Part shown: one piece after another, positions 1 to 64,000 of the stretch | Position numbering within the stretch: position 1 is the stretch's first letter | Layout of the letters: each line of letters opens with the position of its first letter | Assembly (NCBI GenBank): GCA_002356455.1 | Contig: AP017968.1 | Coordinates: 3,596,001 to 3,660,000 of the forward strand | Direction of reading: 5' to 3' | Origin: Fusobacterium varium | Lineage (GTDB): Bacteria; Fusobacteriota; Fusobacteriia; Fusobacteriales; Fusobacteriaceae | DNA: 64,000 bases | Program-made: the position numbers and the translations under genes | Notes under the pieces: generated by a model | What the model was told of the DNA's origin: nothing | The model's input: the letters and a program-made list of their open reading frames with translations, nothing else | Database searches by the model: none

Positions 1-186
1 TGTATAATCCCAATCAAAAACTACATAGTTTTCTTTATTTTTATTATCTTCTATTAATTTCTCTAATTTTTCTCTATTTACAGGATTCCATCTTCCAGTT
101 TCCAGCAATCCTCCTGCAAATATTGTAGTAATTAAAAATTGAAATATCACTGTTCCTTTAATTATTCTCTTTATAGTTTTATTCAT
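1..186 (-). CDS. HAD-family phosphatase, N-terminal fragment
   Basis: The first 62 codons of a gene that runs off the left edge. It starts at the ATG at 186, behind a good AAGGAG ribosome binding site. The N-terminus is basic then hydrophobic (about residues 4-24), which suggests an exported or membrane-anchored protein. The fragment ends in VVFDWDYT, the hydrophobic strand plus DxD motif I of haloacid-dehalogenase hydrolases, where the first Asp is the nucleophile. Fusobacteria have exported HAD proteins of the phosphorylcholine-phosphatase type with an FDWDNT motif, so that subgroup is plausible but unproven. The gene lies 66 bp downstream of the eut locus on the same strand and has its own ribosome binding site; no clear terminator separates them. 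Confidence 0.65.
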   Translation of the reverse strand, partial: MNKTIKRIIKGTVIFQFLITTIFAGGLLETGRWNPVNREKLEKLIEDNKNKENYVVFDWDYT

Positions 187-252
187 AAAGTTCTCCTTAT
201 TTTAAAAGTAAAATATCTATAATTAGAGTAATTTCAATTTATCTTGTCCATT

Positions 253-1368
253 CTATTTTCCATAGTAAATTTTCAGTAATAATTTTATATAATCTTCATC
301 AGTCAAACTATTAGGATTATATACAGTACATATATCTTTTTTAATATCTGCTAATATTTCTGGTATTAATTTTTTATATTCATCAAAATTTAGCCCAAAC
401 TCTTCAAGAGATTTCTCTATTTTCATTTTATCTTTTAAAATTTCAATAAATATTTTGAGAGATTTTTTCCCCTCTTCTTTATTAGAAGCAGGAAATCCTA
501 AATTTTTAGCAATTGAAGCATATCTTCCATCAGCATTACTGTTTACTTCTATTATATAAGGAAGAAGAATAGCATTTGCTCTTCCATGAGGTATATGAAA
601 TTTAGCTCCTATACTATGAGCAATACTATGATTTATTCCTAAGGATGAATTATTAAATGCTATTCCTGCCATACAAGAGGCATATTGCACTTTTTCTCTA
701 GGTTCTATATTCTCTCTGTCATTATAGTGTTCCAACAGGTTCTCAAATATAATTTTTATAGCCTCCAATGCCATAGAATCTGTAAATGAATTAGAAATTT
801 TTGATACATATGCTTCTAGTGCATGTGTTAATACATCCATACCAGTATCAGCTACTACTTTTTTAGGCAGAGTTTTCATAAATTCTGGGTTTAATATGGC
901 TATATCAGGAAGCATTTTATCATTTGCCAGTGCTATTTTACTATTATTATCAGTTATAACACTATAAGATGTAACCTCTGACCCCGTCCCACTTGTAGTT
1001 GGTACAGCAATAAATATTCTATCTCTCTTCTTTCCTAAAAGATTAAATATTTTATCACCAAAATATAATATAGCTTTACAAGCATCTATTGGAGAACCTC
1101 CCCCTAAAGCTATTACACACTCTGGTTCAAAAGTTATCAATTCTGCTATTCCTTTTTGTACTATATCAACTGTTGGATTTGGAAGCACCTTGCTAAATAT
1201 TTTTATTTTACAGTCAGAATTTAAATTATCTATGATTTTATCAGTAAGTTTCAACTGTACCATCATCTCATCTGTTACTATAAAATATTTTTTATAAGGA
1301 AGAGCTTTCAAGAAAGAAAGGGAATCCTCTCCAAATTTAATTTCTGGTTTTATTCCAAAAGTTTTCAT
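253..1368 (-). CDS. eutG: iron-containing alcohol dehydrogenase, EutG-type
   Basis: A 371-residue group III (Fe-dependent) alcohol dehydrogenase. It should reduce acetaldehyde to ethanol and recycle NADH for the microcompartment. The N-terminal half has the nucleotide-binding GGGSPIDA (about residues 90-97) and TTSGTGSE (about 125-132) motifs. The metal site is indicated by DVLTHALEAY, the GINHSIAHSIG stretch and FHIPHGRANA, which carry the conserved Asp/His ligands. Length fits EutG/PduQ. It starts at an ATG behind GGAGGG and is the last gene of the eut transcript. No end-targeting helix is obvious. Assignment to EutG over PduQ rests on the operon. Confidence 0.9.
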   Translation of the reverse strand: MKTFGIKPEIKFGEDSLSFLKALPYKKYFIVTDEMMVQLKLTDKIIDNLNSDCKIKIFSKVLPNPTVDIVQKGIAELITFEPECVIALGGGSPIDACKAILYFGDKIFNLLGKKRDRIFIAVPTTSGTGSEVTSYSVITDNNSKIALANDKMLPDIAILNPEFMKTLPKKVVADTGMDVLTHALEAYVSKISNSFTDSMALEAIKIIFENLLEHYNDRENIEPREKVQYASCMAGIAFNNSSLGINHSIAHSIGAKFHIPHGRANAILLPYIIEVNSNADGRYASIAKNLGFPASNKEEGKKSLKIFIEILKDKMKIEKSLEEFGLNFDEYKKLIPEILADIKKDICTVYNPNSLTDEDYIKLLLKIYYGK

Positions 1369-1377
1369 GCTTCCCTC

Positions 1378-1830
1378 CTATTTTTGTTCCTGCCAGTTTG
1401 CTGGATAAACTACATATAAAAACTTTGCATATTCAGGAGCACTAAACTGTATTTTTGAATTTTTAGGTATTAGTATCACATCACCCTTTTCTCCTGATAT
1501 TGTTCTTCCATCTATTATTACATCCAGTTTTCCTTCTATTATATAGTCTATTTCATCATATGTAAGAGTCCAGTCAAATGTAGTTTTTACCATTTCCATT
1601 AGTCCAGCACCTATTCTTGGTCCTTCCTCTAAAGTAAACAAATCCGTAGTATACACTTCATCCTTTGGATTTCCTGTATCCATCCTGTCTCTTTTAAGCA
1701 TTTTATTTAATTTAACTACACCTATTCCGCTTTTATCCATAAATTTATATTCTGGAGTATTCTTATTCCCCATCTCAGTTTCTATGACTTTTTTTATTAG
1801 TTCTTCTAATAAAGTTTGATTTATTTCCAT
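1378..1830 (-). CDS. eutQ: EutQ cupin domain protein (short form)
   Basis: A 150-residue protein whose C-terminal ~90 residues form a RmlC-like cupin (WTLTYDEIDYIIEGKLDVIIDG, then GDVILIPKNSKIQF). In enterics EutQ is an acetate kinase-like factor of about 230 residues with an extra N-terminal segment. Here that segment is missing, and a similar sequence is encoded as a separate gene two genes upstream (2936-3229). The first 20 residues (LLEELIKKVIETEMG) form an amphipathic helix resembling microcompartment cargo peptides. It starts at an ATG behind AGGTG and lies 9 bp upstream of eutG. Confidence 0.88.
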   Translation of the reverse strand: MEINQTLLEELIKKVIETEMGNKNTPEYKFMDKSGIGVVKLNKMLKRDRMDTGNPKDEVYTTDLFTLEEGPRIGAGLMEMVKTTFDWTLTYDEIDYIIEGKLDVIIDGRTISGEKGDVILIPKNSKIQFSAPEYAKFLYVVYPANWQEQK

Positions 1831-1847
1831 ATTTTCACCTGCTTATC

Positions 1848-2936
1848 TTATTTTTTCCCTTCAGAAACTTTTCCAAACATTATCATTGCCAATATCACAG
1901 CAGATATACCTCCAACAAGTTTTCCCACTACCATTGGAAATATCATTGTTTTATCTACACCAGCTATAAATCCTAAATGATCTCCAAATACAAATGCTCC
2001 ACTCACTGCAAATGCCACATTTAAAATTTTTCCTCTATTATCCATTTCTTTCAATAATCCAAACATAGGAATATTATTAGCAAGAGTAGCTATCATTCCT
2101 GCTGCTGCCTTATCATTCATTCCAAGCAATCCACCTAATTTTAAAAGAGGCTTACTAAATACTTTTGTAATAAAATAAACTAATGGAAATGCTCCTGCTA
2201 AAGTTATTGCAATAGCTCCTATTGTAGCTATTCCTTCTGATATAGGTGCCATTCCTGGAATAACCACTATTCCTGTCAGTGTTTCAATTATTATTGCTGC
2301 CAGTCCAATAGTTATAACAATAACAACTCCCTGCCCAAATACAGTAAATCCTTTTGTCATTTTCTCTGGTATCTTCCACAGACCTAAAGAAATAAGAACA
2401 GCAACAATAATAATAGGTACAAGATTCGCAAGCACCATAGAAAGGCTATATCCTGCAGCAAGTCCTCCAGCCAAACATCCAAGAGGTATTGTTATTATTC
2501 CTGCCAGAACTCCCTTAGCTAAAAATTCTCTATCTTTTTCTTCTATAATTCCCAAAGCTACAGGAATAGTAAACACTATTGTCGCTCCCATCATTGACCC
2601 AAGAATAAGTCCTGCAAATTTTCCAGCTGCTTCTGTTTCTGCCAGCTGCATAGCTAGAGGATATCCTCCCATATCACAAGCAAGAAGAGTAGTTGCAAAC
2701 ATTGCAGGATCAGCTCCAAGCATTTTATATACTGGTGAAACTATTGGTCTTAAAATGTTTGCCAGTACTGGAGCAAGAGAAACCACTCCTACCATTGCAA
2801 GAGCCAATGAACCCATAGCCATAAATCCTTCTTCAAACTGTTTTCCATATCCAAATTTGTTTCCCAGACACCTGTCTACTGCACCAATTACCATAAACAA
2901 AACCATTATATAGATAATTATTTCATTAATCCCCAT
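1848..2936 (-). CDS. eutH: ethanolamine permease EutH
   Basis: A 362-residue polytopic membrane protein with about ten hydrophobic segments. It matches EutH in length and sequence character (MGINEIIIYIMVLFM start; FATTLLACDMGGYPLA; AGMIATLANNIPMFG). EutH facilitates ethanolamine entry across the inner membrane, mainly when ethanolamine is scarce or protonated. The start codon overlaps the stop of the upstream small gene by one base (TAATG), implying translational coupling. Confidence 0.93.
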   Translation of the reverse strand: MGINEIIIYIMVLFMVIGAVDRCLGNKFGYGKQFEEGFMAMGSLALAMVGVVSLAPVLANILRPIVSPVYKMLGADPAMFATTLLACDMGGYPLAMQLAETEAAGKFAGLILGSMMGATIVFTIPVALGIIEEKDREFLAKGVLAGIITIPLGCLAGGLAAGYSLSMVLANLVPIIIVAVLISLGLWKIPEKMTKGFTVFGQGVVIVITIGLAAIIIETLTGIVVIPGMAPISEGIATIGAIAITLAGAFPLVYFITKVFSKPLLKLGGLLGMNDKAAAGMIATLANNIPMFGLLKEMDNRGKILNVAFAVSGAFVFGDHLGFIAGVDKTMIFPMVVGKLVGGISAVILAMIMFGKVSEGKK

Positions 2937-3229
2937 TATTTAACCACTCCTTCAATTTTTTTTAAAATCAGCTCTGCCAGTTTTTCATCATATATATTAA
3001 AATCTTTTTCTAAAATTCTTGTTATTATATCTTTCATATTTTCTGCTGATTGTTTTTCACAACACTTTTTTTCTTCACATGATTCTGCTTCTCCATAGAT
3101 TAATGTAATCATCTTTTCTTTGAAATAATCTTTTACACTTGGAGATAAGATCATATCCTTATCAACATACAATTTATTTCCATTTAAATATTGAGTTACA
3201 TTATTAGGAGTTATTAATTTTTTTGCCAT
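2936..3229 (-). CDS. small eut protein resembling the N-terminal segment of EutQ
   Basis: A 97-residue protein. Its first ~45 residues (KKLITPNNVTQYL, then ILSPSVKDYFKEK) follow the pattern of the N-terminus of enterobacterial EutQ (KKLITANDIRAA, then IITPEAREVAE). A related pattern occurs at the start of EutT in this operon (IMTPSARQFLADKG). A Cys-rich stretch follows (CEEKKCCEK, residues ~51-59), which could bind metal. The C-terminal ~25 residues form a charged amphipathic helix. Since the local EutQ lacks this segment, the two may be a split EutQ; that is inference. It sits between eutN and eutH with overlapping or near-touching ends. Confidence 0.7.
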   Translation of the reverse strand: MAKKLITPNNVTQYLNGNKLYVDKDMILSPSVKDYFKEKMITLIYGEAESCEEKKCCEKQSAENMKDIITRILEKDFNIYDEKLAELILKKIEGVVK

Positions 3230-3232
3230 CCC

Positions 3233-3481
3233 CTATTCACCTTCTCCCTCATCTATTATTCCAATTATTGCGGCATCAATAGGAGCTTCTTCAAAAGTCA
3301 TAATTTTTCTTGCTGAACTTCCTTTTGTTATAAGGACTTTATCTCCTATTCCAGCTCCTACTCCATCACAAGCTACTATAGATATCCCTGTCTGAAGTTC
3401 TACTATCATAAATTTCAGTCCACTCAAATTATCTGCTTTTCTTGTAGCCCATACATTTCCAATAACTTTTCCTATTACCAT
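3233..3481 (-). CDS. eutN: microcompartment vertex protein EutN
   Basis: An 82-residue EutN/CcmL/PduN-family protein (MVIGKVIGNVWATRKADNL; GVGAGIGDKVLITKGSSARK; IDAAIIGIIDE). Members form pentamers that cap the vertices of the polyhedral shell. Length and the GxGDxVLxxxGSSAR motif are typical. It is the only vertex protein in the locus. The gap to the next gene is only 3 bp. Confidence 0.94.
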   Translation of the reverse strand: MVIGKVIGNVWATRKADNLSGLKFMIVELQTGISIVACDGVGAGIGDKVLITKGSSARKIMTFEEAPIDAAIIGIIDEGEGE

Positions 3482-3485
3482 ATTT

Positions 3486-4076
3486 TCACCTTTTTGTTAT
3501 TTTGATATTGTTCATAGCTGCATATTCTTTTGCCAGCTCTGTAACTGTAGTAGCTGCTGATACCTCTATATATTCCTCATTTCTGCTGATACTATTTTTC
3601 AAAGTTCTCAGATCAAGTACTTTTCCACTGTAACACTCTTTCTTTCCTGTAAGATATTCTCTGATTTCTATTCTTTTCAAAATTTTTATTCCATACATTT
3701 CTATTATTTTTTCATATTCTTCATATTTTTCTTGAAGTTTGGATGGAATAAAAGAAAAATTTCTCCATTCCATTCCTTCTTTTACCAGTATTATTTTTTT
3801 ACCTTCCAGTATATTATACAGAAGTTTTTTTCCAGTATCAGTTGAATATGTTCCTTGACTTATTTCAACCAGTTCCTTTATACTTAATTCAGATATCACT
3901 ATTTCATTTGCTGTTTCTTCTATTTTAAATATTTCTTCAAGATTATTTTTTAATATAACATCTTTTCCTAAAAAGCCAATAGTTTTTTTCAAATTTATTT
4001 CATTTTTTATTTCTGATTTTAAATAATATTTCTCTATCTCTCTTTTGATTATCTCTATTAATTCATGTTCATTCAT
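3486..4076 (-). CDS. eut-operon protein of unknown function
   Basis: A 196-residue soluble protein with no recognised catalytic motif. It resembles the uncharacterised proteins in Firmicutes/Fusobacteria ethanolamine microcompartment operons (I recall TIGR02536, unverified). An upstream in-frame ATG exists at 4088, but the ATG at 4076 has GGAG at the right distance, so I use 4076. With that start, the first 18 residues (MNEHELIEIIKREIEKYY) are an amphipathic helix like microcompartment cargo peptides. The start lies just after the pduL stop (4069-4071 on the minus strand overlaps its 5' end), so the two are coupled. Confidence 0.75.
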   Translation of the reverse strand: MNEHELIEIIKREIEKYYLKSEIKNEINLKKTIGFLGKDVILKNNLEEIFKIEETANEIVISELSIKELVEISQGTYSTDTGKKLLYNILEGKKIILVKEGMEWRNFSFIPSKLQEKYEEYEKIIEMYGIKILKRIEIREYLTGKKECYSGKVLDLRTLKNSISRNEEYIEVSAATTVTELAKEYAAMNNIKITKR

Positions 4077-4692
4077 AAATAACTCCATATGAATCTTTTT
4101 CTAAAAAACAGGCATTGGCTTCATCATAATCTATGTGCATACTGAATTTCGATTTATTTGTGACTCTTATTATAACCCCTTCAAATATTAAAGGTCTTTT
4201 AGAGAATACTTTTACTTTTACTAACTGCTTATCTTTCACATTCATTCTTTCAGCATCTTCTGGTGTCATATGAATATGATTTTTAGCTACTATTACTCCT
4301 TCACTTAAATTTAATATTTTATCCTGATTAGTCACTAATATTCCTGGAGTTTCATTAGTATCTCCAGATAATCTTACCATTCCTTTTATCCCTAAAATTT
4401 TTGCATCTGTCATAGATATTTCTACTTGAGTTTTTTCTCTTACAGGACCTAAAATAACTACCCCTTCTATTACTCCTTTAGGTCCTACCAATCTTACTCT
4501 TTCTTTACAAGCAAATTGTCCTGGTTGAGAAAGTTCCTTTACTGTTGTAAACTTATAACCCTTTCCAAAAAGAAGTTCTGCATCTTTTTCTGACAAATGA
4601 ATATGCCTTCCTGAGGCTTCTATGGGGATTCTTTTTTTTTCATAGTTTTCCAACCGTTTTTTTACAAGTTCTACTATTTTATCTATCTCCAT
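4069..4692 (-). CDS. pduL: phosphate acyltransferase PduL (acetyl-CoA to acetyl-phosphate)
   Basis: A 207-residue PduL-type phosphotransacylase, unrelated in fold to Pta/EutD. It has two tandem barrel halves: ASGRHIHLSEKDAELLFG near residue 28 and AKNHIHMTPEDAERMNV near 134. The paired HxH motifs bind catalytic zinc. It conserves acetyl-CoA energy as acetyl phosphate and frees CoA inside the compartment. The first 19 residues (MEIDKIVELVKKRLENYEK) resemble the known N-terminal encapsulation peptide of PduL. I choose the ATG at 4692 over an upstream GTG (4698). The 5' end overlaps eutT by 14 bp. Confidence 0.93.
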   Translation of the reverse strand: MEIDKIVELVKKRLENYEKKRIPIEASGRHIHLSEKDAELLFGKGYKFTTVKELSQPGQFACKERVRLVGPKGVIEGVVILGPVREKTQVEISMTDAKILGIKGMVRLSGDTNETPGILVTNQDKILNLSEGVIVAKNHIHMTPEDAERMNVKDKQLVKVKVFSKRPLIFEGVIIRVTNKSKFSMHIDYDEANACFLEKDSYGVIYE

Positions 4693-5443
4693 ATTCACCC
4701 TTTTCTCCTTTTAACATCATTACATATATTACACTGCTAAGTCTATTCAGTGCTTTCAAAATTTCTTTTTTTATAATTATTCCCTTTTCGTTTGAAAAAG
4801 CAGTAACTCCTGCTATTTCAATCTCTCTTGAACTACTTCTCATCTCATTCAGCTTCAAAACCAATATACTGTTTTTTATTGAAATATCAAATAAATGTCC
4901 AATTCCAAAGAATTTTTTTGGATTATGAGATATTTCTTTTATTTTATCTAAAGTTTCTTCAAGTACTTTAATTTCTTCCATTTCGGTATCCAAAACTTCT
5001 GCTGATACTATCTTTTTTATAAAGACAGCTACACTTTCCATATCTTTCTGAAGTTTTTCATTTCCATAGTTTTCAAATTCTTTTTGCAGAATCAGCCATT
5101 TTGCCTGCAGACTATCAAGTTTTCCTCTAAATATTATTCTTACATCATTCTTTTTTACAAGTATATTTCCAGATATCTGAGTCATATGTTCTGGTTTTTC
5201 AAAATAACTTTCTCCAGCAACTCCTATATATTTAGGAGTTATTGCTTTCTCTACAACTCTTTCTATTACTTTTTCCTGTACTGCAGTTTTCTCTTCAACA
5301 GCCTCTTCTTTCACTATCTCTATTCCTTTATCTGCAAGAAATTGTCTGGCAGATGGAGTCATTATAGTTCCATTTTCAACTACATACTTTTTAAACTCTT
5401 CTTTTCTATATAGATTTTTTAGCTTATCTTCAGTTAAAACCAT
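4679..5443 (-). CDS. eutT: EutT-type cobalamin adenosyltransferase
   Basis: A 254-residue protein with an N-terminal segment (EDKLKNLYRKEEFKKYV; IMTPSARQFLADKGIEIV) and the EutT catalytic core (PEHMTQISGNILVKKNDVRIIFRGKLDSLQAKWL, about residues 82-116). EutT makes adenosylcobalamin, the cofactor EutBC needs. It starts at an ATG behind GAGGTG. The core is followed by a helical C-terminal half. The short Val/Glu-rich linker at about residues 45-68 looks flexible. Confidence 0.9.
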   Translation of the reverse strand: MVLTEDKLKNLYRKEEFKKYVVENGTIMTPSARQFLADKGIEIVKEEAVEEKTAVQEKVIERVVEKAITPKYIGVAGESYFEKPEHMTQISGNILVKKNDVRIIFRGKLDSLQAKWLILQKEFENYGNEKLQKDMESVAVFIKKIVSAEVLDTEMEEIKVLEETLDKIKEISHNPKKFFGIGHLFDISIKNSILVLKLNEMRSSSREIEIAGVTAFSNEKGIIIKKEILKALNRLSSVIYVMMLKGEKGEYGDR

Positions 5444-5455
5444 AATTACACCTCT

Positions 5456-6904
5456 CTATCCTTTAGCAATTTCAGAAAGGACTTTTTTCACTAACTCCTC
5501 TATGTTCATTTCTTCTAAAGAATCATATGAACTACTGCAATTCTTTTTTTCTCTAAAATCTTCAAGTTCTTTTACTCCCCATCCTACTTTTCTTATATTC
5601 AAAAGATTCATGGGTGTCACATTATCAGAAGTTGAACTTCCACCTACAGCTCCACATCCCAGAGTTAGAGCAGGAGCCAGATTTGTACTTCCACCTATTC
5701 CACCTAATGATCCTGGAGTATTAATAAGAAGCCTTGATACTGGTTTTTTTAATGCAAATTCCTTTACAAGCTCCTTATTTTCTGTATGAATAATCATTGT
5801 ATGACCTTTTCCTTCATTCATTAGAAGTTCAATAGCTCTTTCACAAGCTTTCTCCCAATTCTCAGCAGTATAGAATGCAAGTATTGTAGTTAATTTTTCT
5901 CTTGAATATGGATTACTCTTTGATACAGTTGACTGTTCAGAAAGTAATACCCTTGTTTCTGCTGGTATTTCAATCCCTGCCAGTTTAGCAAGTGTCTGAG
6001 CATCTTTTCCTACTATCTGAGGATTCATTGTTCCATTTGCTCTCAATATAAATTTACCAAGTTTTTCTGATTGCTCTTCTGTTAAAAAATACCCTCCTTG
6101 TTTTTTTAATTCATCCATTACTTCCTGTTTATTTGAAGGTTCTACTATAATAGACTGTTCAGAAGCACATATAACTCCATTATCAAAAGTTTTGCTGTCC
6201 ATTATTCTTTTTACTGCTTTTTTTACATCAGCAGTTTTTTCTATATATGCTGGCCCATTTCCTGGTCCCACTCCTATAGCTGGAGTTCCAGAACTATATG
6301 CTGCTCTTACCATTGCTTCTCCACCAGTAGCAAGAATCAATGCTGTGTCTTTATGTTTCATAAGTTCAGCCGTTGCCTCCATTGTAGGAATCTCTATTAC
6401 TCCTATCAGTCCTTCTGGGGCTCCCGCTTCATAAGCAGCTTTTCTTAAAATTTCAACTGTTTCAATAATACATTTTTTTGCATTAGGATGCGGACTTATA
6501 ACTATTCCATTCCCTGCTTTTAAAGCTACCAACGTTTTATATATTACTGTAGATGTTGGATTAGTTGATGGAATAAGTCCTGCTACTACTCCCACTGGAA
6601 CAGCTACATCCATAACAGAATCCTTTTCATCAAGTATTCCTATAGTTTTCATTCCTTTTATAGACTCATAAACAATTTCAGCAGCAAATTTATTTTTGAT
6701 TACTTTATCCTGCCATTTTCCAAAACCAGTTTCTTCATTAGCCATTTTAGCAAGTTTTTCAGCATATTTTCTCACTTCCATAGACATAGCTTCTACTACT
6801 TTATCTACCTGTTCCTGAGTAAATTCTGCATATATAGCCTGAGCAGTTTTTGCTGCTTTTAACAAATCTCTTACCTGTTGAATTGATAATAAATCTTTAT
6901 CCAT
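5456..6904 (-). CDS. eutE: acetylating acetaldehyde dehydrogenase EutE
   Basis: A 482-residue CoA-acylating aldehyde dehydrogenase that converts acetaldehyde plus CoA and NAD+ to acetyl-CoA. The catalytic cysteine is C246 in DNGVICASEQ. NAD-binding signatures are SPHPNAKKC (~138) and GVGPGNGPAYIE (~212). Enteric EutE has its cargo peptide at the N-terminus; here the last ~18 residues (MNIEELVKKVLSEIAKG) form such a helix after a Ser-rich linker, so the targeting signal has moved to the C-terminus. The N-terminus (DLLSIQQVRDLLKAAKTA) starts directly with the dehydrogenase domain. Confidence 0.94.
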   Translation of the reverse strand: MDKDLLSIQQVRDLLKAAKTAQAIYAEFTQEQVDKVVEAMSMEVRKYAEKLAKMANEETGFGKWQDKVIKNKFAAEIVYESIKGMKTIGILDEKDSVMDVAVPVGVVAGLIPSTNPTSTVIYKTLVALKAGNGIVISPHPNAKKCIIETVEILRKAAYEAGAPEGLIGVIEIPTMEATAELMKHKDTALILATGGEAMVRAAYSSGTPAIGVGPGNGPAYIEKTADVKKAVKRIMDSKTFDNGVICASEQSIIVEPSNKQEVMDELKKQGGYFLTEEQSEKLGKFILRANGTMNPQIVGKDAQTLAKLAGIEIPAETRVLLSEQSTVSKSNPYSREKLTTILAFYTAENWEKACERAIELLMNEGKGHTMIIHTENKELVKEFALKKPVSRLLINTPGSLGGIGGSTNLAPALTLGCGAVGGSSTSDNVTPMNLLNIRKVGWGVKELEDFREKKNCSSSYDSLEEMNIEELVKKVLSEIAKG

Positions 6905-6921
6905 ATGTATCTCCTTCTATA

Positions 6922-7437
6922 TCAAATAAACTTAATTATATTCTTGTCTGGATTATTAATCAGAGATTTCTCTCTATATCTTATTTTTTCATCAATGGAA
7001 TTAACTGCTTCTGTTACAGAGCTGATATCTCCTGTGATAACAAAATAGCTCTTTCCTGCTATTCCACTTCCTAGTATAAGCTTCAAAGTTTCTACTGTAT
7101 TGCTTTTTAAAATCATGTCTAGTGCTTTTATACTTTCTGATATTGTAAAAAATTCTATTATTCCAATAGAACTTTCTAATTCTTTTTTATTTCTTTTTTC
7201 TAATATTTCTATTATCTTATTAGAAACACCAGAAATAATCTCAAATTTTGCCCCTCCAGTAACTTCTTGAAAAGCACTCTTTACATCTTCATTATCACCA
7301 TAAATAATAAAATAATATTTACCTGGGCATGTTACTCCAGCTTTATATACAGCTACATCTGATTTTTTTAAAACTATATCCAGATTTTTTAATCCTTCTG
7401 GAATATTATTAAATTCTGCTATCCCTATTGTTTTCAT
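6922..7437 (-). CDS. tandem-BMC shell protein, PduT-like
   Basis: A 171-residue protein with two BMC domains (about residues 1-88 and 90-160), so a pseudohexameric trimer. Domain 1 has TCPGKYYFIIYGD and domain 2 has SGIAGKSYFVITGD. These match the PduT pattern (CPGKF and GIGGKCY), where the pore cysteine binds a [4Fe-4S] cluster at the threefold axis. Cys37 here is in the equivalent place, so a redox-active shell protein is likely. It replaces any obvious EutK in the locus. It lies after a strong hairpin that separates it from eutM. Confidence 0.85.
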   Translation of the reverse strand: MKTIGIAEFNNIPEGLKNLDIVLKKSDVAVYKAGVTCPGKYYFIIYGDNEDVKSAFQEVTGGAKFEIISGVSNKIIEILEKRNKKELESSIGIIEFFTISESIKALDMILKSNTVETLKLILGSGIAGKSYFVITGDISSVTEAVNSIDEKIRYREKSLINNPDKNIIKFI

Positions 7438-7457
7438 ATAACCTCTTTTTAATACAA

Positions 7458-7482
7458 GAGGCTGACCGTTTCAGTCAGCCTC
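7458..7482 (-). other. intercistronic hairpin between eutM and the PduT-like gene
   Basis: A perfect 9-bp stem (GAGGCTGAC / GTCAGCCTC) with a 7-base loop fills the 54-bp gap just after the eutM stop. On the transcribed strand only TTGTATT follows it, so it is a weak terminator at best. The likely role is stabilising the upstream eutM message or partially stopping transcription, giving more of the major shell protein than of downstream proteins. Confidence 0.6.
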
Positions 7483-7491
7483 CTATTAGAA

Positions 7492-7776
7492 TTATTTAGA
7501 AGACTTTGGTAAAATAATTTCAACTTCTGAATGAGGTCTTGGTATTACATGAACAGAAATTAATTCTCCAATTCTATCTGCTGCTGCTGCTCCTGCATCA
7601 GTGGCTGCTTTTACTGCTCCTACATCTCCTCTTACAAGGACACTTACAAGCCCTCCTCCTACCATTTCTTTTCCTACCAGTGTTACATTTGCTGCTTTTA
7701 CCATTGCATCTGCTGCTTCAATTGCTGCTACCAATCCTCTAGTTTCTATCATTCCTAATGCGTTTAATGTTGCCAT
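7492..7776 (-). CDS. eutM: major hexameric shell protein EutM
   Basis: A 94-residue single BMC-domain protein ([61 protein letters not shown]). It is nearly canonical for EutM/PduA/CcmK, forming hexamers that tile the shell facets. Its Ala-rich codons give unusually long overlapping frames on both strands. It has an excellent ribosome binding site (AAGGAG) and is followed by a strong hairpin, both in line with high expression. Confidence 0.95.
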
Positions 7777-7789
7777 TCAAATCAACTCC

Positions 7790-8248
7790 TTATTTTCTTT
7801 TAGATTTATTTTCTTTTATCATTGGTTTTTCTGCTAAAGTATCAACTGATTTTTCAATTATTTCTGTTTCTTCAATCTTGACTTCTTCTTGTGCTTCTAT
7901 TTTTATTTCTTCTATTTCTGAATCTTTTTTCTCTATAACTTCTGTTATTTCTTCATTAATATTTTCAACAGCAATTATACTATCTTCCTCTATCATTTTA
8001 GAAACCATCTCATCAGGTCTTGCTATTACATGGCTGCTTACAAAGACTCCTAACTTTTTAGCTGCTTCTGCTCCTGCTTCTACAGCAACTTTTATAGCTC
8101 CTACATCTCCACTAAGTTCAACAGTAACAATACCACCTTTTACAATATGCCTGTTTACTATTTCTACTTCAGCTGTTTTTAAAGCTGTATCTGCTGCTTC
8201 AATAGCTCCTACCAGTCCAATAGTTTCTATCATTCCCAAAGCCTTCAT
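7790..8248 (-). CDS. BMC-domain shell protein with long charged C-terminal tail
   Basis: A 152-residue protein. Residues 1-88 are a second EutM-like BMC domain (ALGMIETIGLVGAIEAADTALKTAEV to SSHVIARPDEM). The remaining ~64 residues are a Glu/Lys/Ile-rich low-complexity tail (EEITEVIEKKDSEIEEIKIE and on), ending in the basic KENKSKRK. EutK and PduK are also BMC proteins with C-terminal extensions, but theirs are a helix-turn-helix or a Cys-rich motif. This acidic, probably coiled-coil tail is different. The gene lies between eutL and eutM. Confidence 0.88.
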   Translation of the reverse strand: MKALGMIETIGLVGAIEAADTALKTAEVEIVNRHIVKGGIVTVELSGDVGAIKVAVEAGAEAAKKLGVFVSSHVIARPDEMVSKMIEEDSIIAVENINEEITEVIEKKDSEIEEIKIEAQEEVKIEETEIIEKSVDTLAEKPMIKENKSKRK

Positions 8249-8258
8249 ATTTTACTCC

Positions 8259-8912
8259 TTAATATTTTGTAGGATTCTGAGCAACAAACTTTACTGCATC
8301 AGCAAAAGCTTCACAAGCTGCTTTGCAAGCTGACTGACTTCCTGTAAGAAGTCCTCCACCAAAGTTTGTTTCAGAAGGTGGTCCAAAGAAAGTTGTAAGA
8401 GTAACATCTGCTGCTTTTAACGCTGCATCTAAAGCATACATAGCTTCAATTGGGGGAGCTATTAGATAAGCTAGTGCTTCTCCTTCCTCCACACCAGCTG
8501 TCTTAGAAAGATAGCTTCCTGTTCTTGATACACAGTGAGCATAGTATGCTATTGTATCATCTTCATTTGCACTATAGAAAGATGCTTCGTTTTCTATAAA
8601 ATCCACTATTGCATTCAATCCGCTTCTCACTTCTGCTGGTGTAGGTCCAGCTATTATTCCAATTACCTCTCCAGCCAGTTTTGTATTGGCATTTGCAGCT
8701 CCTCCATAAAAAGATTTTCCATATACCACTGTTACTTCTGCCATTTTTGTAGCCTGATCCAGTGCTGTATATGTAACATCATCACAGTCTGCTGTTACTA
8801 TTCCAATACTTTTATATCCTGCTGGTAAATTTAATTCTTCTGCCATTTTATCATCTACATTAGGAATAAGTTTTACCCCTAATACATTTGGTTTTAAAGG
8901 ATCATTAATCAT
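8259..8912 (-). CDS. eutL: trimeric shell protein EutL
   Basis: A 217-residue EutL-family protein with two fused BMC domains (PNVLGVKLIPNVDDKMAEEL start; AYYAHCVSRTGSYLSKTAGVEEGEALAYLIAPPIEAMYALDAALK; FFGPPSETNFGGGLLTGSQSACKAA). EutL forms trimers with a gated central pore thought to admit large cofactors. A GTG lies at 8924, but the ATG at 8912 has GGAGGG at proper spacing, so I use 8912. Confidence 0.94.
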   Translation of the reverse strand: MINDPLKPNVLGVKLIPNVDDKMAEELNLPAGYKSIGIVTADCDDVTYTALDQATKMAEVTVVYGKSFYGGAANANTKLAGEVIGIIAGPTPAEVRSGLNAIVDFIENEASFYSANEDDTIAYYAHCVSRTGSYLSKTAGVEEGEALAYLIAPPIEAMYALDAALKAADVTLTTFFGPPSETNFGGGLLTGSQSACKAACEAFADAVKFVAQNPTKY

Positions 8913-8927
8913 TTTTCCCTCCACAAA

Positions 8928-9788
8928 TTAAAGTTTTAAGTCTTGTCCGCTTGCCTTAGCATCTAATATTTTTTTGATTATGTGAGCTATATGTGCTCCA
9001 GCTTCAGAAGCTGGTGTTCCATTCTTATGAATATTTGAAACTACTGTTCTTTTTGATTCAGGAATTCCCATATATCCTTTATAAGTGATATAAGCACTCA
9101 TACTTTCTGAAGTTGCCAGTCCAGGTCTTTCTCCGATAAGTACACAAGTCACTTCTGCATCCAGTATTTCTGATACTTCATCAGCAGCTCCTACTCTTCC
9201 ATATTTTAGAAAAAATGGTGTTCCTGCTTCTATTCCATAAGATTTTAATCCATTGATTATAGCTGGAAGTGTATCTTCTACATTTGCTTCAATAGCTGTA
9301 GAACTAAGCCCATCAGATACAAAAATTTCTACTTTTGGAGATTTTTTAGCTTTTTCTTTAAGAATATTTATTGATTCTTCATTCAATCTTCTTCCTAAAT
9401 CTGGTCTTGTCATATATTCATCTTTTGAATGACATTTAGTCTGTACTGTAAAAAGATTATTTGCATTCAGAAATTCTTCTGAAACATCTGTATATACTGC
9501 ATCTACTGCTGAAGCATGGTCTGCTCTGAATCTCAGCATTGTATTTGTTGTATATCTAGTCCCTGCTCTTGATATTCCTATTCTTGCTGGAGTTTTCTTT
9601 TTATATTTCATCAATTCAGCTTTATTTGCAGGATTTTTTAGTTCAATTACATCTCTAAGATCTATTTTAGTAATATCTTGAAGATCACTTTCTGTTTGCT
9701 CTGCTTCTTTTTCTCTAATTTTATTCTCAGTTCCCATCTCTTTCAGAACCTGTGAAATTATTTCCTTTAAATCTTTTTCAGAAACCAT
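8928..9788 (-). CDS. eutC: ethanolamine ammonia-lyase small subunit EutC
   Basis: A 286-residue small subunit of the adenosylcobalamin-dependent lyase that splits ethanolamine into acetaldehyde and ammonia. Key stretches are RIGISRAGTRYTTNTMLRFRADHASAVDAV and CVLIGERPGLATSESMSAYI. The first ~20 residues (MVSEKDLKEIISQVLKEMG) are the amphipathic helix that targets EutC to the compartment in enterics, followed by a variable linker. It lies 9 bp after eutB. Confidence 0.96.
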   Translation of the reverse strand: MVSEKDLKEIISQVLKEMGTENKIREKEAEQTESDLQDITKIDLRDVIELKNPANKAELMKYKKKTPARIGISRAGTRYTTNTMLRFRADHASAVDAVYTDVSEEFLNANNLFTVQTKCHSKDEYMTRPDLGRRLNEESINILKEKAKKSPKVEIFVSDGLSSTAIEANVEDTLPAIINGLKSYGIEAGTPFFLKYGRVGAADEVSEILDAEVTCVLIGERPGLATSESMSAYITYKGYMGIPESKRTVVSNIHKNGTPASEAGAHIAHIIKKILDAKASGQDLKL

Positions 9789-9797
9789 TTTATCCTC

Positions 9798-11162
9798 CTA
9801 CTTTAAAAATATTGATGCATCTCCTGCTATTTCTGTAAGTTTTCCATTTTTTCTTATTCCCATTTTTTCTAACCATTCATCAAACTCTTTTATTGGTTTT
9901 ACTCCCAATGTCTCTCTTAAAGTTTGAATATCATGATACCCTGTACATTGGTAGTTAAGCATAATATCATCTCCTGCTGGAACTCCAATGAAATAGTTAC
10001 ATCCTGCCGCTGTCAGTAAAACTGACAAACATTCAATATCATTTTGATCTGCCTTCATATGATTTGTATAACAAACATCTACTCCCATTGGTATTCCATG
10101 CAGTTTTCCCATGAAATGATCTTCAAGTCCTGCTCTTATTACCTGTTTACTGTCATACAGATATTCTGGACCTATAAATCCAACAACTGTATTTACCATG
10201 AATGGAGAGAATTTTTTAGCAAATCCATAACATCTTGCTTCCATAGTTACTTGATCTACTCCATGATGCCCATCTGAAGAAAGTTCAGAGCCTTGTCCTG
10301 TTTCAAAATACATAACATTTGGTCCTGCTCCTGTTCCTTCTTTCAATGCAAGTAATCTAGCTTCTTCAATCATATCCCCTGTAATTCCAAATGCTTCATT
10401 TGATTTTTGTGACCCCGCTATACTTTGGAAAATTAAATCAGTTGGTGCTCCTCTTCTAATAGCTTCCATCTGTGTAGTTACATGAGCCAAAACACAAGTT
10501 TGTGTTGGTATCTGATATTTTTCTTTAATTTCATGGAATCTTTCCAGAACTCTTATTACACTGTCAACTGTATCATCAACTGGATTAAGACCTATAACAG
10601 CATCTCCTACTCCATAAGTAAGACCTTCAAGAAGAGAAATCATTATCCCATCTGGGTCGTCAGTAGTATGATTTGGCTGTAATCTTGCAGCCAATATTCC
10701 CTCTCCTCCAATTGTTGTATTACAATGAGCTGTAACTATCATTTTTCTTGCAGCCTTAATCAAATCGAGGTTTGACATAAGCTTTGCTACTGCTGCAATC
10801 ATCTCAGAAGTAAGTCCTCTTCTAATCCACTTGATTTCAGTATCTCCTACTTCATCACTCAAAAGCCATTCTCTTAACTCACCAACAGTCCACTCTTTGA
10901 TTTCATCATAAATTTTCAGATTTAAACTATCAATAATTATTCTTGTTACTTCATCCTCTTCATAAGGTACTGCTGGATTTTCCTTTAAATCTTTCAGCTG
11001 AATGTTTGAAAGAACTTCTTTTGCTGCTACTCTTTCCTTCATTGACCTTGCTGCTATTCCAGCCAGTTCATCTCCAGACTTTTGTTCATTTGCTTTGGCC
11101 ATTACATCCATCAAAGAATCGAATTTGTAATCTTGACCAAAAAGTCTCGCTTCTAATCTCAT
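9798..11162 (-). CDS. eutB: ethanolamine ammonia-lyase large subunit EutB
   Basis: A 454-residue catalytic TIM-barrel subunit of ethanolamine ammonia-lyase, full length for the family. Recognisable stretches include AHCNTTIGGEGILAARLQPN, DAVIGLNPVDDTVDSV, FETGQGSELSSDGHHGVDQ and YTNHMKADQNDIECLSVLL. It starts at an ATG after GGTGGGG. It is followed by eutC and preceded by eutA, as in other eut operons. Confidence 0.97.
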   Translation of the reverse strand: MRLEARLFGQDYKFDSLMDVMAKANEQKSGDELAGIAARSMKERVAAKEVLSNIQLKDLKENPAVPYEEDEVTRIIIDSLNLKIYDEIKEWTVGELREWLLSDEVGDTEIKWIRRGLTSEMIAAVAKLMSNLDLIKAARKMIVTAHCNTTIGGEGILAARLQPNHTTDDPDGIMISLLEGLTYGVGDAVIGLNPVDDTVDSVIRVLERFHEIKEKYQIPTQTCVLAHVTTQMEAIRRGAPTDLIFQSIAGSQKSNEAFGITGDMIEEARLLALKEGTGAGPNVMYFETGQGSELSSDGHHGVDQVTMEARCYGFAKKFSPFMVNTVVGFIGPEYLYDSKQVIRAGLEDHFMGKLHGIPMGVDVCYTNHMKADQNDIECLSVLLTAAGCNYFIGVPAGDDIMLNYQCTGYHDIQTLRETLGVKPIKEFDEWLEKMGIRKNGKLTEIAGDASIFLK

Positions 11163-11177
11163 TAATATTCACCCCAC

Positions 11178-12605
11178 CTATTGATAACTACTTAATACTA
11201 AAGTTTTTACTATAACAGGAAGCACACTTCCGCTTCCTAATGGTCTGCCTATATCAATAAAATCTCCATCTGCTATTTTGATACTATCTATGCAGATAAT
11301 TGGAACTTTATTGCCATATTTTAGTGAAAGTGCCTGTCCAAGAGCCTTTCCTATATCATTTTCTATTACCAGTATTAATCTGTCTGCATTTGTGAAAACA
11401 TCATAAATTCCATCTGCCAGTTCTAATATTTCTCTGTATTTCATATTGGTTTTTCCTGTAAGACCTATAGCTACCTCTTGAATTCCATCTTCAACCTTGA
11501 ACCATTCTCTTTTTTTTCGCAAATTCATTTTAAAACTTTCTATTTCTTTTTCATCACTTTGAGCAATTTTTAATACTGGTATATTTTTAAGTGGAAAAAT
11601 ATCATCTGTATATGTTATTGTACTTCCACTGATTTCAGTTGTATGAGATCCTGCTCCTACTACTGTTGCTCCTATTGTTTCTCCACTTTTTATAATATTG
11701 ATATTTTTTTCTTTAAAAATCTTAAGTATTTCTTTCCCTAAAATGATACCTATATCTCCATACCTAAATTCATCTCCAGAATATTGATTATATATAAAAT
11801 CTGCCACACCACCTGAAAAATTTACAAATTTTAATTCTCCCTCTCCTCTAAAATCCTTATCAGTAATAAGATATTTATAACTATCATCTTTAGGTACTGC
11901 TCCTACAGAGCTCAAAAGTATTTCTCCCAGCTTTCTGCATAATTTTTTTATCTCTTCTTTATCAGCCCTTTTCCCTACTTTCAGCGTCTGAAGTTTCATA
12001 TCATCAATCAATTTTTCAAATTTTTTGAAAATATATGTTATTTCCAATGAATTATCCTTAAACTTTATAAGTCTTCCACCTATATCCATACAGGTAGTAT
12101 CTATCACTTCTCCATTTTTAAATAAAGCTATATTAGTTGTTCCTCCACCTATATCCAGATTATAGACTGTTGTATTATTTCTTTCAGAATAGTCCATTGC
12201 CCCTGCTCCTTTTCCAGCTATTACACTTTCCAGATCAGGACCTGCTGTGGCTACTACAAAATCTCCTGCTATTCCACTTAAAACATTAAGTACATCTCTA
12301 GCATTAGATTTTCTTGCTGTTTCTCCAGTTATTATTACTGCTCCTGTAGAAACATCTTTGATAAATACCCCTGCTTTTCTATATTCATTCTGTATTATCT
12401 GCTTAACTTTTTCAGCATCTATTTCAGTCAGACTTAGAAGAGGGGTAAAATATATTTCACTTCTGTAAAATACATCTTTGGATATAATTTTTATTTGTGG
12501 AACTCTTGCACCAGAAGCTATATTTTCCAATGTAATTCTGGTAAATACTAGCTGAGTAGTTGAAGTTCCGATATCTATTCCTACACTGATGATTTCTTCT
12601 TTCAT
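11178..12605 (-). CDS. eutA: ammonia-lyase reactivating factor EutA
   Basis: A 475-residue ASKHA-fold ATPase that removes damaged cobalamin from EutBC. The phosphate-1 motif is [15 protein letters not shown] near the N-terminus; a second phosphate motif is [14 protein letters not shown] (~150). A TTG lies at 12608, but the ATG at 12605 sits 6 bases from AGGAGG and is preferred. It is the first gene after the ANTAR-type antiterminator, so its expression should depend on EutV. Confidence 0.93.
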
Positions 12606-12635
12606 CAACTTCCTCCTGAAAAATCAAAATAAAAA

Positions 12636-12673
12636 AAGCCAAAGAAAAATAGGATAACCTATCTCTTTGGCTT
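12636..12673 (-). terminator. intrinsic terminator between eutW and eutA (attenuator)
   Basis: On the minus strand a long hairpin (outer stem AAGCCAAAG / CTTTGGCTT, inner stem around GATAGG / CCTATT) is followed directly by a run of seven T. It lies just upstream of the eutA ribosome binding site. Its 5' arm shares bases with the second ANTAR hairpin (12669-12680), so formation of that hairpin excludes the terminator. Confidence 0.85.
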
Positions 12674-12706
12674 CATTGCCTTTTTGAATACACATCCTTG
12701 TGTATT
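12669..12706 (-). promoter_or_regulatory. EutV ANTAR two-hairpin antiterminator element
   Basis: Minus-strand hairpin 1 (12706-12687) has a 7-bp stem AATACAC/GTGTATT and hexaloop AAGGAT. Six bases later, hairpin 2 (12680-12669) is GGC-AATGAA-GCC. Both hexaloops have A at position 1 and G at position 4, the published recognition rule for ANTAR proteins. Hairpin 2 overlaps the 5' arm of the eutA terminator. Phosphorylated EutV, encoded just upstream, should bind here and let transcription into eutA and the genes below it. The first hairpin overlaps the eutW stop codon. Confidence 0.82.
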
Positions 12707-14099
12707 AATTATTTTTTATTTCAAATTCTATTGTAGTTCCTTCATTGATTTTACTTTTTAGTTCAAAATTTCCTTCCAGTTTGTCAGTAACAAGCTTTTC
12801 TACTATCATTAGCCCTAAACTGTTTTCTCTGTATTTTTTTGCATCCATTCCAACGCCATTGTCAGAAATTGTTATTTTAGAAAAAAAAGTTTTCTTTTCT
12901 ATAATGACATCAATTTTTCCTTCTACTCTGTTGTGAAAAGCATAATGTATTGCATTCTGAATAAGTTCATTTATTACTAAAGCTACAGATGTTGCTTTAT
13001 CTGAACTAATGATAAAGTCATCTCCTATCATATTAAACTCTATTTTTTTTGTTTTGTCAATAGTATTTTCGAAAGAATTTTTATATAATAACTGTAATAT
13101 TGTTTTTATATTAAGACTATCCATTCCATTTTCAGATAGTACTTCATGTGTTACAGCTATGCTTAATATCCGACTTATTGTTTCATCTAATATTTTTTTA
13201 GTTTCATCATTTTCCACACGTCTTTTCTGTATTCTTAAAAGACTTGCAATTGTTTGAAGATTATTTTTTACCCTGTGATGAATCTCTTTTATCACCACTG
13301 ATTTTAATAAAATCTCCTGTTCATTGTTCTTTTCTTTTGTTATATCTCTGATTACCATTACTATACTGTAATTATCTTCCTCCAGAGATGTAATAAAATA
13401 AGCTATTGCTAAAATTATATTTGAAATAGTAATTTCTATGGTTTTATCTGTTTTTTGCTTTAAAATTTCCTGAATGCTCGTTTTTGTAAGAGCTATATTT
13501 TCAAACTGTTCTCCTACAATTGATTTTGAAAATCCCAAAGAGGCATATATTTTTTCAGCTATTTTATTTATATATGTCACTATTCCATCTTGATTAAATA
13601 CTACTATACCATCCTTTACAAATTCTGGTATTCTGCTTCTTGAAATATCTATATCTCTAATAAGTTTTGTCGCTGTAAAATTAAAAAGATCAGAATTAAA
13701 CTCATGTTCCTGACTCTCTCTATATTCTACAATTATAACTCCTATAACTTCTTTAAGTTCATTGAAAACAGGCATTATATTTTGAAATACATGTTGTTCT
13801 TCCTGAGTAATAGCCTTATAGTTTTTAGAAGGCAATCCTGTTAAAAAAGTTCGAAAAACTGCTGGTTCTTTTGATGAATGCGCCATTTCCCCATCTATGT
13901 TTTTTGAATAAAGACTGTTTGTTTCAGGTCTTGCATGATACACAACAACAGCATTATCTTTATCTTTTGTAGGACAATCTAAAAATACATCCATATTAAG
14001 TATATTGCTGAGTATAGATACAGTTTCAGATACTCTTTCTATTTTTTCAATATCTGAAGCTGTCAATGTTGAACACATTTTACAGTAATTTTTTATCAT
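12705..14099 (-). CDS. eutW: ethanolamine-sensing histidine kinase EutW
   Basis: A 464-residue sensor kinase lacking membrane segments. The order is an N-terminal sensor region (~1-150), a PAS domain (~155-250), a HisKA_2 domain with the phosphoacceptor in KEIHHRVKNNLQ (His274/275), and a HATPase with NELIQNAIHYAF (N box) and DNGVGMDAKKY (G1 box). In Enterococcus EutW autophosphorylates in response to ethanolamine and passes phosphate to EutV. Its ATG overlaps the eutV stop by four bases. Confidence 0.93.
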   Translation of the reverse strand: MIKNYCKMCSTLTASDIEKIERVSETVSILSNILNMDVFLDCPTKDKDNAVVVYHARPETNSLYSKNIDGEMAHSSKEPAVFRTFLTGLPSKNYKAITQEEQHVFQNIMPVFNELKEVIGVIIVEYRESQEHEFNSDLFNFTATKLIRDIDISRSRIPEFVKDGIVVFNQDGIVTYINKIAEKIYASLGFSKSIVGEQFENIALTKTSIQEILKQKTDKTIEITISNIILAIAYFITSLEEDNYSIVMVIRDITKEKNNEQEILLKSVVIKEIHHRVKNNLQTIASLLRIQKRRVENDETKKILDETISRILSIAVTHEVLSENGMDSLNIKTILQLLYKNSFENTIDKTKKIEFNMIGDDFIISSDKATSVALVINELIQNAIHYAFHNRVEGKIDVIIEKKTFFSKITISDNGVGMDAKKYRENSLGLMIVEKLVTDKLEGNFELKSKINEGTTIEFEIKNN

Positions 14100-14677
14100 A
14101 TCAATATTCCACCTGTCAATATTATTATTTCAGCCAAATCAATTAAAGCTATTCTTTTCTTCATACTTATATTTCTCATTTCTTGATAAGCCTCATTCTC
14201 AGAAATATTCTTATTTTTCATTAATATTCCTTTAGCTTTTTCTATTTTTTTTCGTTCTTCTAATTTTTGTTTCGCTCCTTCAGCTTCGTCTTTAAATCTT
14301 AAAAGTCTCATATATGTACTATAAATCATTTCCATTCTTGAAAGAAATATTTCTTCATCTATAGGCTTTATTAAATATCCCATCACAGAACTTTCTGTTG
14401 CCTCATGAATATATTCTTTGATATTATATGCTGTCAGCATAATAATACAACCAGAAAATCCTTCTTCGTTAAGAACTTTTGCTGTTTGAAGACCATCCAT
14501 CAAAGGCATTTTTACATCCAGCAATAAAATATCTGGTTTTTTTTCACGACATATTTTCAAAGCTTCCAACCCATCTGAAGCCTCTCCCACTACTTCATAC
14601 CCATTTTCATTAAGCATCTCTGCAATATCCATTCTTGTCAATGTTTCATCTTCAGCTATTACTATTCTTACTTCCAT
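14096..14677 (-). CDS. eutV: ANTAR response regulator EutV
   Basis: A 193-residue receiver-ANTAR protein. The receiver (~1-115) has the acidic pocket EDE (10-12) and phosphoacceptor Asp54 in LLLDVKMPLMDG. A coiled-coil linker leads to the ANTAR domain (~125-185; EERKKIEKAKGILMKNK, then ENEAYQEMRNISM). Dimerised ANTAR domains bind paired hairpins in nascent RNA, and such a target lies 1.4 kb downstream. It overlaps eutP by 26 bp and eutW by 4 bp. Confidence 0.95.
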   Translation of the reverse strand: MEVRIVIAEDETLTRMDIAEMLNENGYEVVGEASDGLEALKICREKKPDILLLDVKMPLMDGLQTAKVLNEEGFSGCIIMLTAYNIKEYIHEATESSVMGYLIKPIDEEIFLSRMEMIYSTYMRLLRFKDEAEGAKQKLEERKKIEKAKGILMKNKNISENEAYQEMRNISMKKRIALIDLAEIIILTGGILI

Positions 14678-15101
14678 CCCCTATACCCAACCTTTCTTTA
14701 AGTCTCATAATTTCATTTTTGTCATTTAGTCCTATATAATATATTTCCTCTGCTCCTGCACATTTTAAAAAATTTTCTGCATTGCTGCTGTCAAACTGGA
14801 GATCCTTTTTAGTTATTATTCCTATTATAATTTTTCCTGCGAACATAGTAGAAAATTTAGGTGGAAAGAGTGTATCTTCATCTAAGGCTGATTGGACAAA
14901 TGCTATTATGTCAGCATTACTTGCTGTTACTGTTAAGGCTTTATAGTAATATTTATTTTCAATATATTCTCCTGGAGTATCAATAATATTCTCCTCAAAT
15001 GATATCATTTGTGTTTTTTTATAATTTATATCCACTCCATTAATTCTCTGTGCAAGGGTAGTTTTTCCACTTCCTGTTTTTCCTACCAGCATCATCTTCA
15101 T
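14652..15101 (-). CDS. eutP: EutP P-loop protein
   Basis: A 149-residue small P-loop protein with Walker A GKTGSGKTT (residues 7-15), switch-like DTPGEYIE (~41-48) and TKKD, as in small GTPases. EutP/PduV proteins are associated with microcompartments; acetate-kinase activity has been reported for Salmonella EutP. Its C-terminus overlaps eutV and it lies 6 bp after eutS. Confidence 0.9.
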   Translation of the reverse strand: MKMMLVGKTGSGKTTLAQRINGVDINYKKTQMISFEENIIDTPGEYIENKYYYKALTVTASNADIIAFVQSALDEDTLFPPKFSTMFAGKIIIGIITKKDLQFDSSNAENFLKCAGAEEIYYIGLNDKNEIMRLKERLGIGDGSKNSNS

Positions 15102-15107
15102 AAAATA

Positions 15108-15449
15108 TCACGACCTTGTCATTTCAGATGCAGAAAATTTTAATGTTACAGCAAGAAAGTCAATAACGCTCTTTAGTGAACTCTCTATGCTTGATACATC
15201 ACCATTTATTACTAAAGTGCCACTGAATCTATCTAAAAATCCTATCTCTATATTTCCAGATTTTGTAGCTATATCTGCTGCTATTATAGCTGCCTCTCCT
15301 GGAGTAATTGTTAGTATTCCTATCGCTTGTGTAGTTTCTGTATTCAATCCTATTTTTTTACAAATATCTTTGTCTGGATGAGCTATCAAATGTGCTAAAG
15401 TCACCTGTTTCCCAGGAACATATTCCTGTATCACTCTATTTTTTTCCAT
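15108..15449 (-). CDS. eutS: microcompartment shell protein EutS
   Basis: A 113-residue BMC protein of the circularly permuted EutS/PduU type. It starts with the short beta-barrel segment [21 protein letters not shown], followed by the BMC fold ([44 protein letters not shown]). It forms bent hexamers that may shape shell edges. It is the first gene of the eut transcript and has an AAGGAG site. Confidence 0.95.
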
Positions 15450-15640
15450 TTTTATCTCCTTTTGATATAAAACGATTTTATTTTACACAATTTTATTATA
15501 TATAAACACATTTTTTATTTTTTTTCAATTGATTTTATTTTATAAAGACTTTTATACACTTCCAAATACTGAAATTGATTGAATTTCTCTATTAAAAAAT
15601 TTTATCCCAAAAATTTTTCTATGACATCATTTTTAGGTTC
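15450..15640 (-). promoter_or_regulatory. eutS leader and probable promoter region
   Basis: Very AT-rich. On the minus strand TTGAAA near 15527 is followed about 18 bases later by TATATA/TATAAT-like sequence near 15500, a plausible promoter ~50 bp upstream of eutS. I see no A1/G4 hairpin pair, no terminator and no cobalamin riboswitch boxes here. Transcription of eutSPVW may therefore be ungated, with control imposed at the eutA leader. Confidence 0.4.
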
Positions 15641-15649
15641 AAATTAAAA

Positions 15650-15681
15650 AAAAAGCAGAAAAAATAATTCTCTGCTTTTTT
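15650..15681 (-). terminator. intrinsic terminator downstream of the first autotransporter gene
   Basis: Minus-strand stem AAAGCAGA / TCTGCTTT with an ~11-base loop and a long T run (about ten). It lies ~100 bp after the autotransporter stop and before the eutS promoter region, insulating eut from read-through. A T run on the other strand means it may also work in reverse. Confidence 0.8.
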
Positions 15682-15782
15682 ATCAAATATCTCAATTAAA
15701 TTCTTTATAGTAACATTTATACTATTCATTATTCAAAATTTCTTTTTTTCTTATTTTTTACACTTTTCTCAACTATTAAAAT

Positions 15783-18700
15783 CTAAAAAGCTATACGCAG
15801 ACCTATCTCTCCAACCAATTCATATTCTTCACCAAATTTTTTTGTGCTGCTGGCTAAACTCACTTCACCATATACAGAATATCTGTCCTCATTCCAATTA
15901 TGTGATCCCCCAACACCCAGACTTACCCAAGTATTGTTCAACTTACTCTCATACTCTACACCTGAAATACTTATAGTTGAATCTCCTTTAAACTCATGAC
16001 GAATATTTCCTAATAAATATATTTTGTTACGACTGACTTTACCAGTAGTATTCAGATGACTCTTTTCATAGTTAAGAGCTAGTCCAAGTCTTCCTTCTAG
16101 TCCAGTATAATCTTTTTCATTTATAATTTTACTGTTTTGGATATCAGTAAAATTATCAAAATTCACTCGTGAGTAAGCAATTTGAGCTTGAGGTGTAAGT
16201 GACCAGTGCTCGTCAAGATTAAGAATACGTCCTATTTCAAGACTTAATGCATAACCTGTAGCATGATTTTCTTTTACCTGATGTGAGCTTGAAGTAATTG
16301 TATCAGAATCGATATCACTTTTAAACCAATTATACCAAGCTTGAGCATCAGTATAAAAACCATTATGATTGTACCAAGTCAGAGTAGTTCCAAATCCATG
16401 TCCAGTAGTGGTGATATCTCCATTACCATGTGGTGAGTCTATATCAGACCAAGCTTTACTCATATTACCATTGATTCCAGCAAATAGACGAGAACCTTCA
16501 TCATTTTCATAGATAGGTATGTCCATTCCAACATTAATTCTGCTGAAACGCAGCCTATAAGAACTTTCACTGCCTTTATCAGAATCTAAATCTGGTTTAT
16601 AATAACCTTTCATTCCTTCAACACGCATCCAGACATTTCTTGGATAAATACCAGATTCACCTCTGTCATAGTCTGCTTCCTGTCCACTTTTATCCTTCAA
16701 CCAAGGACGATGACCAACCCGCTGCTCCAATGTAGGCAACTTATTAAGAGTTCCTAAAATCAATGAATATGATTCATAAAGTGGTGTTGCTGGATGGAGT
16801 ACTGGAGTCCCATCACTTTTATTAGGGTTACGCAAGAAAAGTCCTGCCTGATTAGCTGGATTATCATACCAATCTACATCACTCTCCATAACATAGCTGT
16901 AAGCTCCGGCTACAACTGCATTCTGCCCTTTAGCTGTCTTAAAATCTGAAACAAGATGGAAATTTTCATTAAGCTGATTAACTAAATCTGCCTGACTGAC
17001 TCCAGAACCATTACCACGCAGACGAATTATCTCGATCCCATGATTTGTTGTGGCACCATCCCCACCCTGATGAATAACAACTACACCAGTTCCATTTTTG
17101 TCTGAAGCAGAATCAATCACACCATCAATAGTTAATGACCCATGATTGGACTTATCATCCAGAAGTTCAGTATGAATCTCTACTGCAGCACCCTTTTCAG
17201 CTCTGTAATTACCTGCCAAAGTCAGAGGCACAAACTCAGAATTCGTATTATCAAAGGTATTATTAAAACGCTCAAGACCTGGAGCAATGGTACCATTGTT
17301 AATAATAGTAGTGACACTAGAAGTCCTTGGAGCATCTGGATTATTAAGCTGTGCATTCATAGAATTTCCCACAATACCCTGCCCTTCCAATCGTGCTCCA
17401 GCTGCAACAGTCACTTCTGAAGTATTCAATAATCCTTTGGAATTGCTCATAGGTGTATTTGAATCAACAGCATCTAAACGCAGAATTCCTTGATCAATAA
17501 AAGTATGACTGGAATAATACTGATTATTGAGTAATGTCAATACTCCTGCACCAGTTTTATGCAAATCTCCTCCAGTATTGGGAGCAACTCCCAAAGTACT
17601 ATCTTTGATAGTATTCTCTCCTAATATGACAATATTACCATTAGTATTGATTGCTCCACCACCTTTATTTAAAAAAATAGACTGTCCTGAATTTCTGAAA
17701 TCAATATCTGCATCAGCACGTAAGACACCTTGTGTATTATCATTTCCCTCATAATCACCCAGATACACATCCCCTTTTCCTAAACCAAAAGGTGATATTA
17801 CTGCCACTGTGCCATTTTTCACCATCGTATTTCCACTATATGTATTATTGCCATATAACCCTAATATACCAGTACCAGTCTTAACTAATCTAGTATCTCC
17901 CCCTATGCTCTGTCCAATATTTTGTGAAATAAGTCCTGTATATTCTTGTGTGTCAATAGTTACTGATTGCAGCACTGTACTGCCACTGTCACCAATAATC
18001 ACAGGTCTTGAGTTCATAGAAACATTACCATCAAGTTTTAAGGTAGTGTTATCCCACAACTCAAGTGAGCCAACATCTCCTCCAAGAGAGGCATCAGAAT
18101 TAATAGCTAATATTCCTTTTTCAACCCGTGTACCACCTTGGTATAGATTGTTTCCATACAAAGTCAGCATGCCAGAACCAGTTTTTACTAAACCTCCATG
18201 TCCATCTATATTTCCACTAAAAACACCATTATTTCCTTGGGTATTGATTGTCATAGTACTCGATGGTCCTCCAGCCAAAGTGACTGTCCGCCTTGAGTTA
18301 ACATCTCCATCAAGTTGAAGTGTTGTGGTATCATACATTACCAGATGACTGTTGCTATTTCCCAAAGCTGAATCAGAATTAATACTTAATACTCCTTCTT
18401 CAAGAACGGTATCACCTTGATACAGATTATTTCCATACAAAGTCAGCATACCAGAGCCGCTTTTCACTAAACCTCCACGTCCATCTATATTCCCACTAAA
18501 AACACCATTATTTCCTTGGGTATTGATTGTCATAGTACTCGATGGTCCTCCAGCCAAAGTGACTGTTCGCCTTGAGTTAACATCTCCATCAAGTTGAAGT
18601 GTTGTAGTATTGTACATTACTAGACGGCTGCTGGCATTTCCCAAAGCTGAATCAGAATTAATACCTAATATACCTTGTTCAAGAACAGTTCCTCCACTAT

Positions 18701-20201
18701 AACTATTCATACCACTCAAAGTCAAACTACCTGAACCAGTTTTTGTCAAAGCTCCATTTCCTGTAATATTTTGCATAATACTTGTATCATATGTTTGAGT
18801 GTCAATAGTTCCTCCACCTTCCATCAAAGTAATTGCCCGAGTAGATTCCAGATTAAAATTGGCATCAAAACGCAATGTCCCATTAGTAGTTCCTCCTATA
18901 TTGCCCGTACCAAGTATGATGCTGCCAGATGCATTTCCAAGATCACTATCCTTATCTATAACCAGAACCCCCTCATTGATCAGAGTTCCTCCACTGTAGG
19001 TATTATCACTGCTGGAATTCATGGTCAAAGAACCAATTCCACTTTTAACAACCTGCCCAGTCCCACTTATAGCACTTCCAGTGTAACTGTCATCAATAGG
19101 TTGGTCAAAAACCAGCTTACCATTGTTTGTCATATTTGTATTTCCATTTATCCCCTGAGCTTGAACACTTAATACACCATAAACATCAATCCTGATAGTT
19201 CCATTAAACTCTGAGTTAGCTCCCACTAGGGATAACAGACCATTTTCAACAGCCAGAGAATTTACCCCTTTCAACGAACCATTAATAGGTGATGATGGAT
19301 GAATATCCCCAGAAACTGCTGGAACACCTCCAAGAATAGCCCACGAACCCTCTCCTTTCTTAGTAATGGTTGAAAAGTTCAAAACCGAACCAGCCAATGT
19401 AGCTGACTCTCCTAAATTGGCATCCAGAGTGAGATCATTTGTTCCTTTACCTCCATCAACGTTACCAGTAATCTGTGACCCAGGCCCAAAAAGCAAACTG
19501 TCATTACCATTACCAAATTGTAGTGACCCCTTAACAGTTCCATAATTTTCAAACACTAAACCAGGACCACCACCACTACGACTGCTACCAAAAACATTGT
19601 ATCCATCACCTTTGCTTGTTGAAATAGTTCCATAATTTATAACCTTATTTCTATCAGCATCTGCCCCAGAGACAGAGGTATCTTGAAACCATAAAGCTGC
19701 TCCATTGTTGCTGTGAATAGTACCATTATTGGTAATAGTATTTCCAAATCCATGGGCATTAATAGCTTCACCATTGTTAGTGGATCCTAGTTGCTGTACA
19801 GTACCTCCAGCCTCGATAGTCAATTTGGAGTTGCTATTAAACTCAATGACATTGGGTCCACTATTAAAATGACCACCACCACTGGAATTATTGTTTCCCT
19901 CTACAGTGGCATTAGCTTTAACTGTGATATTGCCATCATTATTCAAACTAATTACTGTACCACCATTCTGTGTAACTTTTGTTGGAGTAGTCCCATCACC
20001 AATAGTCACTGTCCAGTTATCATTCGCATTTACTGGACCTGTTCCAATAGAAGAAGATTCATTGACTGTTCCCACAACATTTTTAACCTCACTTGCCCAG
20101 ATATTTCCACTAGATATACAAATAGACATTACACTCATTGTAAGCAGTGGATATAATACTTTCTTTTTCAACTCTTTTTTCCTTATAAATTTTTTTGACA
20201 T
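15783..20201 (-). CDS. large autotransporter adhesin (type V secretion)
   Basis: A 1472-residue protein. I choose the ATG at 20201 (MSKKFIRKKELKKK) behind GAGGTG rather than a far-upstream in-frame start at 20267. A signal peptide runs to about WAS-EVK (~40). The passenger is a repetitive beta-helix with passenger-associated repeats (GGTLINEGVLVIDKDSDLG, GGTVLEQGILGINSDSALG, GGTRVEKGILAINSDASLG). A 93-residue unit is duplicated almost exactly (18190-18330 versus 18469-18609). The last ~280 residues are the autotransporter beta-barrel, from RNVWMRVEGMKGYY to the terminal GEIGLRIAF with the expected C-terminal Phe. Ligand unknown. Confidence 0.92.
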   Translation of the reverse strand: MSKKFIRKKELKKKVLYPLLTMSVMSICISSGNIWASEVKNVVGTVNESSSIGTGPVNANDNWTVTIGDGTTPTKVTQNGGTVISLNNDGNITVKANATVEGNNNSSGGGHFNSGPNVIEFNSNSKLTIEAGGTVQQLGSTNNGEAINAHGFGNTITNNGTIHSNNGAALWFQDTSVSGADADRNKVINYGTISTSKGDGYNVFGSSRSGGGPGLVFENYGTVKGSLQFGNGNDSLLFGPGSQITGNVDGGKGTNDLTLDANLGESATLAGSVLNFSTITKKGEGSWAILGGVPAVSGDIHPSSPINGSLKGVNSLAVENGLLSLVGANSEFNGTIRIDVYGVLSVQAQGINGNTNMTNNGKLVFDQPIDDSYTGSAISGTGQVVKSGIGSLTMNSSSDNTYSGGTLINEGVLVIDKDSDLGNASGSIILGTGNIGGTTNGTLRFDANFNLESTRAITLMEGGGTIDTQTYDTSIMQNITGNGALTKTGSGSLTLSGMNSYSGGTVLEQGILGINSDSALGNASSRLVMYNTTTLQLDGDVNSRRTVTLAGGPSSTMTINTQGNNGVFSGNIDGRGGLVKSGSGMLTLYGNNLYQGDTVLEEGVLSINSDSALGNSNSHLVMYDTTTLQLDGDVNSRRTVTLAGGPSSTMTINTQGNNGVFSGNIDGHGGLVKTGSGMLTLYGNNLYQGGTRVEKGILAINSDASLGGDVGSLELWDNTTLKLDGNVSMNSRPVIIGDSGSTVLQSVTIDTQEYTGLISQNIGQSIGGDTRLVKTGTGILGLYGNNTYSGNTMVKNGTVAVISPFGLGKGDVYLGDYEGNDNTQGVLRADADIDFRNSGQSIFLNKGGGAINTNGNIVILGENTIKDSTLGVAPNTGGDLHKTGAGVLTLLNNQYYSSHTFIDQGILRLDAVDSNTPMSNSKGLLNTSEVTVAAGARLEGQGIVGNSMNAQLNNPDAPRTSSVTTIINNGTIAPGLERFNNTFDNTNSEFVPLTLAGNYRAEKGAAVEIHTELLDDKSNHGSLTIDGVIDSASDKNGTGVVVIHQGGDGATTNHGIEIIRLRGNGSGVSQADLVNQLNENFHLVSDFKTAKGQNAVVAGAYSYVMESDVDWYDNPANQAGLFLRNPNKSDGTPVLHPATPLYESYSLILGTLNKLPTLEQRVGHRPWLKDKSGQEADYDRGESGIYPRNVWMRVEGMKGYYKPDLDSDKGSESSYRLRFSRINVGMDIPIYENDEGSRLFAGINGNMSKAWSDIDSPHGNGDITTTGHGFGTTLTWYNHNGFYTDAQAWYNWFKSDIDSDTITSSSHQVKENHATGYALSLEIGRILNLDEHWSLTPQAQIAYSRVNFDNFTDIQNSKIINEKDYTGLEGRLGLALNYEKSHLNTTGKVSRNKIYLLGNIRHEFKGDSTISISGVEYESKLNNTWVSLGVGGSHNWNEDRYSVYGEVSLASSTKKFGEEYELVGEIGLRIAF

Positions 20202-20758
20202 TATTACAATCACCTCGTATTTTCTATATATTAAAGCTGATATAAAAAATTTAAAGTCAGCCAGCAATTAAACACCTTAAAATAGCTCTTTTAATATTAC
20301 ATACATAATACGATGAAAAATATGTCGTTCCTTTAAAATACATTTTTAATTTGAGTTGAATATATCTCGTAATCAATATATATAAAATAGAACAGTAAAT
20401 AAAATCATGTCTGAAAAAAGTTCGAAAATACTCTATATACTTAAAAATTTCATTTCAAATCTTTTTTCACTCTTTATCAATTTAAGTTAGTAAAATTTTA
20501 TATTCTTCTGGATAAAGAATTTTTATCTTTATCTAAATATTCCAATTTTATATAAAAATATATGCTTATCAAGCATGAATAAGTATTTAATATAGGTATT
20601 TGATATTGAATTATTTCTGCTATATAATAAAGTCATAAATTAACATAAAAATAAATAAATGAAAATTTTTATTTTGTTCAACCCAAGTTATTAACTTAAT
20701 ACAATTGATAAAATCAATTAATATTATAGTTAAAAGTCTTATTATAAGGAGGTTATAA
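20202..20758. promoter_or_regulatory. divergent intergenic region (autotransporter / acetyltransferase)
   Basis: About 560 bp of very AT-rich sequence with no gene. The plus-strand promoter for the acetyltransferase is clear: TTGATA (20600-20605), a 17-bp spacer, TATAAT (20623-20628), and an AAGGAGG site before 20759. Directly upstream of the -35 is AATATAGGTA (20589-20598), matched upstream of the gene at 22802. The autotransporter promoter on the minus strand is not obvious. A TACGA/TCGTA pair near 20310-20380 is too short to call. Confidence 0.7.
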
Positions 20759-21322
20759 ATGAATGTTGAAGAATTTTTAAATTATGTAAATAGTAGAAAC
20801 CCAATTCCTGCAAATACAGATATCCATGCTTTTATGTTAAAACTAAGCAATGAAGCTATGAAATTAACAACCAGACTAAATAATTCTTACCATACACCTG
20901 AAGAAGTCAGAGAAATATTCGCCCAGTTAACAGGAAAAGCTATTGATAGTTCATTTTGTATATTTCCACCTTTTTATACTGATTGTGGAAAAAATATTCA
21001 TATTGGAAAAAACGTTTTCATAAATACTTGTTGTCATTTTCAGGATCAAGGAGGAATTTTTATTGAAGATGGAGTACTTATTGGGCATAACGTAACTTTA
21101 GCAACTCTTAATCATGGTTTTGCTACTGAAAATAGAAACACCACATACCCTGCTCCAATTATTATAGAAAAAAATGTTTGGATAGGTGCTAATGTAACTA
21201 TTGTATCAGGAGTCAGAATAGGGGAAAATGCAATAATTGCAGCTGGAGCTGTAGTAACAAAAGATATTCCTGCAAATGTTCTTGCTGGCGGAGTTCCTGC
21301 AAAAGTTATAAAAAAAATTTAA
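20759..21322 (+). CDS. maltose/galactoside O-acetyltransferase-like protein
   Basis: A 187-residue left-handed beta-helix acetyltransferase of the Maa/LacA/NodL type. The N-terminal helical segment (about 1-55) is followed by hexapeptide repeats ([73 protein letters not shown]). The catalytic His is in LATLNHGF. It transfers acetyl from acetyl-CoA to a sugar hydroxyl; the acceptor cannot be told. It forms a likely two-gene operon with the flavoprotein 21 bp downstream. Confidence 0.88.
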
Positions 21323-21343
21323 AACATATTAAGGAGAAAAAAT

Positions 21344-21886
21344 ATGAAAAAAAATGTTTTGATTATTTCTACCAGTCCACGTAAAAAAGGAAATTCAGAT
21401 ATATTAGCAGATGAATTTGAAAAAGGTGCTCTTAAGTCTGGACATCAGGTAAAAAAAATAGTTCTTTATAACAAAACTATCAGTTTCTGCAAAGGGTGTC
21501 TAACTTGTCAATCCACCAAAAAATGTATTATAAAAGATGATGCAAATAATATTATAGAAGAAATGCTTTATGCAGATGTCATAGTTTTTGCTACTCCAAT
21601 ATATTTTTATGAGATGTGTGGACAGATGAAAACTTTATTAGACAGAACAAATCCTTTATTTTCCTCGGATTACTCATTCGCTGACATCTATCTTCTGGCA
21701 ACAGCAGCAGACAATAATGAAAGTTCTATAGATGGAGCAATCAAAGGATTACAAGGCTGGATAGAATGTTTTGAAAAAACAAGTTTAAAAGGTGTAGTAA
21801 AAGGACTAGGTACTGATGCTGCTGGAACTATTAAAAATTTTCCAGATACCTTAAATGAAGCTTACAATATGGGGAAAAATATTTAA
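21344..21886 (+). CDS. flavodoxin-like NAD(P)H:FMN oxidoreductase
   Basis: A 180-residue flavodoxin-fold protein. The FMN phosphate loop is ISTSPRKKGNSD (~8-19). Next come the cysteine pair CKGCLTCQ and ATPIYFYEMCGQMKTLLDRTNPL, typical of the iron-sulfur flavoprotein/WrbA-like NADPH-dependent reductase family. CKGCLTC plus a later KKC may bind metal, but a full Fe-S motif is not clear. It is cotranscribed with the acetyltransferase. Confidence 0.85.
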   Translation: MKKNVLIISTSPRKKGNSDILADEFEKGALKSGHQVKKIVLYNKTISFCKGCLTCQSTKKCIIKDDANNIIEEMLYADVIVFATPIYFYEMCGQMKTLLDRTNPLFSSDYSFADIYLLATAADNNESSIDGAIKGLQGWIECFEKTSLKGVVKGLGTDAAGTIKNFPDTLNEAYNMGKNI

Positions 21887-21962
21887 ATTTTATACATTAA
21901 TCATGCAGGTCATACTATAAAGTTGCTGTAGAATGAAGCATACAGAATGGACAAACTTTTCA

Positions 21963-21991
21963 TTGCCTGAAATGAACAAATACAGTATAAT
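21963..21991 (+). promoter_or_regulatory. promoter of the ProX-like gene
   Basis: TTGCCT (21963-21968), a 17-bp spacer and a consensus TATAAT (21986-21991). Two small inverted repeats follow in the leader: ACCTTT/AAAGGT (about 22007-22023) and CAAAT/ATTTG (about 22032-22045). The second sits just before the ribosome binding site. Either could be an operator or affect translation; neither is a known motif to me. Confidence 0.7.
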
Positions 21992-22060
21992 GTGATTATT
22001 CAATTTACCTTTAATGAAAAGGTATAATCGACAAATTGAAATTTGCAGAGGTGACTAATA

Positions 22061-22552
22061 ATGTATAAGCAAGAGTTATATAATTTCCTAAATGATAAAA
22101 ATATACAATATGAAGCAACAGAGCACCAAGCTGTTTTCAATATGGAAGAATTATCACAAATTGATATTCCATATCCTGAAGCAGATGCAAAGAACTTATT
22201 TGTCAGAGATGATAAGAAGAAAAACTATTATCTAATTACTGTAAAAGGTGATAAAAGAGTAAACTTAAAAGAATTTCGAAAAGAAAATCAAACAAGACCA
22301 CTAAGTTTCGCTTCGGAAGATGAACTAAAAGAAATCATGCACTTGATACCGGGAGCAGTGACACCACTGGGAATATTGAATGATGAGGAAAGAAAAGTAA
22401 AGATGTTTTTGGATGATTATTTTTTGAAAGGAAACGGCTTAATTGGTGTCCATCCTAATGATAATACAGCAACAGTATGGATGCAGGCTGAAGATTTAAT
22501 TGACATCATCAAAGAACATGGAAATGAAGTTGAAATATGTTCAATAGGATAA
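22061..22552 (+). CDS. prolyl-tRNA editing protein, ProX/PrdX family
   Basis: A 163-residue YbaK/ProX-type trans-editing deacylase that hydrolyses mischarged aminoacyl-tRNA (usually Ala- or Cys-tRNAPro). Diagnostic stretches are EHQAVFNMEELSQIDIPYPEADAKNLFVRDDKKKNYYL (the Lys is the catalytic-site residue in the family), GAVTPLGILND and IGVHPNDNTATVWM. It stands alone with its own promoter and terminator. PrdX-like proteins are also linked to proline reductase regulation in clostridia, but no prd genes are present here. Confidence 0.88.
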   Translation: MYKQELYNFLNDKNIQYEATEHQAVFNMEELSQIDIPYPEADAKNLFVRDDKKKNYYLITVKGDKRVNLKEFRKENQTRPLSFASEDELKEIMHLIPGAVTPLGILNDEERKVKMFLDDYFLKGNGLIGVHPNDNTATVWMQAEDLIDIIKEHGNEVEICSIG

Positions 22553-22616
22553 TAAAAGAGAAGTAAATACATAGCTTGAAAAGTTAGAATTTTAAAATAT
22601 TTTTATAACTATTATT

Positions 22617-22655
22617 AAGGTTTTGGCAACAATTTATTTGCCAAAGCCTTTTTTA
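22617..22655 (+). terminator. intrinsic terminator after the ProX-like gene
   Basis: A stem AAGGTTTTGGCAA / TTGCCAAAGCCTT with a short loop and a following T run, about 65 bp after the stop codon. Confidence 0.85.
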
Positions 22656-22720
22656 TTTTCTTTACCACACCTCCTTTGAATCAAAATTTAAATATAGCAA
22701 ATAAGCATATTAAGATATCC

Positions 22721-22760
22721 AATATAAGTATTTGTTATCTTAATTTTTTTATTATATACT
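22721..22760 (+). promoter_or_regulatory. promoter of the exported hydrolase gene, with shared upstream motif
   Basis: TTGTTA (22732-22737), a 17-bp spacer, TATACT (22755-22760). AATATAAGTA at 22721-22730 abuts the -35, in the same position as AATATAGGTA at 20589-20598 before the acetyltransferase promoter. This suggests a common activator or repressor. Confidence 0.65.
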
Positions 22761-22801
22761 TTATTCAAGATAAGAAACATTAAAATTTAAGGAGGTTAAA
22801 A

Positions 22802-23857
22802 ATGGAAAAATCATTATTATTAATTTGTAAAAAAGCTGTGCTTGGAATAACTTTAATGACTGCTGGAGCAGGTAATATTTTTGGTGCAGATATGTCTAAT
22901 GGAGCTGATAACTTTTATAAAAGTGATAAAGTAATTCTACAAAAAGTCACATTTCAAAATCAATATAAAATGGGAGTTACAGGTAATTTATTTATTCCTA
23001 AAAATATGAATCAGAACACTAAAAATTCAGCAATAATTATTGGACATCCAATGGGGGCAGTAAAAGAACAATCCTCTAATTTATATGCTCAAAAACTTGC
23101 TGAACAGGGATTTATAACACTTGCAATAGATTTATCATTTTGGGGGGAAAGTGAAGGACAGCCTCGTAATGCTGTATCACCAGATATTTATGCTGAAGAT
23201 TTCAGTGCAGCAGTTGATTATCTAGGAACTCGTCCATTTATCGATCAAAATAAAATTGGTGCTCTTGGTATTTGCGGAAGCGGAAGTTTTGTTATCAGTG
23301 CAGCAAAAATTGACCCTCGTATGAAAGCTATTGCCACAATAAGTATGTATGATATGGGATCAGCCAGTCGTAATGCACTTAATCATTCTCTAACATTAGA
23401 ACAACGTAAAAAATTTATTGCTGAAGCTGCAGAGCAACGTTATGTTGAATTTAATGGTGGAAAAACAGAATATACCAGTGGAACTGTACATAAAATTGAT
23501 GAAAATTCATCACCAATTGAAAGAGAATTTTATGATTTTTATCGTACTTCACGTGGAGAATTTACCCCAGAAGGAGCCACTTCTGAAACAACAACACACC
23601 CTACACTTACAAGCAGTATAAAATTTATGAATTTCTACCCATTTAATGACATTGAAACTATCTCTCCTCGTCCAATGTTATTTATTACTGGTGAACAAGC
23701 TCATTCAAAAGAATTCAGTGAAGATACATATCAACGTGCAGCTGAGCCAAAAGAATTATATGTAGTTCCTGATGCTGGGCATGTAGATTTATATGATCGT
23801 GTTGATATGATTCCATTTGATAAATTAACCAATTTCTTTAAAACAAATTTAAACTAA
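22802..23857 (+). CDS. exported alpha/beta hydrolase (dienelactone hydrolase/YcjY-like)
   Basis: A 351-residue protein with a signal peptide (cleavage probably near IFG-AD, ~28-29). Hydrolase landmarks are the oxyanion-side HPMGAVKEQSS (~82-92), the nucleophile elbow GICGS with Cys158 at the nucleophile position, LFITGEQAHS near 294-302 and the catalytic His327 in PDAGHVDLYD. A Cys nucleophile is as in dienelactone hydrolases, not the usual Ser of lipases. The substrate is unknown. It has an AAGGAGG site and a hairpin after the stop. Confidence 0.85.
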   Translation: MEKSLLLICKKAVLGITLMTAGAGNIFGADMSNGADNFYKSDKVILQKVTFQNQYKMGVTGNLFIPKNMNQNTKNSAIIIGHPMGAVKEQSSNLYAQKLAEQGFITLAIDLSFWGESEGQPRNAVSPDIYAEDFSAAVDYLGTRPFIDQNKIGALGICGSGSFVISAAKIDPRMKAIATISMYDMGSASRNALNHSLTLEQRKKFIAEAAEQRYVEFNGGKTEYTSGTVHKIDENSSPIEREFYDFYRTSRGEFTPEGATSETTTHPTLTSSIKFMNFYPFNDIETISPRPMLFITGEQAHSKEFSEDTYQRAAEPKELYVVPDAGHVDLYDRVDMIPFDKLTNFFKTNLN

Positions 23858-23862
23858 AGACT

Positions 23863-23898
23863 AAATCACCCTTCAAACAATATTTTGAAAGGTGATTT
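23863..23898. terminator. hairpin after the exported hydrolase gene
   Basis: AAATCACC.TTCAAA pairs with TTTGAA.GGTGATTT across a six-base loop, right after the stop codon. No T run follows, so it is a 3'-stabilising hairpin or a weak terminator. Confidence 0.55.
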
Positions 23899-23929
23899 AT
23901 AAAATAAAGAAAAAAATAAAAATTAATTC

Positions 23930-23960
23930 TTGACCTAGAGTCTACTCCAGATGTTAGACT
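23930..23960 (+). promoter_or_regulatory. MerR-family-type promoter with operator dyad
   Basis: TTGACC (23930-23935) and TAGACT (23955-23960) are separated by 19 bp rather than 17. The spacer contains the dyad CT.GAGT..ACTC.AG centred between them. An overlong 19-20 bp spacer holding a dyad is the hallmark of MerR-family activated promoters; the ACTC/GAGT half sites recall NmlR/AdhR-type regulators of aldehyde and thiol stress. No MerR gene lies in the window. Confidence 0.78.
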
Positions 23961-24034
23961 TAATATATCTCATAAAAAGTTCTTATCAGAAATATTTTAT
24001 TTGAGATTAAATATTATTATGTAAGGAGAAGAAT

Positions 24035-25792
24035 ATGTATTTAGAAAAAATAAACAACCCAAAAGATTTAAATAAAATGAATATGGAAGAGTTAAAAAAA
24101 CTGGCAGATGAAATGAGAACAGCTCTTCTTAACAGACTGAGTAAAACTGGAGGACATATAGGACCTAATTTAGGAATGATTGAAGCTATCATTGCTATGC
24201 ATTATGTTTTTAATTCTCCAATAGATAAATTTGTATTTGATGTGTCTCACCAAAGTTATCCACACAAAATGCTGACAGGAAGAAAAGATGCTTATTTGTA
24301 TGAAAAACATTTTCATGATGTTTCAGGTTATACAAATCCTGATGAAAGTAAACATGATATATTTAATATTGGTCATACTTCAACATCTATAAGTTTAGCT
24401 TCTGGGCTGGCAAAAGCAAGAGATTTAAAAAATGATAATGAAAATATTATTGCTGTAATTGGTGATGGTTCTCTAAGTGGTGGAGAAGCATTAGAAGGAT
24501 TGGACTTTGCTGGAGAATTAAACAGTAATTTTATTATTGTTGTCAATGATAATGATATGTCTATTGCAGAAAATCATGGTGGATTATATAAAAATTTAAA
24601 AAAATTAAGAGAAAGCAATGGAACTCATGAGTGTAATCTTTTCAAAGCAATGGGCTTAGACTATATTTATGAGAACGATGGAAATAATATTGAAAAATTG
24701 ATTGAAACATTCTCAAAAGTAAAAGATATAGATCATCCAATAGTTGTTCATATCAATACTCAAAAAGGTAAGGGGTATAAATTCGCTGAAGAAAATAAAG
24801 AAAATTGGCATTGGAATTTCCCATTTGATATAGAAACTGGAAATGTATCATTAAACTTTGACGAAGACTATAGTTCAATAACTGGAGATTATTTATTAAA
24901 TAAAATGAAAAAAGATCATAAAGTAACTGCTGTTGTTGCTGGAGTTCCAACTAACATTGGATTTACAGCAGAAAAGAGAAAAGAAGCAGGAAAACAATTT
25001 GTAGATGTAGGAATTGCTGAGGAACATGCTGTTGCTATGGTTTCAGGGATTGCTAAAAATGGCTGCAAACCAGTATTCGCAACATATTCCAGCTTCATTC
25101 AAAGAACATATGATCAGATATCACAAGATTTATGTATTAACAATAATCCTGCAACTATATTAGTAAATGGTGCATCTATATACAGTATGAATGATGTTAC
25201 ACATTTAGGTATTTTTGATATTCCATTAATTTCAAACATTCCAAATATTGTTTATCTGGCACCTACTTCTAAAGAGGAATATCTAGCTATGCTGGATTGG
25301 AGTATAGAACAATCTCAATATCCTGTGGCAATTCGTATCCCAAGTAATGGAGTTATATCAGATAACAGGAATATTGATACTGATTACAGCAATATCAATA
25401 AATATAAAATGGAAATAAAAGGAAATAAAGTAGCTATACTTGCTTTAGGAGATTTTTATCAATTAGGAGAGGAAGTATCAAAGGAAATAGAAAAGGAATT
25501 AAAATTTATACCAACATTGATTAATCCAAGATATATTACAGGGTTAGATAAAGACATGCTTAAGGATCTATTAAGTAATCATGATATGGTTATTACTCTT
25601 GAAGATGGTATTTTAAATGGAGGATTTGGAGAAAAAGTATCAGCCTTCTATGGAACATCAGATATTAAAGTTAAAAATTATGGTTTCAAAAAAGAATTTA
25701 TTGACAGATATGATGTAGATGAAATTCTAAAAGAAAATGGAATTACTAAAGAACAAATAGTTAAAGATATTCTCAGCTGCAATATATTATAA
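24035..25792 (+). CDS. 1-deoxy-D-xylulose-5-phosphate synthase-like transketolase
   Basis: A 585-residue thiamine diphosphate enzyme with DXS domain order. FDVSHQSYPHKMLTGR (~70) and GHTSTSISLASGLA (~112) are followed by the ThDP/Mg motif GDGSLSGGEALEGLDFAGE (~143) with NDNDMSIAEN. The pyrimidine domain has VDVGIAEEHAVAMVSGIA (~325). It is ~40 residues shorter than typical DXS. Its solitary position behind a MerR-type promoter suggests an inducible paralogue rather than the housekeeping isoprenoid enzyme; that is inference. The ribosome binding site is AAGGAG. Confidence 0.82.
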   Translation: MYLEKINNPKDLNKMNMEELKKLADEMRTALLNRLSKTGGHIGPNLGMIEAIIAMHYVFNSPIDKFVFDVSHQSYPHKMLTGRKDAYLYEKHFHDVSGYTNPDESKHDIFNIGHTSTSISLASGLAKARDLKNDNENIIAVIGDGSLSGGEALEGLDFAGELNSNFIIVVNDNDMSIAENHGGLYKNLKKLRESNGTHECNLFKAMGLDYIYENDGNNIEKLIETFSKVKDIDHPIVVHINTQKGKGYKFAEENKENWHWNFPFDIETGNVSLNFDEDYSSITGDYLLNKMKKDHKVTAVVAGVPTNIGFTAEKRKEAGKQFVDVGIAEEHAVAMVSGIAKNGCKPVFATYSSFIQRTYDQISQDLCINNNPATILVNGASIYSMNDVTHLGIFDIPLISNIPNIVYLAPTSKEEYLAMLDWSIEQSQYPVAIRIPSNGVISDNRNIDTDYSNINKYKMEIKGNKVAILALGDFYQLGEEVSKEIEKELKFIPTLINPRYITGLDKDMLKDLLSNHDMVITLEDGILNGGFGEKVSAFYGTSDIKVKNYGFKKEFIDRYDVDEILKENGITKEQIVKDILSCNIL

Positions 25793-25872
25793 ATCAATTA
25801 TCAAATATATAGATTCTTAAAAAAAATTATAAATTTCTATTCTCCATTCTTTTGTCAGTCCAGATATAAAAA

Positions 25873-25922
25873 ACTACACCCAAAATCTTAGTTATCTAGA
25901 ACTTTGGGTGTAGTATATTTTT
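25873..25922. terminator. bidirectional terminator between convergent genes
   Basis: A 12-bp stem ACTACACCCAAA / TTTGGGTGTAGT with T runs on both sides (25918-25922 on plus; 25867-25872 read on minus). It serves the DXS-like gene (plus) and the second autotransporter (minus). Confidence 0.88.
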
Positions 25923-25976
25923 TCATTCAGTGATAAAAAGTTTTCTTAATATAATAATCTTCAAAATATTTTTTAC

Positions 25977-28900
25977 TTAAAATCTAATTCTTATTCCTAT
26001 ACTTGCCTGCCAGTTTGTTTCAAAGTCACTTCCAAATGTTTTTTCTAAATCATAATATAAATGTGTAGTTCCTGTTTTTCCAACTCTAAACTGTCCGCCT
26101 ATTCCTATCTCTATCCATGTATCTCTTCCACTGTATCTCTTATTTATACTTGCATCTTCTCCAGTTATTTTAGCACCATATTCTCCTGCAAATTCATGTA
26201 ATACTCCTACTTTTATAAAATGGCTGCTCTTATTAAAATCATGCCCTGTATATATTCCTGCTCTTCCTATTACACTTTTTATATCTCTTTGTTCTACTCT
26301 TACTCCACTGTTCATTGAATAATCAGCACCTTTTACATATGTATAATTCATTTGTACATGTGGAGTTACATACCAAGCATTATTTTCATATTTTTTCCCA
26401 TGCTCTAAGCTAAGACTTCCACCCCAAGTATTATAATCTGCTTCCAGTTTTTGATTATTTTCAGTATAATTCTTATAATCATTATCAAGATAGCTGTATT
26501 TAAAAATTATATCTGTATAGCTATTATCATTATATGCAAATGATTTATACATAGAAATTCCCATATTATGATTTTTTCCATCACCGTTTCTAAAGTCTGC
26601 CTTTCCATCTCTTTTATGTACTGCAAATCCAGTAAATACACTTCCTTTTTCTGTTTCTTTTCTTTTATCATATCCTACTTGAAGCATATTATAGTCATTC
26701 TTAAATTTTCCAGATGATTTATCATGTTCCATTTTCCCAGATACTATTCTTACCCATACTCCATTTTCAGAGGTATAATCACGTATTTCTCCAAGTCTTT
26801 TATGAATAGTATCTAATTCTAAACGTGATAATGCAGCATTCATGTAGTTCAAAGTAAGATCTTCTTCTACTTTTTCAACTACTTCTCCTTCTTTTTTACT
26901 TATTCCAGTTACATACCAATTATTTTCATTTTCTTTGTTATTTTCACCATCCCCGTGTACATTTTCTTCAATTGACAGTGTATAATTATATATATTTGAT
27001 ATATCAGAAAATTCACTTCCTTCAAATGTTACATTTTTATCAGAAGCAGCTATCATGATAGAAGAATTTTCTTTATCTGAAAAATTATGATTTACCAAAT
27101 CACTAATAGAAGTTTTCCCTGCCTGTACATAGTTTTTTTGTGATGTATCTGCCTTTTTTATATAGATATAATCTGTTTTATTCCCAGTTTGGTCTTTGTC
27201 TTCTGGAGAGATATCTAGGATATATTTTCCTCCCTCACCTGTTGTATTATCAATTGATAATGTTTGTTTTCCATTGATAGTTTCCCCTTTATAATTCTGT
27301 GCCATATCCACTATCCCATTTTCTATATTAAAATTTGTTACTGTACTATCTTGTGGAATATACCAAGCTGCATTATTTTTTAATCCTAAATTAAATACAC
27401 CCCCATTTTCTTGAACGGATCTTCCTTCTAAATACGAATCCTCAGTATCTAACAAGATATCAGTTATAGAGCCAGCTTTTGTTGAAAATATAAGTCCTTG
27501 AATTTTTTTGTTGTATCCTTCATCAGTTATTGATACATTTCCATTATCATTATATACTGCATATCCATCTGAATATATGCTAGTTCCTCCATTAAGTTTT
27601 ATAGAACCTGTTTTATTAGATACTCCTATTACAAAACTAGTATTTTCCCCTATGGCTGTTATTATACTTCCATCTTCTATTGTTACCTCTGAAGATGAAC
27701 CATCATTATGTACTGCTCTTATTTGATTGGTATCTTTTCCTGCTACACTTATTTCAGAATTTTTTCCTATATTTAATATTGAATCTCCTTTATTATACAC
27801 TGAATAAGCATAATTTTTTTGACTTTTTGAGTTTAGAATTGAAGATATTTTTACTCCATTCCCTATATCCATTTTTCCACCATTATTATTATATAACCCC
27901 ATTACAAAACCTGTATTTTCTCCTATAGCTGTTATTGTTCCTCCATCTTCTATTGTTACCTCTGAAGATGAACCATCATTATGTACTGCTCTTATTTGAT
28001 TGGCATCTTTTCCTTCTACACTTATTTCAGAATTTTTTCCTATATTTAATATTGAATCTCCTTTATTATACACTGAATAAGCATAATTTTTTTGTTCTTT
28101 TGAATTGATAGTTGAAAATATTTTTACTCCATCTCCTATGTTTAATTTTGAATCCTTGGTATTATAAACTCCATACACATTATCTTTTTCCTTTTCTGAA
28201 TTAAGTATTGAAATTATTTTTACTCCATTTCCTATATTCATCTTTCCACCATTATTATTATACAATCCCATTATAAATACGATATTTTCCCCTATAGCTG
28301 TTATAGTTCCTCCATCTTTTATTGTTACCTCTGAAGATAAACCATCATTATATACCGCTGATATTTGCCTTGTATCGGTCCCTTCTGCACTTATTTGAGA
28401 ATTTTTTCCTATATTTAATATTGAATTTTCTATATTATATACTGAATAAGCAGAATTCTTTTGTTCTTTTGAATTGATAGTTGAAGATATTTTTACTCCA
28501 TTTCCTATATCCAATTTTGACCCTTTAGTATTATAAGCTCCATATACATTATCTTTTTCCTTTTCTGAATTAAGTATTGAAATTATTTTTACTCCATTCC
28601 CTATATTCATTTTTCCACTATTATACAACCCCATTACAAAACCTGTATTTTCCCCTATAGCTGTTATAGTTCCTCCATCTTCTATTGTTACCTCTGAAGA
28701 TAAACCATCATTACATACTGTATATACTTTACTTGCATCTGTTCCTTCCGCACTTATTTGAGAATTTTTTCCTATATTCATTTTTCCACTATTATTATTC
28801 AAACCCATTACAGAACTAGCATTTGTTCCTTTTGCACTTATTGCTGCATTATTTCCTATATTTATTTTTCCATTCGCCATATTATAAACTGCATAAGATT

Positions 28901-29702
28901 GCCCTGATACTCCACTAGAAAGAGTTATTTCTGTTTCCAATATTAACCCATTTCCAATTGTTATTGTATCTCCCAACAACTGATAAATTCCCAGTGCCCA
29001 ATGACCATTTTTAATTTCACTTTTTGCCTCTCTTACTTCTGCTCTAATTTTTACATCATCTCCAATAAAAACATTACTTTTATTAGAAAATCCAGTAGAA
29101 TCAACAGAAATTCCCACTGCAATTCCTGTTGAATTAGAAACATTTATCTCGCTTCCTTTTCCAAAATAAGTTGAAGAGCTGTACTTAAGCTCTGCACCAT
29201 AAGCTGTTGAAGATGAGCCAACTTCTTTTGTATTTATTAGAACATTTATTTTAGTGTTTTCTCCTAAAGTTAATTTTCCTTGATTAGTAACCCCAACAAG
29301 AGTTGTTGTATTTCCACCTAATTCTCCTGTAGTAACATTTATTTTCAGCCCATCTGACATATAAACTTCATTTTTAGTTCCAATATTCTCCAATCCTTTT
29401 CCCCAAATAATGCCAGTTGCTCCTCCCCTTTTCTTTTTTAATGTTGTATTTATTTCTTTTATATTAACTGTAAGATTTTCTGAATTTTCTATTTTTAATC
29501 CATTCACTTCTTTATAGGCTCCATGATTTATATCAGACACATCTATTACTTCATTACTTTTATTTTTAATTTCTATTCCCGTTTCTATATCTTGTAAATT
29601 TTCTTCACTATATCCTATATTTTTAACAATTATAAATAAAAGTAAAATTCTCAATGTTATTTCTATTTTTTCTTTAACCCTCTTTTTATTATCTTTTTTC
29701 AT
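25977..29702 (-). CDS. autotransporter surface protein with long internal repeats
   Basis: A 1241-residue type V secretion protein. The N-terminus is basic then hydrophobic, with cleavage likely near GYS-EEN. The passenger is built of beta-helix repeats of the form ILNIGKNSQISAEG and GGTITAIGEN. A ~91-residue unit recurs about four times between 27.6 and 28.8 kb, with the copies at 27674 and 27947 nearly identical in DNA. The C-terminal barrel runs from about GVWVRIVSGKMEHD to ASIGIRIRF with terminal Phe. Upstream lies an inverted-repeat-flanked promoter, so expression may be phase variable. Function (adhesion, aggregation) is not visible from sequence. Confidence 0.9.
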   Translation of the reverse strand: MKKDNKKRVKEKIEITLRILLLFIIVKNIGYSEENLQDIETGIEIKNKSNEVIDVSDINHGAYKEVNGLKIENSENLTVNIKEINTTLKKKRGGATGIIWGKGLENIGTKNEVYMSDGLKINVTTGELGGNTTTLVGVTNQGKLTLGENTKINVLINTKEVGSSSTAYGAELKYSSSTYFGKGSEINVSNSTGIAVGISVDSTGFSNKSNVFIGDDVKIRAEVREAKSEIKNGHWALGIYQLLGDTITIGNGLILETEITLSSGVSGQSYAVYNMANGKINIGNNAAISAKGTNASSVMGLNNNSGKMNIGKNSQISAEGTDASKVYTVCNDGLSSEVTIEDGGTITAIGENTGFVMGLYNSGKMNIGNGVKIISILNSEKEKDNVYGAYNTKGSKLDIGNGVKISSTINSKEQKNSAYSVYNIENSILNIGKNSQISAEGTDTRQISAVYNDGLSSEVTIKDGGTITAIGENIVFIMGLYNNNGGKMNIGNGVKIISILNSEKEKDNVYGVYNTKDSKLNIGDGVKIFSTINSKEQKNYAYSVYNKGDSILNIGKNSEISVEGKDANQIRAVHNDGSSSEVTIEDGGTITAIGENTGFVMGLYNNNGGKMDIGNGVKISSILNSKSQKNYAYSVYNKGDSILNIGKNSEISVAGKDTNQIRAVHNDGSSSEVTIEDGSIITAIGENTSFVIGVSNKTGSIKLNGGTSIYSDGYAVYNDNGNVSITDEGYNKKIQGLIFSTKAGSITDILLDTEDSYLEGRSVQENGGVFNLGLKNNAAWYIPQDSTVTNFNIENGIVDMAQNYKGETINGKQTLSIDNTTGEGGKYILDISPEDKDQTGNKTDYIYIKKADTSQKNYVQAGKTSISDLVNHNFSDKENSSIMIAASDKNVTFEGSEFSDISNIYNYTLSIEENVHGDGENNKENENNWYVTGISKKEGEVVEKVEEDLTLNYMNAALSRLELDTIHKRLGEIRDYTSENGVWVRIVSGKMEHDKSSGKFKNDYNMLQVGYDKRKETEKGSVFTGFAVHKRDGKADFRNGDGKNHNMGISMYKSFAYNDNSYTDIIFKYSYLDNDYKNYTENNQKLEADYNTWGGSLSLEHGKKYENNAWYVTPHVQMNYTYVKGADYSMNSGVRVEQRDIKSVIGRAGIYTGHDFNKSSHFIKVGVLHEFAGEYGAKITGEDASINKRYSGRDTWIEIGIGGQFRVGKTGTTHLYYDLEKTFGSDFETNWQASIGIRIRF

Positions 29703-29775
29703 ACTCTTTCCCTCTCAATATTTGTTTATTAGAAACATTCTCTAAAGCAATAAAAAATACCAAATATTCTCTTTT

Positions 29776-29922
29776 ATATAATAAGGCGAACAATAAATAG
29801 CCTTAAGTCGTAATTTTAAAGAGTTAGTTTTTTTCACTTTGTATTTTTTCAAATATCTAAATCTTGATTTTTTAAAATTTAAAGGGTATAATGAGTAGTA
29901 TAAAGTGTTCGCCTTATTATAT
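29776..29922. repeat. candidate invertible promoter element 1 (17-bp inverted repeats)
   Basis: Perfect 17-bp inverted repeats ATATAATAAGGCGAACA (29776-29792) and its complement (29906-29922) enclose 113 bp. Inside, on the plus strand, is TTGATT (29864-29869), a 17-bp spacer and TATAAT (29887-29892). The gene start of the autotransporter lies 74 bp left of the element and reads leftwards, so as drawn the promoter points away from it. Inversion would aim it at the gene. No recombinase gene is in the window. Confidence 0.72.
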
Positions 29923-30002
29923 TAACACGAATACTTTTGTTTTTTAGATTTTAAGGTATTTTTCTTTTTAGATAAAATTGAAAATTTCAATATAAATAAT
30001 TA

Positions 30003-30034
30003 AAAAAAGCTGTCATAAAAACAGCTTTTTTAAT
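30003..30034. terminator. bidirectional terminator right of element 1
   Basis: AAAAAAGCTGT / ACAGCTTTTTT with a 7-base loop and A/T runs on both sides. It would stop the rightward transcript from the promoter inside element 1 after ~135 bases, and leftward read-through from the ferredoxin side. Confidence 0.8.
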
Positions 30035-30086
30035 TATTTATTCTCTTAAAATTTAAATTTAATGTATAATTGCAACAAATAAAAAA

Positions 30087-30107
30087 AAGAGCCATTACAG
30101 GCTCTTT
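30087..30107 (-). terminator. terminator of the ferredoxin gene
   Basis: Minus-strand stem AAAGAGCC / GGCTCTTT with a 5-6 base loop and a T run, 10 bp after the ferredoxin stop. Confidence 0.88.
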
Positions 30108-30116
30108 CTAACTTAA

Positions 30117-30287
30117 TTACTCAGCTGATATAGCTGAAACAGGACATCCCCCTGCACAAGCTCCACAGTCAACACAAGCATCTGATATTCCATATTTTCC
30201 ATCATCAGTTGCAGCTATTGCTCCTACTGGACAAGTTCCTTCACAAGCTCCACATCCTATACAAGCGTCTTTATCTATTACGTGCAT
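30117..30287 (-). CDS. 2[4Fe-4S] ferredoxin
   Basis: A 56-residue clostridial-type ferredoxin. It begins MHVIDKDACIGCGACEGTCPVGAI and has a second motif CVDCGACAGGCPVSAIS. Both CxxCxxCxxxCP motifs are intact, so two low-potential 4Fe-4S clusters are expected. It carries electrons in anaerobic fermentation (pyruvate:ferredoxin oxidoreductase, hydrogenase, Rnf). It starts at an ATG after AGGAGGG. It is monocistronic with a consensus promoter and a terminator. Confidence 0.96.
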   Translation of the reverse strand: MHVIDKDACIGCGACEGTCPVGAIAATDDGKYGISDACVDCGACAGGCPVSAISAE

Positions 30288-30329
30288 TAAAATCCCTCCT
30301 AATATTCATTTAATTTTTTAACTAATTAA

Positions 30330-30358
30330 ATTCTATATCATTTTCTAAATCTTGTCAA
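30330..30358 (-). promoter_or_regulatory. ferredoxin promoter
   Basis: Minus strand: consensus TTGACA (30358-30353), a 17-bp spacer, TAGAAT (30335-30330). It is strong, as expected for an abundant electron carrier. Confidence 0.82.
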
Positions 30359-30441
30359 GTGTAATTTAAAAAAAATGTTGTATTTTCAAACACTTATATT
30401 TTGATTGCCAAATATTTTAATACACTTTCATCATATTTAGG

Positions 30442-31152
30442 TTAGGCATCATGCTCTAATAAATCATTAGCTTTTATTATAGTTGTTAATTTTCTTCCAT
30501 ACTCTTCTCTTATTTCAGAATAGTTATTCAGGTGTTTAACCAATTTTAACGAATTTTCTCCATTAACTATTGCAGTTCTAAGTTGTTTATATGCTCCGTG
30601 TCTTGCTAATGTCATTATATAATCTTTTACTGACTCATCTATAGTATCATATTTTTTATAGTAAGTCCCTTTTCCCACTTTAACACTTTTATCCTGATCC
30701 TTTGAAAAAGACTTCATTCCAAAAAGATTGTTTCCTTTTTTGGCTACATTTGAGGTCCCCCACCCACTTTCTAATGAAGCTTGAGCTATTATTAATGAAG
30801 TAGGCGGTACTACCATTTTATTCAAAAGTTCATTAGTATTCATATTTTTTACTTTATATTTTGCAAAAGCATTATTCAAAATATCTTTTTCTTCCTGTGT
30901 TCTTACACCTTTTTCTATTATTTTCTTTACCTGCTCTTTTTCAGTTTTTATCTCTATTTCAATATTTTCAATTATTGGTACAAGTGTTTGTATAAATATT
31001 TTTTTTCTTTCATTACCTTGTATTGCACTAAAATCAATTCTTTTATTTAGATAAAACTGTTTATTTTTTAGCTCACTTTCATTTACTGTGATTTCTGAAA
31101 AAGCAGTAAAAGAAAAAAGAAAAATTAATAACATAAATATTTTTTTTCTCAT
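30442..31152 (-). CDS. exported Bax-like glucosaminidase
   Basis: A 236-residue protein with a signal peptide (about 1-19, FTAFS-EI). The C-terminal ~130 residues carry the glucosaminidase (GH73-like) fold with SLIIAQASLESGWGTSNVAKKGNNLFGMKSF, whose ASLESGWG Glu is the catalytic acid, then YDTIDESVKDYIMTL. This is the arrangement of Bax/FlgJ-type proteins. Its probable role is peptidoglycan remodelling in the periplasm. It is not linked to flagellar genes. Confidence 0.88.
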   Translation of the reverse strand: MRKKIFMLLIFLFSFTAFSEITVNESELKNKQFYLNKRIDFSAIQGNERKKIFIQTLVPIIENIEIEIKTEKEQVKKIIEKGVRTQEEKDILNNAFAKYKVKNMNTNELLNKMVVPPTSLIIAQASLESGWGTSNVAKKGNNLFGMKSFSKDQDKSVKVGKGTYYKKYDTIDESVKDYIMTLARHGAYKQLRTAIVNGENSLKLVKHLNNYSEIREEYGRKLTTIIKANDLLEHDA

Positions 31153-31454
31153 TTTTTCCTCCGAGTTAATAAAGTTAGCAGAAAATCCAATTGATTTTCC
31201 TTATATTTATCTGTTACATTAATCACTACCTCTAGTGGTCAAATTTTTCTGCTTATCCCCATATCAGCGTCAGAATACATCTCTTAGAACATTAATTTAT
31301 AAATCTTCAAAAAAGATATATTTTTTTTAATTAAATAACAATATATTATACCATACTAATTGAAAAAAAGATAACTTTTTTTGACAATTTTTAGTTGAAA
31401 AAAGTAAAAAGCTCTCTAAAGAAAGAGAGCTTTAATATTATGTCTGAAGTTAAT
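31153..31454. other. intergenic region
   Basis: About 300 bp without a gene. It holds a small CACTA..TAGTG hairpin near 31224-31240 and the terminator at 31408-31434. No clear promoter for the glucosaminidase stands out from the AT-rich background. Confidence 0.5.
31408..31434 (-). terminator. terminator of the ABC transporter operon
   Basis: Minus-strand stem AAAGCTCTCT / AGAGAGCTTT with a short loop and TTTTT following, 21 bp after the last gene of the operon. Confidence 0.87.
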
Positions 31455-31814
31455 TTAATTATCACTTTTTATCCAATTCTCTTCCCCGTTTATTAACAAA
31501 GGAAGATAAATAGTTGCATCCTCAGTTGGTGTAAGTTTAAATTCATTTTCTAATACAACATCCTTACCTGTATTATCTTTAAATTCTATAGTTAATTTAT
31601 GCTTTGGTCCTTTTACATATACCATAGCTTTTTTATTTACTTTAATCTTTTTAGCCTTTTCTCCATTTACAGAATATGAAATATCTATAGCTGTATATTC
31701 TCCAACTTTTTTATTATCAATAAATACTCTATGCTGTTTTCCACTAATAAATAAAGCTGCTGCAATCCCGATAAGGACTGCTATTAAAATTATCCAGTTT
31801 CTCACTATTTTCAT
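31455..31814 (-). CDS. membrane-anchored protein of unknown function in ABC operon
   Basis: A 119-residue protein with one N-terminal membrane segment (~7-25, WIILIAVLIGIAAALFIS) and an ~90-residue extracytoplasmic beta-rich domain (HRVFIDNKKVGEYTAIDISYSVNG and so on). I recognise no catalytic motif. Its start overlaps the stop of the upstream permease by one base, so it is translationally coupled and probably an accessory subunit of the importer. Confidence 0.72.
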   Translation of the reverse strand: MKIVRNWIILIAVLIGIAAALFISGKQHRVFIDNKKVGEYTAIDISYSVNGEKAKKIKVNKKAMVYVKGPKHKLTIEFKDNTGKDVVLENEFKLTPTEDATIYLPLLINGEENWIKSDN

Positions 31815-32920
31815 TAGTTCCCACCTGCCTGATTAGAGTTCATCTCAAGTATTCTTTTTCTCTCTGCCTCTTTTTCTTTCTCTCTTCTCCATTGATGAAG
31901 AATAAGAACTAAAGCAATTATTCCATAAGATACAAATACTCTAAAATATTCTCCTATCTGTGCTGAACCAATAAGTTCTTTCCCTGCTCTTGGAGCCAGT
32001 ACAAACATAGTATGAAAAAGAATTACTCCACTAAGTGCATTTGGAATACTTGCTTTGGATACAGTTGCTCCTCCTATCAAAAGAGCTGCAATAGCAAACA
32101 TTCCTATCTGCTCATGGCTGTTGTATGTATTCATAGTTCCAATATTTTGAAGAAATATAAGTTGTCCTATTCCAGCAAGAATAGTGGAAATAACAATTGC
32201 TAATATTCTTGTTCTGTCAACTGCAATACCTGATGATTTAGACACTTCTATATCCTGTCCAATTGCTCTCATATCTTGACCTAACTTAGTTTTTCTAAAC
32301 CAAACTATAAAGAAACATAAAAGAACTATAGCAAGAATAGTTAATACAGGAATAGAATACTGCCCTATATTAAAAACTATTCCATCATCTAAAGCTCTTC
32401 TTATATTTTTAAGATCTATTGCATTTCTTATTCCATGCCCTCTTGAAAGAAGTATTGCTTCATTTTTTATAGGTATTACTTTTCCCATTCCATACAGAAC
32501 TAAAAGCTGATATACACCATTGATAAAAAAACCAAGTATCATAGATGTAATCATCTCTCTTCCTTTTGCTCTGTTCAAAACAATTCCACCTATATATCCC
32601 ATAAGAGCTGCTATTGGAAGAGTTATGATAACAGCAAGAAAAAATCCCTGCAGTCCAACTATATTCCAATCAGTTATAAATATTAAAGCTATTTGTCCAG
32701 CCATTGCCCCTAACACTATACCAAAATTTAATCCCATTCCTGCTATTATAGGTATTAAAAGAGATAATACTAAGAATAAATTACGAGATAATCTCAAAAT
32801 TATTTCTTGTATAAGATACTCTATACTCAATCCAGATATTGGTATAGATAAAAGTATTATTATTACCATAAATATAGGAACTATATTATTTATTAAAAAT
32901 TTTTTAATTTTATTTTCCAC
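31814..32920 (-). CDS. ABC importer permease (BMP/sugar type), second subunit
   Basis: A ~368-residue inner-membrane permease of the BPD_transp_2 family (as in RbsC or the YufQ/BmpC nucleoside systems) with about 8-10 hydrophobic segments. The coupling region is MRAIGQDIEVSKSSGIAVDRTRI. There is no ATG at the expected place. I use the GTG at 32920 (after AAGG with 8-base spacing); a GTG at 32929 is the alternative but lacks proper spacing. It overlaps the preceding permease gene. Confidence 0.88.
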   Translation of the reverse strand: MENKIKKFLINNIVPIFMVIIILLSIPISGLSIEYLIQEIILRLSRNLFLVLSLLIPIIAGMGLNFGIVLGAMAGQIALIFITDWNIVGLQGFFLAVIITLPIAALMGYIGGIVLNRAKGREMITSMILGFFINGVYQLLVLYGMGKVIPIKNEAILLSRGHGIRNAIDLKNIRRALDDGIVFNIGQYSIPVLTILAIVLLCFFIVWFRKTKLGQDMRAIGQDIEVSKSSGIAVDRTRILAIVISTILAGIGQLIFLQNIGTMNTYNSHEQIGMFAIAALLIGGATVSKASIPNALSGVILFHTMFVLAPRAGKELIGSAQIGEYFRVFVSYGIIALVLILHQWRREKEKEAERKRILEMNSNQAGGN

Positions 32921-33950
32921 TTCCAGCACCTTCCTTTCTTGTCAAAGCATATAATATCATTCCATTAGATACTATAATTCTTATTGTTTCTGACATATCT
33001 GTCTGGATTATATTATTAACAACTGAAGGAGTCATTGTTAATATACCTTGAAACAAGAACGTTCCAACTATAACATTGATAATAGTAACTTTATTTACAG
33101 AGGCTCCACCTATAAGAATTGCTGCTATTGCTGGAAATGCCATATAAAATGGAGCAAGATATAGTTGTACAAATCCAAAACTTTGCTGATATACTATTAT
33201 TCCAACTGCTGCCAAAACTGTAGAAATAACAACAGATTCTACCCTTATTTTATCTATGTTAATTCCTGTAGCTTTTGCAAATTTATCATTAGTTCCAACT
33301 GCTTTCATTGCATAGCCAGTTCTTGATCTAAAAAATATCCACATTCCAAAAGCCAGTATAGCAAAAAATACCATTTCTCCTAATGGAAGCATATCCCCTG
33401 GCATGTGGAGTACCTTATCAAGAATTTTATGCCAATGACTTTCAACACTGATAGTTGTACGCAGTCCTTCTCCACCATATGCCCAAATCATATCCTGACT
33501 TTTAAAAGGGAGAACAAGCCACATTATACACATTATAGCAACAGATGAGAATCCTATATAAGTTGCAATCATCATTTCTCCACCCTTTACTTTATTAAGG
33601 ATATGTCCATACATCCATCCAAATAAAATTGCAAAAGGTATTGATATTATTATAGCTCCAGCAAATCCTGCAAATCCGCTGAGCCCCATTTCTATACTTA
33701 TTACAGCTCCCAACAGCCCTGCTTCCACTCCTAAAGGCATCCCAAAGTTCAGTCCTGTTCCAGACTGTATCATTGGCACAAGAGATAAAACCAATATAGC
33801 ATTCATTCCAAATCTTACTAATGTATCTCCTAAAGCTGACTTTAAATTTATTCCTATAAAGGGAGAAACTATATACATAGATAAAAGAAACAAAGTTATT
33901 ATTATTCTAGGCCACCCTGCATTCTTCAGCATAGTCTTTATATTATTCAT
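32910..33950 (-). CDS. ABC importer permease (BMP/sugar type), first subunit
   Basis: A 346-residue BPD_transp_2 permease with a coupling motif MKAVGTNDKFAKATGINIDKIRVES and ILIGGASVNKVTI near the end. It pairs with the downstream permease to form the translocation channel. Its start overlaps the ATPase gene by 8 bp and its end overlaps the next permease. Confidence 0.9.
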   Translation of the reverse strand: MNNIKTMLKNAGWPRIIITLFLLSMYIVSPFIGINLKSALGDTLVRFGMNAILVLSLVPMIQSGTGLNFGMPLGVEAGLLGAVISIEMGLSGFAGFAGAIIISIPFAILFGWMYGHILNKVKGGEMMIATYIGFSSVAIMCIMWLVLPFKSQDMIWAYGGEGLRTTISVESHWHKILDKVLHMPGDMLPLGEMVFFAILAFGMWIFFRSRTGYAMKAVGTNDKFAKATGINIDKIRVESVVISTVLAAVGIIVYQQSFGFVQLYLAPFYMAFPAIAAILIGGASVNKVTIINVIVGTFLFQGILTMTPSVVNNIIQTDMSETIRIIVSNGMILYALTRKEGAGSGK

Positions 33951-35538
33951 TGTTTCCCTCCTTTGATACTCCTACCATCATTTTTCCAAACTCCAATATA
34001 TCTGCTGTAGGTGGTAGTATTCCAGCAACTCTTCCTTCATTTATTATTGCAATTCTGTCACATATACTTCTCAATTCTTCTATTTCAGAAGATGTTATTA
34101 TTATAGTTGTTCCTTTTGTTGAATTATATTCTTTTAAAGTATCTAACACTAGTTTTTTAGCTCCTACATCTATTCCTCTTGTAGGTTCTGAAACGAACAA
34201 AACTTCTGGATCCATGGTAAATGCTTTTGCCAAACATACTTTTTGTTGATTTCCTCCACTTAGTTCCTGAACTTTTTGCTTTTCACTCATACACCTTATT
34301 TCTAATTTTTTTATATAGTTCTGAGCATTTTCTTTCATTGCTTCTTCATCAACAAGATTAAATAAACCACCAAATCTTTTTTTGAAGAACTTTCTCTGTA
34401 TCTGCATAGCTGGATAGGCTATATTTTCTTCAATAGAACTTTCAAGAAGTAATCCTACTCCTTTTCTGTCTTCTGAAACAAAAAATATCCCTTTTTCTAA
34501 TGGATTATTGGGATCATTTAATTTTATATTTTGTCCTTTAAAATTAACTTTTCCACTTGCATCATATAATCCCATTATTCCATTTGCAATTCCTATTTTA
34601 CCCTGACCAGCCATACCTCCCAGTCCTAAAATTTCACCCTTTTTTATATCAAGATTCAATCCTTTTACCATTTCTCCAGGCATATCTACCCAGAAATTTT
34701 TCATAGAAAGAATAGTTTCCTTATTATCATTTAGAGTTTCTGTTTTTTCTTCAGATCCTCCCATTTTTCTTCCTATCATCCACTCAGTTATCTGATTTAC
34801 ATCAGTATCTTTTGTATTTACAGTATTAATTAAAAGTCCATCTCTCAAAACTACTACTGTATCGCATACATCCATTATTTCATCTAATCTATGAGTAATA
34901 AATATTATAGATATTCCCTTTTCAGATAATCTTTTCATAGTTTCAAGCAATACCTTTGCTTCTTCTTCAGTTAAAACAGCAGTAGGTTCATCTAAAACCA
35001 AAAGTTTTGTTTTTTCTCTTTCAATCTCACGAGCTATTTCTGTAAACTGTTTATGAGCTACTGGCATTTCATTGATAATTGTATTGGGATCTATCTCTAT
35101 CCCTAGCTGAGAAATCGCATTATCTGCTCTTTCTTCTATATTTTTTGAATCTATTCTCCTTATTCTTTCACCAAAAAGGCTTTCTAAAAAACTATTAGCA
35201 GTTGATTCTCTATTTAAAACTATATTTTCATTAGCTTTAAAACCAGGTATTAAAGAAAATTCCTGATGAACCATTCCTATTCCTACAGCAAGAGCATCAA
35301 ATGGAGATTTAAAATTTGTTTCTTCTCCATTGAAAATTATTTTTCCTCCATACCCTCCTGTTTCAGAAATAACTGGCATACCAAAAATAGCCTTCATCAA
35401 AGTTGATTTTCCAGCTCCATTTTCTCCTACCAGTCCTACTATTTCACCAGGTTTAACCTCCAAATTTATATCTTTTAATACTACATTTTCTCCAAAAGAC
35501 TTTGAAAGCCCCTCTATTTTCAATAATACTTTATCCAC
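33943..35538 (-). CDS. ABC importer ATPase with two nucleotide-binding domains
   Basis: A 531-residue duplicated ATPase like MglA/RbsA/YufO. Domain 1 has Walker A GENGAGKSTLMKAIFG (~37) and Walker B LLVLDEPTAVLTEEEA. Domain 2 has GGMAGQGKIGIANGI in place of a full Walker A, the signature LSGGNQQKVCLAKAF and a degenerate Walker B (VLFVSEPTRGIDVG, Ser for Asp), as is usual for the family. The start is a GTG behind AGGGG; an ATG two bases upstream is out of frame. Confidence 0.92.
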   Translation of the reverse strand: MDKVLLKIEGLSKSFGENVVLKDINLEVKPGEIVGLVGENGAGKSTLMKAIFGMPVISETGGYGGKIIFNGEETNFKSPFDALAVGIGMVHQEFSLIPGFKANENIVLNRESTANSFLESLFGERIRRIDSKNIEERADNAISQLGIEIDPNTIINEMPVAHKQFTEIAREIEREKTKLLVLDEPTAVLTEEEAKVLLETMKRLSEKGISIIFITHRLDEIMDVCDTVVVLRDGLLINTVNTKDTDVNQITEWMIGRKMGGSEEKTETLNDNKETILSMKNFWVDMPGEMVKGLNLDIKKGEILGLGGMAGQGKIGIANGIMGLYDASGKVNFKGQNIKLNDPNNPLEKGIFFVSEDRKGVGLLLESSIEENIAYPAMQIQRKFFKKRFGGLFNLVDEEAMKENAQNYIKKLEIRCMSEKQKVQELSGGNQQKVCLAKAFTMDPEVLFVSEPTRGIDVGAKKLVLDTLKEYNSTKGTTIIITSSEIEELRSICDRIAIINEGRVAGILPPTADILEFGKMMVGVSKEGNNE

Positions 35539-35560
35539 ATTTTCACCCCTTGAAAATTAA

Positions 35561-35582
35561 AGGAGGGGGATTACCCCTCCCT
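35561..35582 (-). other. GC-rich hairpin between binding-protein and ATPase genes
   Basis: Minus strand GGAGGGG-TAATC-CCCCTCC right after the binding-protein stop, followed by TTTAATTTT. A stable hairpin here is typical of binding-protein operons: it protects the upstream mRNA or terminates part of transcription so that more binding protein than ATPase is made. Confidence 0.65.
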
Positions 35583-35584
35583 TA

Positions 35585-36766
35585 TTATTTTATTTTAAAA
35601 TATTTTTCAGGAACAGTTTCATTAGTCATATTCATGTAACCTTTTCCTAAAACATAAGTGTCTTGATATAATAAGTAGAAGTTATCTTTTTCCACTCCAT
35701 TAACATCTGTATAGTTGCTTCCATTCCATCCAGCACCAGGAGTAAATTTTTTCAATGAATCCATAATAGAATCAAAGTCAGTAGCATCTACACCTTTTTC
35801 TATAACTGCTCTTGCGTGTTCTCCTAAAGCAATAACAGAAATAAAGTTATATGAATAAGCCCATGTTCCCATTCTTCCAGCTCCACCTTTTTCTACTACT
35901 GTATCCTCAACTTTCTTTAATATTTTTGGCCAGTTTCCTTTTTCATCTTCAGAGAATTTTATTCCTAAAGCTCCAGGATATCCCATTGTAGGAGATGGTA
36001 AATCTGCTTCTACAAAGTATCCTCCAACTTCGGCTACTCTTTTTAATAATGGTTCAGTATGAGCATCATTTGTTGCAAAGAATGCTGTATCTTTACCATA
36101 TTTTTCCAACCAGTTAGGCACTTGTTCTAATATATATTGTTGAGCTCCTGCTACTCCAACATCACTTACTGGGTCTGGAGCAGACATGTCAATAAATTCC
36201 ATTCCAAGATCTTTTGCTGTTTCTGCCATTATATTTCTTCTTCTTGATAATAGTTCATAACTTAAATGTCTTGGGAAAGATATATGCATAAATTTAGTAG
36301 CTCCCATTTCTTTAGCAGCCTTTACAATTAAATATCCTCTTGCTACATTATCTGGGTTAGTTACTAGATCAGCTGCATCACTTATGATTTCTGGATCTTC
36401 ATGTGGAGCATTAGCTATCAATAATATATCAGGTCTTTTTTCTCTTATTCTTCTAAAAGCTTCAACTGTTCCCGGAACAGCTTCTGCCACTAATACAACT
36501 TTCATCTTAGGGTCATCCGCTAATCCTACCATTTGAGAAATAGTAGTTTCCATCTCCTGCATAAAGTTATCAGGATAAGTAACATGAGTAACCATTCCAC
36601 CTTTATCACTTGCTCCATACATTTTTACTAATTCTTCAGCACCACGAAGACTGTCTTCTGATTGAGATACTGTTCCACTTACCACTCCAATATGGTAATC
36701 TGCTTCTGCAGCAAAACTGAACAATGAAAATAAAAACATAAAAAATCCAACAAAATACTTTTTCAT
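35585..36766 (-). CDS. periplasmic substrate-binding protein, DUF3798-like
   Basis: A 393-residue protein with a signal peptide (cleavage after FSFA-AEA). It lacks the lipobox Cys, so a soluble periplasmic protein is expected. The body (YHIGVVSGTVSQSEDSLRGAEELVKMYG; DAHTEPLLKRVAEVGG; GAGWNGSNYTDVNGVEKDNFYLL) looks like the DUF3798 family, a type I periplasmic-binding-protein relative. First gene of the importer operon. The ligand is not evident; nucleosides, sugars or peptidoglycan pieces are all possible. Confidence 0.82.
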   Translation of the reverse strand: MKKYFVGFFMFLFSLFSFAAEADYHIGVVSGTVSQSEDSLRGAEELVKMYGASDKGGMVTHVTYPDNFMQEMETTISQMVGLADDPKMKVVLVAEAVPGTVEAFRRIREKRPDILLIANAPHEDPEIISDAADLVTNPDNVARGYLIVKAAKEMGATKFMHISFPRHLSYELLSRRRNIMAETAKDLGMEFIDMSAPDPVSDVGVAGAQQYILEQVPNWLEKYGKDTAFFATNDAHTEPLLKRVAEVGGYFVEADLPSPTMGYPGALGIKFSEDEKGNWPKILKKVEDTVVEKGGAGRMGTWAYSYNFISVIALGEHARAVIEKGVDATDFDSIMDSLKKFTPGAGWNGSNYTDVNGVEKDNFYLLYQDTYVLGKGYMNMTNETVPEKYFKIK

Positions 36767-36884
36767 AAGTTCCCCCTTACAATTTTATTATCTTCTTTAT
36801 AATTTCTATACTTACTATGTACACGCAATAAAAAAGTACCATTATTTAAGTACAGAGGTTACAAAACTTTTTGATATTGTTAGG

Positions 36885-36913
36885 ATTATACTCCTTTAAC
36901 CGATGTATGTCAA
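36885..36913 (-). promoter_or_regulatory. promoter of the ABC importer operon
   Basis: Minus strand TTGACA (36913-36908), a 17-bp spacer and TATAAT (36890-36885): a full consensus promoter ~115 bp upstream of the binding-protein gene. The 5' leader contains only a weak GTAC hairpin and no riboswitch I can recognise. Confidence 0.85.
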
Positions 36914-37087
36914 CCATTATTTTCTCTAATTAGAAACTTGCTTTCATTTATTTGTTTTTTGAAAAATTATCAATCAAGATTTTAAGGTATTTTCTTTATA
37001 TATTTACACTTGAATTAATATTTCATATTTTTTTATTTATACAATTTATAAATTTTAATTTTTAGATTTCTTTTATCAATTTAACTA
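36914..37087. other. intergenic AT-rich stretch
   Basis: No gene seen. It contains AGATTTTAAGGTATTTT (36977-36993), which also occurs at 29945-29961 beside the first inverted-repeat element. Confidence 0.5.
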
Positions 37088-37120
37088 AAAAAATCTGGTA
37101 CTATTCCAATACCAGATTTA
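37088..37120 (-). terminator. terminator of the small ORF at 37131-37268
   Basis: Minus-strand stem AAATCTGGTA / TACCAGATTT with a 9-base loop and a T run of seven. Confidence 0.85.
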
Positions 37121-37130
37121 ATTTATAAAA

Positions 37131-37268
37131 TTATTTACTTGCTTCTAATTGTTTATTAACAAATGAATCTTTCATTTCAGTATATTTGTCTTTTTTTATT
37201 GCTTTAGCCCTTTCTTCAATTTTTTTAGATATGTAGTATATGATATCTAAATTAGTCATTTCTTTCAT
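37131..37268 (-). CDS. small protein of unknown function (45 aa)
   Basis: A 45-residue charged ORF (MKEMTNLDIIYYISKKIEERA, ending NKQLEASK) with a good GGAGGG ribosome binding site 8 bases before the ATG and its own terminator directly after the stop. Those signals support a real gene. It looks mostly helical and cytoplasmic. I recognise no family. Confidence 0.6.
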   Translation of the reverse strand: MKEMTNLDIIYYISKKIEERAKAIKKDKYTEMKDSFVNKQLEASK

Positions 37269-37466
37269 ATCTATCCCTCCAAGATTAATTAAAAATATTC
37301 TTAAAGCTGTACCAAAAATCTAAAACTATAGTTTCAAAATTCCATTCATCTTTCTATATTTATATAGTATTAAAAATCAGCAAAAATGTAAAACCGTATT
37401 TCAAACACACATCAACAAGTATAAACTTGTATCTCTTCATCATTTACAGTTTTTTATAAAATAAAA

Positions 37467-37497
37467 AAGGGCTCAATTTTTTATTGAAACCCTTTCA
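37467..37497 (-). terminator. terminator of the nrd operon
   Basis: Minus-strand stem AAAGGG.TTCAAT / ATTGA.CCCTTT with a T run, 18 bp after the nrdB stop. A second small ACAAGT/ACTTGT hairpin lies nearby at 37413-37429. Confidence 0.85.
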
Positions 37498-37514
37498 TCT
37501 TAAAAGCTATCCCT

Positions 37515-38576
37515 TTATATTTCATCCCAGCCATCAATAGATGAGCTCATATTATAACTTGTCACTGTTCCTTCAAAGAAATTTGCTTTTACATTTCCTT
37601 CTCCCTCTGTATCCGCAAATTTTGTAAGATGTTTATATGGATTTTTATTAACTTCATTATATATTGGTTTCAAACCAATACTTCTTAATCTCTCATTAGC
37701 CAGCCACTTTGTATATTGTTCTGTTGTTTCTTCTGTTATCCCAAGAATTTGGTTTCCTATTATATGATTAGTCCAATTTATTTCCTGCTCTACAGCTTTT
37801 TTAAACATATCATAAATTTCTTCATCATTGAAAAAATCCGGATTTTCATTTCTTATTTCTTTTAATATATGTTGGAAAATAACAACGTGAGATAATTCAT
37901 CTCTATTTATAAGCCTTATTATATCAGATGTTCCCATCATTCTATTTCTGCTTGCTAAAAGATAGAAAAAATTAAATCCATTATAAAAATATATTGCTTC
38001 TAAAAGATAGTCAGCTATAACAACTTTAGAAAAATTTTCATCATTTGGATTTTCTAAAAATCTTTGATACATTTCAGCAATATATTTATTTCTTTCAAAA
38101 AGTATTTTATCCTCTCTCCATTTATCATATATAGAATTTCTTATTTCTTTTGGAAGAATAGATTCTATTATATATTGATAAGATTGTGAATGTATTGCTT
38201 CTTGAAATGTCTGAATAGAAAGTATCAGATTTATTTCTGGAGCAGTTATGTAATCACACACATTTGGAATATTATTAGTTTGGATACTATCAAGAAAAAT
38301 TAAAAATGATAAAATACCATCATAGGCTCCTTTTTCCTGATCTGTTAAATTTTTATAATCATTTTTATCCTGTGTCAAATCTATTTTTTCTGGTATCCAA
38401 AAGTTTCCCATCATTGTTCTGTAAAGCTGATTAGCCCATTGATACTTAACATTATTTAGATTAAATATATTTGTACTATCACCTTTTATCACTCTTCTTT
38501 TAGATAAAGAATCATCTCCCAGAGGATTAAAAAGTTTTTTTCTATCCACTGCAGCTTTCACACTCCTCTTTTTCAT
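37515..38576 (-). CDS. nrdB: class Ia ribonucleotide reductase beta subunit
   Basis: A 353-residue diferric/tyrosyl-radical subunit. FLIFLDSIQ carries the first carboxylate ligand; QEAIHSQSYQYII carries the Glu, His and radical Tyr in the same spacing as E. coli NrdB. Distal ligands are in ADYLLEAIYFYNGFNF and INRDELSHVVIFQHI. It delivers the radical to NrdA. It overlaps nrdA by 35 bp, an unusually long overlap. The C-terminal tail (SIDGWDEI) should dock on NrdA. Confidence 0.93.
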   Translation of the reverse strand: MKKRSVKAAVDRKKLFNPLGDDSLSKRRVIKGDSTNIFNLNNVKYQWANQLYRTMMGNFWIPEKIDLTQDKNDYKNLTDQEKGAYDGILSFLIFLDSIQTNNIPNVCDYITAPEINLILSIQTFQEAIHSQSYQYIIESILPKEIRNSIYDKWREDKILFERNKYIAEMYQRFLENPNDENFSKVVIADYLLEAIYFYNGFNFFYLLASRNRMMGTSDIIRLINRDELSHVVIFQHILKEIRNENPDFFNDEEIYDMFKKAVEQEINWTNHIIGNQILGITEETTEQYTKWLANERLRSIGLKPIYNEVNKNPYKHLTKFADTEGEGNVKANFFEGTVTSYNMSSSIDGWDEI

Positions 38577-40788
38577 TCATAATATTAGTATTTTTTTGAA
38601 TTGTCCTTATATAATACACTGATTTACAACCATTTTTCCATGCTGTCATAAAAGTATTATAGATATCTTTTGCTCTTATATTTTTATTTAAGTCAAAAAT
38701 CAGTTCCATTGAAACTCCTTGAGTAGTCCACTTTCCTATTCTGCTCATTATTTCTACATATATCTGTGGATTTACATTTTTAAATTCTGGATAGAACCAT
38801 GCTCTGTCTTTTAAATATTTTGCTACCCTTGGCACTGCTCCTTTTTGATTTTTCTCTATATAAAATCTTGAAAATGTAGGATTGACTGATGCTGTTGCTC
38901 CCATAAGAAGTGATGTAGAAGTGTTAGGAGCTATTGCAGTAAGTTCTCCATTACGCATTCCATATTTTGCTACTAACTTAAATACTTCATTCCATTTATC
39001 TGCATATTTAGAATTTGCCATATACCAATCTTTATTTTTCTGAAAAAATAAGCCTCTATCCCATAATGACCCTTTAAACATTGGATATTGCCCTCTGCTT
39101 TTAGCCAATAATGCTGACGATTTTATACTGTATAAAGCAATTTCTTCAAATAATTCATCTATATCATTTATTGCTTCATCATAAATCATAAATTCTCTTG
39201 CTAAATAATCTGCCAGTCCCATAGTTCCTACTCCTATAGTTCTGTATGCAGCATTATGCCTGTCTGATTCTTTTATTGGTGTTTTTGTTAAATCTATTGT
39301 ATTATCAAGTATTCTTACAGCTGTATCAACTATATTTTCAAGTTCTTCTCTCATTATTTCTGCTAGATTTAGTGAAACTAAATTACATGTATGAACCTCT
39401 CCAAGTTTTACATTTCTTACTCCATTTTCTTCAACAACCTCTTCTGTAAAATCCCTGCTTGGAGAAAAATTAGAAAAACTTTCCATACACAAATTACCAT
39501 TTCCTATCATTCCCTTATGACTATTATGATTCATTAAGTTTGCTCTATCTTTAAAAAATATATATGGCATTCCTGTTTCTATCTGTACTTTCATTATTTC
39601 TTTGAATAATTCTCTGGCTTTTATTACTTTTTTTAATTCTAAAGAGTCATCTTTTTCCAGAGAATTATAAATTTCTTCAAATTTTTTTCCATAAAGCTCA
39701 CATAACTCAATTCCATACTTTCTACGCACTTCATATGGATCTACCAATGTCCACTCCAAATCATTTTCTACTCTTTCCATAAATAAATCAGACAGCACAA
39801 CCTGAGGATATATATCATAAGCCTTTCCTCTCTGATCTCCATTTTCTGTCTGAAGTTCTAAAAATAATTCAATATCTAAATGCCATGAATCTAATGCTAC
39901 TGTTACAGCTCCTGCTCTTCTGCCCTGTTGATTTACAGCTACAGCTGTGTCATTTACTATTTTTATCCATGGAACTACTCCACCACTTGCATTATAATAT
40001 CCATTTACCATAGAATCTTTAGCTCTTATTCTTGAAACATTTAATCCTACTCCTCCTCCACTTTTGCTTATTTTAGCAATTGTGTCTATATTATAAAAGA
40101 TAGATTCTATATTATCATCCATTGCAGTAATAAAGCATGATGATAAATTTCCTTTTGGTATTCGCAAATTTGCCAAAATAGGAGTAGCTAAAGATATTTT
40201 TTTCAATGATAGAGCATTGTAAAATATTTTAGTTACCAAAACTCTATCTTTTTCATTTATTGCTAACAGCATAGCTATGCACATAAACACTTCTTGTGGC
40301 AGTTCATAAATATTTCCCTTATGCTTTAAAAGATATCTATTTACAAACATATTGGCACCAGCATAGTCATACATCATATCTCTTGATGCATCAATAGATT
40401 TTTCTAATTCCTCAATTTCATCTTTTGTATATTCCTGAAGCCTGTTATCATATATTCTATTTTCCGTAAGAGTTTTTATTGTTCTGTAAAACTCTCCATA
40501 TGAAAATCCTCTCTTATGAAAAACTTCCCTTTCTGTTTCCATCATAAGAAGTCTTCCAGCCACATATGTCCAATCACTTTCTTCAAAACTTGTCATAGCA
40601 ACTGCCTGGTTTATCAAAGACTCCTGTATTTTTTTGGTTGTTATATTTTCTTGATATATTGAATCTATATAACTTTCCAATTCAACCATATTGACTTCAA
40701 GTCCTTCACATGCTCTTATAAGTTTCTCTCTTATTTTTATTATATCTAAATTTTCTCTTATTCCCGCTCTATTTATGACTTCTCTCAT
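38542..40788 (-). CDS. nrdA: class Ia ribonucleotide reductase alpha subunit
   Basis: A 748-residue catalytic subunit. An N-terminal ATP-cone (~1-90) implies dATP feedback inhibition. Catalytic residues are visible: Cys in NLSSCFITAMDD, the NLCMES triad (Asn, Cys, Glu), the partner Cys in HTCNLVSLNLAE, and the paired Tyr region in TSTSLLMGATASVNPTF. The C-terminal redox pair is CESC (EECESCSG). It reduces ribonucleoside diphosphates using NrdH as reductant. It shares one base with nrdH. Confidence 0.94.
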   Translation of the reverse strand: MREVINRAGIRENLDIIKIREKLIRACEGLEVNMVELESYIDSIYQENITTKKIQESLINQAVAMTSFEESDWTYVAGRLLMMETEREVFHKRGFSYGEFYRTIKTLTENRIYDNRLQEYTKDEIEELEKSIDASRDMMYDYAGANMFVNRYLLKHKGNIYELPQEVFMCIAMLLAINEKDRVLVTKIFYNALSLKKISLATPILANLRIPKGNLSSCFITAMDDNIESIFYNIDTIAKISKSGGGVGLNVSRIRAKDSMVNGYYNASGGVVPWIKIVNDTAVAVNQQGRRAGAVTVALDSWHLDIELFLELQTENGDQRGKAYDIYPQVVLSDLFMERVENDLEWTLVDPYEVRRKYGIELCELYGKKFEEIYNSLEKDDSLELKKVIKARELFKEIMKVQIETGMPYIFFKDRANLMNHNSHKGMIGNGNLCMESFSNFSPSRDFTEEVVEENGVRNVKLGEVHTCNLVSLNLAEIMREELENIVDTAVRILDNTIDLTKTPIKESDRHNAAYRTIGVGTMGLADYLAREFMIYDEAINDIDELFEEIALYSIKSSALLAKSRGQYPMFKGSLWDRGLFFQKNKDWYMANSKYADKWNEVFKLVAKYGMRNGELTAIAPNTSTSLLMGATASVNPTFSRFYIEKNQKGAVPRVAKYLKDRAWFYPEFKNVNPQIYVEIMSRIGKWTTQGVSMELIFDLNKNIRAKDIYNTFMTAWKNGCKSVYYIRTIQKNTNIMNEKEECESCSG

Positions 40789-40991
40789 TATATAACCTCT
40801 AAAAATTTTTCCATTGGATAATACTTTCCATCTTTTTCAATAACTGGTGCACTCATAATTCTATTTTTGCTGGCTACAGTCATTAAAGTTTTTAAATCTT
40901 GAATATATTCATATTCAATTCCTCTATTATCTAATGTCTTTTTTAATGAATCACATTTACTGCATCCTTCTTTTCCAAATACTTTTATCAT
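40788..40991 (-). CDS. nrdH: glutaredoxin-like NrdH
   Basis: A 67-residue thioredoxin-fold redoxin with CSKC active site (FGKEGCSKCDSLKKTL) and SAPVIEKDG containing the cis-proline. As first gene of the nrd operon it is the likely electron donor to NrdA. It has a GGAGGG site. Confidence 0.9.
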   Translation of the reverse strand: MIKVFGKEGCSKCDSLKKTLDNRGIEYEYIQDLKTLMTVASKNRIMSAPVIEKDGKYYPMEKFLEVI

Positions 40992-41021
40992 TATTTCCCT
41001 CCTAAGTACAGCATATCATTT

Positions 41022-41067
41022 TCACAACATATTGTGAATTACAAAGTAAAAACACAATATACAGTGA
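41022..41067. promoter_or_regulatory. two NrdR boxes upstream of nrdHAB
   Basis: TCACAACATATTGTGA (41022-41037) and ACACAATATACAGTGA (41052-41067) both fit the NrdR consensus acaCwAtATaTwGtgt, and their starts are 30 bp apart (three helical turns), the standard tandem arrangement. NrdR with ATP/dATP should repress the operon when dNTPs are plentiful. No nrdR gene lies in the window. Confidence 0.85.
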
Positions 41068-41333
41068 TATTATTGCATATATTTTCTATTTTTTCAATTA
41101 TTTTATTTATCCTCTCTGATAAATTATTCAACAGCAATAATGAAATTCCTGTCAACTAAGGAAAATTTAGTTAAAAAAATTTAATATCAATCAATGAAAA
41201 AATAGTAGATGCTGAAGAGTTTGGATTATAAAAATTAAATTCTAAAATAAAAAACTAAAGCTTTAATTTAAAAAAAAGCTTTAGTTTTTTAATTTATTCT
41301 TCCTAATTGTTTCTATAGTTATGTTCAAGAAAG
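41068..41333. other. intergenic region between nrd promoter and HU-like gene
   Basis: AT-rich, no gene. Contains a bidirectional terminator (AAAAACTAAAGCTTT / AAAGCTTTAGTTTTT, about 41249-41292) that ends the HU-like gene on the minus strand. Confidence 0.7.
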
Positions 41334-41630
41334 TTATTCATTACCTGTTAATGCTTCATTTATTCTCTCTCCTAATCCTTTTCCTTCTCTAAATTTTATG
41401 ACTTCTTTAGATTCTGTATAAAAATGCCCTTCTTTAGTTGGAACAGAAACTTTTCTAGGAGCTACTTTTTTCTTAGTAAATACTCCCCAGTCTTTTAATG
41501 TTACTTTTCCATAAATATCTAGTGTTTTAAAAAGAGCATTCCAAAAAAGTTCTATTCTTTCTTCCGCCTGTTCTTTATTTTTTAATCCCATCCTTTTTTT
41601 ATAAAGCTTCACAAACTCTGACTCTCTCAT
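41334..41630 (-). CDS. HU-family DNA-binding protein
   Basis: A 98-residue HU/IHF-like protein. SEFVKLYKKRMGLKNKEQAEERIELFWNALFKTLD forms the dimerisation helices and VTLKDWGVFTKKKVAPRKVSVPT the start of the DNA-binding arm, whose body (KEGHFYTESKEVIKFREGKGLGERINEAL) is atypical: the usual GRNP..G..I tip is replaced. It is a divergent HU, possibly with a specialised role. The only strong promoter upstream lies inside an inverted-repeat element and points away. Confidence 0.82.
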   Translation of the reverse strand: MRESEFVKLYKKRMGLKNKEQAEERIELFWNALFKTLDIYGKVTLKDWGVFTKKKVAPRKVSVPTKEGHFYTESKEVIKFREGKGLGERINEALTGNE

Positions 41631-41665
41631 ATTTTCTCCTTTTTAAAACTGATTTTTTAGATAAA

Positions 41666-41907
41666 AAAACTTCGCATTTATACAATAACACGAACTGTTG
41701 TATTTATACCTTAAAATCATGTTTTTTAGAGAAGCTGTATTGTGAGGAATAAAGTTTTTTTATTGACAATTAAAAATAAAAATAGTAAAATTTGTATTAA
41801 TAATATCTTAAATTCTTAGTTTTAAGTCTATACAGTGTTTGTGTCACATATGAATATAATGTACTCAAACAGTAAAACTACGCCTTATTGTATAAATGCG
41901 AAGTTTT
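41666..41907. repeat. candidate invertible promoter element 2 (23-bp inverted repeats)
   Basis: Perfect 23-bp inverted repeats (41666-41688, AAAACTTCGCATTTATACAA plus TAA; complement at 41885-41907) enclose 196 bp. Inside on the plus strand is TTGACA (41763-41768), a 17-bp spacer, TAAAAT (41786-41791). It points away from the HU-like gene, whose start is 36 bp left of the element, and toward the tRNA cluster in antisense. Inversion would aim it at the HU-like gene. Confidence 0.68.
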
Positions 41908-41975
41908 AAATATTTTTAACCCACTTTTTTCATTCTAAGATTTTGAATTATTCTCACAAAAATTTTTTTTAATAC

Positions 41976-42010
41976 AAAAAAGGACTGCACATGAAAAACA
42001 CAGTCCTTTA
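41976..42010. terminator. terminator downstream of the tRNA cluster
   Basis: AAAGGACTG / CAGTCCTTT stem with T runs on both strands. It ends the minus-strand tRNA transcript and would also end a rightward transcript from element 2. Confidence 0.82.
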
Positions 42011-42037
42011 TTTTTATTTATTATTCAAGATTTTAAC

Positions 42038-42114
<77 letters not shown>

Positions 42115-42161
42115 ACAGGATTTGTATAAAAAAAAGGTAGTTGCCTACCTGAATTTACAAA

Positions 42162-42252
42162 TGGCGGTGAAGGAGAGATTTGAACTCTCGGTACCGTTTA
42201 TAGGTACTCTCCCTTAGCAGGGGAGTGCATTAGGCCACTCTGCCACTTCACC
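42162..42252 (-). tRNA. tRNA-Ser (anticodon GCT)
   Basis: A 91-base class II tRNA with a long variable arm (GAGTACC..GGTACC) and encoded CCA. The acceptor GGTGAAG pairs with CTTCACC. The anticodon loop CTGCTAA lies between CTCCC and GGGAG, giving GCT (codons AGC/AGU). Confidence 0.95.
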
Positions 42253-42258
42253 ATAATC

Positions 42259-42342
42259 TGGCGGAAGATCAGAGATTCGAACTCTGAAGTCTTGCGACGC
42301 CGGTTTTCAAGACCGGTTCCTTACCAATTAGGATAACCTTCC
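42259..42342 (-). tRNA. tRNA-Ser (anticodon TGA)
   Basis: An 84-base class II tRNA with encoded CCA. The acceptor GGAAGGT pairs with ATCTTCC (one G-T). The loop CTTGAAA between CCGGT and ACCGG gives anticodon TGA (UCN codons). It lies only 6 bp from tRNA-Ser(GCT), so the three tRNAs form one transcript. Confidence 0.95.
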
Positions 42343-42353
42343 ACGCATTAATT

Positions 42354-42382
42354 ATGATATCATATGATTTCTTATTTGTCAA
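42354..42382 (-). promoter_or_regulatory. promoter of the tRNA cluster
   Basis: Minus strand TTGACA (42382-42377), a 17-bp spacer, TATCAT (42359-42354), about 12 bp before the first tRNA. Confidence 0.75.
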
Positions 42383-42417
42383 TAATATATTTTATAAAAA
42401 TGGCTTGTAGATACTAA

Positions 42418-42451
42418 AAAAGGCAGATTTTATAAAAATCTGCCTTTTATT
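42418..42451 (-). terminator. terminator of the DUF1858 gene
   Basis: AAAAGGCAGATTTT / AAATCTGCCTTTT stem with a short loop and T run on the minus strand, 14 bp after the stop. Confidence 0.87.
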
Positions 42452-42464
42452 TTCAATAATTTGA

Positions 42465-42665
42465 TTATTTTTGTGCTGCTACTAATTCATTAGCTTCAGC
42501 TATTATAGCATCTGCATCTAATCCATGAGCAGAAATTCCTTCTCCTAAAGTTTCTCCAGCAGCTATCATACATCCTACACATCCTAATCCATGTTTTCTG
42601 AATACATCTGCTAATATAGGGTATTGTTGAACTGCTTCAAGAATATTCATATCTTTAGTTATCAT
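42465..42665 (-). CDS. DUF1858 / hybrid-cluster-associated disulfide protein
   Basis: A 66-residue protein with ITKDMNILEAVQQYPILADVFRKHGLGCVGCMIAAGETLGEGISAHG. The CVGC pair and this pattern mark the DUF1858 family (a hybrid-cluster protein-associated disulfide domain, TIGR03980). It is probably a small redox carrier. A GTG at 42674 overlaps the ribosome binding site, so I use the ATG at 42665 behind AAGGAG. It is monocistronic. Confidence 0.85.
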   Translation of the reverse strand: MITKDMNILEAVQQYPILADVFRKHGLGCVGCMIAAGETLGEGISAHGLDADAIIAEANELVAAQK

Positions 42666-42747
42666 TATTATCACTCCTTAAAAATTTAATTTTTGTGTAT
42701 ATCTAAGATTATATAAAAATTTACTTCCCATGTCAACTATTTTCCAA

Positions 42748-43710
42748 TTATCTTCCTACAACATTTAGAAGGTCATGTACTCTTACCATTCCTACTAATT
42801 TATCCTTGTCAAATACAGGAAGAACTGATATTTGGCTTTCTCTGTTTTCCATAAGTTCCAAAGCATCTATTGCCATACTTTCACTATCTACCTTAGTAAA
42901 GTTTCTTGTCATAATATCTTTTGCTTTAAATCCAAAAAATTCTTCTCTTCTTTTTAAAGCTCTTCTTATATCTCCCTCTGTGATTATCCCAACCATCAGA
43001 TCCCCATTCATTACACAGACAGCTCCAAGTCTTTTATCTGTCATTGTTAATATTACATCATCTATTATGCTTTCTTTATCACATAAAGGAAGCATATCTT
43101 CTTTATGCATCACATCTCTTACTTTCATTAAAAGTCTTTTTCCCAGACTTCCACCTGGATGATATAATGCAAAATTCTCTGGTTTAAAATCTCTTTTTTT
43201 TATGAGAATAGCTGCAAGAGCATCTCCCATTACTAATGTACTTGTTGTAGATGACATTGGTGCAAGATTAAGAGGACATCCTTCTCTTTTCACTCCTATA
43301 TTTAATATATAATCTGCTTCTCTTCCAAGTTTTGAATTTCTATTTCCTGTCATAGCAACTATCTTTGCACCTATTTTTTTTATAGATGGAAGTATAGCAA
43401 TTATTTCATCACTATTTCCACTATTTGATATAACTATAACTACATCCTCCTTAGATATCATTCCAAGATCTCCATGAAGTCCTTCTGCTGAATTCATAAA
43501 TACTGAATGTGTTCCTGTTGAAGCGAGTGTAGCAGCTATTTTTTTCCCAATCAATCCTGATTTTCCTATACCTGTTACTACTACTTTTCCTTCTGATTTA
43601 AGTATTTCTTCCACTACATCTATTATCTCTCTATTAATTTTATCTCTTACTATTTTTAACTCTTCTATTTCTGAATCAAAAACTTCCTTGGCATAATTAA
43701 TTATATCCAT
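42748..43710 (-). CDS. kdsD: arabinose-5-phosphate isomerase
   Basis: A 320-residue KpsF/GutQ-family protein that makes arabinose 5-phosphate from ribulose 5-phosphate, the first step of Kdo synthesis. The SIS domain (~30-180) has VVVTGIGKSGLIGKKIAATLASTGT, NSAEGLHGDLGM and VIVISNSGNSDEI. Two CBS domains follow (VRDVMHKEDMLPL; AKDIMTRNFTKV). It is followed in transcription order after murE and kdsA with 17-bp gaps or less. Confidence 0.93.
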   Translation of the reverse strand: MDIINYAKEVFDSEIEELKIVRDKINREIIDVVEEILKSEGKVVVTGIGKSGLIGKKIAATLASTGTHSVFMNSAEGLHGDLGMISKEDVVIVISNSGNSDEIIAILPSIKKIGAKIVAMTGNRNSKLGREADYILNIGVKREGCPLNLAPMSSTTSTLVMGDALAAILIKKRDFKPENFALYHPGGSLGKRLLMKVRDVMHKEDMLPLCDKESIIDDVILTMTDKRLGAVCVMNGDLMVGIITEGDIRRALKRREEFFGFKAKDIMTRNFTKVDSESMAIDALELMENRESQISVLPVFDKDKLVGMVRVHDLLNVVGR

Positions 43711-43727
43711 TCCTTTGTCATCTCCTA

Positions 43728-44567
43728 TTATCTTCCTTTTACAAGATCATCTATCTTTACTGCCATTTTCAGTATCTCTTCAAGCTCAGATAAATAAAGC
43801 ATATTAGGTCCATCTGACAAAGCTTTCTCTGGATTTGGATGTACCTCTGCAAATATTGCATCTACTCCTATTGCAAGTCCTGCCCTCATTAGCGGATAAA
43901 CATATTCTCTGTCTCCAGAAGTAGCTGTTCCTAATCCACCTGGCTTTTGTACTGCATGAGTTACATCAAATACTACTGGATATCCAAATTTTCTCATTTC
44001 CATAAAAGCTCTCATATCTACTACCATATTATTATATCCAAATGTACTTCCTCTTTCACAAAGCATAACATTGGGATTCCCACTTTCTTCCATTTTAGTT
44101 ACTACATTTTTCATATCCCATGGAGCAAGAAATTGTCCTTTTTTTACATTTACAGGAAGACCTGTTTCAGCTGCTGCTATCAGCAAATCTGTCTGTCTGC
44201 ATAAAAATGCTGGTATTTGTATAAGGTCTACCACCTCTGCTACTTTTTTACACTGCCATACTTCATGTACATCTGTTACAACTGGAAGACCATATCTATC
44301 TTTTACTTTTTGCAATATTCTAAGTCCCTCTTCTATTCCAGGTCCTCTATATGAATGAATAGATGATCTATTAGCTTTATCAAAAGAGGCTTTAAATATA
44401 TAGTTTATTCCTAATCTGTCACATATTTCTTTTACTTTTCCTGCTACTTCCATCACTAATTCTTCAGATTCTATTACACATGGACCTGCTATCAAAGTGA
44501 ATCTGTTTTTGCCACCAATCTCTATATTTTTTCCTACTTTAACTTTCTTTACTTCACTTACCAGCAT
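43728..44567 (-). CDS. kdsA: 3-deoxy-8-phosphooctulonate synthase
   Basis: A 279-residue Kdo-8-phosphate synthase that condenses arabinose 5-phosphate with phosphoenolpyruvate. Motifs are LIAGPCVIESEEL (~27), FKASFDKANRSSIHSYRGPGIEEGL, DVHEVWQ, VNVKKGQFLAPWDM, GANAL-like FGYNNMVVDMRA, DVTHAVQKPGG and EVHPNPEKALSDGPNML. The Asn in VNVKKGQ suggests the metal-independent or metal-flexible subtype; a Cys in AGPCVIES near the N-terminus is seen in metal-dependent enzymes, so the subtype is open. Confidence 0.95.
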   Translation of the reverse strand: MLVSEVKKVKVGKNIEIGGKNRFTLIAGPCVIESEELVMEVAGKVKEICDRLGINYIFKASFDKANRSSIHSYRGPGIEEGLRILQKVKDRYGLPVVTDVHEVWQCKKVAEVVDLIQIPAFLCRQTDLLIAAAETGLPVNVKKGQFLAPWDMKNVVTKMEESGNPNVMLCERGSTFGYNNMVVDMRAFMEMRKFGYPVVFDVTHAVQKPGGLGTATSGDREYVYPLMRAGLAIGVDAIFAEVHPNPEKALSDGPNMLYLSELEEILKMAVKIDDLVKGR

Positions 44568-44576
44568 GATTCCCCC

Positions 44577-46028
44577 TTACTTCATCTTTTTCTTTTTCAC
44601 TATCTCTCTTCTAGCTATTTCTCTATCATCAAAATGTATTTTTTTTCTGCCCAATATTTGATAAGTTTCATGTCCTTTTCCAGCTATGAGAATAATATCT
44701 TTTGTTTCTGCTAATTCTATAGCTTTAGATATAGCATGATCTCTATCCTCCACCACAATATGATTTTTTCCTTTCATTCCTTCCAGTACTTGTTCCACTA
44801 TTTCGTGCGGATCCTCTGTTCTTGGATTATCTGATGTCACTATTGCCATATCACTCAATCTTTCAGCTATTTCTCCCATAACAGGTCTTTTGCTTGGATC
44901 TCTGTCTCCACCACATCCAAAAACTGTTATTACTTTTCCTTTTTTCAATTCATTTATACTTTTCAATATATTTTCAAGTGCATCTCCAGTATGAGAGTAA
45001 TCTACTATTACCGTAAAATCTTGTCCACAATTTACTAACTCATACCTTCCTGGTGCTCCTTTTAATTCTTTTATTTTATCAAGAACAATTTCTCTTTTTA
45101 TTCCTAAAAGCAATGCTATAGAAATTGCTCCAAGGACATTGTACACATTATATCTTCCAAGTATAGCGAGTTTTATTCTTGTTGAAAAATCATCTATATG
45201 AAATTCTACTTCCTGTCCATCTCCATGAAACTCTACGATTTTTCCTCTTACTCTTCCTTCATTGTGCATACCATAAGAAATTCCTCCAAACTCTGAAGAA
45301 AGTCTTTTTCCATATAAATCATCTATATTGATAACACAATTCTTTTCACAACCTTTTTTCATCATTGTAAAAAGTTTTCTTTTTGCCTGAAAATAATCTT
45401 CCATTGTTTTATGAAAATCAAGGTGATCTAAAGTCAAGTTAGTAAACATACTTACATCAAATTCAAGCATATCCACTCTACCAAGATCAAGAGCATGAGA
45501 ACTCACTTCCATTACAAAATATTCCATTCCTTTTTCTACAGATCTCTTGCACATCTTCACAATATCCAAAGATTCTGGAGTAGTATTAGGAGCTTCTATT
45601 ACTTCATCTCCTATTTTATATTCTACAGTTCCTATCCTTGCTGTCTTATTACTTCCTAATATAGATTCTATAAGATAAGTTGTTGTTGTTTTTCCATTTG
45701 TTCCAGTTATTCCTATAATTTTTAAATTTTTTTGAGGCCAATTATAAAAATTAGAAGCTATTACTCCTAATTTTCTTCTTAGATCTTTAATCCAAATATA
45801 TTTAACTGGAAAAGCAGTTTCTATTTTTTTAGACACTAATATGCATTTAGCTCCATTTTTTACTGCCTGTTCTATATAATTATGCCCATCAGATACTGCA
45901 CCTTCTAAAGCAACAAATATATTCCCAGTTTTTATTTTTCTAGAATCATACTCTATCCCAGTATACTCTTCATCTTTAACTACATCTTTTAAAATTTCAT
46001 ATTCCAGTCCATTAAGAAATTTTTCCAT
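44577..46028 (-). CDS. murE: UDP-MurNAc-tripeptide synthetase MurE
   Basis: A 483-residue Mur ligase. Walker A GTNGKTTTTYLIESIL (~112), NLTLDHLDFHKTMEDYF and the substrate motif DNPRTEDP are visible. DNPR marks enzymes that add a meso-diamino acid rather than lysine; in Fusobacterium nucleatum this is meso-lanthionine, so either lanthionine or diaminopimelate is possible. It forms an operon with kdsA and kdsD, joining peptidoglycan and LPS precursor steps. Confidence 0.94.
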   Translation of the reverse strand: MEKFLNGLEYEILKDVVKDEEYTGIEYDSRKIKTGNIFVALEGAVSDGHNYIEQAVKNGAKCILVSKKIETAFPVKYIWIKDLRRKLGVIASNFYNWPQKNLKIIGITGTNGKTTTTYLIESILGSNKTARIGTVEYKIGDEVIEAPNTTPESLDIVKMCKRSVEKGMEYFVMEVSSHALDLGRVDMLEFDVSMFTNLTLDHLDFHKTMEDYFQAKRKLFTMMKKGCEKNCVINIDDLYGKRLSSEFGGISYGMHNEGRVRGKIVEFHGDGQEVEFHIDDFSTRIKLAILGRYNVYNVLGAISIALLLGIKREIVLDKIKELKGAPGRYELVNCGQDFTVIVDYSHTGDALENILKSINELKKGKVITVFGCGGDRDPSKRPVMGEIAERLSDMAIVTSDNPRTEDPHEIVEQVLEGMKGKNHIVVEDRDHAISKAIELAETKDIILIAGKGHETYQILGRKKIHFDDREIARREIVKKKKMK

Positions 46029-46104
46029 CTTATATTCTCCTTAAAAAGAAATTTTGATACTGTAATAATTCTAACATAAATTTTATCATTTTCATAGAAA
46101 AAGA

Positions 46105-46482
46105 CTAATCTATAGTAGTTAAAGAATTTTGTTTTGAATTATTTTGGTATGTGATTTCTTCTAATTTATTTTTATACTTTAAAAGTTCATTTGTGAGCTG
46201 CCCTTGCAAAGCAAAAAATCTCTTATTAAGATCATCCATATATCCCCAATCTGGAGTTTCTTTCCTCATTTCCTGCTGTATCTTGTATCTAATACTTTTC
46301 AATTGATCTTTTATTTCATTGGACTTAACTAAAAGATCTTCCCTAAGCTCTATTACTTCTTCTTTCTGCTCATTGTTTAATTCATTGAAGTAAACAGTAC
46401 ATCCATCAATTATGATTTCATCAGCATATATACATAGAGTAGAAATAGAAAATATTAAAATCAACATACTAATATACTTCAT
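46105..46482 (-). CDS. small exported helical protein, Spy/CpxP-like
   Basis: A 125-residue protein with a signal peptide (~1-20, CIYA-DE). The mature part is almost entirely charged helix (LNNEQKEEVIELREDLLVKSNEIKDQL, then GYMDDLNKRFFALQGQLTNELLKYK). The LNNEQ start followed by paired helices resembles the LTxxQ-type Spy/CpxP/ZraP periplasmic chaperones and metal sensors. The family call is tentative because the conserved residues are few. Confidence 0.6.
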   Translation of the reverse strand: MKYISMLILIFSISTLCIYADEIIIDGCTVYFNELNNEQKEEVIELREDLLVKSNEIKDQLKSIRYKIQQEMRKETPDWGYMDDLNKRFFALQGQLTNELLKYKNKLEEITYQNNSKQNSLTTID

Positions 46483-46602
46483 AATTAGCCTCCAGTTTAT
46501 AACCTCTTTTACACAATTATATTAGACATCTGTGTCATATTTGTGACAACAACATTTATTTAATACAACTTAAATAAAAGACAAACTGATATTTCACACT
46601 AT

Positions 46603-47277
46603 TTATATATTTTCTATCTGCCAGTTGATTTCTTTCTTACCTAAACTACTCAATATTTCGTTTATCTTTTTGAAATGACCACAACCAAAAAATCCATTAT
46701 GAGCTGACAGAGGACTTGGATGTGCTGCTTCAAGTATATAATGTCTATCTGTATTAATAAAAGATTTTTTCTTTCTTGCATTTCCTCCCCATAAAACAAA
46801 TATAACTGGATCCTCTCTATCATTTAAATATTTAATTATATTGTCTGTAAATATTTCCCATCCTATTTTTGAATGAGAGTTTGCTGCTCCTGCTCTTACT
46901 GTAAGAGCAGTATTTAAAAGAAGTATTCCCTGTTCTGCCCAAGGAACTAAATATCCATTATTTGGTACATATAATCCTAATTCATCTCTAAGTTCTTTAT
47001 ACATATTTTGTAGTGAAGGAGGAGTTTTTATCCCTATATTCACTGAAAATGCTAACCCATGTGCCTGATTAGGACCATGATAAGGATCTTGTCCTAAAAT
47101 CAACACTTTACAATCTTTATAACTAGTAAGTTTTAATGCTGAAAATATATTTTCCATTTTTGGATAAATAGTTTCAGTTTTATATTCTGCTATTAGAAGT
47201 TTTCTCAGCTTTTGATAATATTCCTTCTCAAACTCATTTTTTAGTACTTCATCCCAATCATTTCCTAGGTTTACCAT
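46603..47277 (-). CDS. ung: uracil-DNA glycosylase
   Basis: A 224-residue family 1 enzyme that removes uracil from DNA. The water-activating motif is [18 protein letters not shown] (Asp64), and the minor-groove loop is [17 protein letters not shown] with catalytic His. [11 protein letters not shown] is also present. Full length and typical. Confidence 0.97.
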
Positions 47278-47305
47278 TTTCTCTCCTCCAATTTTAAATT
47301 TTTTA

Positions 47306-49066
47306 TTATTCTGCTGCTATTTTTAAACAGTTAGGAAATCTCTTTTTCATTCCACATCCAGAGCATATTTCTCTGCAATCTGGTGTTAGTGCTCCCTCTT
47401 CTGCTTTTTTATATTCCCTTAAAAGAAAACTTTTTTCTACTCCTATATCTACCATATCCCATGGAAGATCATTTTCCAACTCCCTTGCTCCAAGATAATC
47501 TTTTTCATTTATTCCAAGTTCATCAGCTGATGATTTCCAGATATCATAGTTATCTTTATAATCATCAAGTTTTGCTCCTTTTTTCCAAGCGAGTTCTATA
47601 AGATCTCCTGTTTTTTCATCTCCTCTTGAGAGAAATCCTTCAAGATAGGATTTTCTCATATCATGTATTCTTAAAATACAATGCTTTGATGTCTTAAACA
47701 AGTCCTTTAATATTCTATGTTTTCTCTTCATTTCTTCTATATCCATTTGTTCAGACCATTGAAATGGTGTATGAGGTTTTGGAACAAAATTTGAAACACT
47801 CACTGTTACATTTATTCTTTTGCTTATAGGTCTGCATCTCTTTATAACTTTGGAAGCAAGTTCAAATATTTCTGCTACATCTTCATCTGTTTCAAAAGGA
47901 AGTCCTATCATAAAATAAAATTTAAGATTTTCCCATCCTCCTCTTATAGCAGCTTCTGCAGTAGCCAGTACATCTTCTTCTTCTACACCTTTATTTATTA
48001 TATCTCTTAGTCTTTGTGAACCAGCTTCTGGAGCGAATGTAAATCCAGTTCTCTTTCCTCCGCTGATGTCATCTGCTACTTGTACAGAATATGGATTCAT
48101 TCTTAAAGATGGAAGTGATATTCCCAGATTTCTGTTTTCATATCTGTTTTTCAATCCTTTTATAAGATCGTCTATTTTACTATAATCACTGCTGCTCAAA
48201 GATGAAAGTGATATTTCTGAATATCCTGTATTTTTTATCATTTTTTCTATAAGTTCACAATTATTTTTAAAACTTCTTTCTCTTACAGGTCTATATACAA
48301 TTCCTGCCTGACAAAATCTGCAACCTCTTGTACAACCTCTTTGTATTTCTACAGAAGCTCTGTCATGTACTATATTTATATATGGTACAAGCTGATCATC
48401 ATAAAATTCTGTCTTATTTAAATCTTCGACTATCGCTCTTTTTATTCTTTTTTTTCCTTTGTGAAGTATTGGAATATATACACCATCAAAACCTTCTATT
48501 AATTTTAATTTTTCTATTTTACTTTTATCATAGTTGGCTGTAAGGACTTTGGCTATGTCTACCATAACATCTTCCCCATCTCCTATCACTATAAAATCAA
48601 GAAATTTTTCCATAGGCACAGGATTCATCATACATGTTCCCCCTGCCATTATTAAAGGATATTCTTCTCCTCTATCCTTACTTTCAACTGGTATTCCTGC
48701 TAAATCCAAAGCATTTAACACATTTGGATAGCACATTTCATATGATAATGAAAATCCTACAACATCAAATTCTTTCAGTGGAGTTTTACTTTCCAAAGAA
48801 AACATTGGTATTCCATTTTCCCTCATTAGATTTTCCATATCTTCCATAGGAGAAAATCCTCTTTCCAAAGAAAATCCTTCTACCTTATTCATAATGCTAT
48901 ATAGAATTCTTATCCCTAGATTAGACATCCCAACTTCATATATATCAGGAAAAAACAGACACATTCTTACTTTAAATTCGCCTTTATGTATACTGTTTAT
49001 TTCGTTTCCCAGATATTGAGCTGGTTTTTCAACTTTTAATAAATATTTATCTAAATTTACTCTCAT
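47306..49066 (-). CDS. B12-binding-domain radical SAM protein
   Basis: A 586-residue protein of the TIGR03960-like family. A B12-binding-type N-terminal domain (~20-190; [42 protein letters not shown]) precedes the radical SAM core with [23 protein letters not shown] (CxxxCxxC). A Cys-rich C-terminus ([17 protein letters not shown]) may hold another cluster. In many anaerobes it neighbours a TIGR03936 partner and ribosome or RNase genes. Here the neighbours are ung and an HD protein. The reaction is not known to me. Confidence 0.88.
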
Positions 49067-49132
49067 TTTTTCCTCACTTTTTTCTTATTACATTTTATTT
49101 TATCATTTTCTTACTAAAATTACCTGTTTTTT

Positions 49133-49552
49133 TTACTTATCATCTAATTTTTGAAATTCTCTCATTTTAATATCATTACTTTTATCATGGTGTATTCTGC
49201 ATAATTGTGCTAACTCTTTGTTTATGTTTTTTAATTTTTCATAGGCATTTTCAGTGTGTCCTTCAAGCTTTCTATCTCCTACTGCTACTTTTTTCATTCT
49301 CTTCAAAAATGTAGTTTTTCCTTTTCCGCTGTCATGCAGAAGAGCAAGTTTCCAATATAAAACATCATCTTTTAATACTTCATTTTCTTTAACAAAATTT
49401 AATAGTCTAAAAGAATGGACCTTGTCATACTCCATCATCGTATCAAAAATCTTAAATTCATCTTCAGAAAGGATTTTTTTTACAACTTCATCTTTTTCCC
49501 CATCATATTTTCCAAATATATAGATGATCCCTTGTCTGAGCCTATTTAACAT
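49133..49552 (-). CDS. HD-domain phosphohydrolase-like protein
   Basis: A 139-residue HD-type protein. KVHSFRLLNFV provides the first His region; LALLHDSGKGKT is the central HD motif; later His residues are in EGHTENAYEKL and RIHHDKSN. This resembles the HD domain of tRNA nucleotidyltransferases and of small stand-alone HD proteins. It ends one base before the TruA-like gene stops starting codon boundary (49552/49553), so the two are cotranscribed and possibly work together in RNA metabolism. Confidence 0.8.
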   Translation of the reverse strand: MLNRLRQGIIYIFGKYDGEKDEVVKKILSEDEFKIFDTMMEYDKVHSFRLLNFVKENEVLKDDVLYWKLALLHDSGKGKTTFLKRMKKVAVGDRKLEGHTENAYEKLKNINKELAQLCRIHHDKSNDIKMREFQKLDDK

Positions 49553-50404
49553 TTAGATCTCCCTCACTACTATATCTCCATATTTTTTCTTCATTTCTTT
49601 TATATTTTTACCATTTTTTCCTATGAATTCCCCTCTTTTTCCTTGAGATACATAGAAAATATATAAGCTTTCATCTACTGTTTTTTCAATTTTAATTACA
49701 TTTTTTTCTGATTTATCTAAAATTTCCTGAAAAATTATATTTTTCATTTCATTTTTTAAATAGATTTTTTCAAGAGTCAGATATTTTCCCATAAGAGGTT
49801 CTTTTTTCCCTGTGAGTATATATCCAGACATTATCCTTACTTGCTTGGGCATAAAAGAATTACCTATAAATATTAATTTTCCTTTTATATATGTAACCTT
49901 TACTTCTCTTATATGCTCCTTAAGTTCAAGTCCTTTTTTATCAGTAAATTCACTTACATCATATATTCCACTAAGTTCTTCACAAATCTTTTTTATTTCT
50001 GTTTCTGTATTTTTAATAAACTTTTCAGGATATGAATATATATACTCTCTTTTTTCTATCATATCTGGAAATATAATATTAGGGAAAGTTTTTTTTATCA
50101 TGGTAACCCTTAAATCAGCATCAGAATTTTTATTAAACTGCTCTTGTACTTTATTTATGTCTCCATTAAAATTACTACTGACATAGAGGATATTCTCATT
50201 TGCACTTACTTTTGCATCTGTTCTCCCTGCTTGCTGTATCCCTTTTGCCCAAGTAAATCCAATAGTTTTCATTATCTCTTTAAATTTTCCTTTTATACTT
50301 TTCTTTCCATCCATTTCATCAAAAGATTGAAATTTTTGTCCATTATATGAGATATAGAACATATATCCCCATTTCTTACTTTTTTCTATTGTTCTTATAT
50401 CCAT
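49553..50404 (-). CDS. TruA-like pseudouridine synthase with C-terminal KH-like motif
   Basis: A 283-residue divergent TruA relative. The catalytic Asp is kept: GIQQAGRTDAKVSA (Asp63). The second half (KKIFPNIIFPD..REYIYSYP; EFTDKKG; NSFMPKQVRIMSGYIL) matches the TruA fold with QVR[IN]M. The last ~33 residues (GKRGEFIGKNGKNIKEMKKKYG) carry the GxxG loop and helices of a KH RNA-binding domain, not found in standard TruA. It may modify a special RNA or act as an RNA binder. It is next to the HD gene. Confidence 0.8.
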   Translation of the reverse strand: MDIRTIEKSKKWGYMFYISYNGQKFQSFDEMDGKKSIKGKFKEIMKTIGFTWAKGIQQAGRTDAKVSANENILYVSSNFNGDINKVQEQFNKNSDADLRVTMIKKTFPNIIFPDMIEKREYIYSYPEKFIKNTETEIKKICEELSGIYDVSEFTDKKGLELKEHIREVKVTYIKGKLIFIGNSFMPKQVRIMSGYILTGKKEPLMGKYLTLEKIYLKNEMKNIIFQEILDKSEKNVIKIEKTVDESLYIFYVSQGKRGEFIGKNGKNIKEMKKKYGDIVVREI

Positions 50405-50460
50405 ACCTTTTCTCCTTACTTTCCAATTCTTTTAATTATATCATATCAGCAAAGAAAAAA

Positions 50461-50495
50461 AAAGCTGTAAGCAGTTTAAACTACTTGCAGCTTTA
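50461..50495 (-). terminator. terminator of the MORN-type gene
   Basis: Minus-strand stem AAAGCTGCAAGTAGTTT / AAACTGCTTACAGCTTT with few mismatches and a T run of nine. Confidence 0.85.
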
Positions 50496-50505
50496 AATAT
50501 TTTTA

Positions 50506-51318
50506 TTAATTCCAAGTCTGACTTTTCAATCTTCCATTCTCATAAACAGCTATACTGTCAACAGTTCCATCTTCTTGATATCTTTTCCATGTACCATCTT
50601 TCACCCAGTTCTTGTACTTTCCTTCTTCCAATATTTTTCCATTGTCCCAGAAAAATTTCCATTCACCAGTTCCAGCACTCATATCACTCTTATGAAGAAG
50701 TTTACCATTTTGAGCGAAAAATTCAATACCTGTAACTCTATTATTTTTATATCTTGTTATTGCTTTTATACTTCCATCTGAATAATATGATTTTTGTTCT
50801 CCATTTAATTTCTCATCTACATAGCTTTCTGTCATAATGATATTTCCTTCATCAGAATACCATACTTTATCACCATTTAGTTTTCCATTAACATAAGCTT
50901 CACTATATTCAATAATATCTCCAATAAACAGTCCAAATTCTCCAGTAAAAGGTTTATCTTCTCCTTGAGCATAAACAAGTTTATTATCTCCATGAACTTT
51001 TTTACTGATGTCTAATATTCTTTTTCCACTTTTTTGAAGTGCTTTTTGTGCATCAGTTAATTTAATTTCATTTTCACCACTTTTTTCTGCAATAACTGTT
51101 TCAGTTTTTATATCTTCTTTTTTTTCTGATACATCCAGTTTTTCCAAAGGTTTCAGCCCATTATTTACAGACACAGGTTTTGATACATTAGTTCCTGATG
51201 TTGTTCCTTTATTAATTTCATCTAGAGTTTTTATTTCTCTAAGTCCTTCAGCAAAAATCTGTGAACTATATACTAATACAACTGATAAGAAAATAATTAT
51301 TCTCATTCCTTTTTTCAC
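50506..51318 (-). CDS. exported MORN-repeat-like protein (YwqK-type)
   Basis: A 270-residue protein starting at a GTG with a well-spaced GGAGAGG site. A signal peptide (~1-23, QIFA-EG) is followed by a low-complexity linker and six or so ~22-residue repeats of the form YVNGKLNGDKVWYSDEGNII, YVDEKLNGEQKSYYSDGSI, YKNWVKDGTWKRYQEDGTV. These are the YwqK/MORN-like repeats, common in Fusobacteria. A surface or periplasmic role is likely; no enzymatic function is implied. Confidence 0.83.
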   Translation of the reverse strand: MKKGMRIIIFLSVVLVYSSQIFAEGLREIKTLDEINKGTTSGTNVSKPVSVNNGLKPLEKLDVSEKKEDIKTETVIAEKSGENEIKLTDAQKALQKSGKRILDISKKVHGDNKLVYAQGEDKPFTGEFGLFIGDIIEYSEAYVNGKLNGDKVWYSDEGNIIMTESYVDEKLNGEQKSYYSDGSIKAITRYKNNRVTGIEFFAQNGKLLHKSDMSAGTGEWKFFWDNGKILEEGKYKNWVKDGTWKRYQEDGTVDSIAVYENGRLKSQTWN

Positions 51319-51374
51319 TTTTCCTCTCCTTAAACTTAAAAATAAAATAAATCAGTCCTAAGAGGAAACATATT

Positions 51375-52829
51375 CTATTTAGAATAGTTTGGAGCCTCTT
51401 TAGTTATAGTAATATCATGTGGATGGCTTTCTTTTAATCCTGCTCCTGTTATTTTTATAAATCTTCCATTTATTTTAAGATCTTCTATAGTCGGTGTTCC
51501 GCAGTATCCCATACCTGCTCTGATCCCACCACAAAGTTGGAATATTACATCTTTAAGATTTCCTTTGTATGCAATACGTCCTTCTATTCCTTCTGGAACT
51601 AGTTTCTGAGCATCATTTTGGAAATATCTATCTTTTGATCCTCTCTTCATTGCTGCAATAGAACCCATTCCTACATATATTTTATATCTTCTTCCTTCAA
51701 GAATAATTTCTTCACCTGGTGCCTCTTTAGTTCCAGCTAAAAGTCCTCCAAGCATCACACAATCTGCTCCAGCAGCTAATGCTTTTACAATATCTCCAGA
51801 AAGTTTTATTCCTCCATCAGCTATTACTCCTATACCTCTGTCTTTACATACTTGGTATACATCATTTACAGCTGTAAGTTGAGGAACCCCTACCCCTGCT
51901 ACAACTCTTGTTGTACAAATTGACCCTGGTCCAATTCCTACTTTCACTGCGTTTACTCCAGCAGCTATAAGATCCAATGCAGCTTCTGCAGTTACTATAT
52001 TCCCTCCAATTAAGTTTAAATCAGGAAAGGCTTCTCTTATTTCTCTTATTTTCTTTATAACTCCTGCTGAATGACCATGTGCTGAATCAACAGTTATAAT
52101 ATCTACTCCTGCTCTTACTAAAGCTTCTACTCTTTCTAATGTATCCGCTCCAATTCCTACTGCTGCTCCTACTCTAAGAGTTCCATGAGTATCTTTACAA
52201 GCATTTGGATATTCTACCAGATTATCTATATCTTTTATTGTAATAAGACCTTTTAAATATCCTGCTTCATCAGTTATAGGAAGCTTTTCTATTCTATTAG
52301 AAAGAAGAACTTCTTTTGCCTGTTCTAAAGTAGTTCCCACTGGAGCTGTGATAAGATTTTCTTTAGTCATTATTTCACCAACAAGCTGTTCCATATCTTT
52401 GTGATATTTTATATCTCTATTTGTAACTATACCTATAAGTCTTCCATCATCTTCAATAACTGGAAGTCCAGATATTTTATATCTTCTCATCAAATCTTCA
52501 GCAAATCCTACTGTACAATCTTCTTTTAAAGTAACAGGATTTCTTATCATTCCACTTTCAATTCTTTTTACTCTGTCTACTTCAGCAGCCTGATCAGCTA
52601 TACTCATATTTTTATGAATAAATCCAATCCCTCCTTGTCTTGCTAAAGCAATAGCTAAATCTGATTCAGTTACAGTATCCATTGCAGCACTAAGAATTGG
52701 TACATTAAGTACTATATCCTTTGTAAGATTAGTTTTTAGACTTACCTCATGTGGTAAAACGTCTGATTTTGCTGGCACCAATAGCACATCATCAAATGTA
52801 ATAGCTTCTTTTACTATTTTTCCGTTCAT
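51375..52829 (-). CDS. guaB: IMP dehydrogenase
   Basis: A 484-residue enzyme that oxidises IMP to XMP for GMP synthesis. Motifs are [17 protein letters not shown], a CBS-domain insertion (~90-205; [27 protein letters not shown]), the catalytic loop [39 protein letters not shown] and the flap Arg-Tyr region GRIAYKGNL. The ATG at 52829 behind AAGGAG is preferred to one at 52847. It stands alone. Confidence 0.97.
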
Positions 52830-52975
52830 ATCCCTCTCCTTTTTCATAAAAACTTAATATTTATGCTTCATAAAATCAAAATTTAATAACCAAAAAAACT
52901 TCATATATATATTTTGATTATTATAGCACAAATTTAAGAATTTTGTCACATAAAAAAAGATATTTTTTATAAATA

Positions 52976-53800
52976 TTACTTTTCAGTTCTATTGTATATA
53001 TCAATTTTCTGATATGGAATTTCAATGCCGTTTTCATCAAAGACTTTTTTTACCTCTTCATTGAAATCATATAACGTATCCCAGTAATCTGAACTCTTCA
53101 CCCAAACTCTGAAGTTGAAATCAAGAGAGCTTGCATTTTGTTTAGCCATTCTTATTGTTATTGCTTTATCTTTTAATACTGCTGGATGGTTTTCTGCTAT
53201 TTGTCTCAATAATTCTTTAGCTTTATCTGTTGAAGTATCATATGAGACAGAAAATACCATGTCCAATCTTCTCTCTGGTTTTCTAGAATAGTTTATTATT
53301 GCGTTATTTGCAAGCTGTCCATTAGGAACTACTATCACTTTATTATCTGTTGTGATAAGAGTAGTATAAAGAATATGTATCTGGTCTACTGTTCCTTCTA
53401 TTCCCCCATTATTAGAAATATAATCTCCTTTTGAAAACTGTTTGAAGAAAAGGATAAGAACTCCTCCAGCCAAATTAGATAAACTTCCTTGTAATGCCAA
53501 ACCAACTGCGATACCTGCTGTACCTAAAACTGTAACAAGAGACGTCGCTTTTATTCCTATTACACTGACCACCACAAAGAATAAAGCTATATAGGCAATT
53601 GTTTTGAGTAACGAAACTGTAAAACTTTCAAGTAATGGATCAACGTTTTTCTTCTCAAGTGTCTTTTTATAAGTTGTTAAAATCATTCCTAAAAGTTTAG
53701 GCCAAATTATAAATAAAACTATCAGAATTAAACCTCTGATTACTAACCCTGGAAGAGCAGTAAAAATATCTGTCAGAAAACTTTCTAATAATGCATGCAT
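52976..53800 (-). CDS. small-conductance mechanosensitive channel (MscS family)
   Basis: A 274-residue MscS-type channel. Three transmembrane segments (~10-95) end in the pore helix LVTVLGTAGIAVGLALQGSLSNLAGGVLIL, where the Ala/Gly packing pattern is typical. The beta domain follows (FSKGDYISNNGGIEGTVDQIHILYTTLITTDNKVIVVPNGQLAN), then the cytoplasmic vestibule. It opens under membrane tension on hypo-osmotic shock. I use the ATG at 53800; the GTG at 53812 is inside the ribosome binding site. Confidence 0.93.
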   Translation of the reverse strand: MHALLESFLTDIFTALPGLVIRGLILIVLFIIWPKLLGMILTTYKKTLEKKNVDPLLESFTVSLLKTIAYIALFFVVVSVIGIKATSLVTVLGTAGIAVGLALQGSLSNLAGGVLILFFKQFSKGDYISNNGGIEGTVDQIHILYTTLITTDNKVIVVPNGQLANNAIINYSRKPERRLDMVFSVSYDTSTDKAKELLRQIAENHPAVLKDKAITIRMAKQNASSLDFNFRVWVKSSDYWDTLYDFNEEVKKVFDENGIEIPYQKIDIYNRTEK

Positions 53801-54014
53801 AATATATATCACTCCTTTAAAATTATTTTAAATTTATATAATTATACTAAAATACCATACTTATTCTTTTATTTTTCAACAAATTTTCTGTTCATTCACA
53901 CTAATTATAATATTTTTTCTGATTTTTAACAAGTGCTTACTATAAAATAATATATGTAATTTTATTTTATTTTTACTGTTTATGAGATATAATAATATTA
54001 CAGAGGTGAATTTT

Positions 54015-54869
54015 ATGACAGAAAATATAAAAGGAATTATACAAGTTATACATGGAATGAGTGAACATAAAGGAAGATATATTCACTTCTTTAAATATTT
54101 TACAGAACGAGGTTATCTTGTCTTTTTACATGAACATCTACATCATGGAAATAATGTTGCAGCAAAAGAAGAACTGGGTATATTTCAAAGTGATTTTCCT
54201 ATTTTAATAAGAGAGCAAATACTGTATACTGAAAAATTAAAAAGAAAGTATCCTAATATTCCTTTTTTTGTATTTGGACACAGTATGGGATCTTTCATTG
54301 CACAAGAACATATGAAAACCTGTTGGAATAAAATAGATGGGTATATATTTTGCGGTTCATGTTATAAACAGCCTTTTCTATGGAAAACTGGAGAAATAGC
54401 AAGTTATTTTTTAGATAAAATATATAAAAATAGAAGAGCCTATATAATTAAAAAACTTGTTTTTTTAAATTCCAACAGCAAAACAAGATCTGAATATTAT
54501 TATAATGAAAACTCATGGCTTTCTCGAGATATAGAAGAAGTAAAAAGATACTGCAATGATAAATTATGTGATTTTACTTACAGCAGTACTTTTTATACTA
54601 CATTCTTTAAGTTTTTAAATTCTCTCTATTTAGAAGATACTTTCAAAAATATATCTAAAAAACTTCCTATAATGATAATATCAGGAGATATGGATCCTGT
54701 TGGAAAATTTGGAAAAGGAGTTATAGAGCTTGAGAAATTCTATAACAAAATAGGTTTTGAAAATATTGAATGTCACTTATATAAAAATGCAAGGCATGAA
54801 TTACATAATGAAATAAATAGAGATGAAGTTTTTAATGATATTGAAAAATGGTTAGAAATTAAAATTTAA
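54015..54869 (+). CDS. alpha/beta hydrolase, monoacylglycerol lipase-like
   Basis: A 284-residue serine hydrolase (Hydrolase_4/lysophospholipase group). HGMSEHKGRY (~15-24) begins the fold; the nucleophile elbow is FGHSMGSF (Ser); the acid is in IISGDMDPVGKFGKG and the His in KNARHELHNE. Acts on lipids or esters in the cytoplasm, as there is no signal peptide. The ATG at 54015 behind GAGGTG is preferred to one at 53982. Confidence 0.87.
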   Translation: MTENIKGIIQVIHGMSEHKGRYIHFFKYFTERGYLVFLHEHLHHGNNVAAKEELGIFQSDFPILIREQILYTEKLKRKYPNIPFFVFGHSMGSFIAQEHMKTCWNKIDGYIFCGSCYKQPFLWKTGEIASYFLDKIYKNRRAYIIKKLVFLNSNSKTRSEYYYNENSWLSRDIEEVKRYCNDKLCDFTYSSTFYTTFFKFLNSLYLEDTFKNISKKLPIMIISGDMDPVGKFGKGVIELEKFYNKIGFENIECHLYKNARHELHNEINRDEVFNDIEKWLEIKI

Positions 54870-54894
54870 CATATATATTTAAGGAGATGATTTT

Positions 54895-55518
54895 ATGTAC
54901 ACTTGTGATGTTTGTACTAAATATGTTTGCAGAACTGGAAATCTTGCTGAAGCTCCCCTCAATTGTCCATGCAGAGAACTTGACAATATTGAGGATATCA
55001 AAAAATTCTATCTTGAGAAAGAAAATATGAAGCTTGCTCATAATTCAGCTCTCGTTGAAAGTGAGGGATATTGTAAACAGACAAGAGTAGAAGAAATAAT
55101 AAATTTTGCTAATAAATGTGGATATAAAAAACTTGGACTTGCTTTTTGTGTGGGGCTTTCAAAAGAAGCAAAAATTTTTGCTTCTATACTTAGAAATCAT
55201 GGATTTGAAGTAGAATCTTTATCATGTAAAAATGGTTCTATTCTTAAAGAATTCATTAATATCTCTAATGAAGAACAAGTAAGGCCTTGTACTTATGAGC
55301 CTATGTGCAATCCTATTGGTCAGGCAAAACTTTTAAATAAATCTGGAACCCAATTAAATATACTTTTAGGGCTTTGTGTAGGACATGATTCTCTATTCTT
55401 GAAACATTCAGAAGCTCCGGTTACAATATTCGCAGTAAAAGACAGAGTACTGGGACATAACCCTCTTGCTGCTATCTATATGGCTGAAGGATATTATAAG
55501 AAAAAACTTTTTAAATAG
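54895..55518 (+). CDS. DUF1847 Cys-rich protein
   Basis: A 207-residue protein. The N-terminus has CDVCTKYVCRTG and NCPCR, a probable metal site, then a Rossmann-like domain (GYKKLGLAFCVGLSKEAKIFASIL; CNPIGQAKLLNKSGTQLNILLGLCVGHDSLFLKHSEAPVT). These fit the DUF1847 family of anaerobes. The function is unknown; FCVGL, MCNP and LCVGHD cysteines suggest iron-sulfur or zinc binding. It is in an operon with the gene 13 bp downstream. Confidence 0.83.
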   Translation: MYTCDVCTKYVCRTGNLAEAPLNCPCRELDNIEDIKKFYLEKENMKLAHNSALVESEGYCKQTRVEEIINFANKCGYKKLGLAFCVGLSKEAKIFASILRNHGFEVESLSCKNGSILKEFINISNEEQVRPCTYEPMCNPIGQAKLLNKSGTQLNILLGLCVGHDSLFLKHSEAPVTIFAVKDRVLGHNPLAAIYMAEGYYKKKLFK

Positions 55519-55530
55519 AAATGAGGAAAA

Positions 55531-55725
55531 ATGGTAATAGAAAAAAATTCACTTTGGATAAATAATAAAAATGAAAGAGAATATCAGGTTTTGAATGAAG
55601 CTATAGACTGTACCAATGAAAGAGATGGATTAATAGTAGTGGTCTATATCTGTAAGGAAGCTGAAGGAAAACTTTTTGTAAGAGAAAAAAATGAATTTTT
55701 AAAAAAATTCTCTTTAAAAAAATAG
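55531..55725 (+). CDS. small protein of unknown function
   Basis: A 64-residue protein with NNKNEREYQVLNEAIDCTNERDGLIVVVYICK and FVREKNEFLKKF. This order (expression of a small beta-barrel plus a terminal VR..EF) loosely recalls DUF1653 proteins, but I am not certain. It is cotranscribed with the DUF1847 gene. An insertion sequence begins 6 bp after its stop, so its natural 3' end and terminator may have been displaced. Confidence 0.65.
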   Translation: MVIEKNSLWINNKNEREYQVLNEAIDCTNERDGLIVVVYICKEAEGKLFVREKNEFLKKFSLKK

Positions 55726-55796
55726 AAAATGGGGCTGTTGCAAATTAGTGATTGATAAACTAATTTGTGCAGCCTCTCTTATTTTACATAAAAAAA

Positions 55797-55822
55797 TAGA
55801 AATCTATTTTATAGATTTCTGC
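55797..55822. other. hairpin inside the IS, 3' of the transposase
   Basis: AGAAATCTAT / ATAGATTTCT with a tiny loop; a likely terminator for the transposase transcript or for read-through from the left. Confidence 0.5.
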
Positions 55823-55885
55823 TAATTTATATTTTTATATTTATTTTTAAGTATCAAAAAAAGAAGTAGATGATTTTTTATTTAT

Positions 55886-57364
55886 CTAAGCTACTTTTAA
55901 TGAGTGAAGTGTTGTTCCTAAGCGATTATTTATATTTCTGCTTAGATATCTGTTGAAGTTGTAAGCGATACAAAACAAACATATTTCTCTTAAAACACTT
56001 TTTTTACTTCGAACTTTTAATTTTCGCAATTTCATATCTTCTTTCAAAACTGCAAAAGCACCTTCTACTTGAATACTTCTGTTCATTCTTAATTGTTTTC
56101 CATAATTGCTTGATACATTCTCTTTTGATTTATTTGATAAAATTCTAAATCTCGCATTGTACTTAATTTTTTTGTTAGTTTCAGGATTCCAAAAATATTG
56201 AACTGTATTATTTTTGTTAGAGTATAGAAATTCTAATTCTAATCCATCTTTTCTAAATAGCTTATTTTCAGAATTATTATATATTAAATTTTCTACTCTG
56301 TTTAAATCATTTTTAAACTTTCTGATTTTAGATTTTTCAAAATATATTGGTTTTATGTATGAAGTATAGTCCATTTTTTCCAAATATTCATAATTTGAAA
56401 TACTTTCATATCCTGCATCAGCTACAATATTTTTAATTTCTAAATTTTGAGATGAAATTTTCTCTAAAAATGGAATCAAAGTTTTAGAATCAGAAGGGTT
56501 AGAAAAAATTTCATATGAAGAAATATATTCACTAATCACTCCTATTTGTAGATTATATCCAGGTTTTAATTGACCATTTCTCATATGGTCATCTTTCATT
56601 CTCATAAAAGTAGCATCTATATCAGTTTTTGAATAGCTATTTCTACCATTAAGATTTTTAAAATGATTAGAATATTTTTGATACTTTTCTAAGTATTCTG
56701 CGCATAATTCTAAATACTTTTGCTCTTTAGATTTTCTCTTTCCTCTACCTTTGACTATTTGAAAATTCAAATTAGAAAGATATGAATATATTTCAAGGAA
56801 GTTGTCATATTGTAAGTTGAAATCATCATTAAAATTTGAAATTAATTCAAGAATTTTTTCATCTAATCTAGTTCTATATTTCTCAATAGATTTTTTCCAA
56901 ACAAATGTATATTTATTAGCATATGCTTCAATTTTAGTGCCATCAATATATATTGTTTCAGTGGAAATATTTTCCATTTCAAAAATTTTTTCAACGAATT
57001 GTTCAAATAGATCTGGAAGAATATCTTCAGTTTTTACTAAGAATCTAGAAATAGTAGAGTGATCAGGAATTTTAGAATCTTGTAAAAGAAACCTAAATTT
57101 AATATTTTCATGGCAAGCCATTTCTATATCTCTAGTAGAAGTTAAATTGCGCGAATAGGCATAAACAATGATAGAAAACATTCTGATAGGATGTACCTTT
57201 GTTTTGTAAGAAAATGCTTGCATTAAACTACTAAAATCTAATCCCTCCAATATTGAGCTAAGTTTTCTTACAGGATCATCATCAGAAATTTCATATTGTA
57301 AAAAATTAAAAAGTTTGGGTTGATTTAATTGAAAAAAAATGTTATTATTAATTGGTTTTTGCAT
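55886..57364 (-). CDS. IS1182-family transposase
   Basis: A 492-residue DDE transposase. The N-terminal DUF772 domain (~15-110; SYKTKVHPIRMFSIIVYAYSRN; FRFLLQDSKIPDHSTISRF) is followed by the catalytic core with Asp in YIDGTKIEAYANKYTF, Asp in NIVADAGYES, and Glu in QVEGAFAVLKEDMKLRKLKVRS. Full length and apparently intact, so the element may be active. Confidence 0.93.
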   Translation of the reverse strand: MQKPINNNIFFQLNQPKLFNFLQYEISDDDPVRKLSSILEGLDFSSLMQAFSYKTKVHPIRMFSIIVYAYSRNLTSTRDIEMACHENIKFRFLLQDSKIPDHSTISRFLVKTEDILPDLFEQFVEKIFEMENISTETIYIDGTKIEAYANKYTFVWKKSIEKYRTRLDEKILELISNFNDDFNLQYDNFLEIYSYLSNLNFQIVKGRGKRKSKEQKYLELCAEYLEKYQKYSNHFKNLNGRNSYSKTDIDATFMRMKDDHMRNGQLKPGYNLQIGVISEYISSYEIFSNPSDSKTLIPFLEKISSQNLEIKNIVADAGYESISNYEYLEKMDYTSYIKPIYFEKSKIRKFKNDLNRVENLIYNNSENKLFRKDGLELEFLYSNKNNTVQYFWNPETNKKIKYNARFRILSNKSKENVSSNYGKQLRMNRSIQVEGAFAVLKEDMKLRKLKVRSKKSVLREICLFCIAYNFNRYLSRNINNRLGTTLHSLKVA

Positions 57365-57426
57365 AGGTATATTATATTAGAAATTTGAAAAAATTTTTAG
57401 TATTTTATACCTTTTTTTATTTAAAA

Positions 57427-57464
57427 AGAAAAAGCTGACAAGAAGAAAACTTCAAGTCAGCTTT
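57427..57464 (+). terminator. strong terminator at the right end of the IS
   Basis: AAAAAGCTGAC / GTCAGCTTTTTT stem with a 16-base loop. T runs on both strands make it bidirectional. It stands between the racemase gene and the transposase, which read in the same direction, and should shield the transposase from external transcription. Confidence 0.78.
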
Positions 57465-57508
57465 TTTGATAATTGGGCTGTTTTAAATTTGCAACAGCCC
57501 CATTTTTA

Positions 57509-58216
57509 TTATAATTCATATTTATTTTTTGCGTAAGCTACTGCCACTTTTCCTATAATATCATTAGGATCTATAAGAGGCACTGTAAAACTCTTCCCTT
57601 TTAATATAATTGGAATTTCTGTACATCCCATTATTAATGCCTCTGCTCCATTTTTTACAAAATATTCAGCACACTCTGTGGCATCTTTTACATTTTTTTC
57701 TGTAACCCCATTGTATTTAAAGTCAAATATAGTATCATGTACTTTATTTTGTACTTTTTCTTCTGCAGCTATTACTTCTATTCCAAATTTTGCACAGCAT
57801 TTATCATACAATTTAATTTTCACAGCTGCATTGGTAGCCATTACCCCCACTTTTTTTATTCCTGGCACCTGACGCATCATTTCTTTAACTGCTTCTTCTA
57901 TTATATGTAAAAATGGTATATCTACTTGACTGGCAACTTCATCATAAAAATAATGTGCTGTATTTGCCCCAATTATTATAAAATCAGCCCCCGCTTTTTT
58001 TAAATTCTCTGCTGTAGCAACCATAGCTGCAACTGGACTTTCTGTCCCTTTCATAATTGCATCTTGTCTGCTTGGCATTTTTGGGTTATTGTCGATTATT
58101 ATTCTCAAATGATCTTCATCACACTTTGCATGAGTTTCTTCTACTATTCTAGAAAAAAGATCTATAGTAGCTTCTGGCCCCATTCCCCCTAATATTCCTA
58201 CAACTTTTTCTTTCAT
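57509..58216 (-). CDS. aspartate/glutamate racemase-family protein
   Basis: A 235-residue protein with the two-domain fold (GILGGMGPEATIDLF start; GCTEIPIIL near the end). In canonical members the catalytic bases are Cys in CNTAH and Cys in GCTE. Here the second (Cys198) is present but the first is Ala84 (GANTAHYF). A one-base racemase, or a different amino-acid substrate, is suggested. The first base of its start codon overlaps the stop of the symporter gene. Confidence 0.85.
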   Translation of the reverse strand: MKEKVVGILGGMGPEATIDLFSRIVEETHAKCDEDHLRIIIDNNPKMPSRQDAIMKGTESPVAAMVATAENLKKAGADFIIIGANTAHYFYDEVASQVDIPFLHIIEEAVKEMMRQVPGIKKVGVMATNAAVKIKLYDKCCAKFGIEVIAAEEKVQNKVHDTIFDFKYNGVTEKNVKDATECAEYFVKNGAEALIMGCTEIPIILKGKSFTVPLIDPNDIIGKVAVAYAKNKYEL

Positions 58217-59442
58217 TACTGCCCCTCCTCAACTGCTTCTCTCTGCTCGTTTTTTCTTTCACCAGCATCCAGTACAGCAGCTACGACTACAGATCCTACT
58301 ACATTTACAGTAGTGATTCCCATATCCATTATACGGAAGATTCCTCCTAAAAGACCAACAAATTCTATTGGCAATCCTAAAGTTGTAAGAAAAATAGTTG
58401 TTGCAACAAATATTCCACCAGGGATGCCAGGACTTCCTAAAGTCATTAAGACACCTGTGAAAACAGCTATGAACATCTGATATAAAGACATTTCAATACC
58501 TAGTACTTGAGATACAAATACTGCTACTACTCCATACCATAGCCCATTTCCATCCATATTCATTGTTGCCCCTACTGGAATAGTAAATCCAGCTATATCT
58601 TTTTTCAATTTTAATTCATCTTCACAGACTTTTATAGATACTGGAATAGTTGCAGCTGTACTACATGTAGCAAAGCTTGTAGTCCATACTGGTGCTATTT
58701 TTTTATAGAATGTAATCGGACTCTTTCCTGAAGCTGCTAAATACATTCCACCATAAACTATAAAAGCATGTAATATTAGTCCTATATAAATAGTAATTAT
58801 AAATTTTCCTAATGGTCCAAATATACCTGTTCCATATTTTCCTGTTGTTGTTGCCATAAGAGCAAAAACACCATATGGAGTGAATCCCATAACAAATTTT
58901 AGTATCATCATTATGAAACGAGAAAGAGTTCCAAACATATCCAGCATACGTTTTTTATCTTCCTCTTTTAACAAAAGAATAGCTATACCAGAAAATATAG
59001 CAAAAGTAATTATCTGAAGCATATTTCCTTCTGAGAATGACTGCATTATATTAACAGGGAAAAATCCTAAAATAACACTGCTTACAGTAGGCGCCCCTTT
59101 TTCAACTATTCCGCTGACATCTGTCATTACAAATCCTACTCCTGGTCTTATAACAAGAGCAGAAAACAATCCAATACCTGCTGCAACAAATGTTGTAGCT
59201 AAAAAGATAATAATGAGTTTAATTCCAATCTTTCCAAGACGTCTTAAATCTCCCATACCTGCTACTGCTAAAACAACATTAGCAAAAATAAGAGGTACAA
59301 CTGACATTCTCAATAGTCTTAAAAAAACATCTCCTATAACAGATATTGCTGTTATTTTTGGTCCTATAACAAGTCCAGCTATTGCCCCCAGAATCATACC
59401 AATCAATATCTTGTTGGCTAACCCTATCTTTTTCTTTAACAT
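58216..59442 (-). CDS. dicarboxylate/amino acid:cation symporter (DAACS)
   Basis: A 408-residue GltP/GltT-like transporter of eight transmembrane segments and two re-entrant loops. The Ser-rich loop is TSFATCSTAATIPVS and the binding motifs are NMDGNGLWYG (TM7, NMDG) and GIPGGIFVATTIFLT. It imports acidic amino acids or dicarboxylates with Na+ or H+. Together with the racemase and GntR regulator it forms an apparent amino-acid uptake and conversion unit. Confidence 0.91.
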   Translation of the reverse strand: MLKKKIGLANKILIGMILGAIAGLVIGPKITAISVIGDVFLRLLRMSVVPLIFANVVLAVAGMGDLRRLGKIGIKLIIIFLATTFVAAGIGLFSALVIRPGVGFVMTDVSGIVEKGAPTVSSVILGFFPVNIMQSFSEGNMLQIITFAIFSGIAILLLKEEDKKRMLDMFGTLSRFIMMILKFVMGFTPYGVFALMATTTGKYGTGIFGPLGKFIITIYIGLILHAFIVYGGMYLAASGKSPITFYKKIAPVWTTSFATCSTAATIPVSIKVCEDELKLKKDIAGFTIPVGATMNMDGNGLWYGVVAVFVSQVLGIEMSLYQMFIAVFTGVLMTLGSPGIPGGIFVATTIFLTTLGLPIEFVGLLGGIFRIMDMGITTVNVVGSVVVAAVLDAGERKNEQREAVEEGQ

Positions 59443-59525
59443 AATAATCCCCCCACTTAAAATTAAGTAGCATATGAAAGATTCTTATCCTTGACTTTTT
59501 TACAGCTCAATACTTGATGAAGGTT

Positions 59526-60320
59526 TTAATGACGTTTTCCATTTCTGTCTCCAATGGAAATCTCTGAATTAACAACTTCCATTTTTTGATTAACAGCTAC
59601 AAATTCCAAACAAAGATCACACCTATCTCCTCTGTAAGTTCTTCTATTGAATACAACAGGCTCTTTTCCTATAAATGACAGACATTCCACTACCATTCCT
59701 GTAGGTATTTCTGGAAAATCAAACTGCTCTTTTTCATACTGATCAAGCATTATTGCCTGCACCCCTATTTTATAATTAGTAAAAATTTTTTCATGGGTAT
59801 TCTCAATATATTTGTATACAGCAATTTCTTTGATATCCTCCTTTGAAATATTTCCTGCCCATTTTGGATTAATATAGTGTGTATCTAAAAGAACTGGCTT
59901 TCCATCTATATAATGAAGCCTTTCTATTTGATATACTGTACCATTCTTTTCTAATCCCAATATCTTTTGCATTCTGCTGTCAACTTCTGTAAAATCTGAA
60001 AAAATCACTGTTGAGTAATCGTTCAATCCTGCTTCTCCGCTTTTCTTACTGAAAGCTGGTTCTAATAGAAAATTCTCTGTAATCTTTTGATAGACTACAA
60101 AAGATCCTTTTCCTTTTTTTCTTACAATAAGTCCTTCGTTTACAAGACCATCCATTGCCTGTTTTACTGTGGCTCTGCATAAATTAAACTCATCACAAAG
60201 CTTCAATTCTGAAGGTATCTCTGTTCCATATTCCCAATCTTCATTCATTATTTTATCTCTTATAATTTCTCTGAGCTGATAATAAAGAGGGATTGGACTA
60301 TCACTTTTTAATTTTTTCAT
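59526..60320 (-). CDS. GntR/HutC-family transcriptional regulator
   Basis: A 264-residue regulator. The winged helix-turn-helix (~1-70; PIPLYYQLREIIRDKI; GTEIPSELKLCDEFNLCRATVKQAMDGLVNEGLIVRKKGKGSFV) is followed by a UTRA effector domain (~90-235). It starts at the ATG at 60320; a GTG at 60329 is less likely. It precedes the symporter and racemase genes on the same strand with an 84-bp gap, so it probably controls them and itself through the palindrome at 60420. Confidence 0.92.
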   Translation of the reverse strand: MKKLKSDSPIPLYYQLREIIRDKIMNEDWEYGTEIPSELKLCDEFNLCRATVKQAMDGLVNEGLIVRKKGKGSFVVYQKITENFLLEPAFSKKSGEAGLNDYSTVIFSDFTEVDSRMQKILGLEKNGTVYQIERLHYIDGKPVLLDTHYINPKWAGNISKEDIKEIAVYKYIENTHEKIFTNYKIGVQAIMLDQYEKEQFDFPEIPTGMVVECLSFIGKEPVVFNRRTYRGDRCDLCLEFVAVNQKMEVVNSEISIGDRNGKRH

Positions 60321-60358
60321 ACAAACCACACCCTATCCAAATTTTAAAACTCTTCTAC

Positions 60359-60387
60359 ATTGTATAAAGTGTAGCAATACTTGTCAA
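60359..60387 (-). promoter_or_regulatory. promoter of the gntR-symporter-racemase operon
   Basis: Minus strand TTGACA (60387-60382), a 17-bp spacer, TACAAT (60364-60359), near consensus. The start site should lie about 35 bp before the ATG. Confidence 0.83.
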
Positions 60388-60419
60388 GAATATTAAAATC
60401 ATATACAGATATTCAATTG

Positions 60420-60441
60420 TTCAAATGTCTAGACATTTGAA
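60420..60441. promoter_or_regulatory. 22-bp perfect palindrome, probable GntR operator
   Basis: TTCAAATGTCTAGACATTTGAA. The core GTCTAGAC is shared with HutC/DasR/NagR-type operators. It lies 33 bp upstream of the -35 of the gntR promoter, which would suit activation or looping repression, and 225 bp upstream of the divergent hydrolase gene. Confidence 0.78.
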
Positions 60442-60665
60442 TTATATCAATTATATATTTAATTGTCAATAGTTTTGCGAATTAATTGTTTGGTTATTTT
60501 TTATTTTGTATTTATTCACTACAAAATTCTTTATATAAATTAAATACTTATATAATAAAAAGATAGAATTATAGGAAAATAGACAAATAAAATTTAATAT
60601 AGTATAATTTTAAAAAGAAATTTAAAAAAATATAATAAGAATTCATAATTTCATGAGGTGATTAT

Positions 60666-61259
60666 TTGAGAAAAAATAAAAAGAATAAAAAACAAGCAAT
60701 TATCATACTTCATGAAATATATGGAGTTAATGATTTTATAAAAAAACAGTGTCAAAAATACCAAAAAATGGGATTTGATATTTTTTGTCCTAATCTTCTT
60801 AACCATACTTCATTTTCATATGAAAAAGCCGATGTAGCTTACAATCATTTTATTCAAAACGTCGGCTTTGATAAATATATAGAAGTAAATACTCTAGCTG
60901 CCAATTTAAAAAAACAATATAATAAAATATTCCTTTTAGGTTTCAGTGTAGGTGCCACTATTGCTTGGAGGTGCTGCGAAACTTCTTTATATAGTGGTAT
61001 TATTGGATGTTATGGTTCACGTATACGAAATTTTACTAATTTAAATCCTGTTTGTCCTACACTTTTATTATTTGCAAAAGAAGACTCTTTTGATGTAGCT
61101 GAAACAGCTAATAAATTACAATATACAAAAAATTTATCTCTTTTAGTATTTGACGCTTCCCATGGATTTCTTGATCCATATTCTAAATCTTATGATGACT
61201 ACCAAAGAAAAAAAGCTGAAATAGTTATTACACGATTTATAAATCAACATATAAAATAA
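60666..61259 (+). CDS. dienelactone hydrolase-like protein
   Basis: A 197-residue alpha/beta hydrolase that starts at TTG behind GAGGTG. HEIYGVNDFIKKQCQKY opens the fold; the nucleophile elbow is LLGFSVGAT with Ser where classical dienelactone hydrolases have Cys; the acid is in FAKEDSFDV and the His in DASHGFLDP. Substrate unknown. It is followed by its own terminator. On the minus strand ATATAAGTATTT sequence occurs ~110 bp upstream, as in two other hydrolase/transferase promoters here. Confidence 0.82.
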   Translation: MRKNKKNKKQAIIILHEIYGVNDFIKKQCQKYQKMGFDIFCPNLLNHTSFSYEKADVAYNHFIQNVGFDKYIEVNTLAANLKKQYNKIFLLGFSVGATIAWRCCETSLYSGIIGCYGSRIRNFTNLNPVCPTLLLFAKEDSFDVAETANKLQYTKNLSLLVFDASHGFLDPYSKSYDDYQRKKAEIVITRFINQHIK

Positions 61260-61260
61260 A

Positions 61261-61292
61261 TCAGAGGTATGGATTTTTCCATACCTCTTTCT
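61261..61292 (+). terminator. terminator of the dienelactone hydrolase-like gene
   Basis: CAGAGGTATGGA / TCCATACCTCTTTCTG stem with TTTT loop, then a T run, directly after the stop. Confidence 0.85.
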
Positions 61293-61394
61293 GTTTTTTT
61301 ATTTTGTAATTCCATTACATCTATCCACATTATTAAAGTTAAGTTTGTAAACATACTATAAGTTTACTGCCATCTTTTTGAATGTCTTAACAAG

Positions 61395-61763
61395 TTATTG
61401 CTTTACTGTACTTAAACAAAATGGATGCCCTTCTGGATCAAACATAACCGTTGAAGTTTCAAAATACTGTATCTCTGATATTTTAGCACCACATTTTAAA
61501 GCATGAGAAACTGCCTCATCTAAATTTTCAACAAGAAAATCTATATGCGCCATCTGTTGTTGTTTTCCTTTTTCCCATGGCCATATTGGTGAAACATATT
61601 CTTCCACTTCTTGAAAAGCAAAAATCCAGCCTTGAGGTGAACGCAAACCAGCCCATCCATTTCCTGAAAGTATTTTTTTCCAGCCAAGTAAATTTACATA
61701 AAAGTCTGCTAATTTATCAGCATTTTTACAATCATAGGCAAATCCAGCTATATCTTTTATCAT
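61395..61763 (-). CDS. VOC-family (glyoxalase-like) protein
   Basis: A 122-residue single VOC domain (IKDIAGFAYDCKNADKLADFYVNLLGWK start; QMAHIDFLVENLDEAVSHALKCGAK; MFDPEGHPFCLS end). His and Glu metal-ligand positions are partly kept (HIDF, EGHPF). These proteins include bleomycin-resistance and dioxygenase relatives; substrate unknown. The ATG at 61763 has AGGAGG and is chosen over one at 61796. Confidence 0.87.
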   Translation of the reverse strand: MIKDIAGFAYDCKNADKLADFYVNLLGWKKILSGNGWAGLRSPQGWIFAFQEVEEYVSPIWPWEKGKQQQMAHIDFLVENLDEAVSHALKCGAKISEIQYFETSTVMFDPEGHPFCLSTVKQ

Positions 61764-61807
61764 ATATTCTTTCCTCCTGATACTTAGAAAATTCAATCAC
61801 CTTTTCA

Positions 61808-62146
61808 TTAAAGTTTTATTCCCATTTTCTTAAATATTATAATACAAATAATCAATGAAATAGTATTAGCAGCTAATCCTATAAAAGCTAATCCCTTCTT
61901 TTTAGAAGAACCAGATATTCCAATTCCTCCAAAAATTGCTCCTATTACTGATAGAACAGGTCCAATCAATGCTATAGCCATCATTACAAGTACCATAATA
62001 TGTCCCAATATAACAAACCATCCATTTCTAGAATATATAAAACATATTTTTAAAATTCCTGCTGATATTCCAATAACAATAAGAAAAAATATACCCATTA
62101 CAACAGATATAGTCCCCATAAGATTTTCTTCATAGTTTATCTTCAT
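61808..62146 (-). CDS. small membrane protein of unknown function
   Basis: A 112-residue protein with three or four hydrophobic segments (~10-32, ~42-70, ~85-105) and a GGIGISGSSKKKGLAFIGL loop, reminiscent of DUF4190-type small membrane proteins. It has a GGGGAG site before its ATG. No function is evident. Confidence 0.7.
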   Translation of the reverse strand: MKINYEENLMGTISVVMGIFFLIVIGISAGILKICFIYSRNGWFVILGHIMVLVMMAIALIGPVLSVIGAIFGGIGISGSSKKKGLAFIGLAANTISLIICIIIFKKMGIKL

Positions 62147-62211
62147 CCTTTTCTCCCCATATTTTGAAGTAATTTTTTAAGTATAGTCTTATAATTAGAG
62201 AATACTGAATT

Positions 62212-62997
62212 CTATTTCATAAAGATATATGCATTATAAATATTTATAAATACTATAACCAGCATTAATCCCATAAAAAGCTTATCTACTTTTTCTTCTG
62301 CCATCTTTTTATTAACTATGCTTCCAGCCATTCCACCACATATTCCCCCCAGCACCATAAGTCCAAGATAAAGAATGCTTACATCTGGAATTTTTCTCGC
62401 AAATATAGTATGACCCAGACTTGCTATCTGTGAAAATAATATTATATAAATAGAATTAATTGCAGCTTCTTTAGTAGTCATTGAAAAAAAGAAAATCAAT
62501 ATAACAAGATTGATAGGTCCTCCTCCAATTCCTAAAAATGATGAAAATATTCCTAAAATGACTCCAATAATAAAACATAAAATCTTATTTTTAAAATTAT
62601 GTGTCCTAATCTCATTTTTTTTAGCTGTATATATCAAAGTTCCTAATGTTATAAATATCATAACAACTGATTGAACAGCTCCTGTTTTATTTTCATTTTG
62701 AAGAGTTTCCTTCACAACCTGAAACATGACCTTTCCGCTCATTCCCCCTAATACACTACCTAGAGCAAGCCATGTAGTAATTTTTGTATTTATCTTTACT
62801 GTACTGTTTTTCATTGCTTTAGCTACAGAAATAACAGACATAGAAAGAACTGTACATCCAGATAAAAAACTTATAGCTGTTACGCTCATAGTTCCTGTTG
62901 CATCAAGAACAGGTTTAATTATCACTCCCCCACCTATACCACATATTGAACCTACAAGAGAAGAAAAAAAACTGACCATTAAAAAAATAACTGACAT
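62212..62997 (-). CDS. TauE/SafE (TSUP) family permease
   Basis: A 261-residue inner-membrane protein with seven or eight hydrophobic segments. The repeated family motif appears as VGSICGIGGGVIIKPVL near residue 16 and SSFLGIGGGPINLVIL near 150. TSUP proteins export or import sulfur-containing organic anions such as sulfite or sulfoacetate. The ligand cannot be told here. Confidence 0.9.
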   Translation of the reverse strand: MSVIFLMVSFFSSLVGSICGIGGGVIIKPVLDATGTMSVTAISFLSGCTVLSMSVISVAKAMKNSTVKINTKITTWLALGSVLGGMSGKVMFQVVKETLQNENKTGAVQSVVMIFITLGTLIYTAKKNEIRTHNFKNKILCFIIGVILGIFSSFLGIGGGPINLVILIFFFSMTTKEAAINSIYIILFSQIASLGHTIFARKIPDVSILYLGLMVLGGICGGMAGSIVNKKMAEEKVDKLFMGLMLVIVFINIYNAYIFMK

Positions 62998-63131
62998 ATT
63001 TTACCCCCAAAAAAACTTTTATATTACCCCTTTTCAATAATTATATTTGTTTTCTTATAAAAAATCAACCTTCATTCTTTTTATAATCTGCTATTTTTCC
63101 TTTTTTAGTAAACTATATCAAATTTCCCTCT

Positions 63132-63160
63132 TTGTAATATTTATAAATTTATGATAAAAT
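63132..63160 (+). promoter_or_regulatory. promoter of thyA
   Basis: TTGTAA (63132-63137), a 17-bp spacer, TAAAAT (63155-63160), 37 bp before the ATG. Confidence 0.65.
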
Positions 63161-63197
63161 ATAACGATAAAAATTTAATTATTCAAAGGAGCTGAGT

Positions 63198-64000
63198 ATG
63201 ACTAAATTTGATAAGATATATAAAGAAATCATTGAAACTATAGATAAAAAAGGAATATGGAGTGAAGGAAATGTCAGAACTAGATATGCTGATGGAACTC
63301 CTGCTCACTATAAAAGTTATATTGGATATCAATTTAGACTTGATAATTCTACTGATGAAGCACATCTTATTACTACTAGATTTGCTCCCAATAAGGCTCC
63401 TATCAGAGAACTTTATTGGATATGGATAATGCAGTCTAATGATGTAGACGAATTGAATAAGTTAAAATGTAAATTCTGGGATGAATGGAAAATGGATGAT
63501 GGTACTATTGGAAAAGCTTATGGGTATCAAATAGCAAAGCAAACATTTGGGTATAAAAACCAGCTTGATTATGTAATAGAGGAATTGAAAAAAAATCCTA
63601 ACAGTCGTAGAATTATGACAGAAATCTGGATACCCGAAGATCTTGATAAAATGGCCCTAACTCCTTGTGTACACCTTACTCAATGGAGTATAATTGGAAA
63701 CAAACTTTACCTTGAAGTAAGACAGAGAAGCTGTGATGTAGCCCTTGGACTTGTAGCTAATGTATTTCAATATTCTATACTTCATAAGTTAGTGGCTATG
63801 GAATGTAATCTGGAACCTGCTGAAATTATATGGAATATTCATAATGTACATATTTATGACAGACATATGCCTGAACTTTTAGAACAGATAAAAAGACCTT
63901 CAATTGATGGAGCAACTGTAAAAATTGAAAACTTTAAATCTATCTATGATTTTAAACCTGATGATGTAATTGTTGAAAACTATCAATATGGAGATAAAAT
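63198..64000 (+). CDS. thyA: thymidylate synthase, 3' truncated by window
   Basis: The first 267 codons of ThyA, which converts dUMP to dTMP with methylenetetrahydrofolate. The start ATG follows AAAGGAG. Visible are the catalytic Cys157 in LTPCVHLTQWSI, the phosphate-binding RQRSCDVALGLVANVFQYS, and HNVHIYDRH near residue 215. The last part of the gene lies beyond the right edge. The N-terminal region (KAYGYQIAKQTFGYKNQLDYVIEELK) is full, so this is a normal-length bacterial ThyA. Confidence 0.95.
   Translation, partial: MTKFDKIYKEIIETIDKKGIWSEGNVRTRYADGTPAHYKSYIGYQFRLDNSTDEAHLITTRFAPNKAPIRELYWIWIMQSNDVDELNKLKCKFWDEWKMDDGTIGKAYGYQIAKQTFGYKNQLDYVIEELKKNPNSRRIMTEIWIPEDLDKMALTPCVHLTQWSIIGNKLYLEVRQRSCDVALGLVANVFQYSILHKLVAMECNLEPAEIIWNIHNVHIYDRHMPELLEQIKRPSIDGATVKIENFKSIYDFKPDDVIVENYQYGDK

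Follow-up and report, generated by a model that had tools for sequence, protein, structure and literature searches.

The window analyzed here, a 64-kb stretch of the Fusobacterium varium Fv113-g1 genome, contains an open reading frame of 1241 aa (25977 to 29702, minus strand) that matches autotransporter profiles in both Pfam (Autotransporter; E = 1e-35) and NCBIfam (autotrans_barl; E = 2e-51) and has a GAGAGGGAAAG ribosome-binding region ahead of its ATG. The gene reads leftward from an ATG separated by 74 bp from a perfect 17-bp inverted repeat to its right (ATATAATAAGGCGAACA, left arm, 29776 to 29792, and TGTTCGCCTTATTATAT, right arm, 29906 to 29922); the two arms are exact reverse complements and enclose 113 bp. 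Within the repeat is a consensus promoter (TTGATT-17-TATAAT; 29864 to 29892, plus strand) that points rightward, away from the autotransporter, an orientation referred to here as OFF. The repeats, the promoter, and the identity and position of the autotransporter were all found as an earlier note on this DNA had described them. Farther to the right, a bidirectional intrinsic terminator (30003 to 30031; -11.1 kcal/mol, z = -5.3) stands ahead of a ferredoxin-like gene with two cysteine clusters (30117 to 30287, minus strand) that is convergent with the promoter, which suggests that the promoter serves no gene in its OFF orientation. Perfect inverted repeats of at least 17 bp with a loop of 50 to 300 bp are expected 0.017 times per 64-kb window (60 simulated windows, first-order Markov), compared with two places in the real window, at 29776 to 29922 and at a related element (41666 to 41907).

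Alignment with 11 other arms (from six Fv113-g1 elements) and comparison with the set of 83 elements described below place a 26-bp putative recombination site at each end of the first element. The left site, ATTCTCTTT-TATATAAT-AAGGCGAAC (outer arm, 8-bp spacer, and inner arm), spans 29766 to 29791 on the plus strand, and the right site, ATTCGTGTT-AATATAAT-AAGGCGAAC, lies in inverted orientation at 29907 to 29932 on the minus strand. The interval of 29776 to 29922 proposed in the earlier note therefore holds for the perfect repeat and the predicted invertible segment but falls short of the full element, since the sites extend beyond it on both sides, to about 29766 and 29932. The full element (29766 to 29932) belongs to a 167-bp length class. 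The six elements, which were aligned by hand, share the site GTTCTCTTT-TATATAAT-AARGCGAAC, in which two 9-bp arms flank an 8-bp spacer, and each pair of sites encloses a TTG-led -35 element at 17-bp spacing from TATAAT. This arrangement of inverted arms around a spacer (9-8-9) is the core-site layout of tyrosine recombinases. The sites themselves are imperfect palindromes.

The second element in the window (41666 to 41907) has a 23-bp perfect inverted repeat and belongs to the same site family, with sites CTTCGCATT-TATACAAT-AACACGAAC and CTTCGCATT-TATACAAT-AAGGCGTAG. Its interior promoter (TTGACA-17-TAAAAT, identified by eye) is directed rightward and faces away from a lone gene for an HU/IHF-like DNA-binding protein (98 aa, PF00216; 41334 to 41630, minus strand) just to the left of the element, and it is thus also OFF.

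Four Fusobacterium genomes contain 83 paired elements of this family: 26 in Fv113-g1 (G000), 14 in G008, 26 in G009, and 17 in G010. Common to them is a 26-bp site (GTTCNNNTT-8-bp spacer-AARGCGAAC), and most pairs enclose a TTGAxx-17-TATAAT promoter. With up to 3 mismatches allowed, the 26-bp pattern has 46 matches per strand in Fv113-g1, and its reversed control has 0. The set of 83 is a lower bound, because the element at 41666 to 41907 and another, L018 (G000 C1:2835352-2835572), fit the family but are absent from the pairs; judged from sequence, the putative Fv113-g1 regulon would comprise at least 27 elements. The related element L018 has almost palindromic sites, and its promoter (TTGACA-17-TATTAT) is directed away from the gene for a bacterial sugar transferase. 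Matches in G013 proved to be one near-identical repeat rather than family elements, those in G042 were rejected as chance, and single ribosome-binding-site-like AAGGAGAACA matches (L014 and L017) were rejected as elements. A scan of a contig database gave two matches (Yersinia and Parabeggiatoa) that were judged to be chance, and searches of IMG/VR, plasmids, and phages gave no element matches.

The spacers vary among elements (ATGTATA, ATACATA, ATATAAT, ATCTATA, and others). When sites were picked on their arms only, blind to the spacer, the 7-nt spacers were identical within 54 of 59 distinct pairs, against 9.5 expected and a maximum of 20 in 20,000 shuffles, which ignore relatedness. The contrast with the variable outer-arm positions, which agree within pairs in only 31%, is internal to the data set. 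Identical spacers are a requirement of strand exchange by tyrosine recombinases.

Inversion itself is visible at two loci, among comparisons limited to element pairs with homologous flanks. The flanks of G008:2099442 are 83% and 89% identical to those of its paralogue G008:2279891 in the same direction, whereas the interiors are 42% identical as found and 88% identical when one is inverted, with the switch falling at the sites. The promoter of G008:2099442 (TTGATT-17-TATATA, identified by eye) faces the adjacent gene (ON). Similarly, the interior of G009:958543 matches its paralogues at 0.41 to 0.65 as found and at 0.74 to 0.79 when inverted, with an upstream flank that aligns clearly and a downstream flank that aligns weakly, and its promoter faces its autotransporter (ON). 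The inverted segments between sites in these two ON loci indicate that inversion has occurred in nature. By length, the two examples belong to other classes (196 bp and 224 bp) than the window element (167 bp), with which they share the site. Most other pairs of opposite orientation set an autotransporter element against an HU-gene element and were not counted as evidence of inversion. Of the features of an inverton, a promoter between inverted repeats is present in the family, and inversion between homologous loci is seen in members other than the window copy.

Alternatively, the repeats could serve as operators on either side of a fixed promoter, bound without any inversion by a regulator that bends or loops DNA, such as an HU/IHF-like protein. 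The palindromic character of the sites, the HU/IHF-like genes that often follow elements, and the near-uniform orientation at autotransporters (below) are compatible with such a role. However, no gene at this locus would be served by a promoter fixed in the direction opposite to the autotransporter, and both the spacer identity within pairs and the two inverted paralogues point to recombination, making an operator role highly improbable. We conclude from the sequence comparisons that 29766 to 29932 is very probably an invertible promoter that stands OFF in the assembly, one output of a genome-wide regulon. The window copy itself would be expected to flip at present, and its flipping to alter expression of the autotransporter.

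The window locus is conserved in one relative. At the syntenic locus in G009 (L079), the autotransporter is 57% identical, the ferredoxin neighbor has 91% DNA identity, and the element is kept; with one genome per species compared, the orthologous element is likewise OFF. The claim of the earlier note that the autotransporter is phase variable and OFF in this assembly thus gains support from other loci, through spacer covariation, the two inverted paralogous loci, and conservation in G009.

At least 52 standard-size autotransporters have an element directly upstream in the four genomes (15 in Fv113-g1 and 8, 16, and 13 in the other three, among the Pfam matches listed). The promoter is OFF at 50 of these 52, including that of the window, and ON at 2, again among the matches listed; 49 of the OFF assignments were made by script, and G008:2279891 was reassigned from its alignment with the inverted copy. 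Giant autotransporters (2.7 to 3.6 kaa) differ, with none of the 43 among the matches listed assigned an element within 1.6 kb. A second autotransporter in the window (15783 to 20267; 1494 aa, with PATR repeats) also lacks an assigned upstream element. Some Fv113-g1 elements are nearly identical copies, which might suggest MITE-like dispersed repeats that carry an outward promoter by chance, but the placement of 52 elements just upstream of autotransporter starts, 50 of them in one orientation, among the matches listed, is nonrandom, and the repeat ends covary in spacer. It is therefore very doubtful that the family consists of such repeats.

Elements also precede genes for an MBOAT acyltransferase, outer membrane beta-barrel proteins, heptosyltransferase-like proteins, and permeases, and a GGDEF/CHASE gene is found at some distance from one element. 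Six elements lie before HU/IHF-like genes outside autotransporter operons (L013, L045, L074, L078, L080, and L157), and at all six the promoter faces the gene; four of the six loci have a PF00216 match, and at the remainder the first gene was assigned by sequence similarity. Other HU-like genes after elements, including that at 41334 to 41630, are OFF. The near-uniform OFF orientation at autotransporters versus ON at these six loci suggests that orientation is biased by locus, which may reflect bias of the enzyme, selection in culture, or locking. HU/IHF-like genes downstream of elements are tandem in at least two cases, and a gene for a hybrid histidine kinase or Hpt protein is found near them in L013 and L080.

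In Fv113-g1, the OFF orientation holds for each of the 15 elements assigned to autotransporters among the matches listed, so that this strain taken alone offers no sign of switching. This would be expected if the elements were once invertible but are now locked OFF, with the autotransporters silent or on other promoters; RNA-seq of Fv113-g1 reports expression of some autotransporters (PMC5720691), not tied to elements. Against locking, a recombinase has been kept intact and the paired sites still match well, and a scan between the window element and its gene revealed no convincing promoter. We consider permanent locking unlikely. If the elements do invert, the strong OFF bias of each autotransporter switch in sequenced cultures suggests that cells would differ in the surface proteins that they display.

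Fv113-g1 encodes several tyrosine recombinases of the size of FimB and FimE, among them two types that are 76% identical to each other: C1:1631168 (L026) and C1:3156432 (L022). Among 61 family genomes, a clade of ~198-aa tyrosine recombinases is found in exactly the four genomes that bear elements (G000, G008, G009, and G010); its members are 73 to 98% identical, and the best match in the other family genomes is at most 57% identical. All four genomes have an intact recombinase of the L022 type (80 to 91% identical among themselves), the gene for which is duplicated in Fv113-g1 together with its neighbors (C1:3156432 and 3237238; L039 and L040), with identical proteins. In contrast, the L026 type is present in G000, G008, and G009 but only as a pseudogene in G010, despite the 17 elements of that genome. 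The L022 type is therefore preferred as the candidate invertase, on a correlation across four related genomes. It has 198 aa with a Phage_integrase domain only (PF00589; E = 1e-21), and the R..HxxR..H..Y motif is present, as judged from alignment to a XerC-like structure.

It is also conceivable, though we think it the lesser possibility, that inversion is real but is carried out by the C1:1631168 type or by another recombinase; this would otherwise be compatible with the main reading. Both types occur in G000, G008, and G009 and are similar in sequence, and Fv113-g1 has six resolvase-family genes. The site layout favors a tyrosine recombinase over a serine recombinase of the Mpi type, and the loss of the C1:1631168 type in G010 despite its elements argues against that enzyme, as does its association with a private pair of sites. 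The gene lies in a cassette of ~0.8 kb (G000 C1:1631079-1631888; L041, L172, L173, and L177) bounded by a private 26-bp repeat, of which every one of the four genomes has a single pair. With the flanks as reference, the cassette runs one way in G000 and G008 and the opposite way in G009 and G010. The L026-type cassette probably inverts itself.

In the proposed mechanism, a short, Fim-sized tyrosine recombinase encoded elsewhere would act in trans on the two inverted 26-bp sites, and recombination between them, each with its two 9-bp arms and 8-bp spacer, would flip the promoter. In the OFF orientation the promoter would fire rightward into the terminator, ahead of the ferredoxin gene. In the ON orientation the autotransporter would be transcribed leftward, with a predicted transcription start near 29799 and a 5' leader of ~97 nt. 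The predicted outputs of the regulon are autotransporters, HU/IHF-like proteins, and other envelope genes. We tentatively suggest a wider network, which is possible but on balance improbable, in which the HU/IHF-like DNA-bending proteins are switched outputs that feed back on inversion bias and the second recombinase sits in its self-inverting cassette, the two jointly setting the number of autotransporters displayed.

A closely comparable system is the Mpi regulon of Bacteroides fragilis, in which one serine-recombinase invertase flips many dispersed promoters of surface genes. The elements described here resemble it in being many, dispersed, short, putatively invertible promoters with a common inverted repeat, in their association with surface structures, and in being served, probably, by one enzyme in trans. 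They differ from it in that the site layout and the candidate enzyme are of the tyrosine type, in occurring in a different phylum, and in having autotransporters and HU/IHF-like genes, instead of capsule loci, as their targets. FimB and FimE, which act on fimS in Escherichia coli, are recombinases of ~200 aa with a catalytic domain only, as is the candidate here. Like these elements, fimS can show a strong directional bias toward OFF (PMC6083910), although its site sequence, number of loci, and class of target are different. In the ipuS/UpaE switch of uropathogenic E. coli CFT073, tyrosine recombinases of the Fim family invert a 260-bp promoter segment located upstream of an operon that contains genes for an autotransporter and a regulator (PMC6083910). 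The F. varium elements share with ipuS a short promoter segment upstream of an autotransporter and, in the candidate, a Fim-type tyrosine recombinase; however, ipuS is a single locus with 7-bp repeats that adjoins its recombinases, whereas F. varium has dozens of loci, a 26-bp site, and a distant candidate.

We found no report of fusobacterial invertible promoters in the open-access literature searched. The paper describing Fv113-g1 lists 44 autotransporters, and its main text does not contain the words invert, phase var, recombinase, or promoter (PMC5720691). The elements would thus extend such a regulon to a new phylum, where none was found described in the open-access literature, and would tie HU/IHF-like genes to DNA inversion. 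Work on colitis and colorectal cancer examines Fusobacterium autotransporters as adhesins, and in F. varium the set of surface proteins may be reshuffled from one cell to the next. Should most standard F. varium autotransporters be switched in this way and be OFF during culture, they may escape notice in bulk studies of expression or binding with a single clone. Why one genome keeps ~40 autotransporters would also become a testable question, with the genes forming a repertoire of which each cell shows few.

Some of the longer elements depart from the common structure. The two 212-bp elements of L170 (G000 C1:3885766 and 3891462), like some other longer elements, have no convincing promoter; the L170 elements sit upstream of paralogous outer membrane beta-barrel genes. 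In L085:9491-9633 (G010 C1:1564473-1564649), the two arms have unlike spacers (atacata and atctata), and the right part of the element has its match in a different element, a pattern that recombination between two loci would produce.
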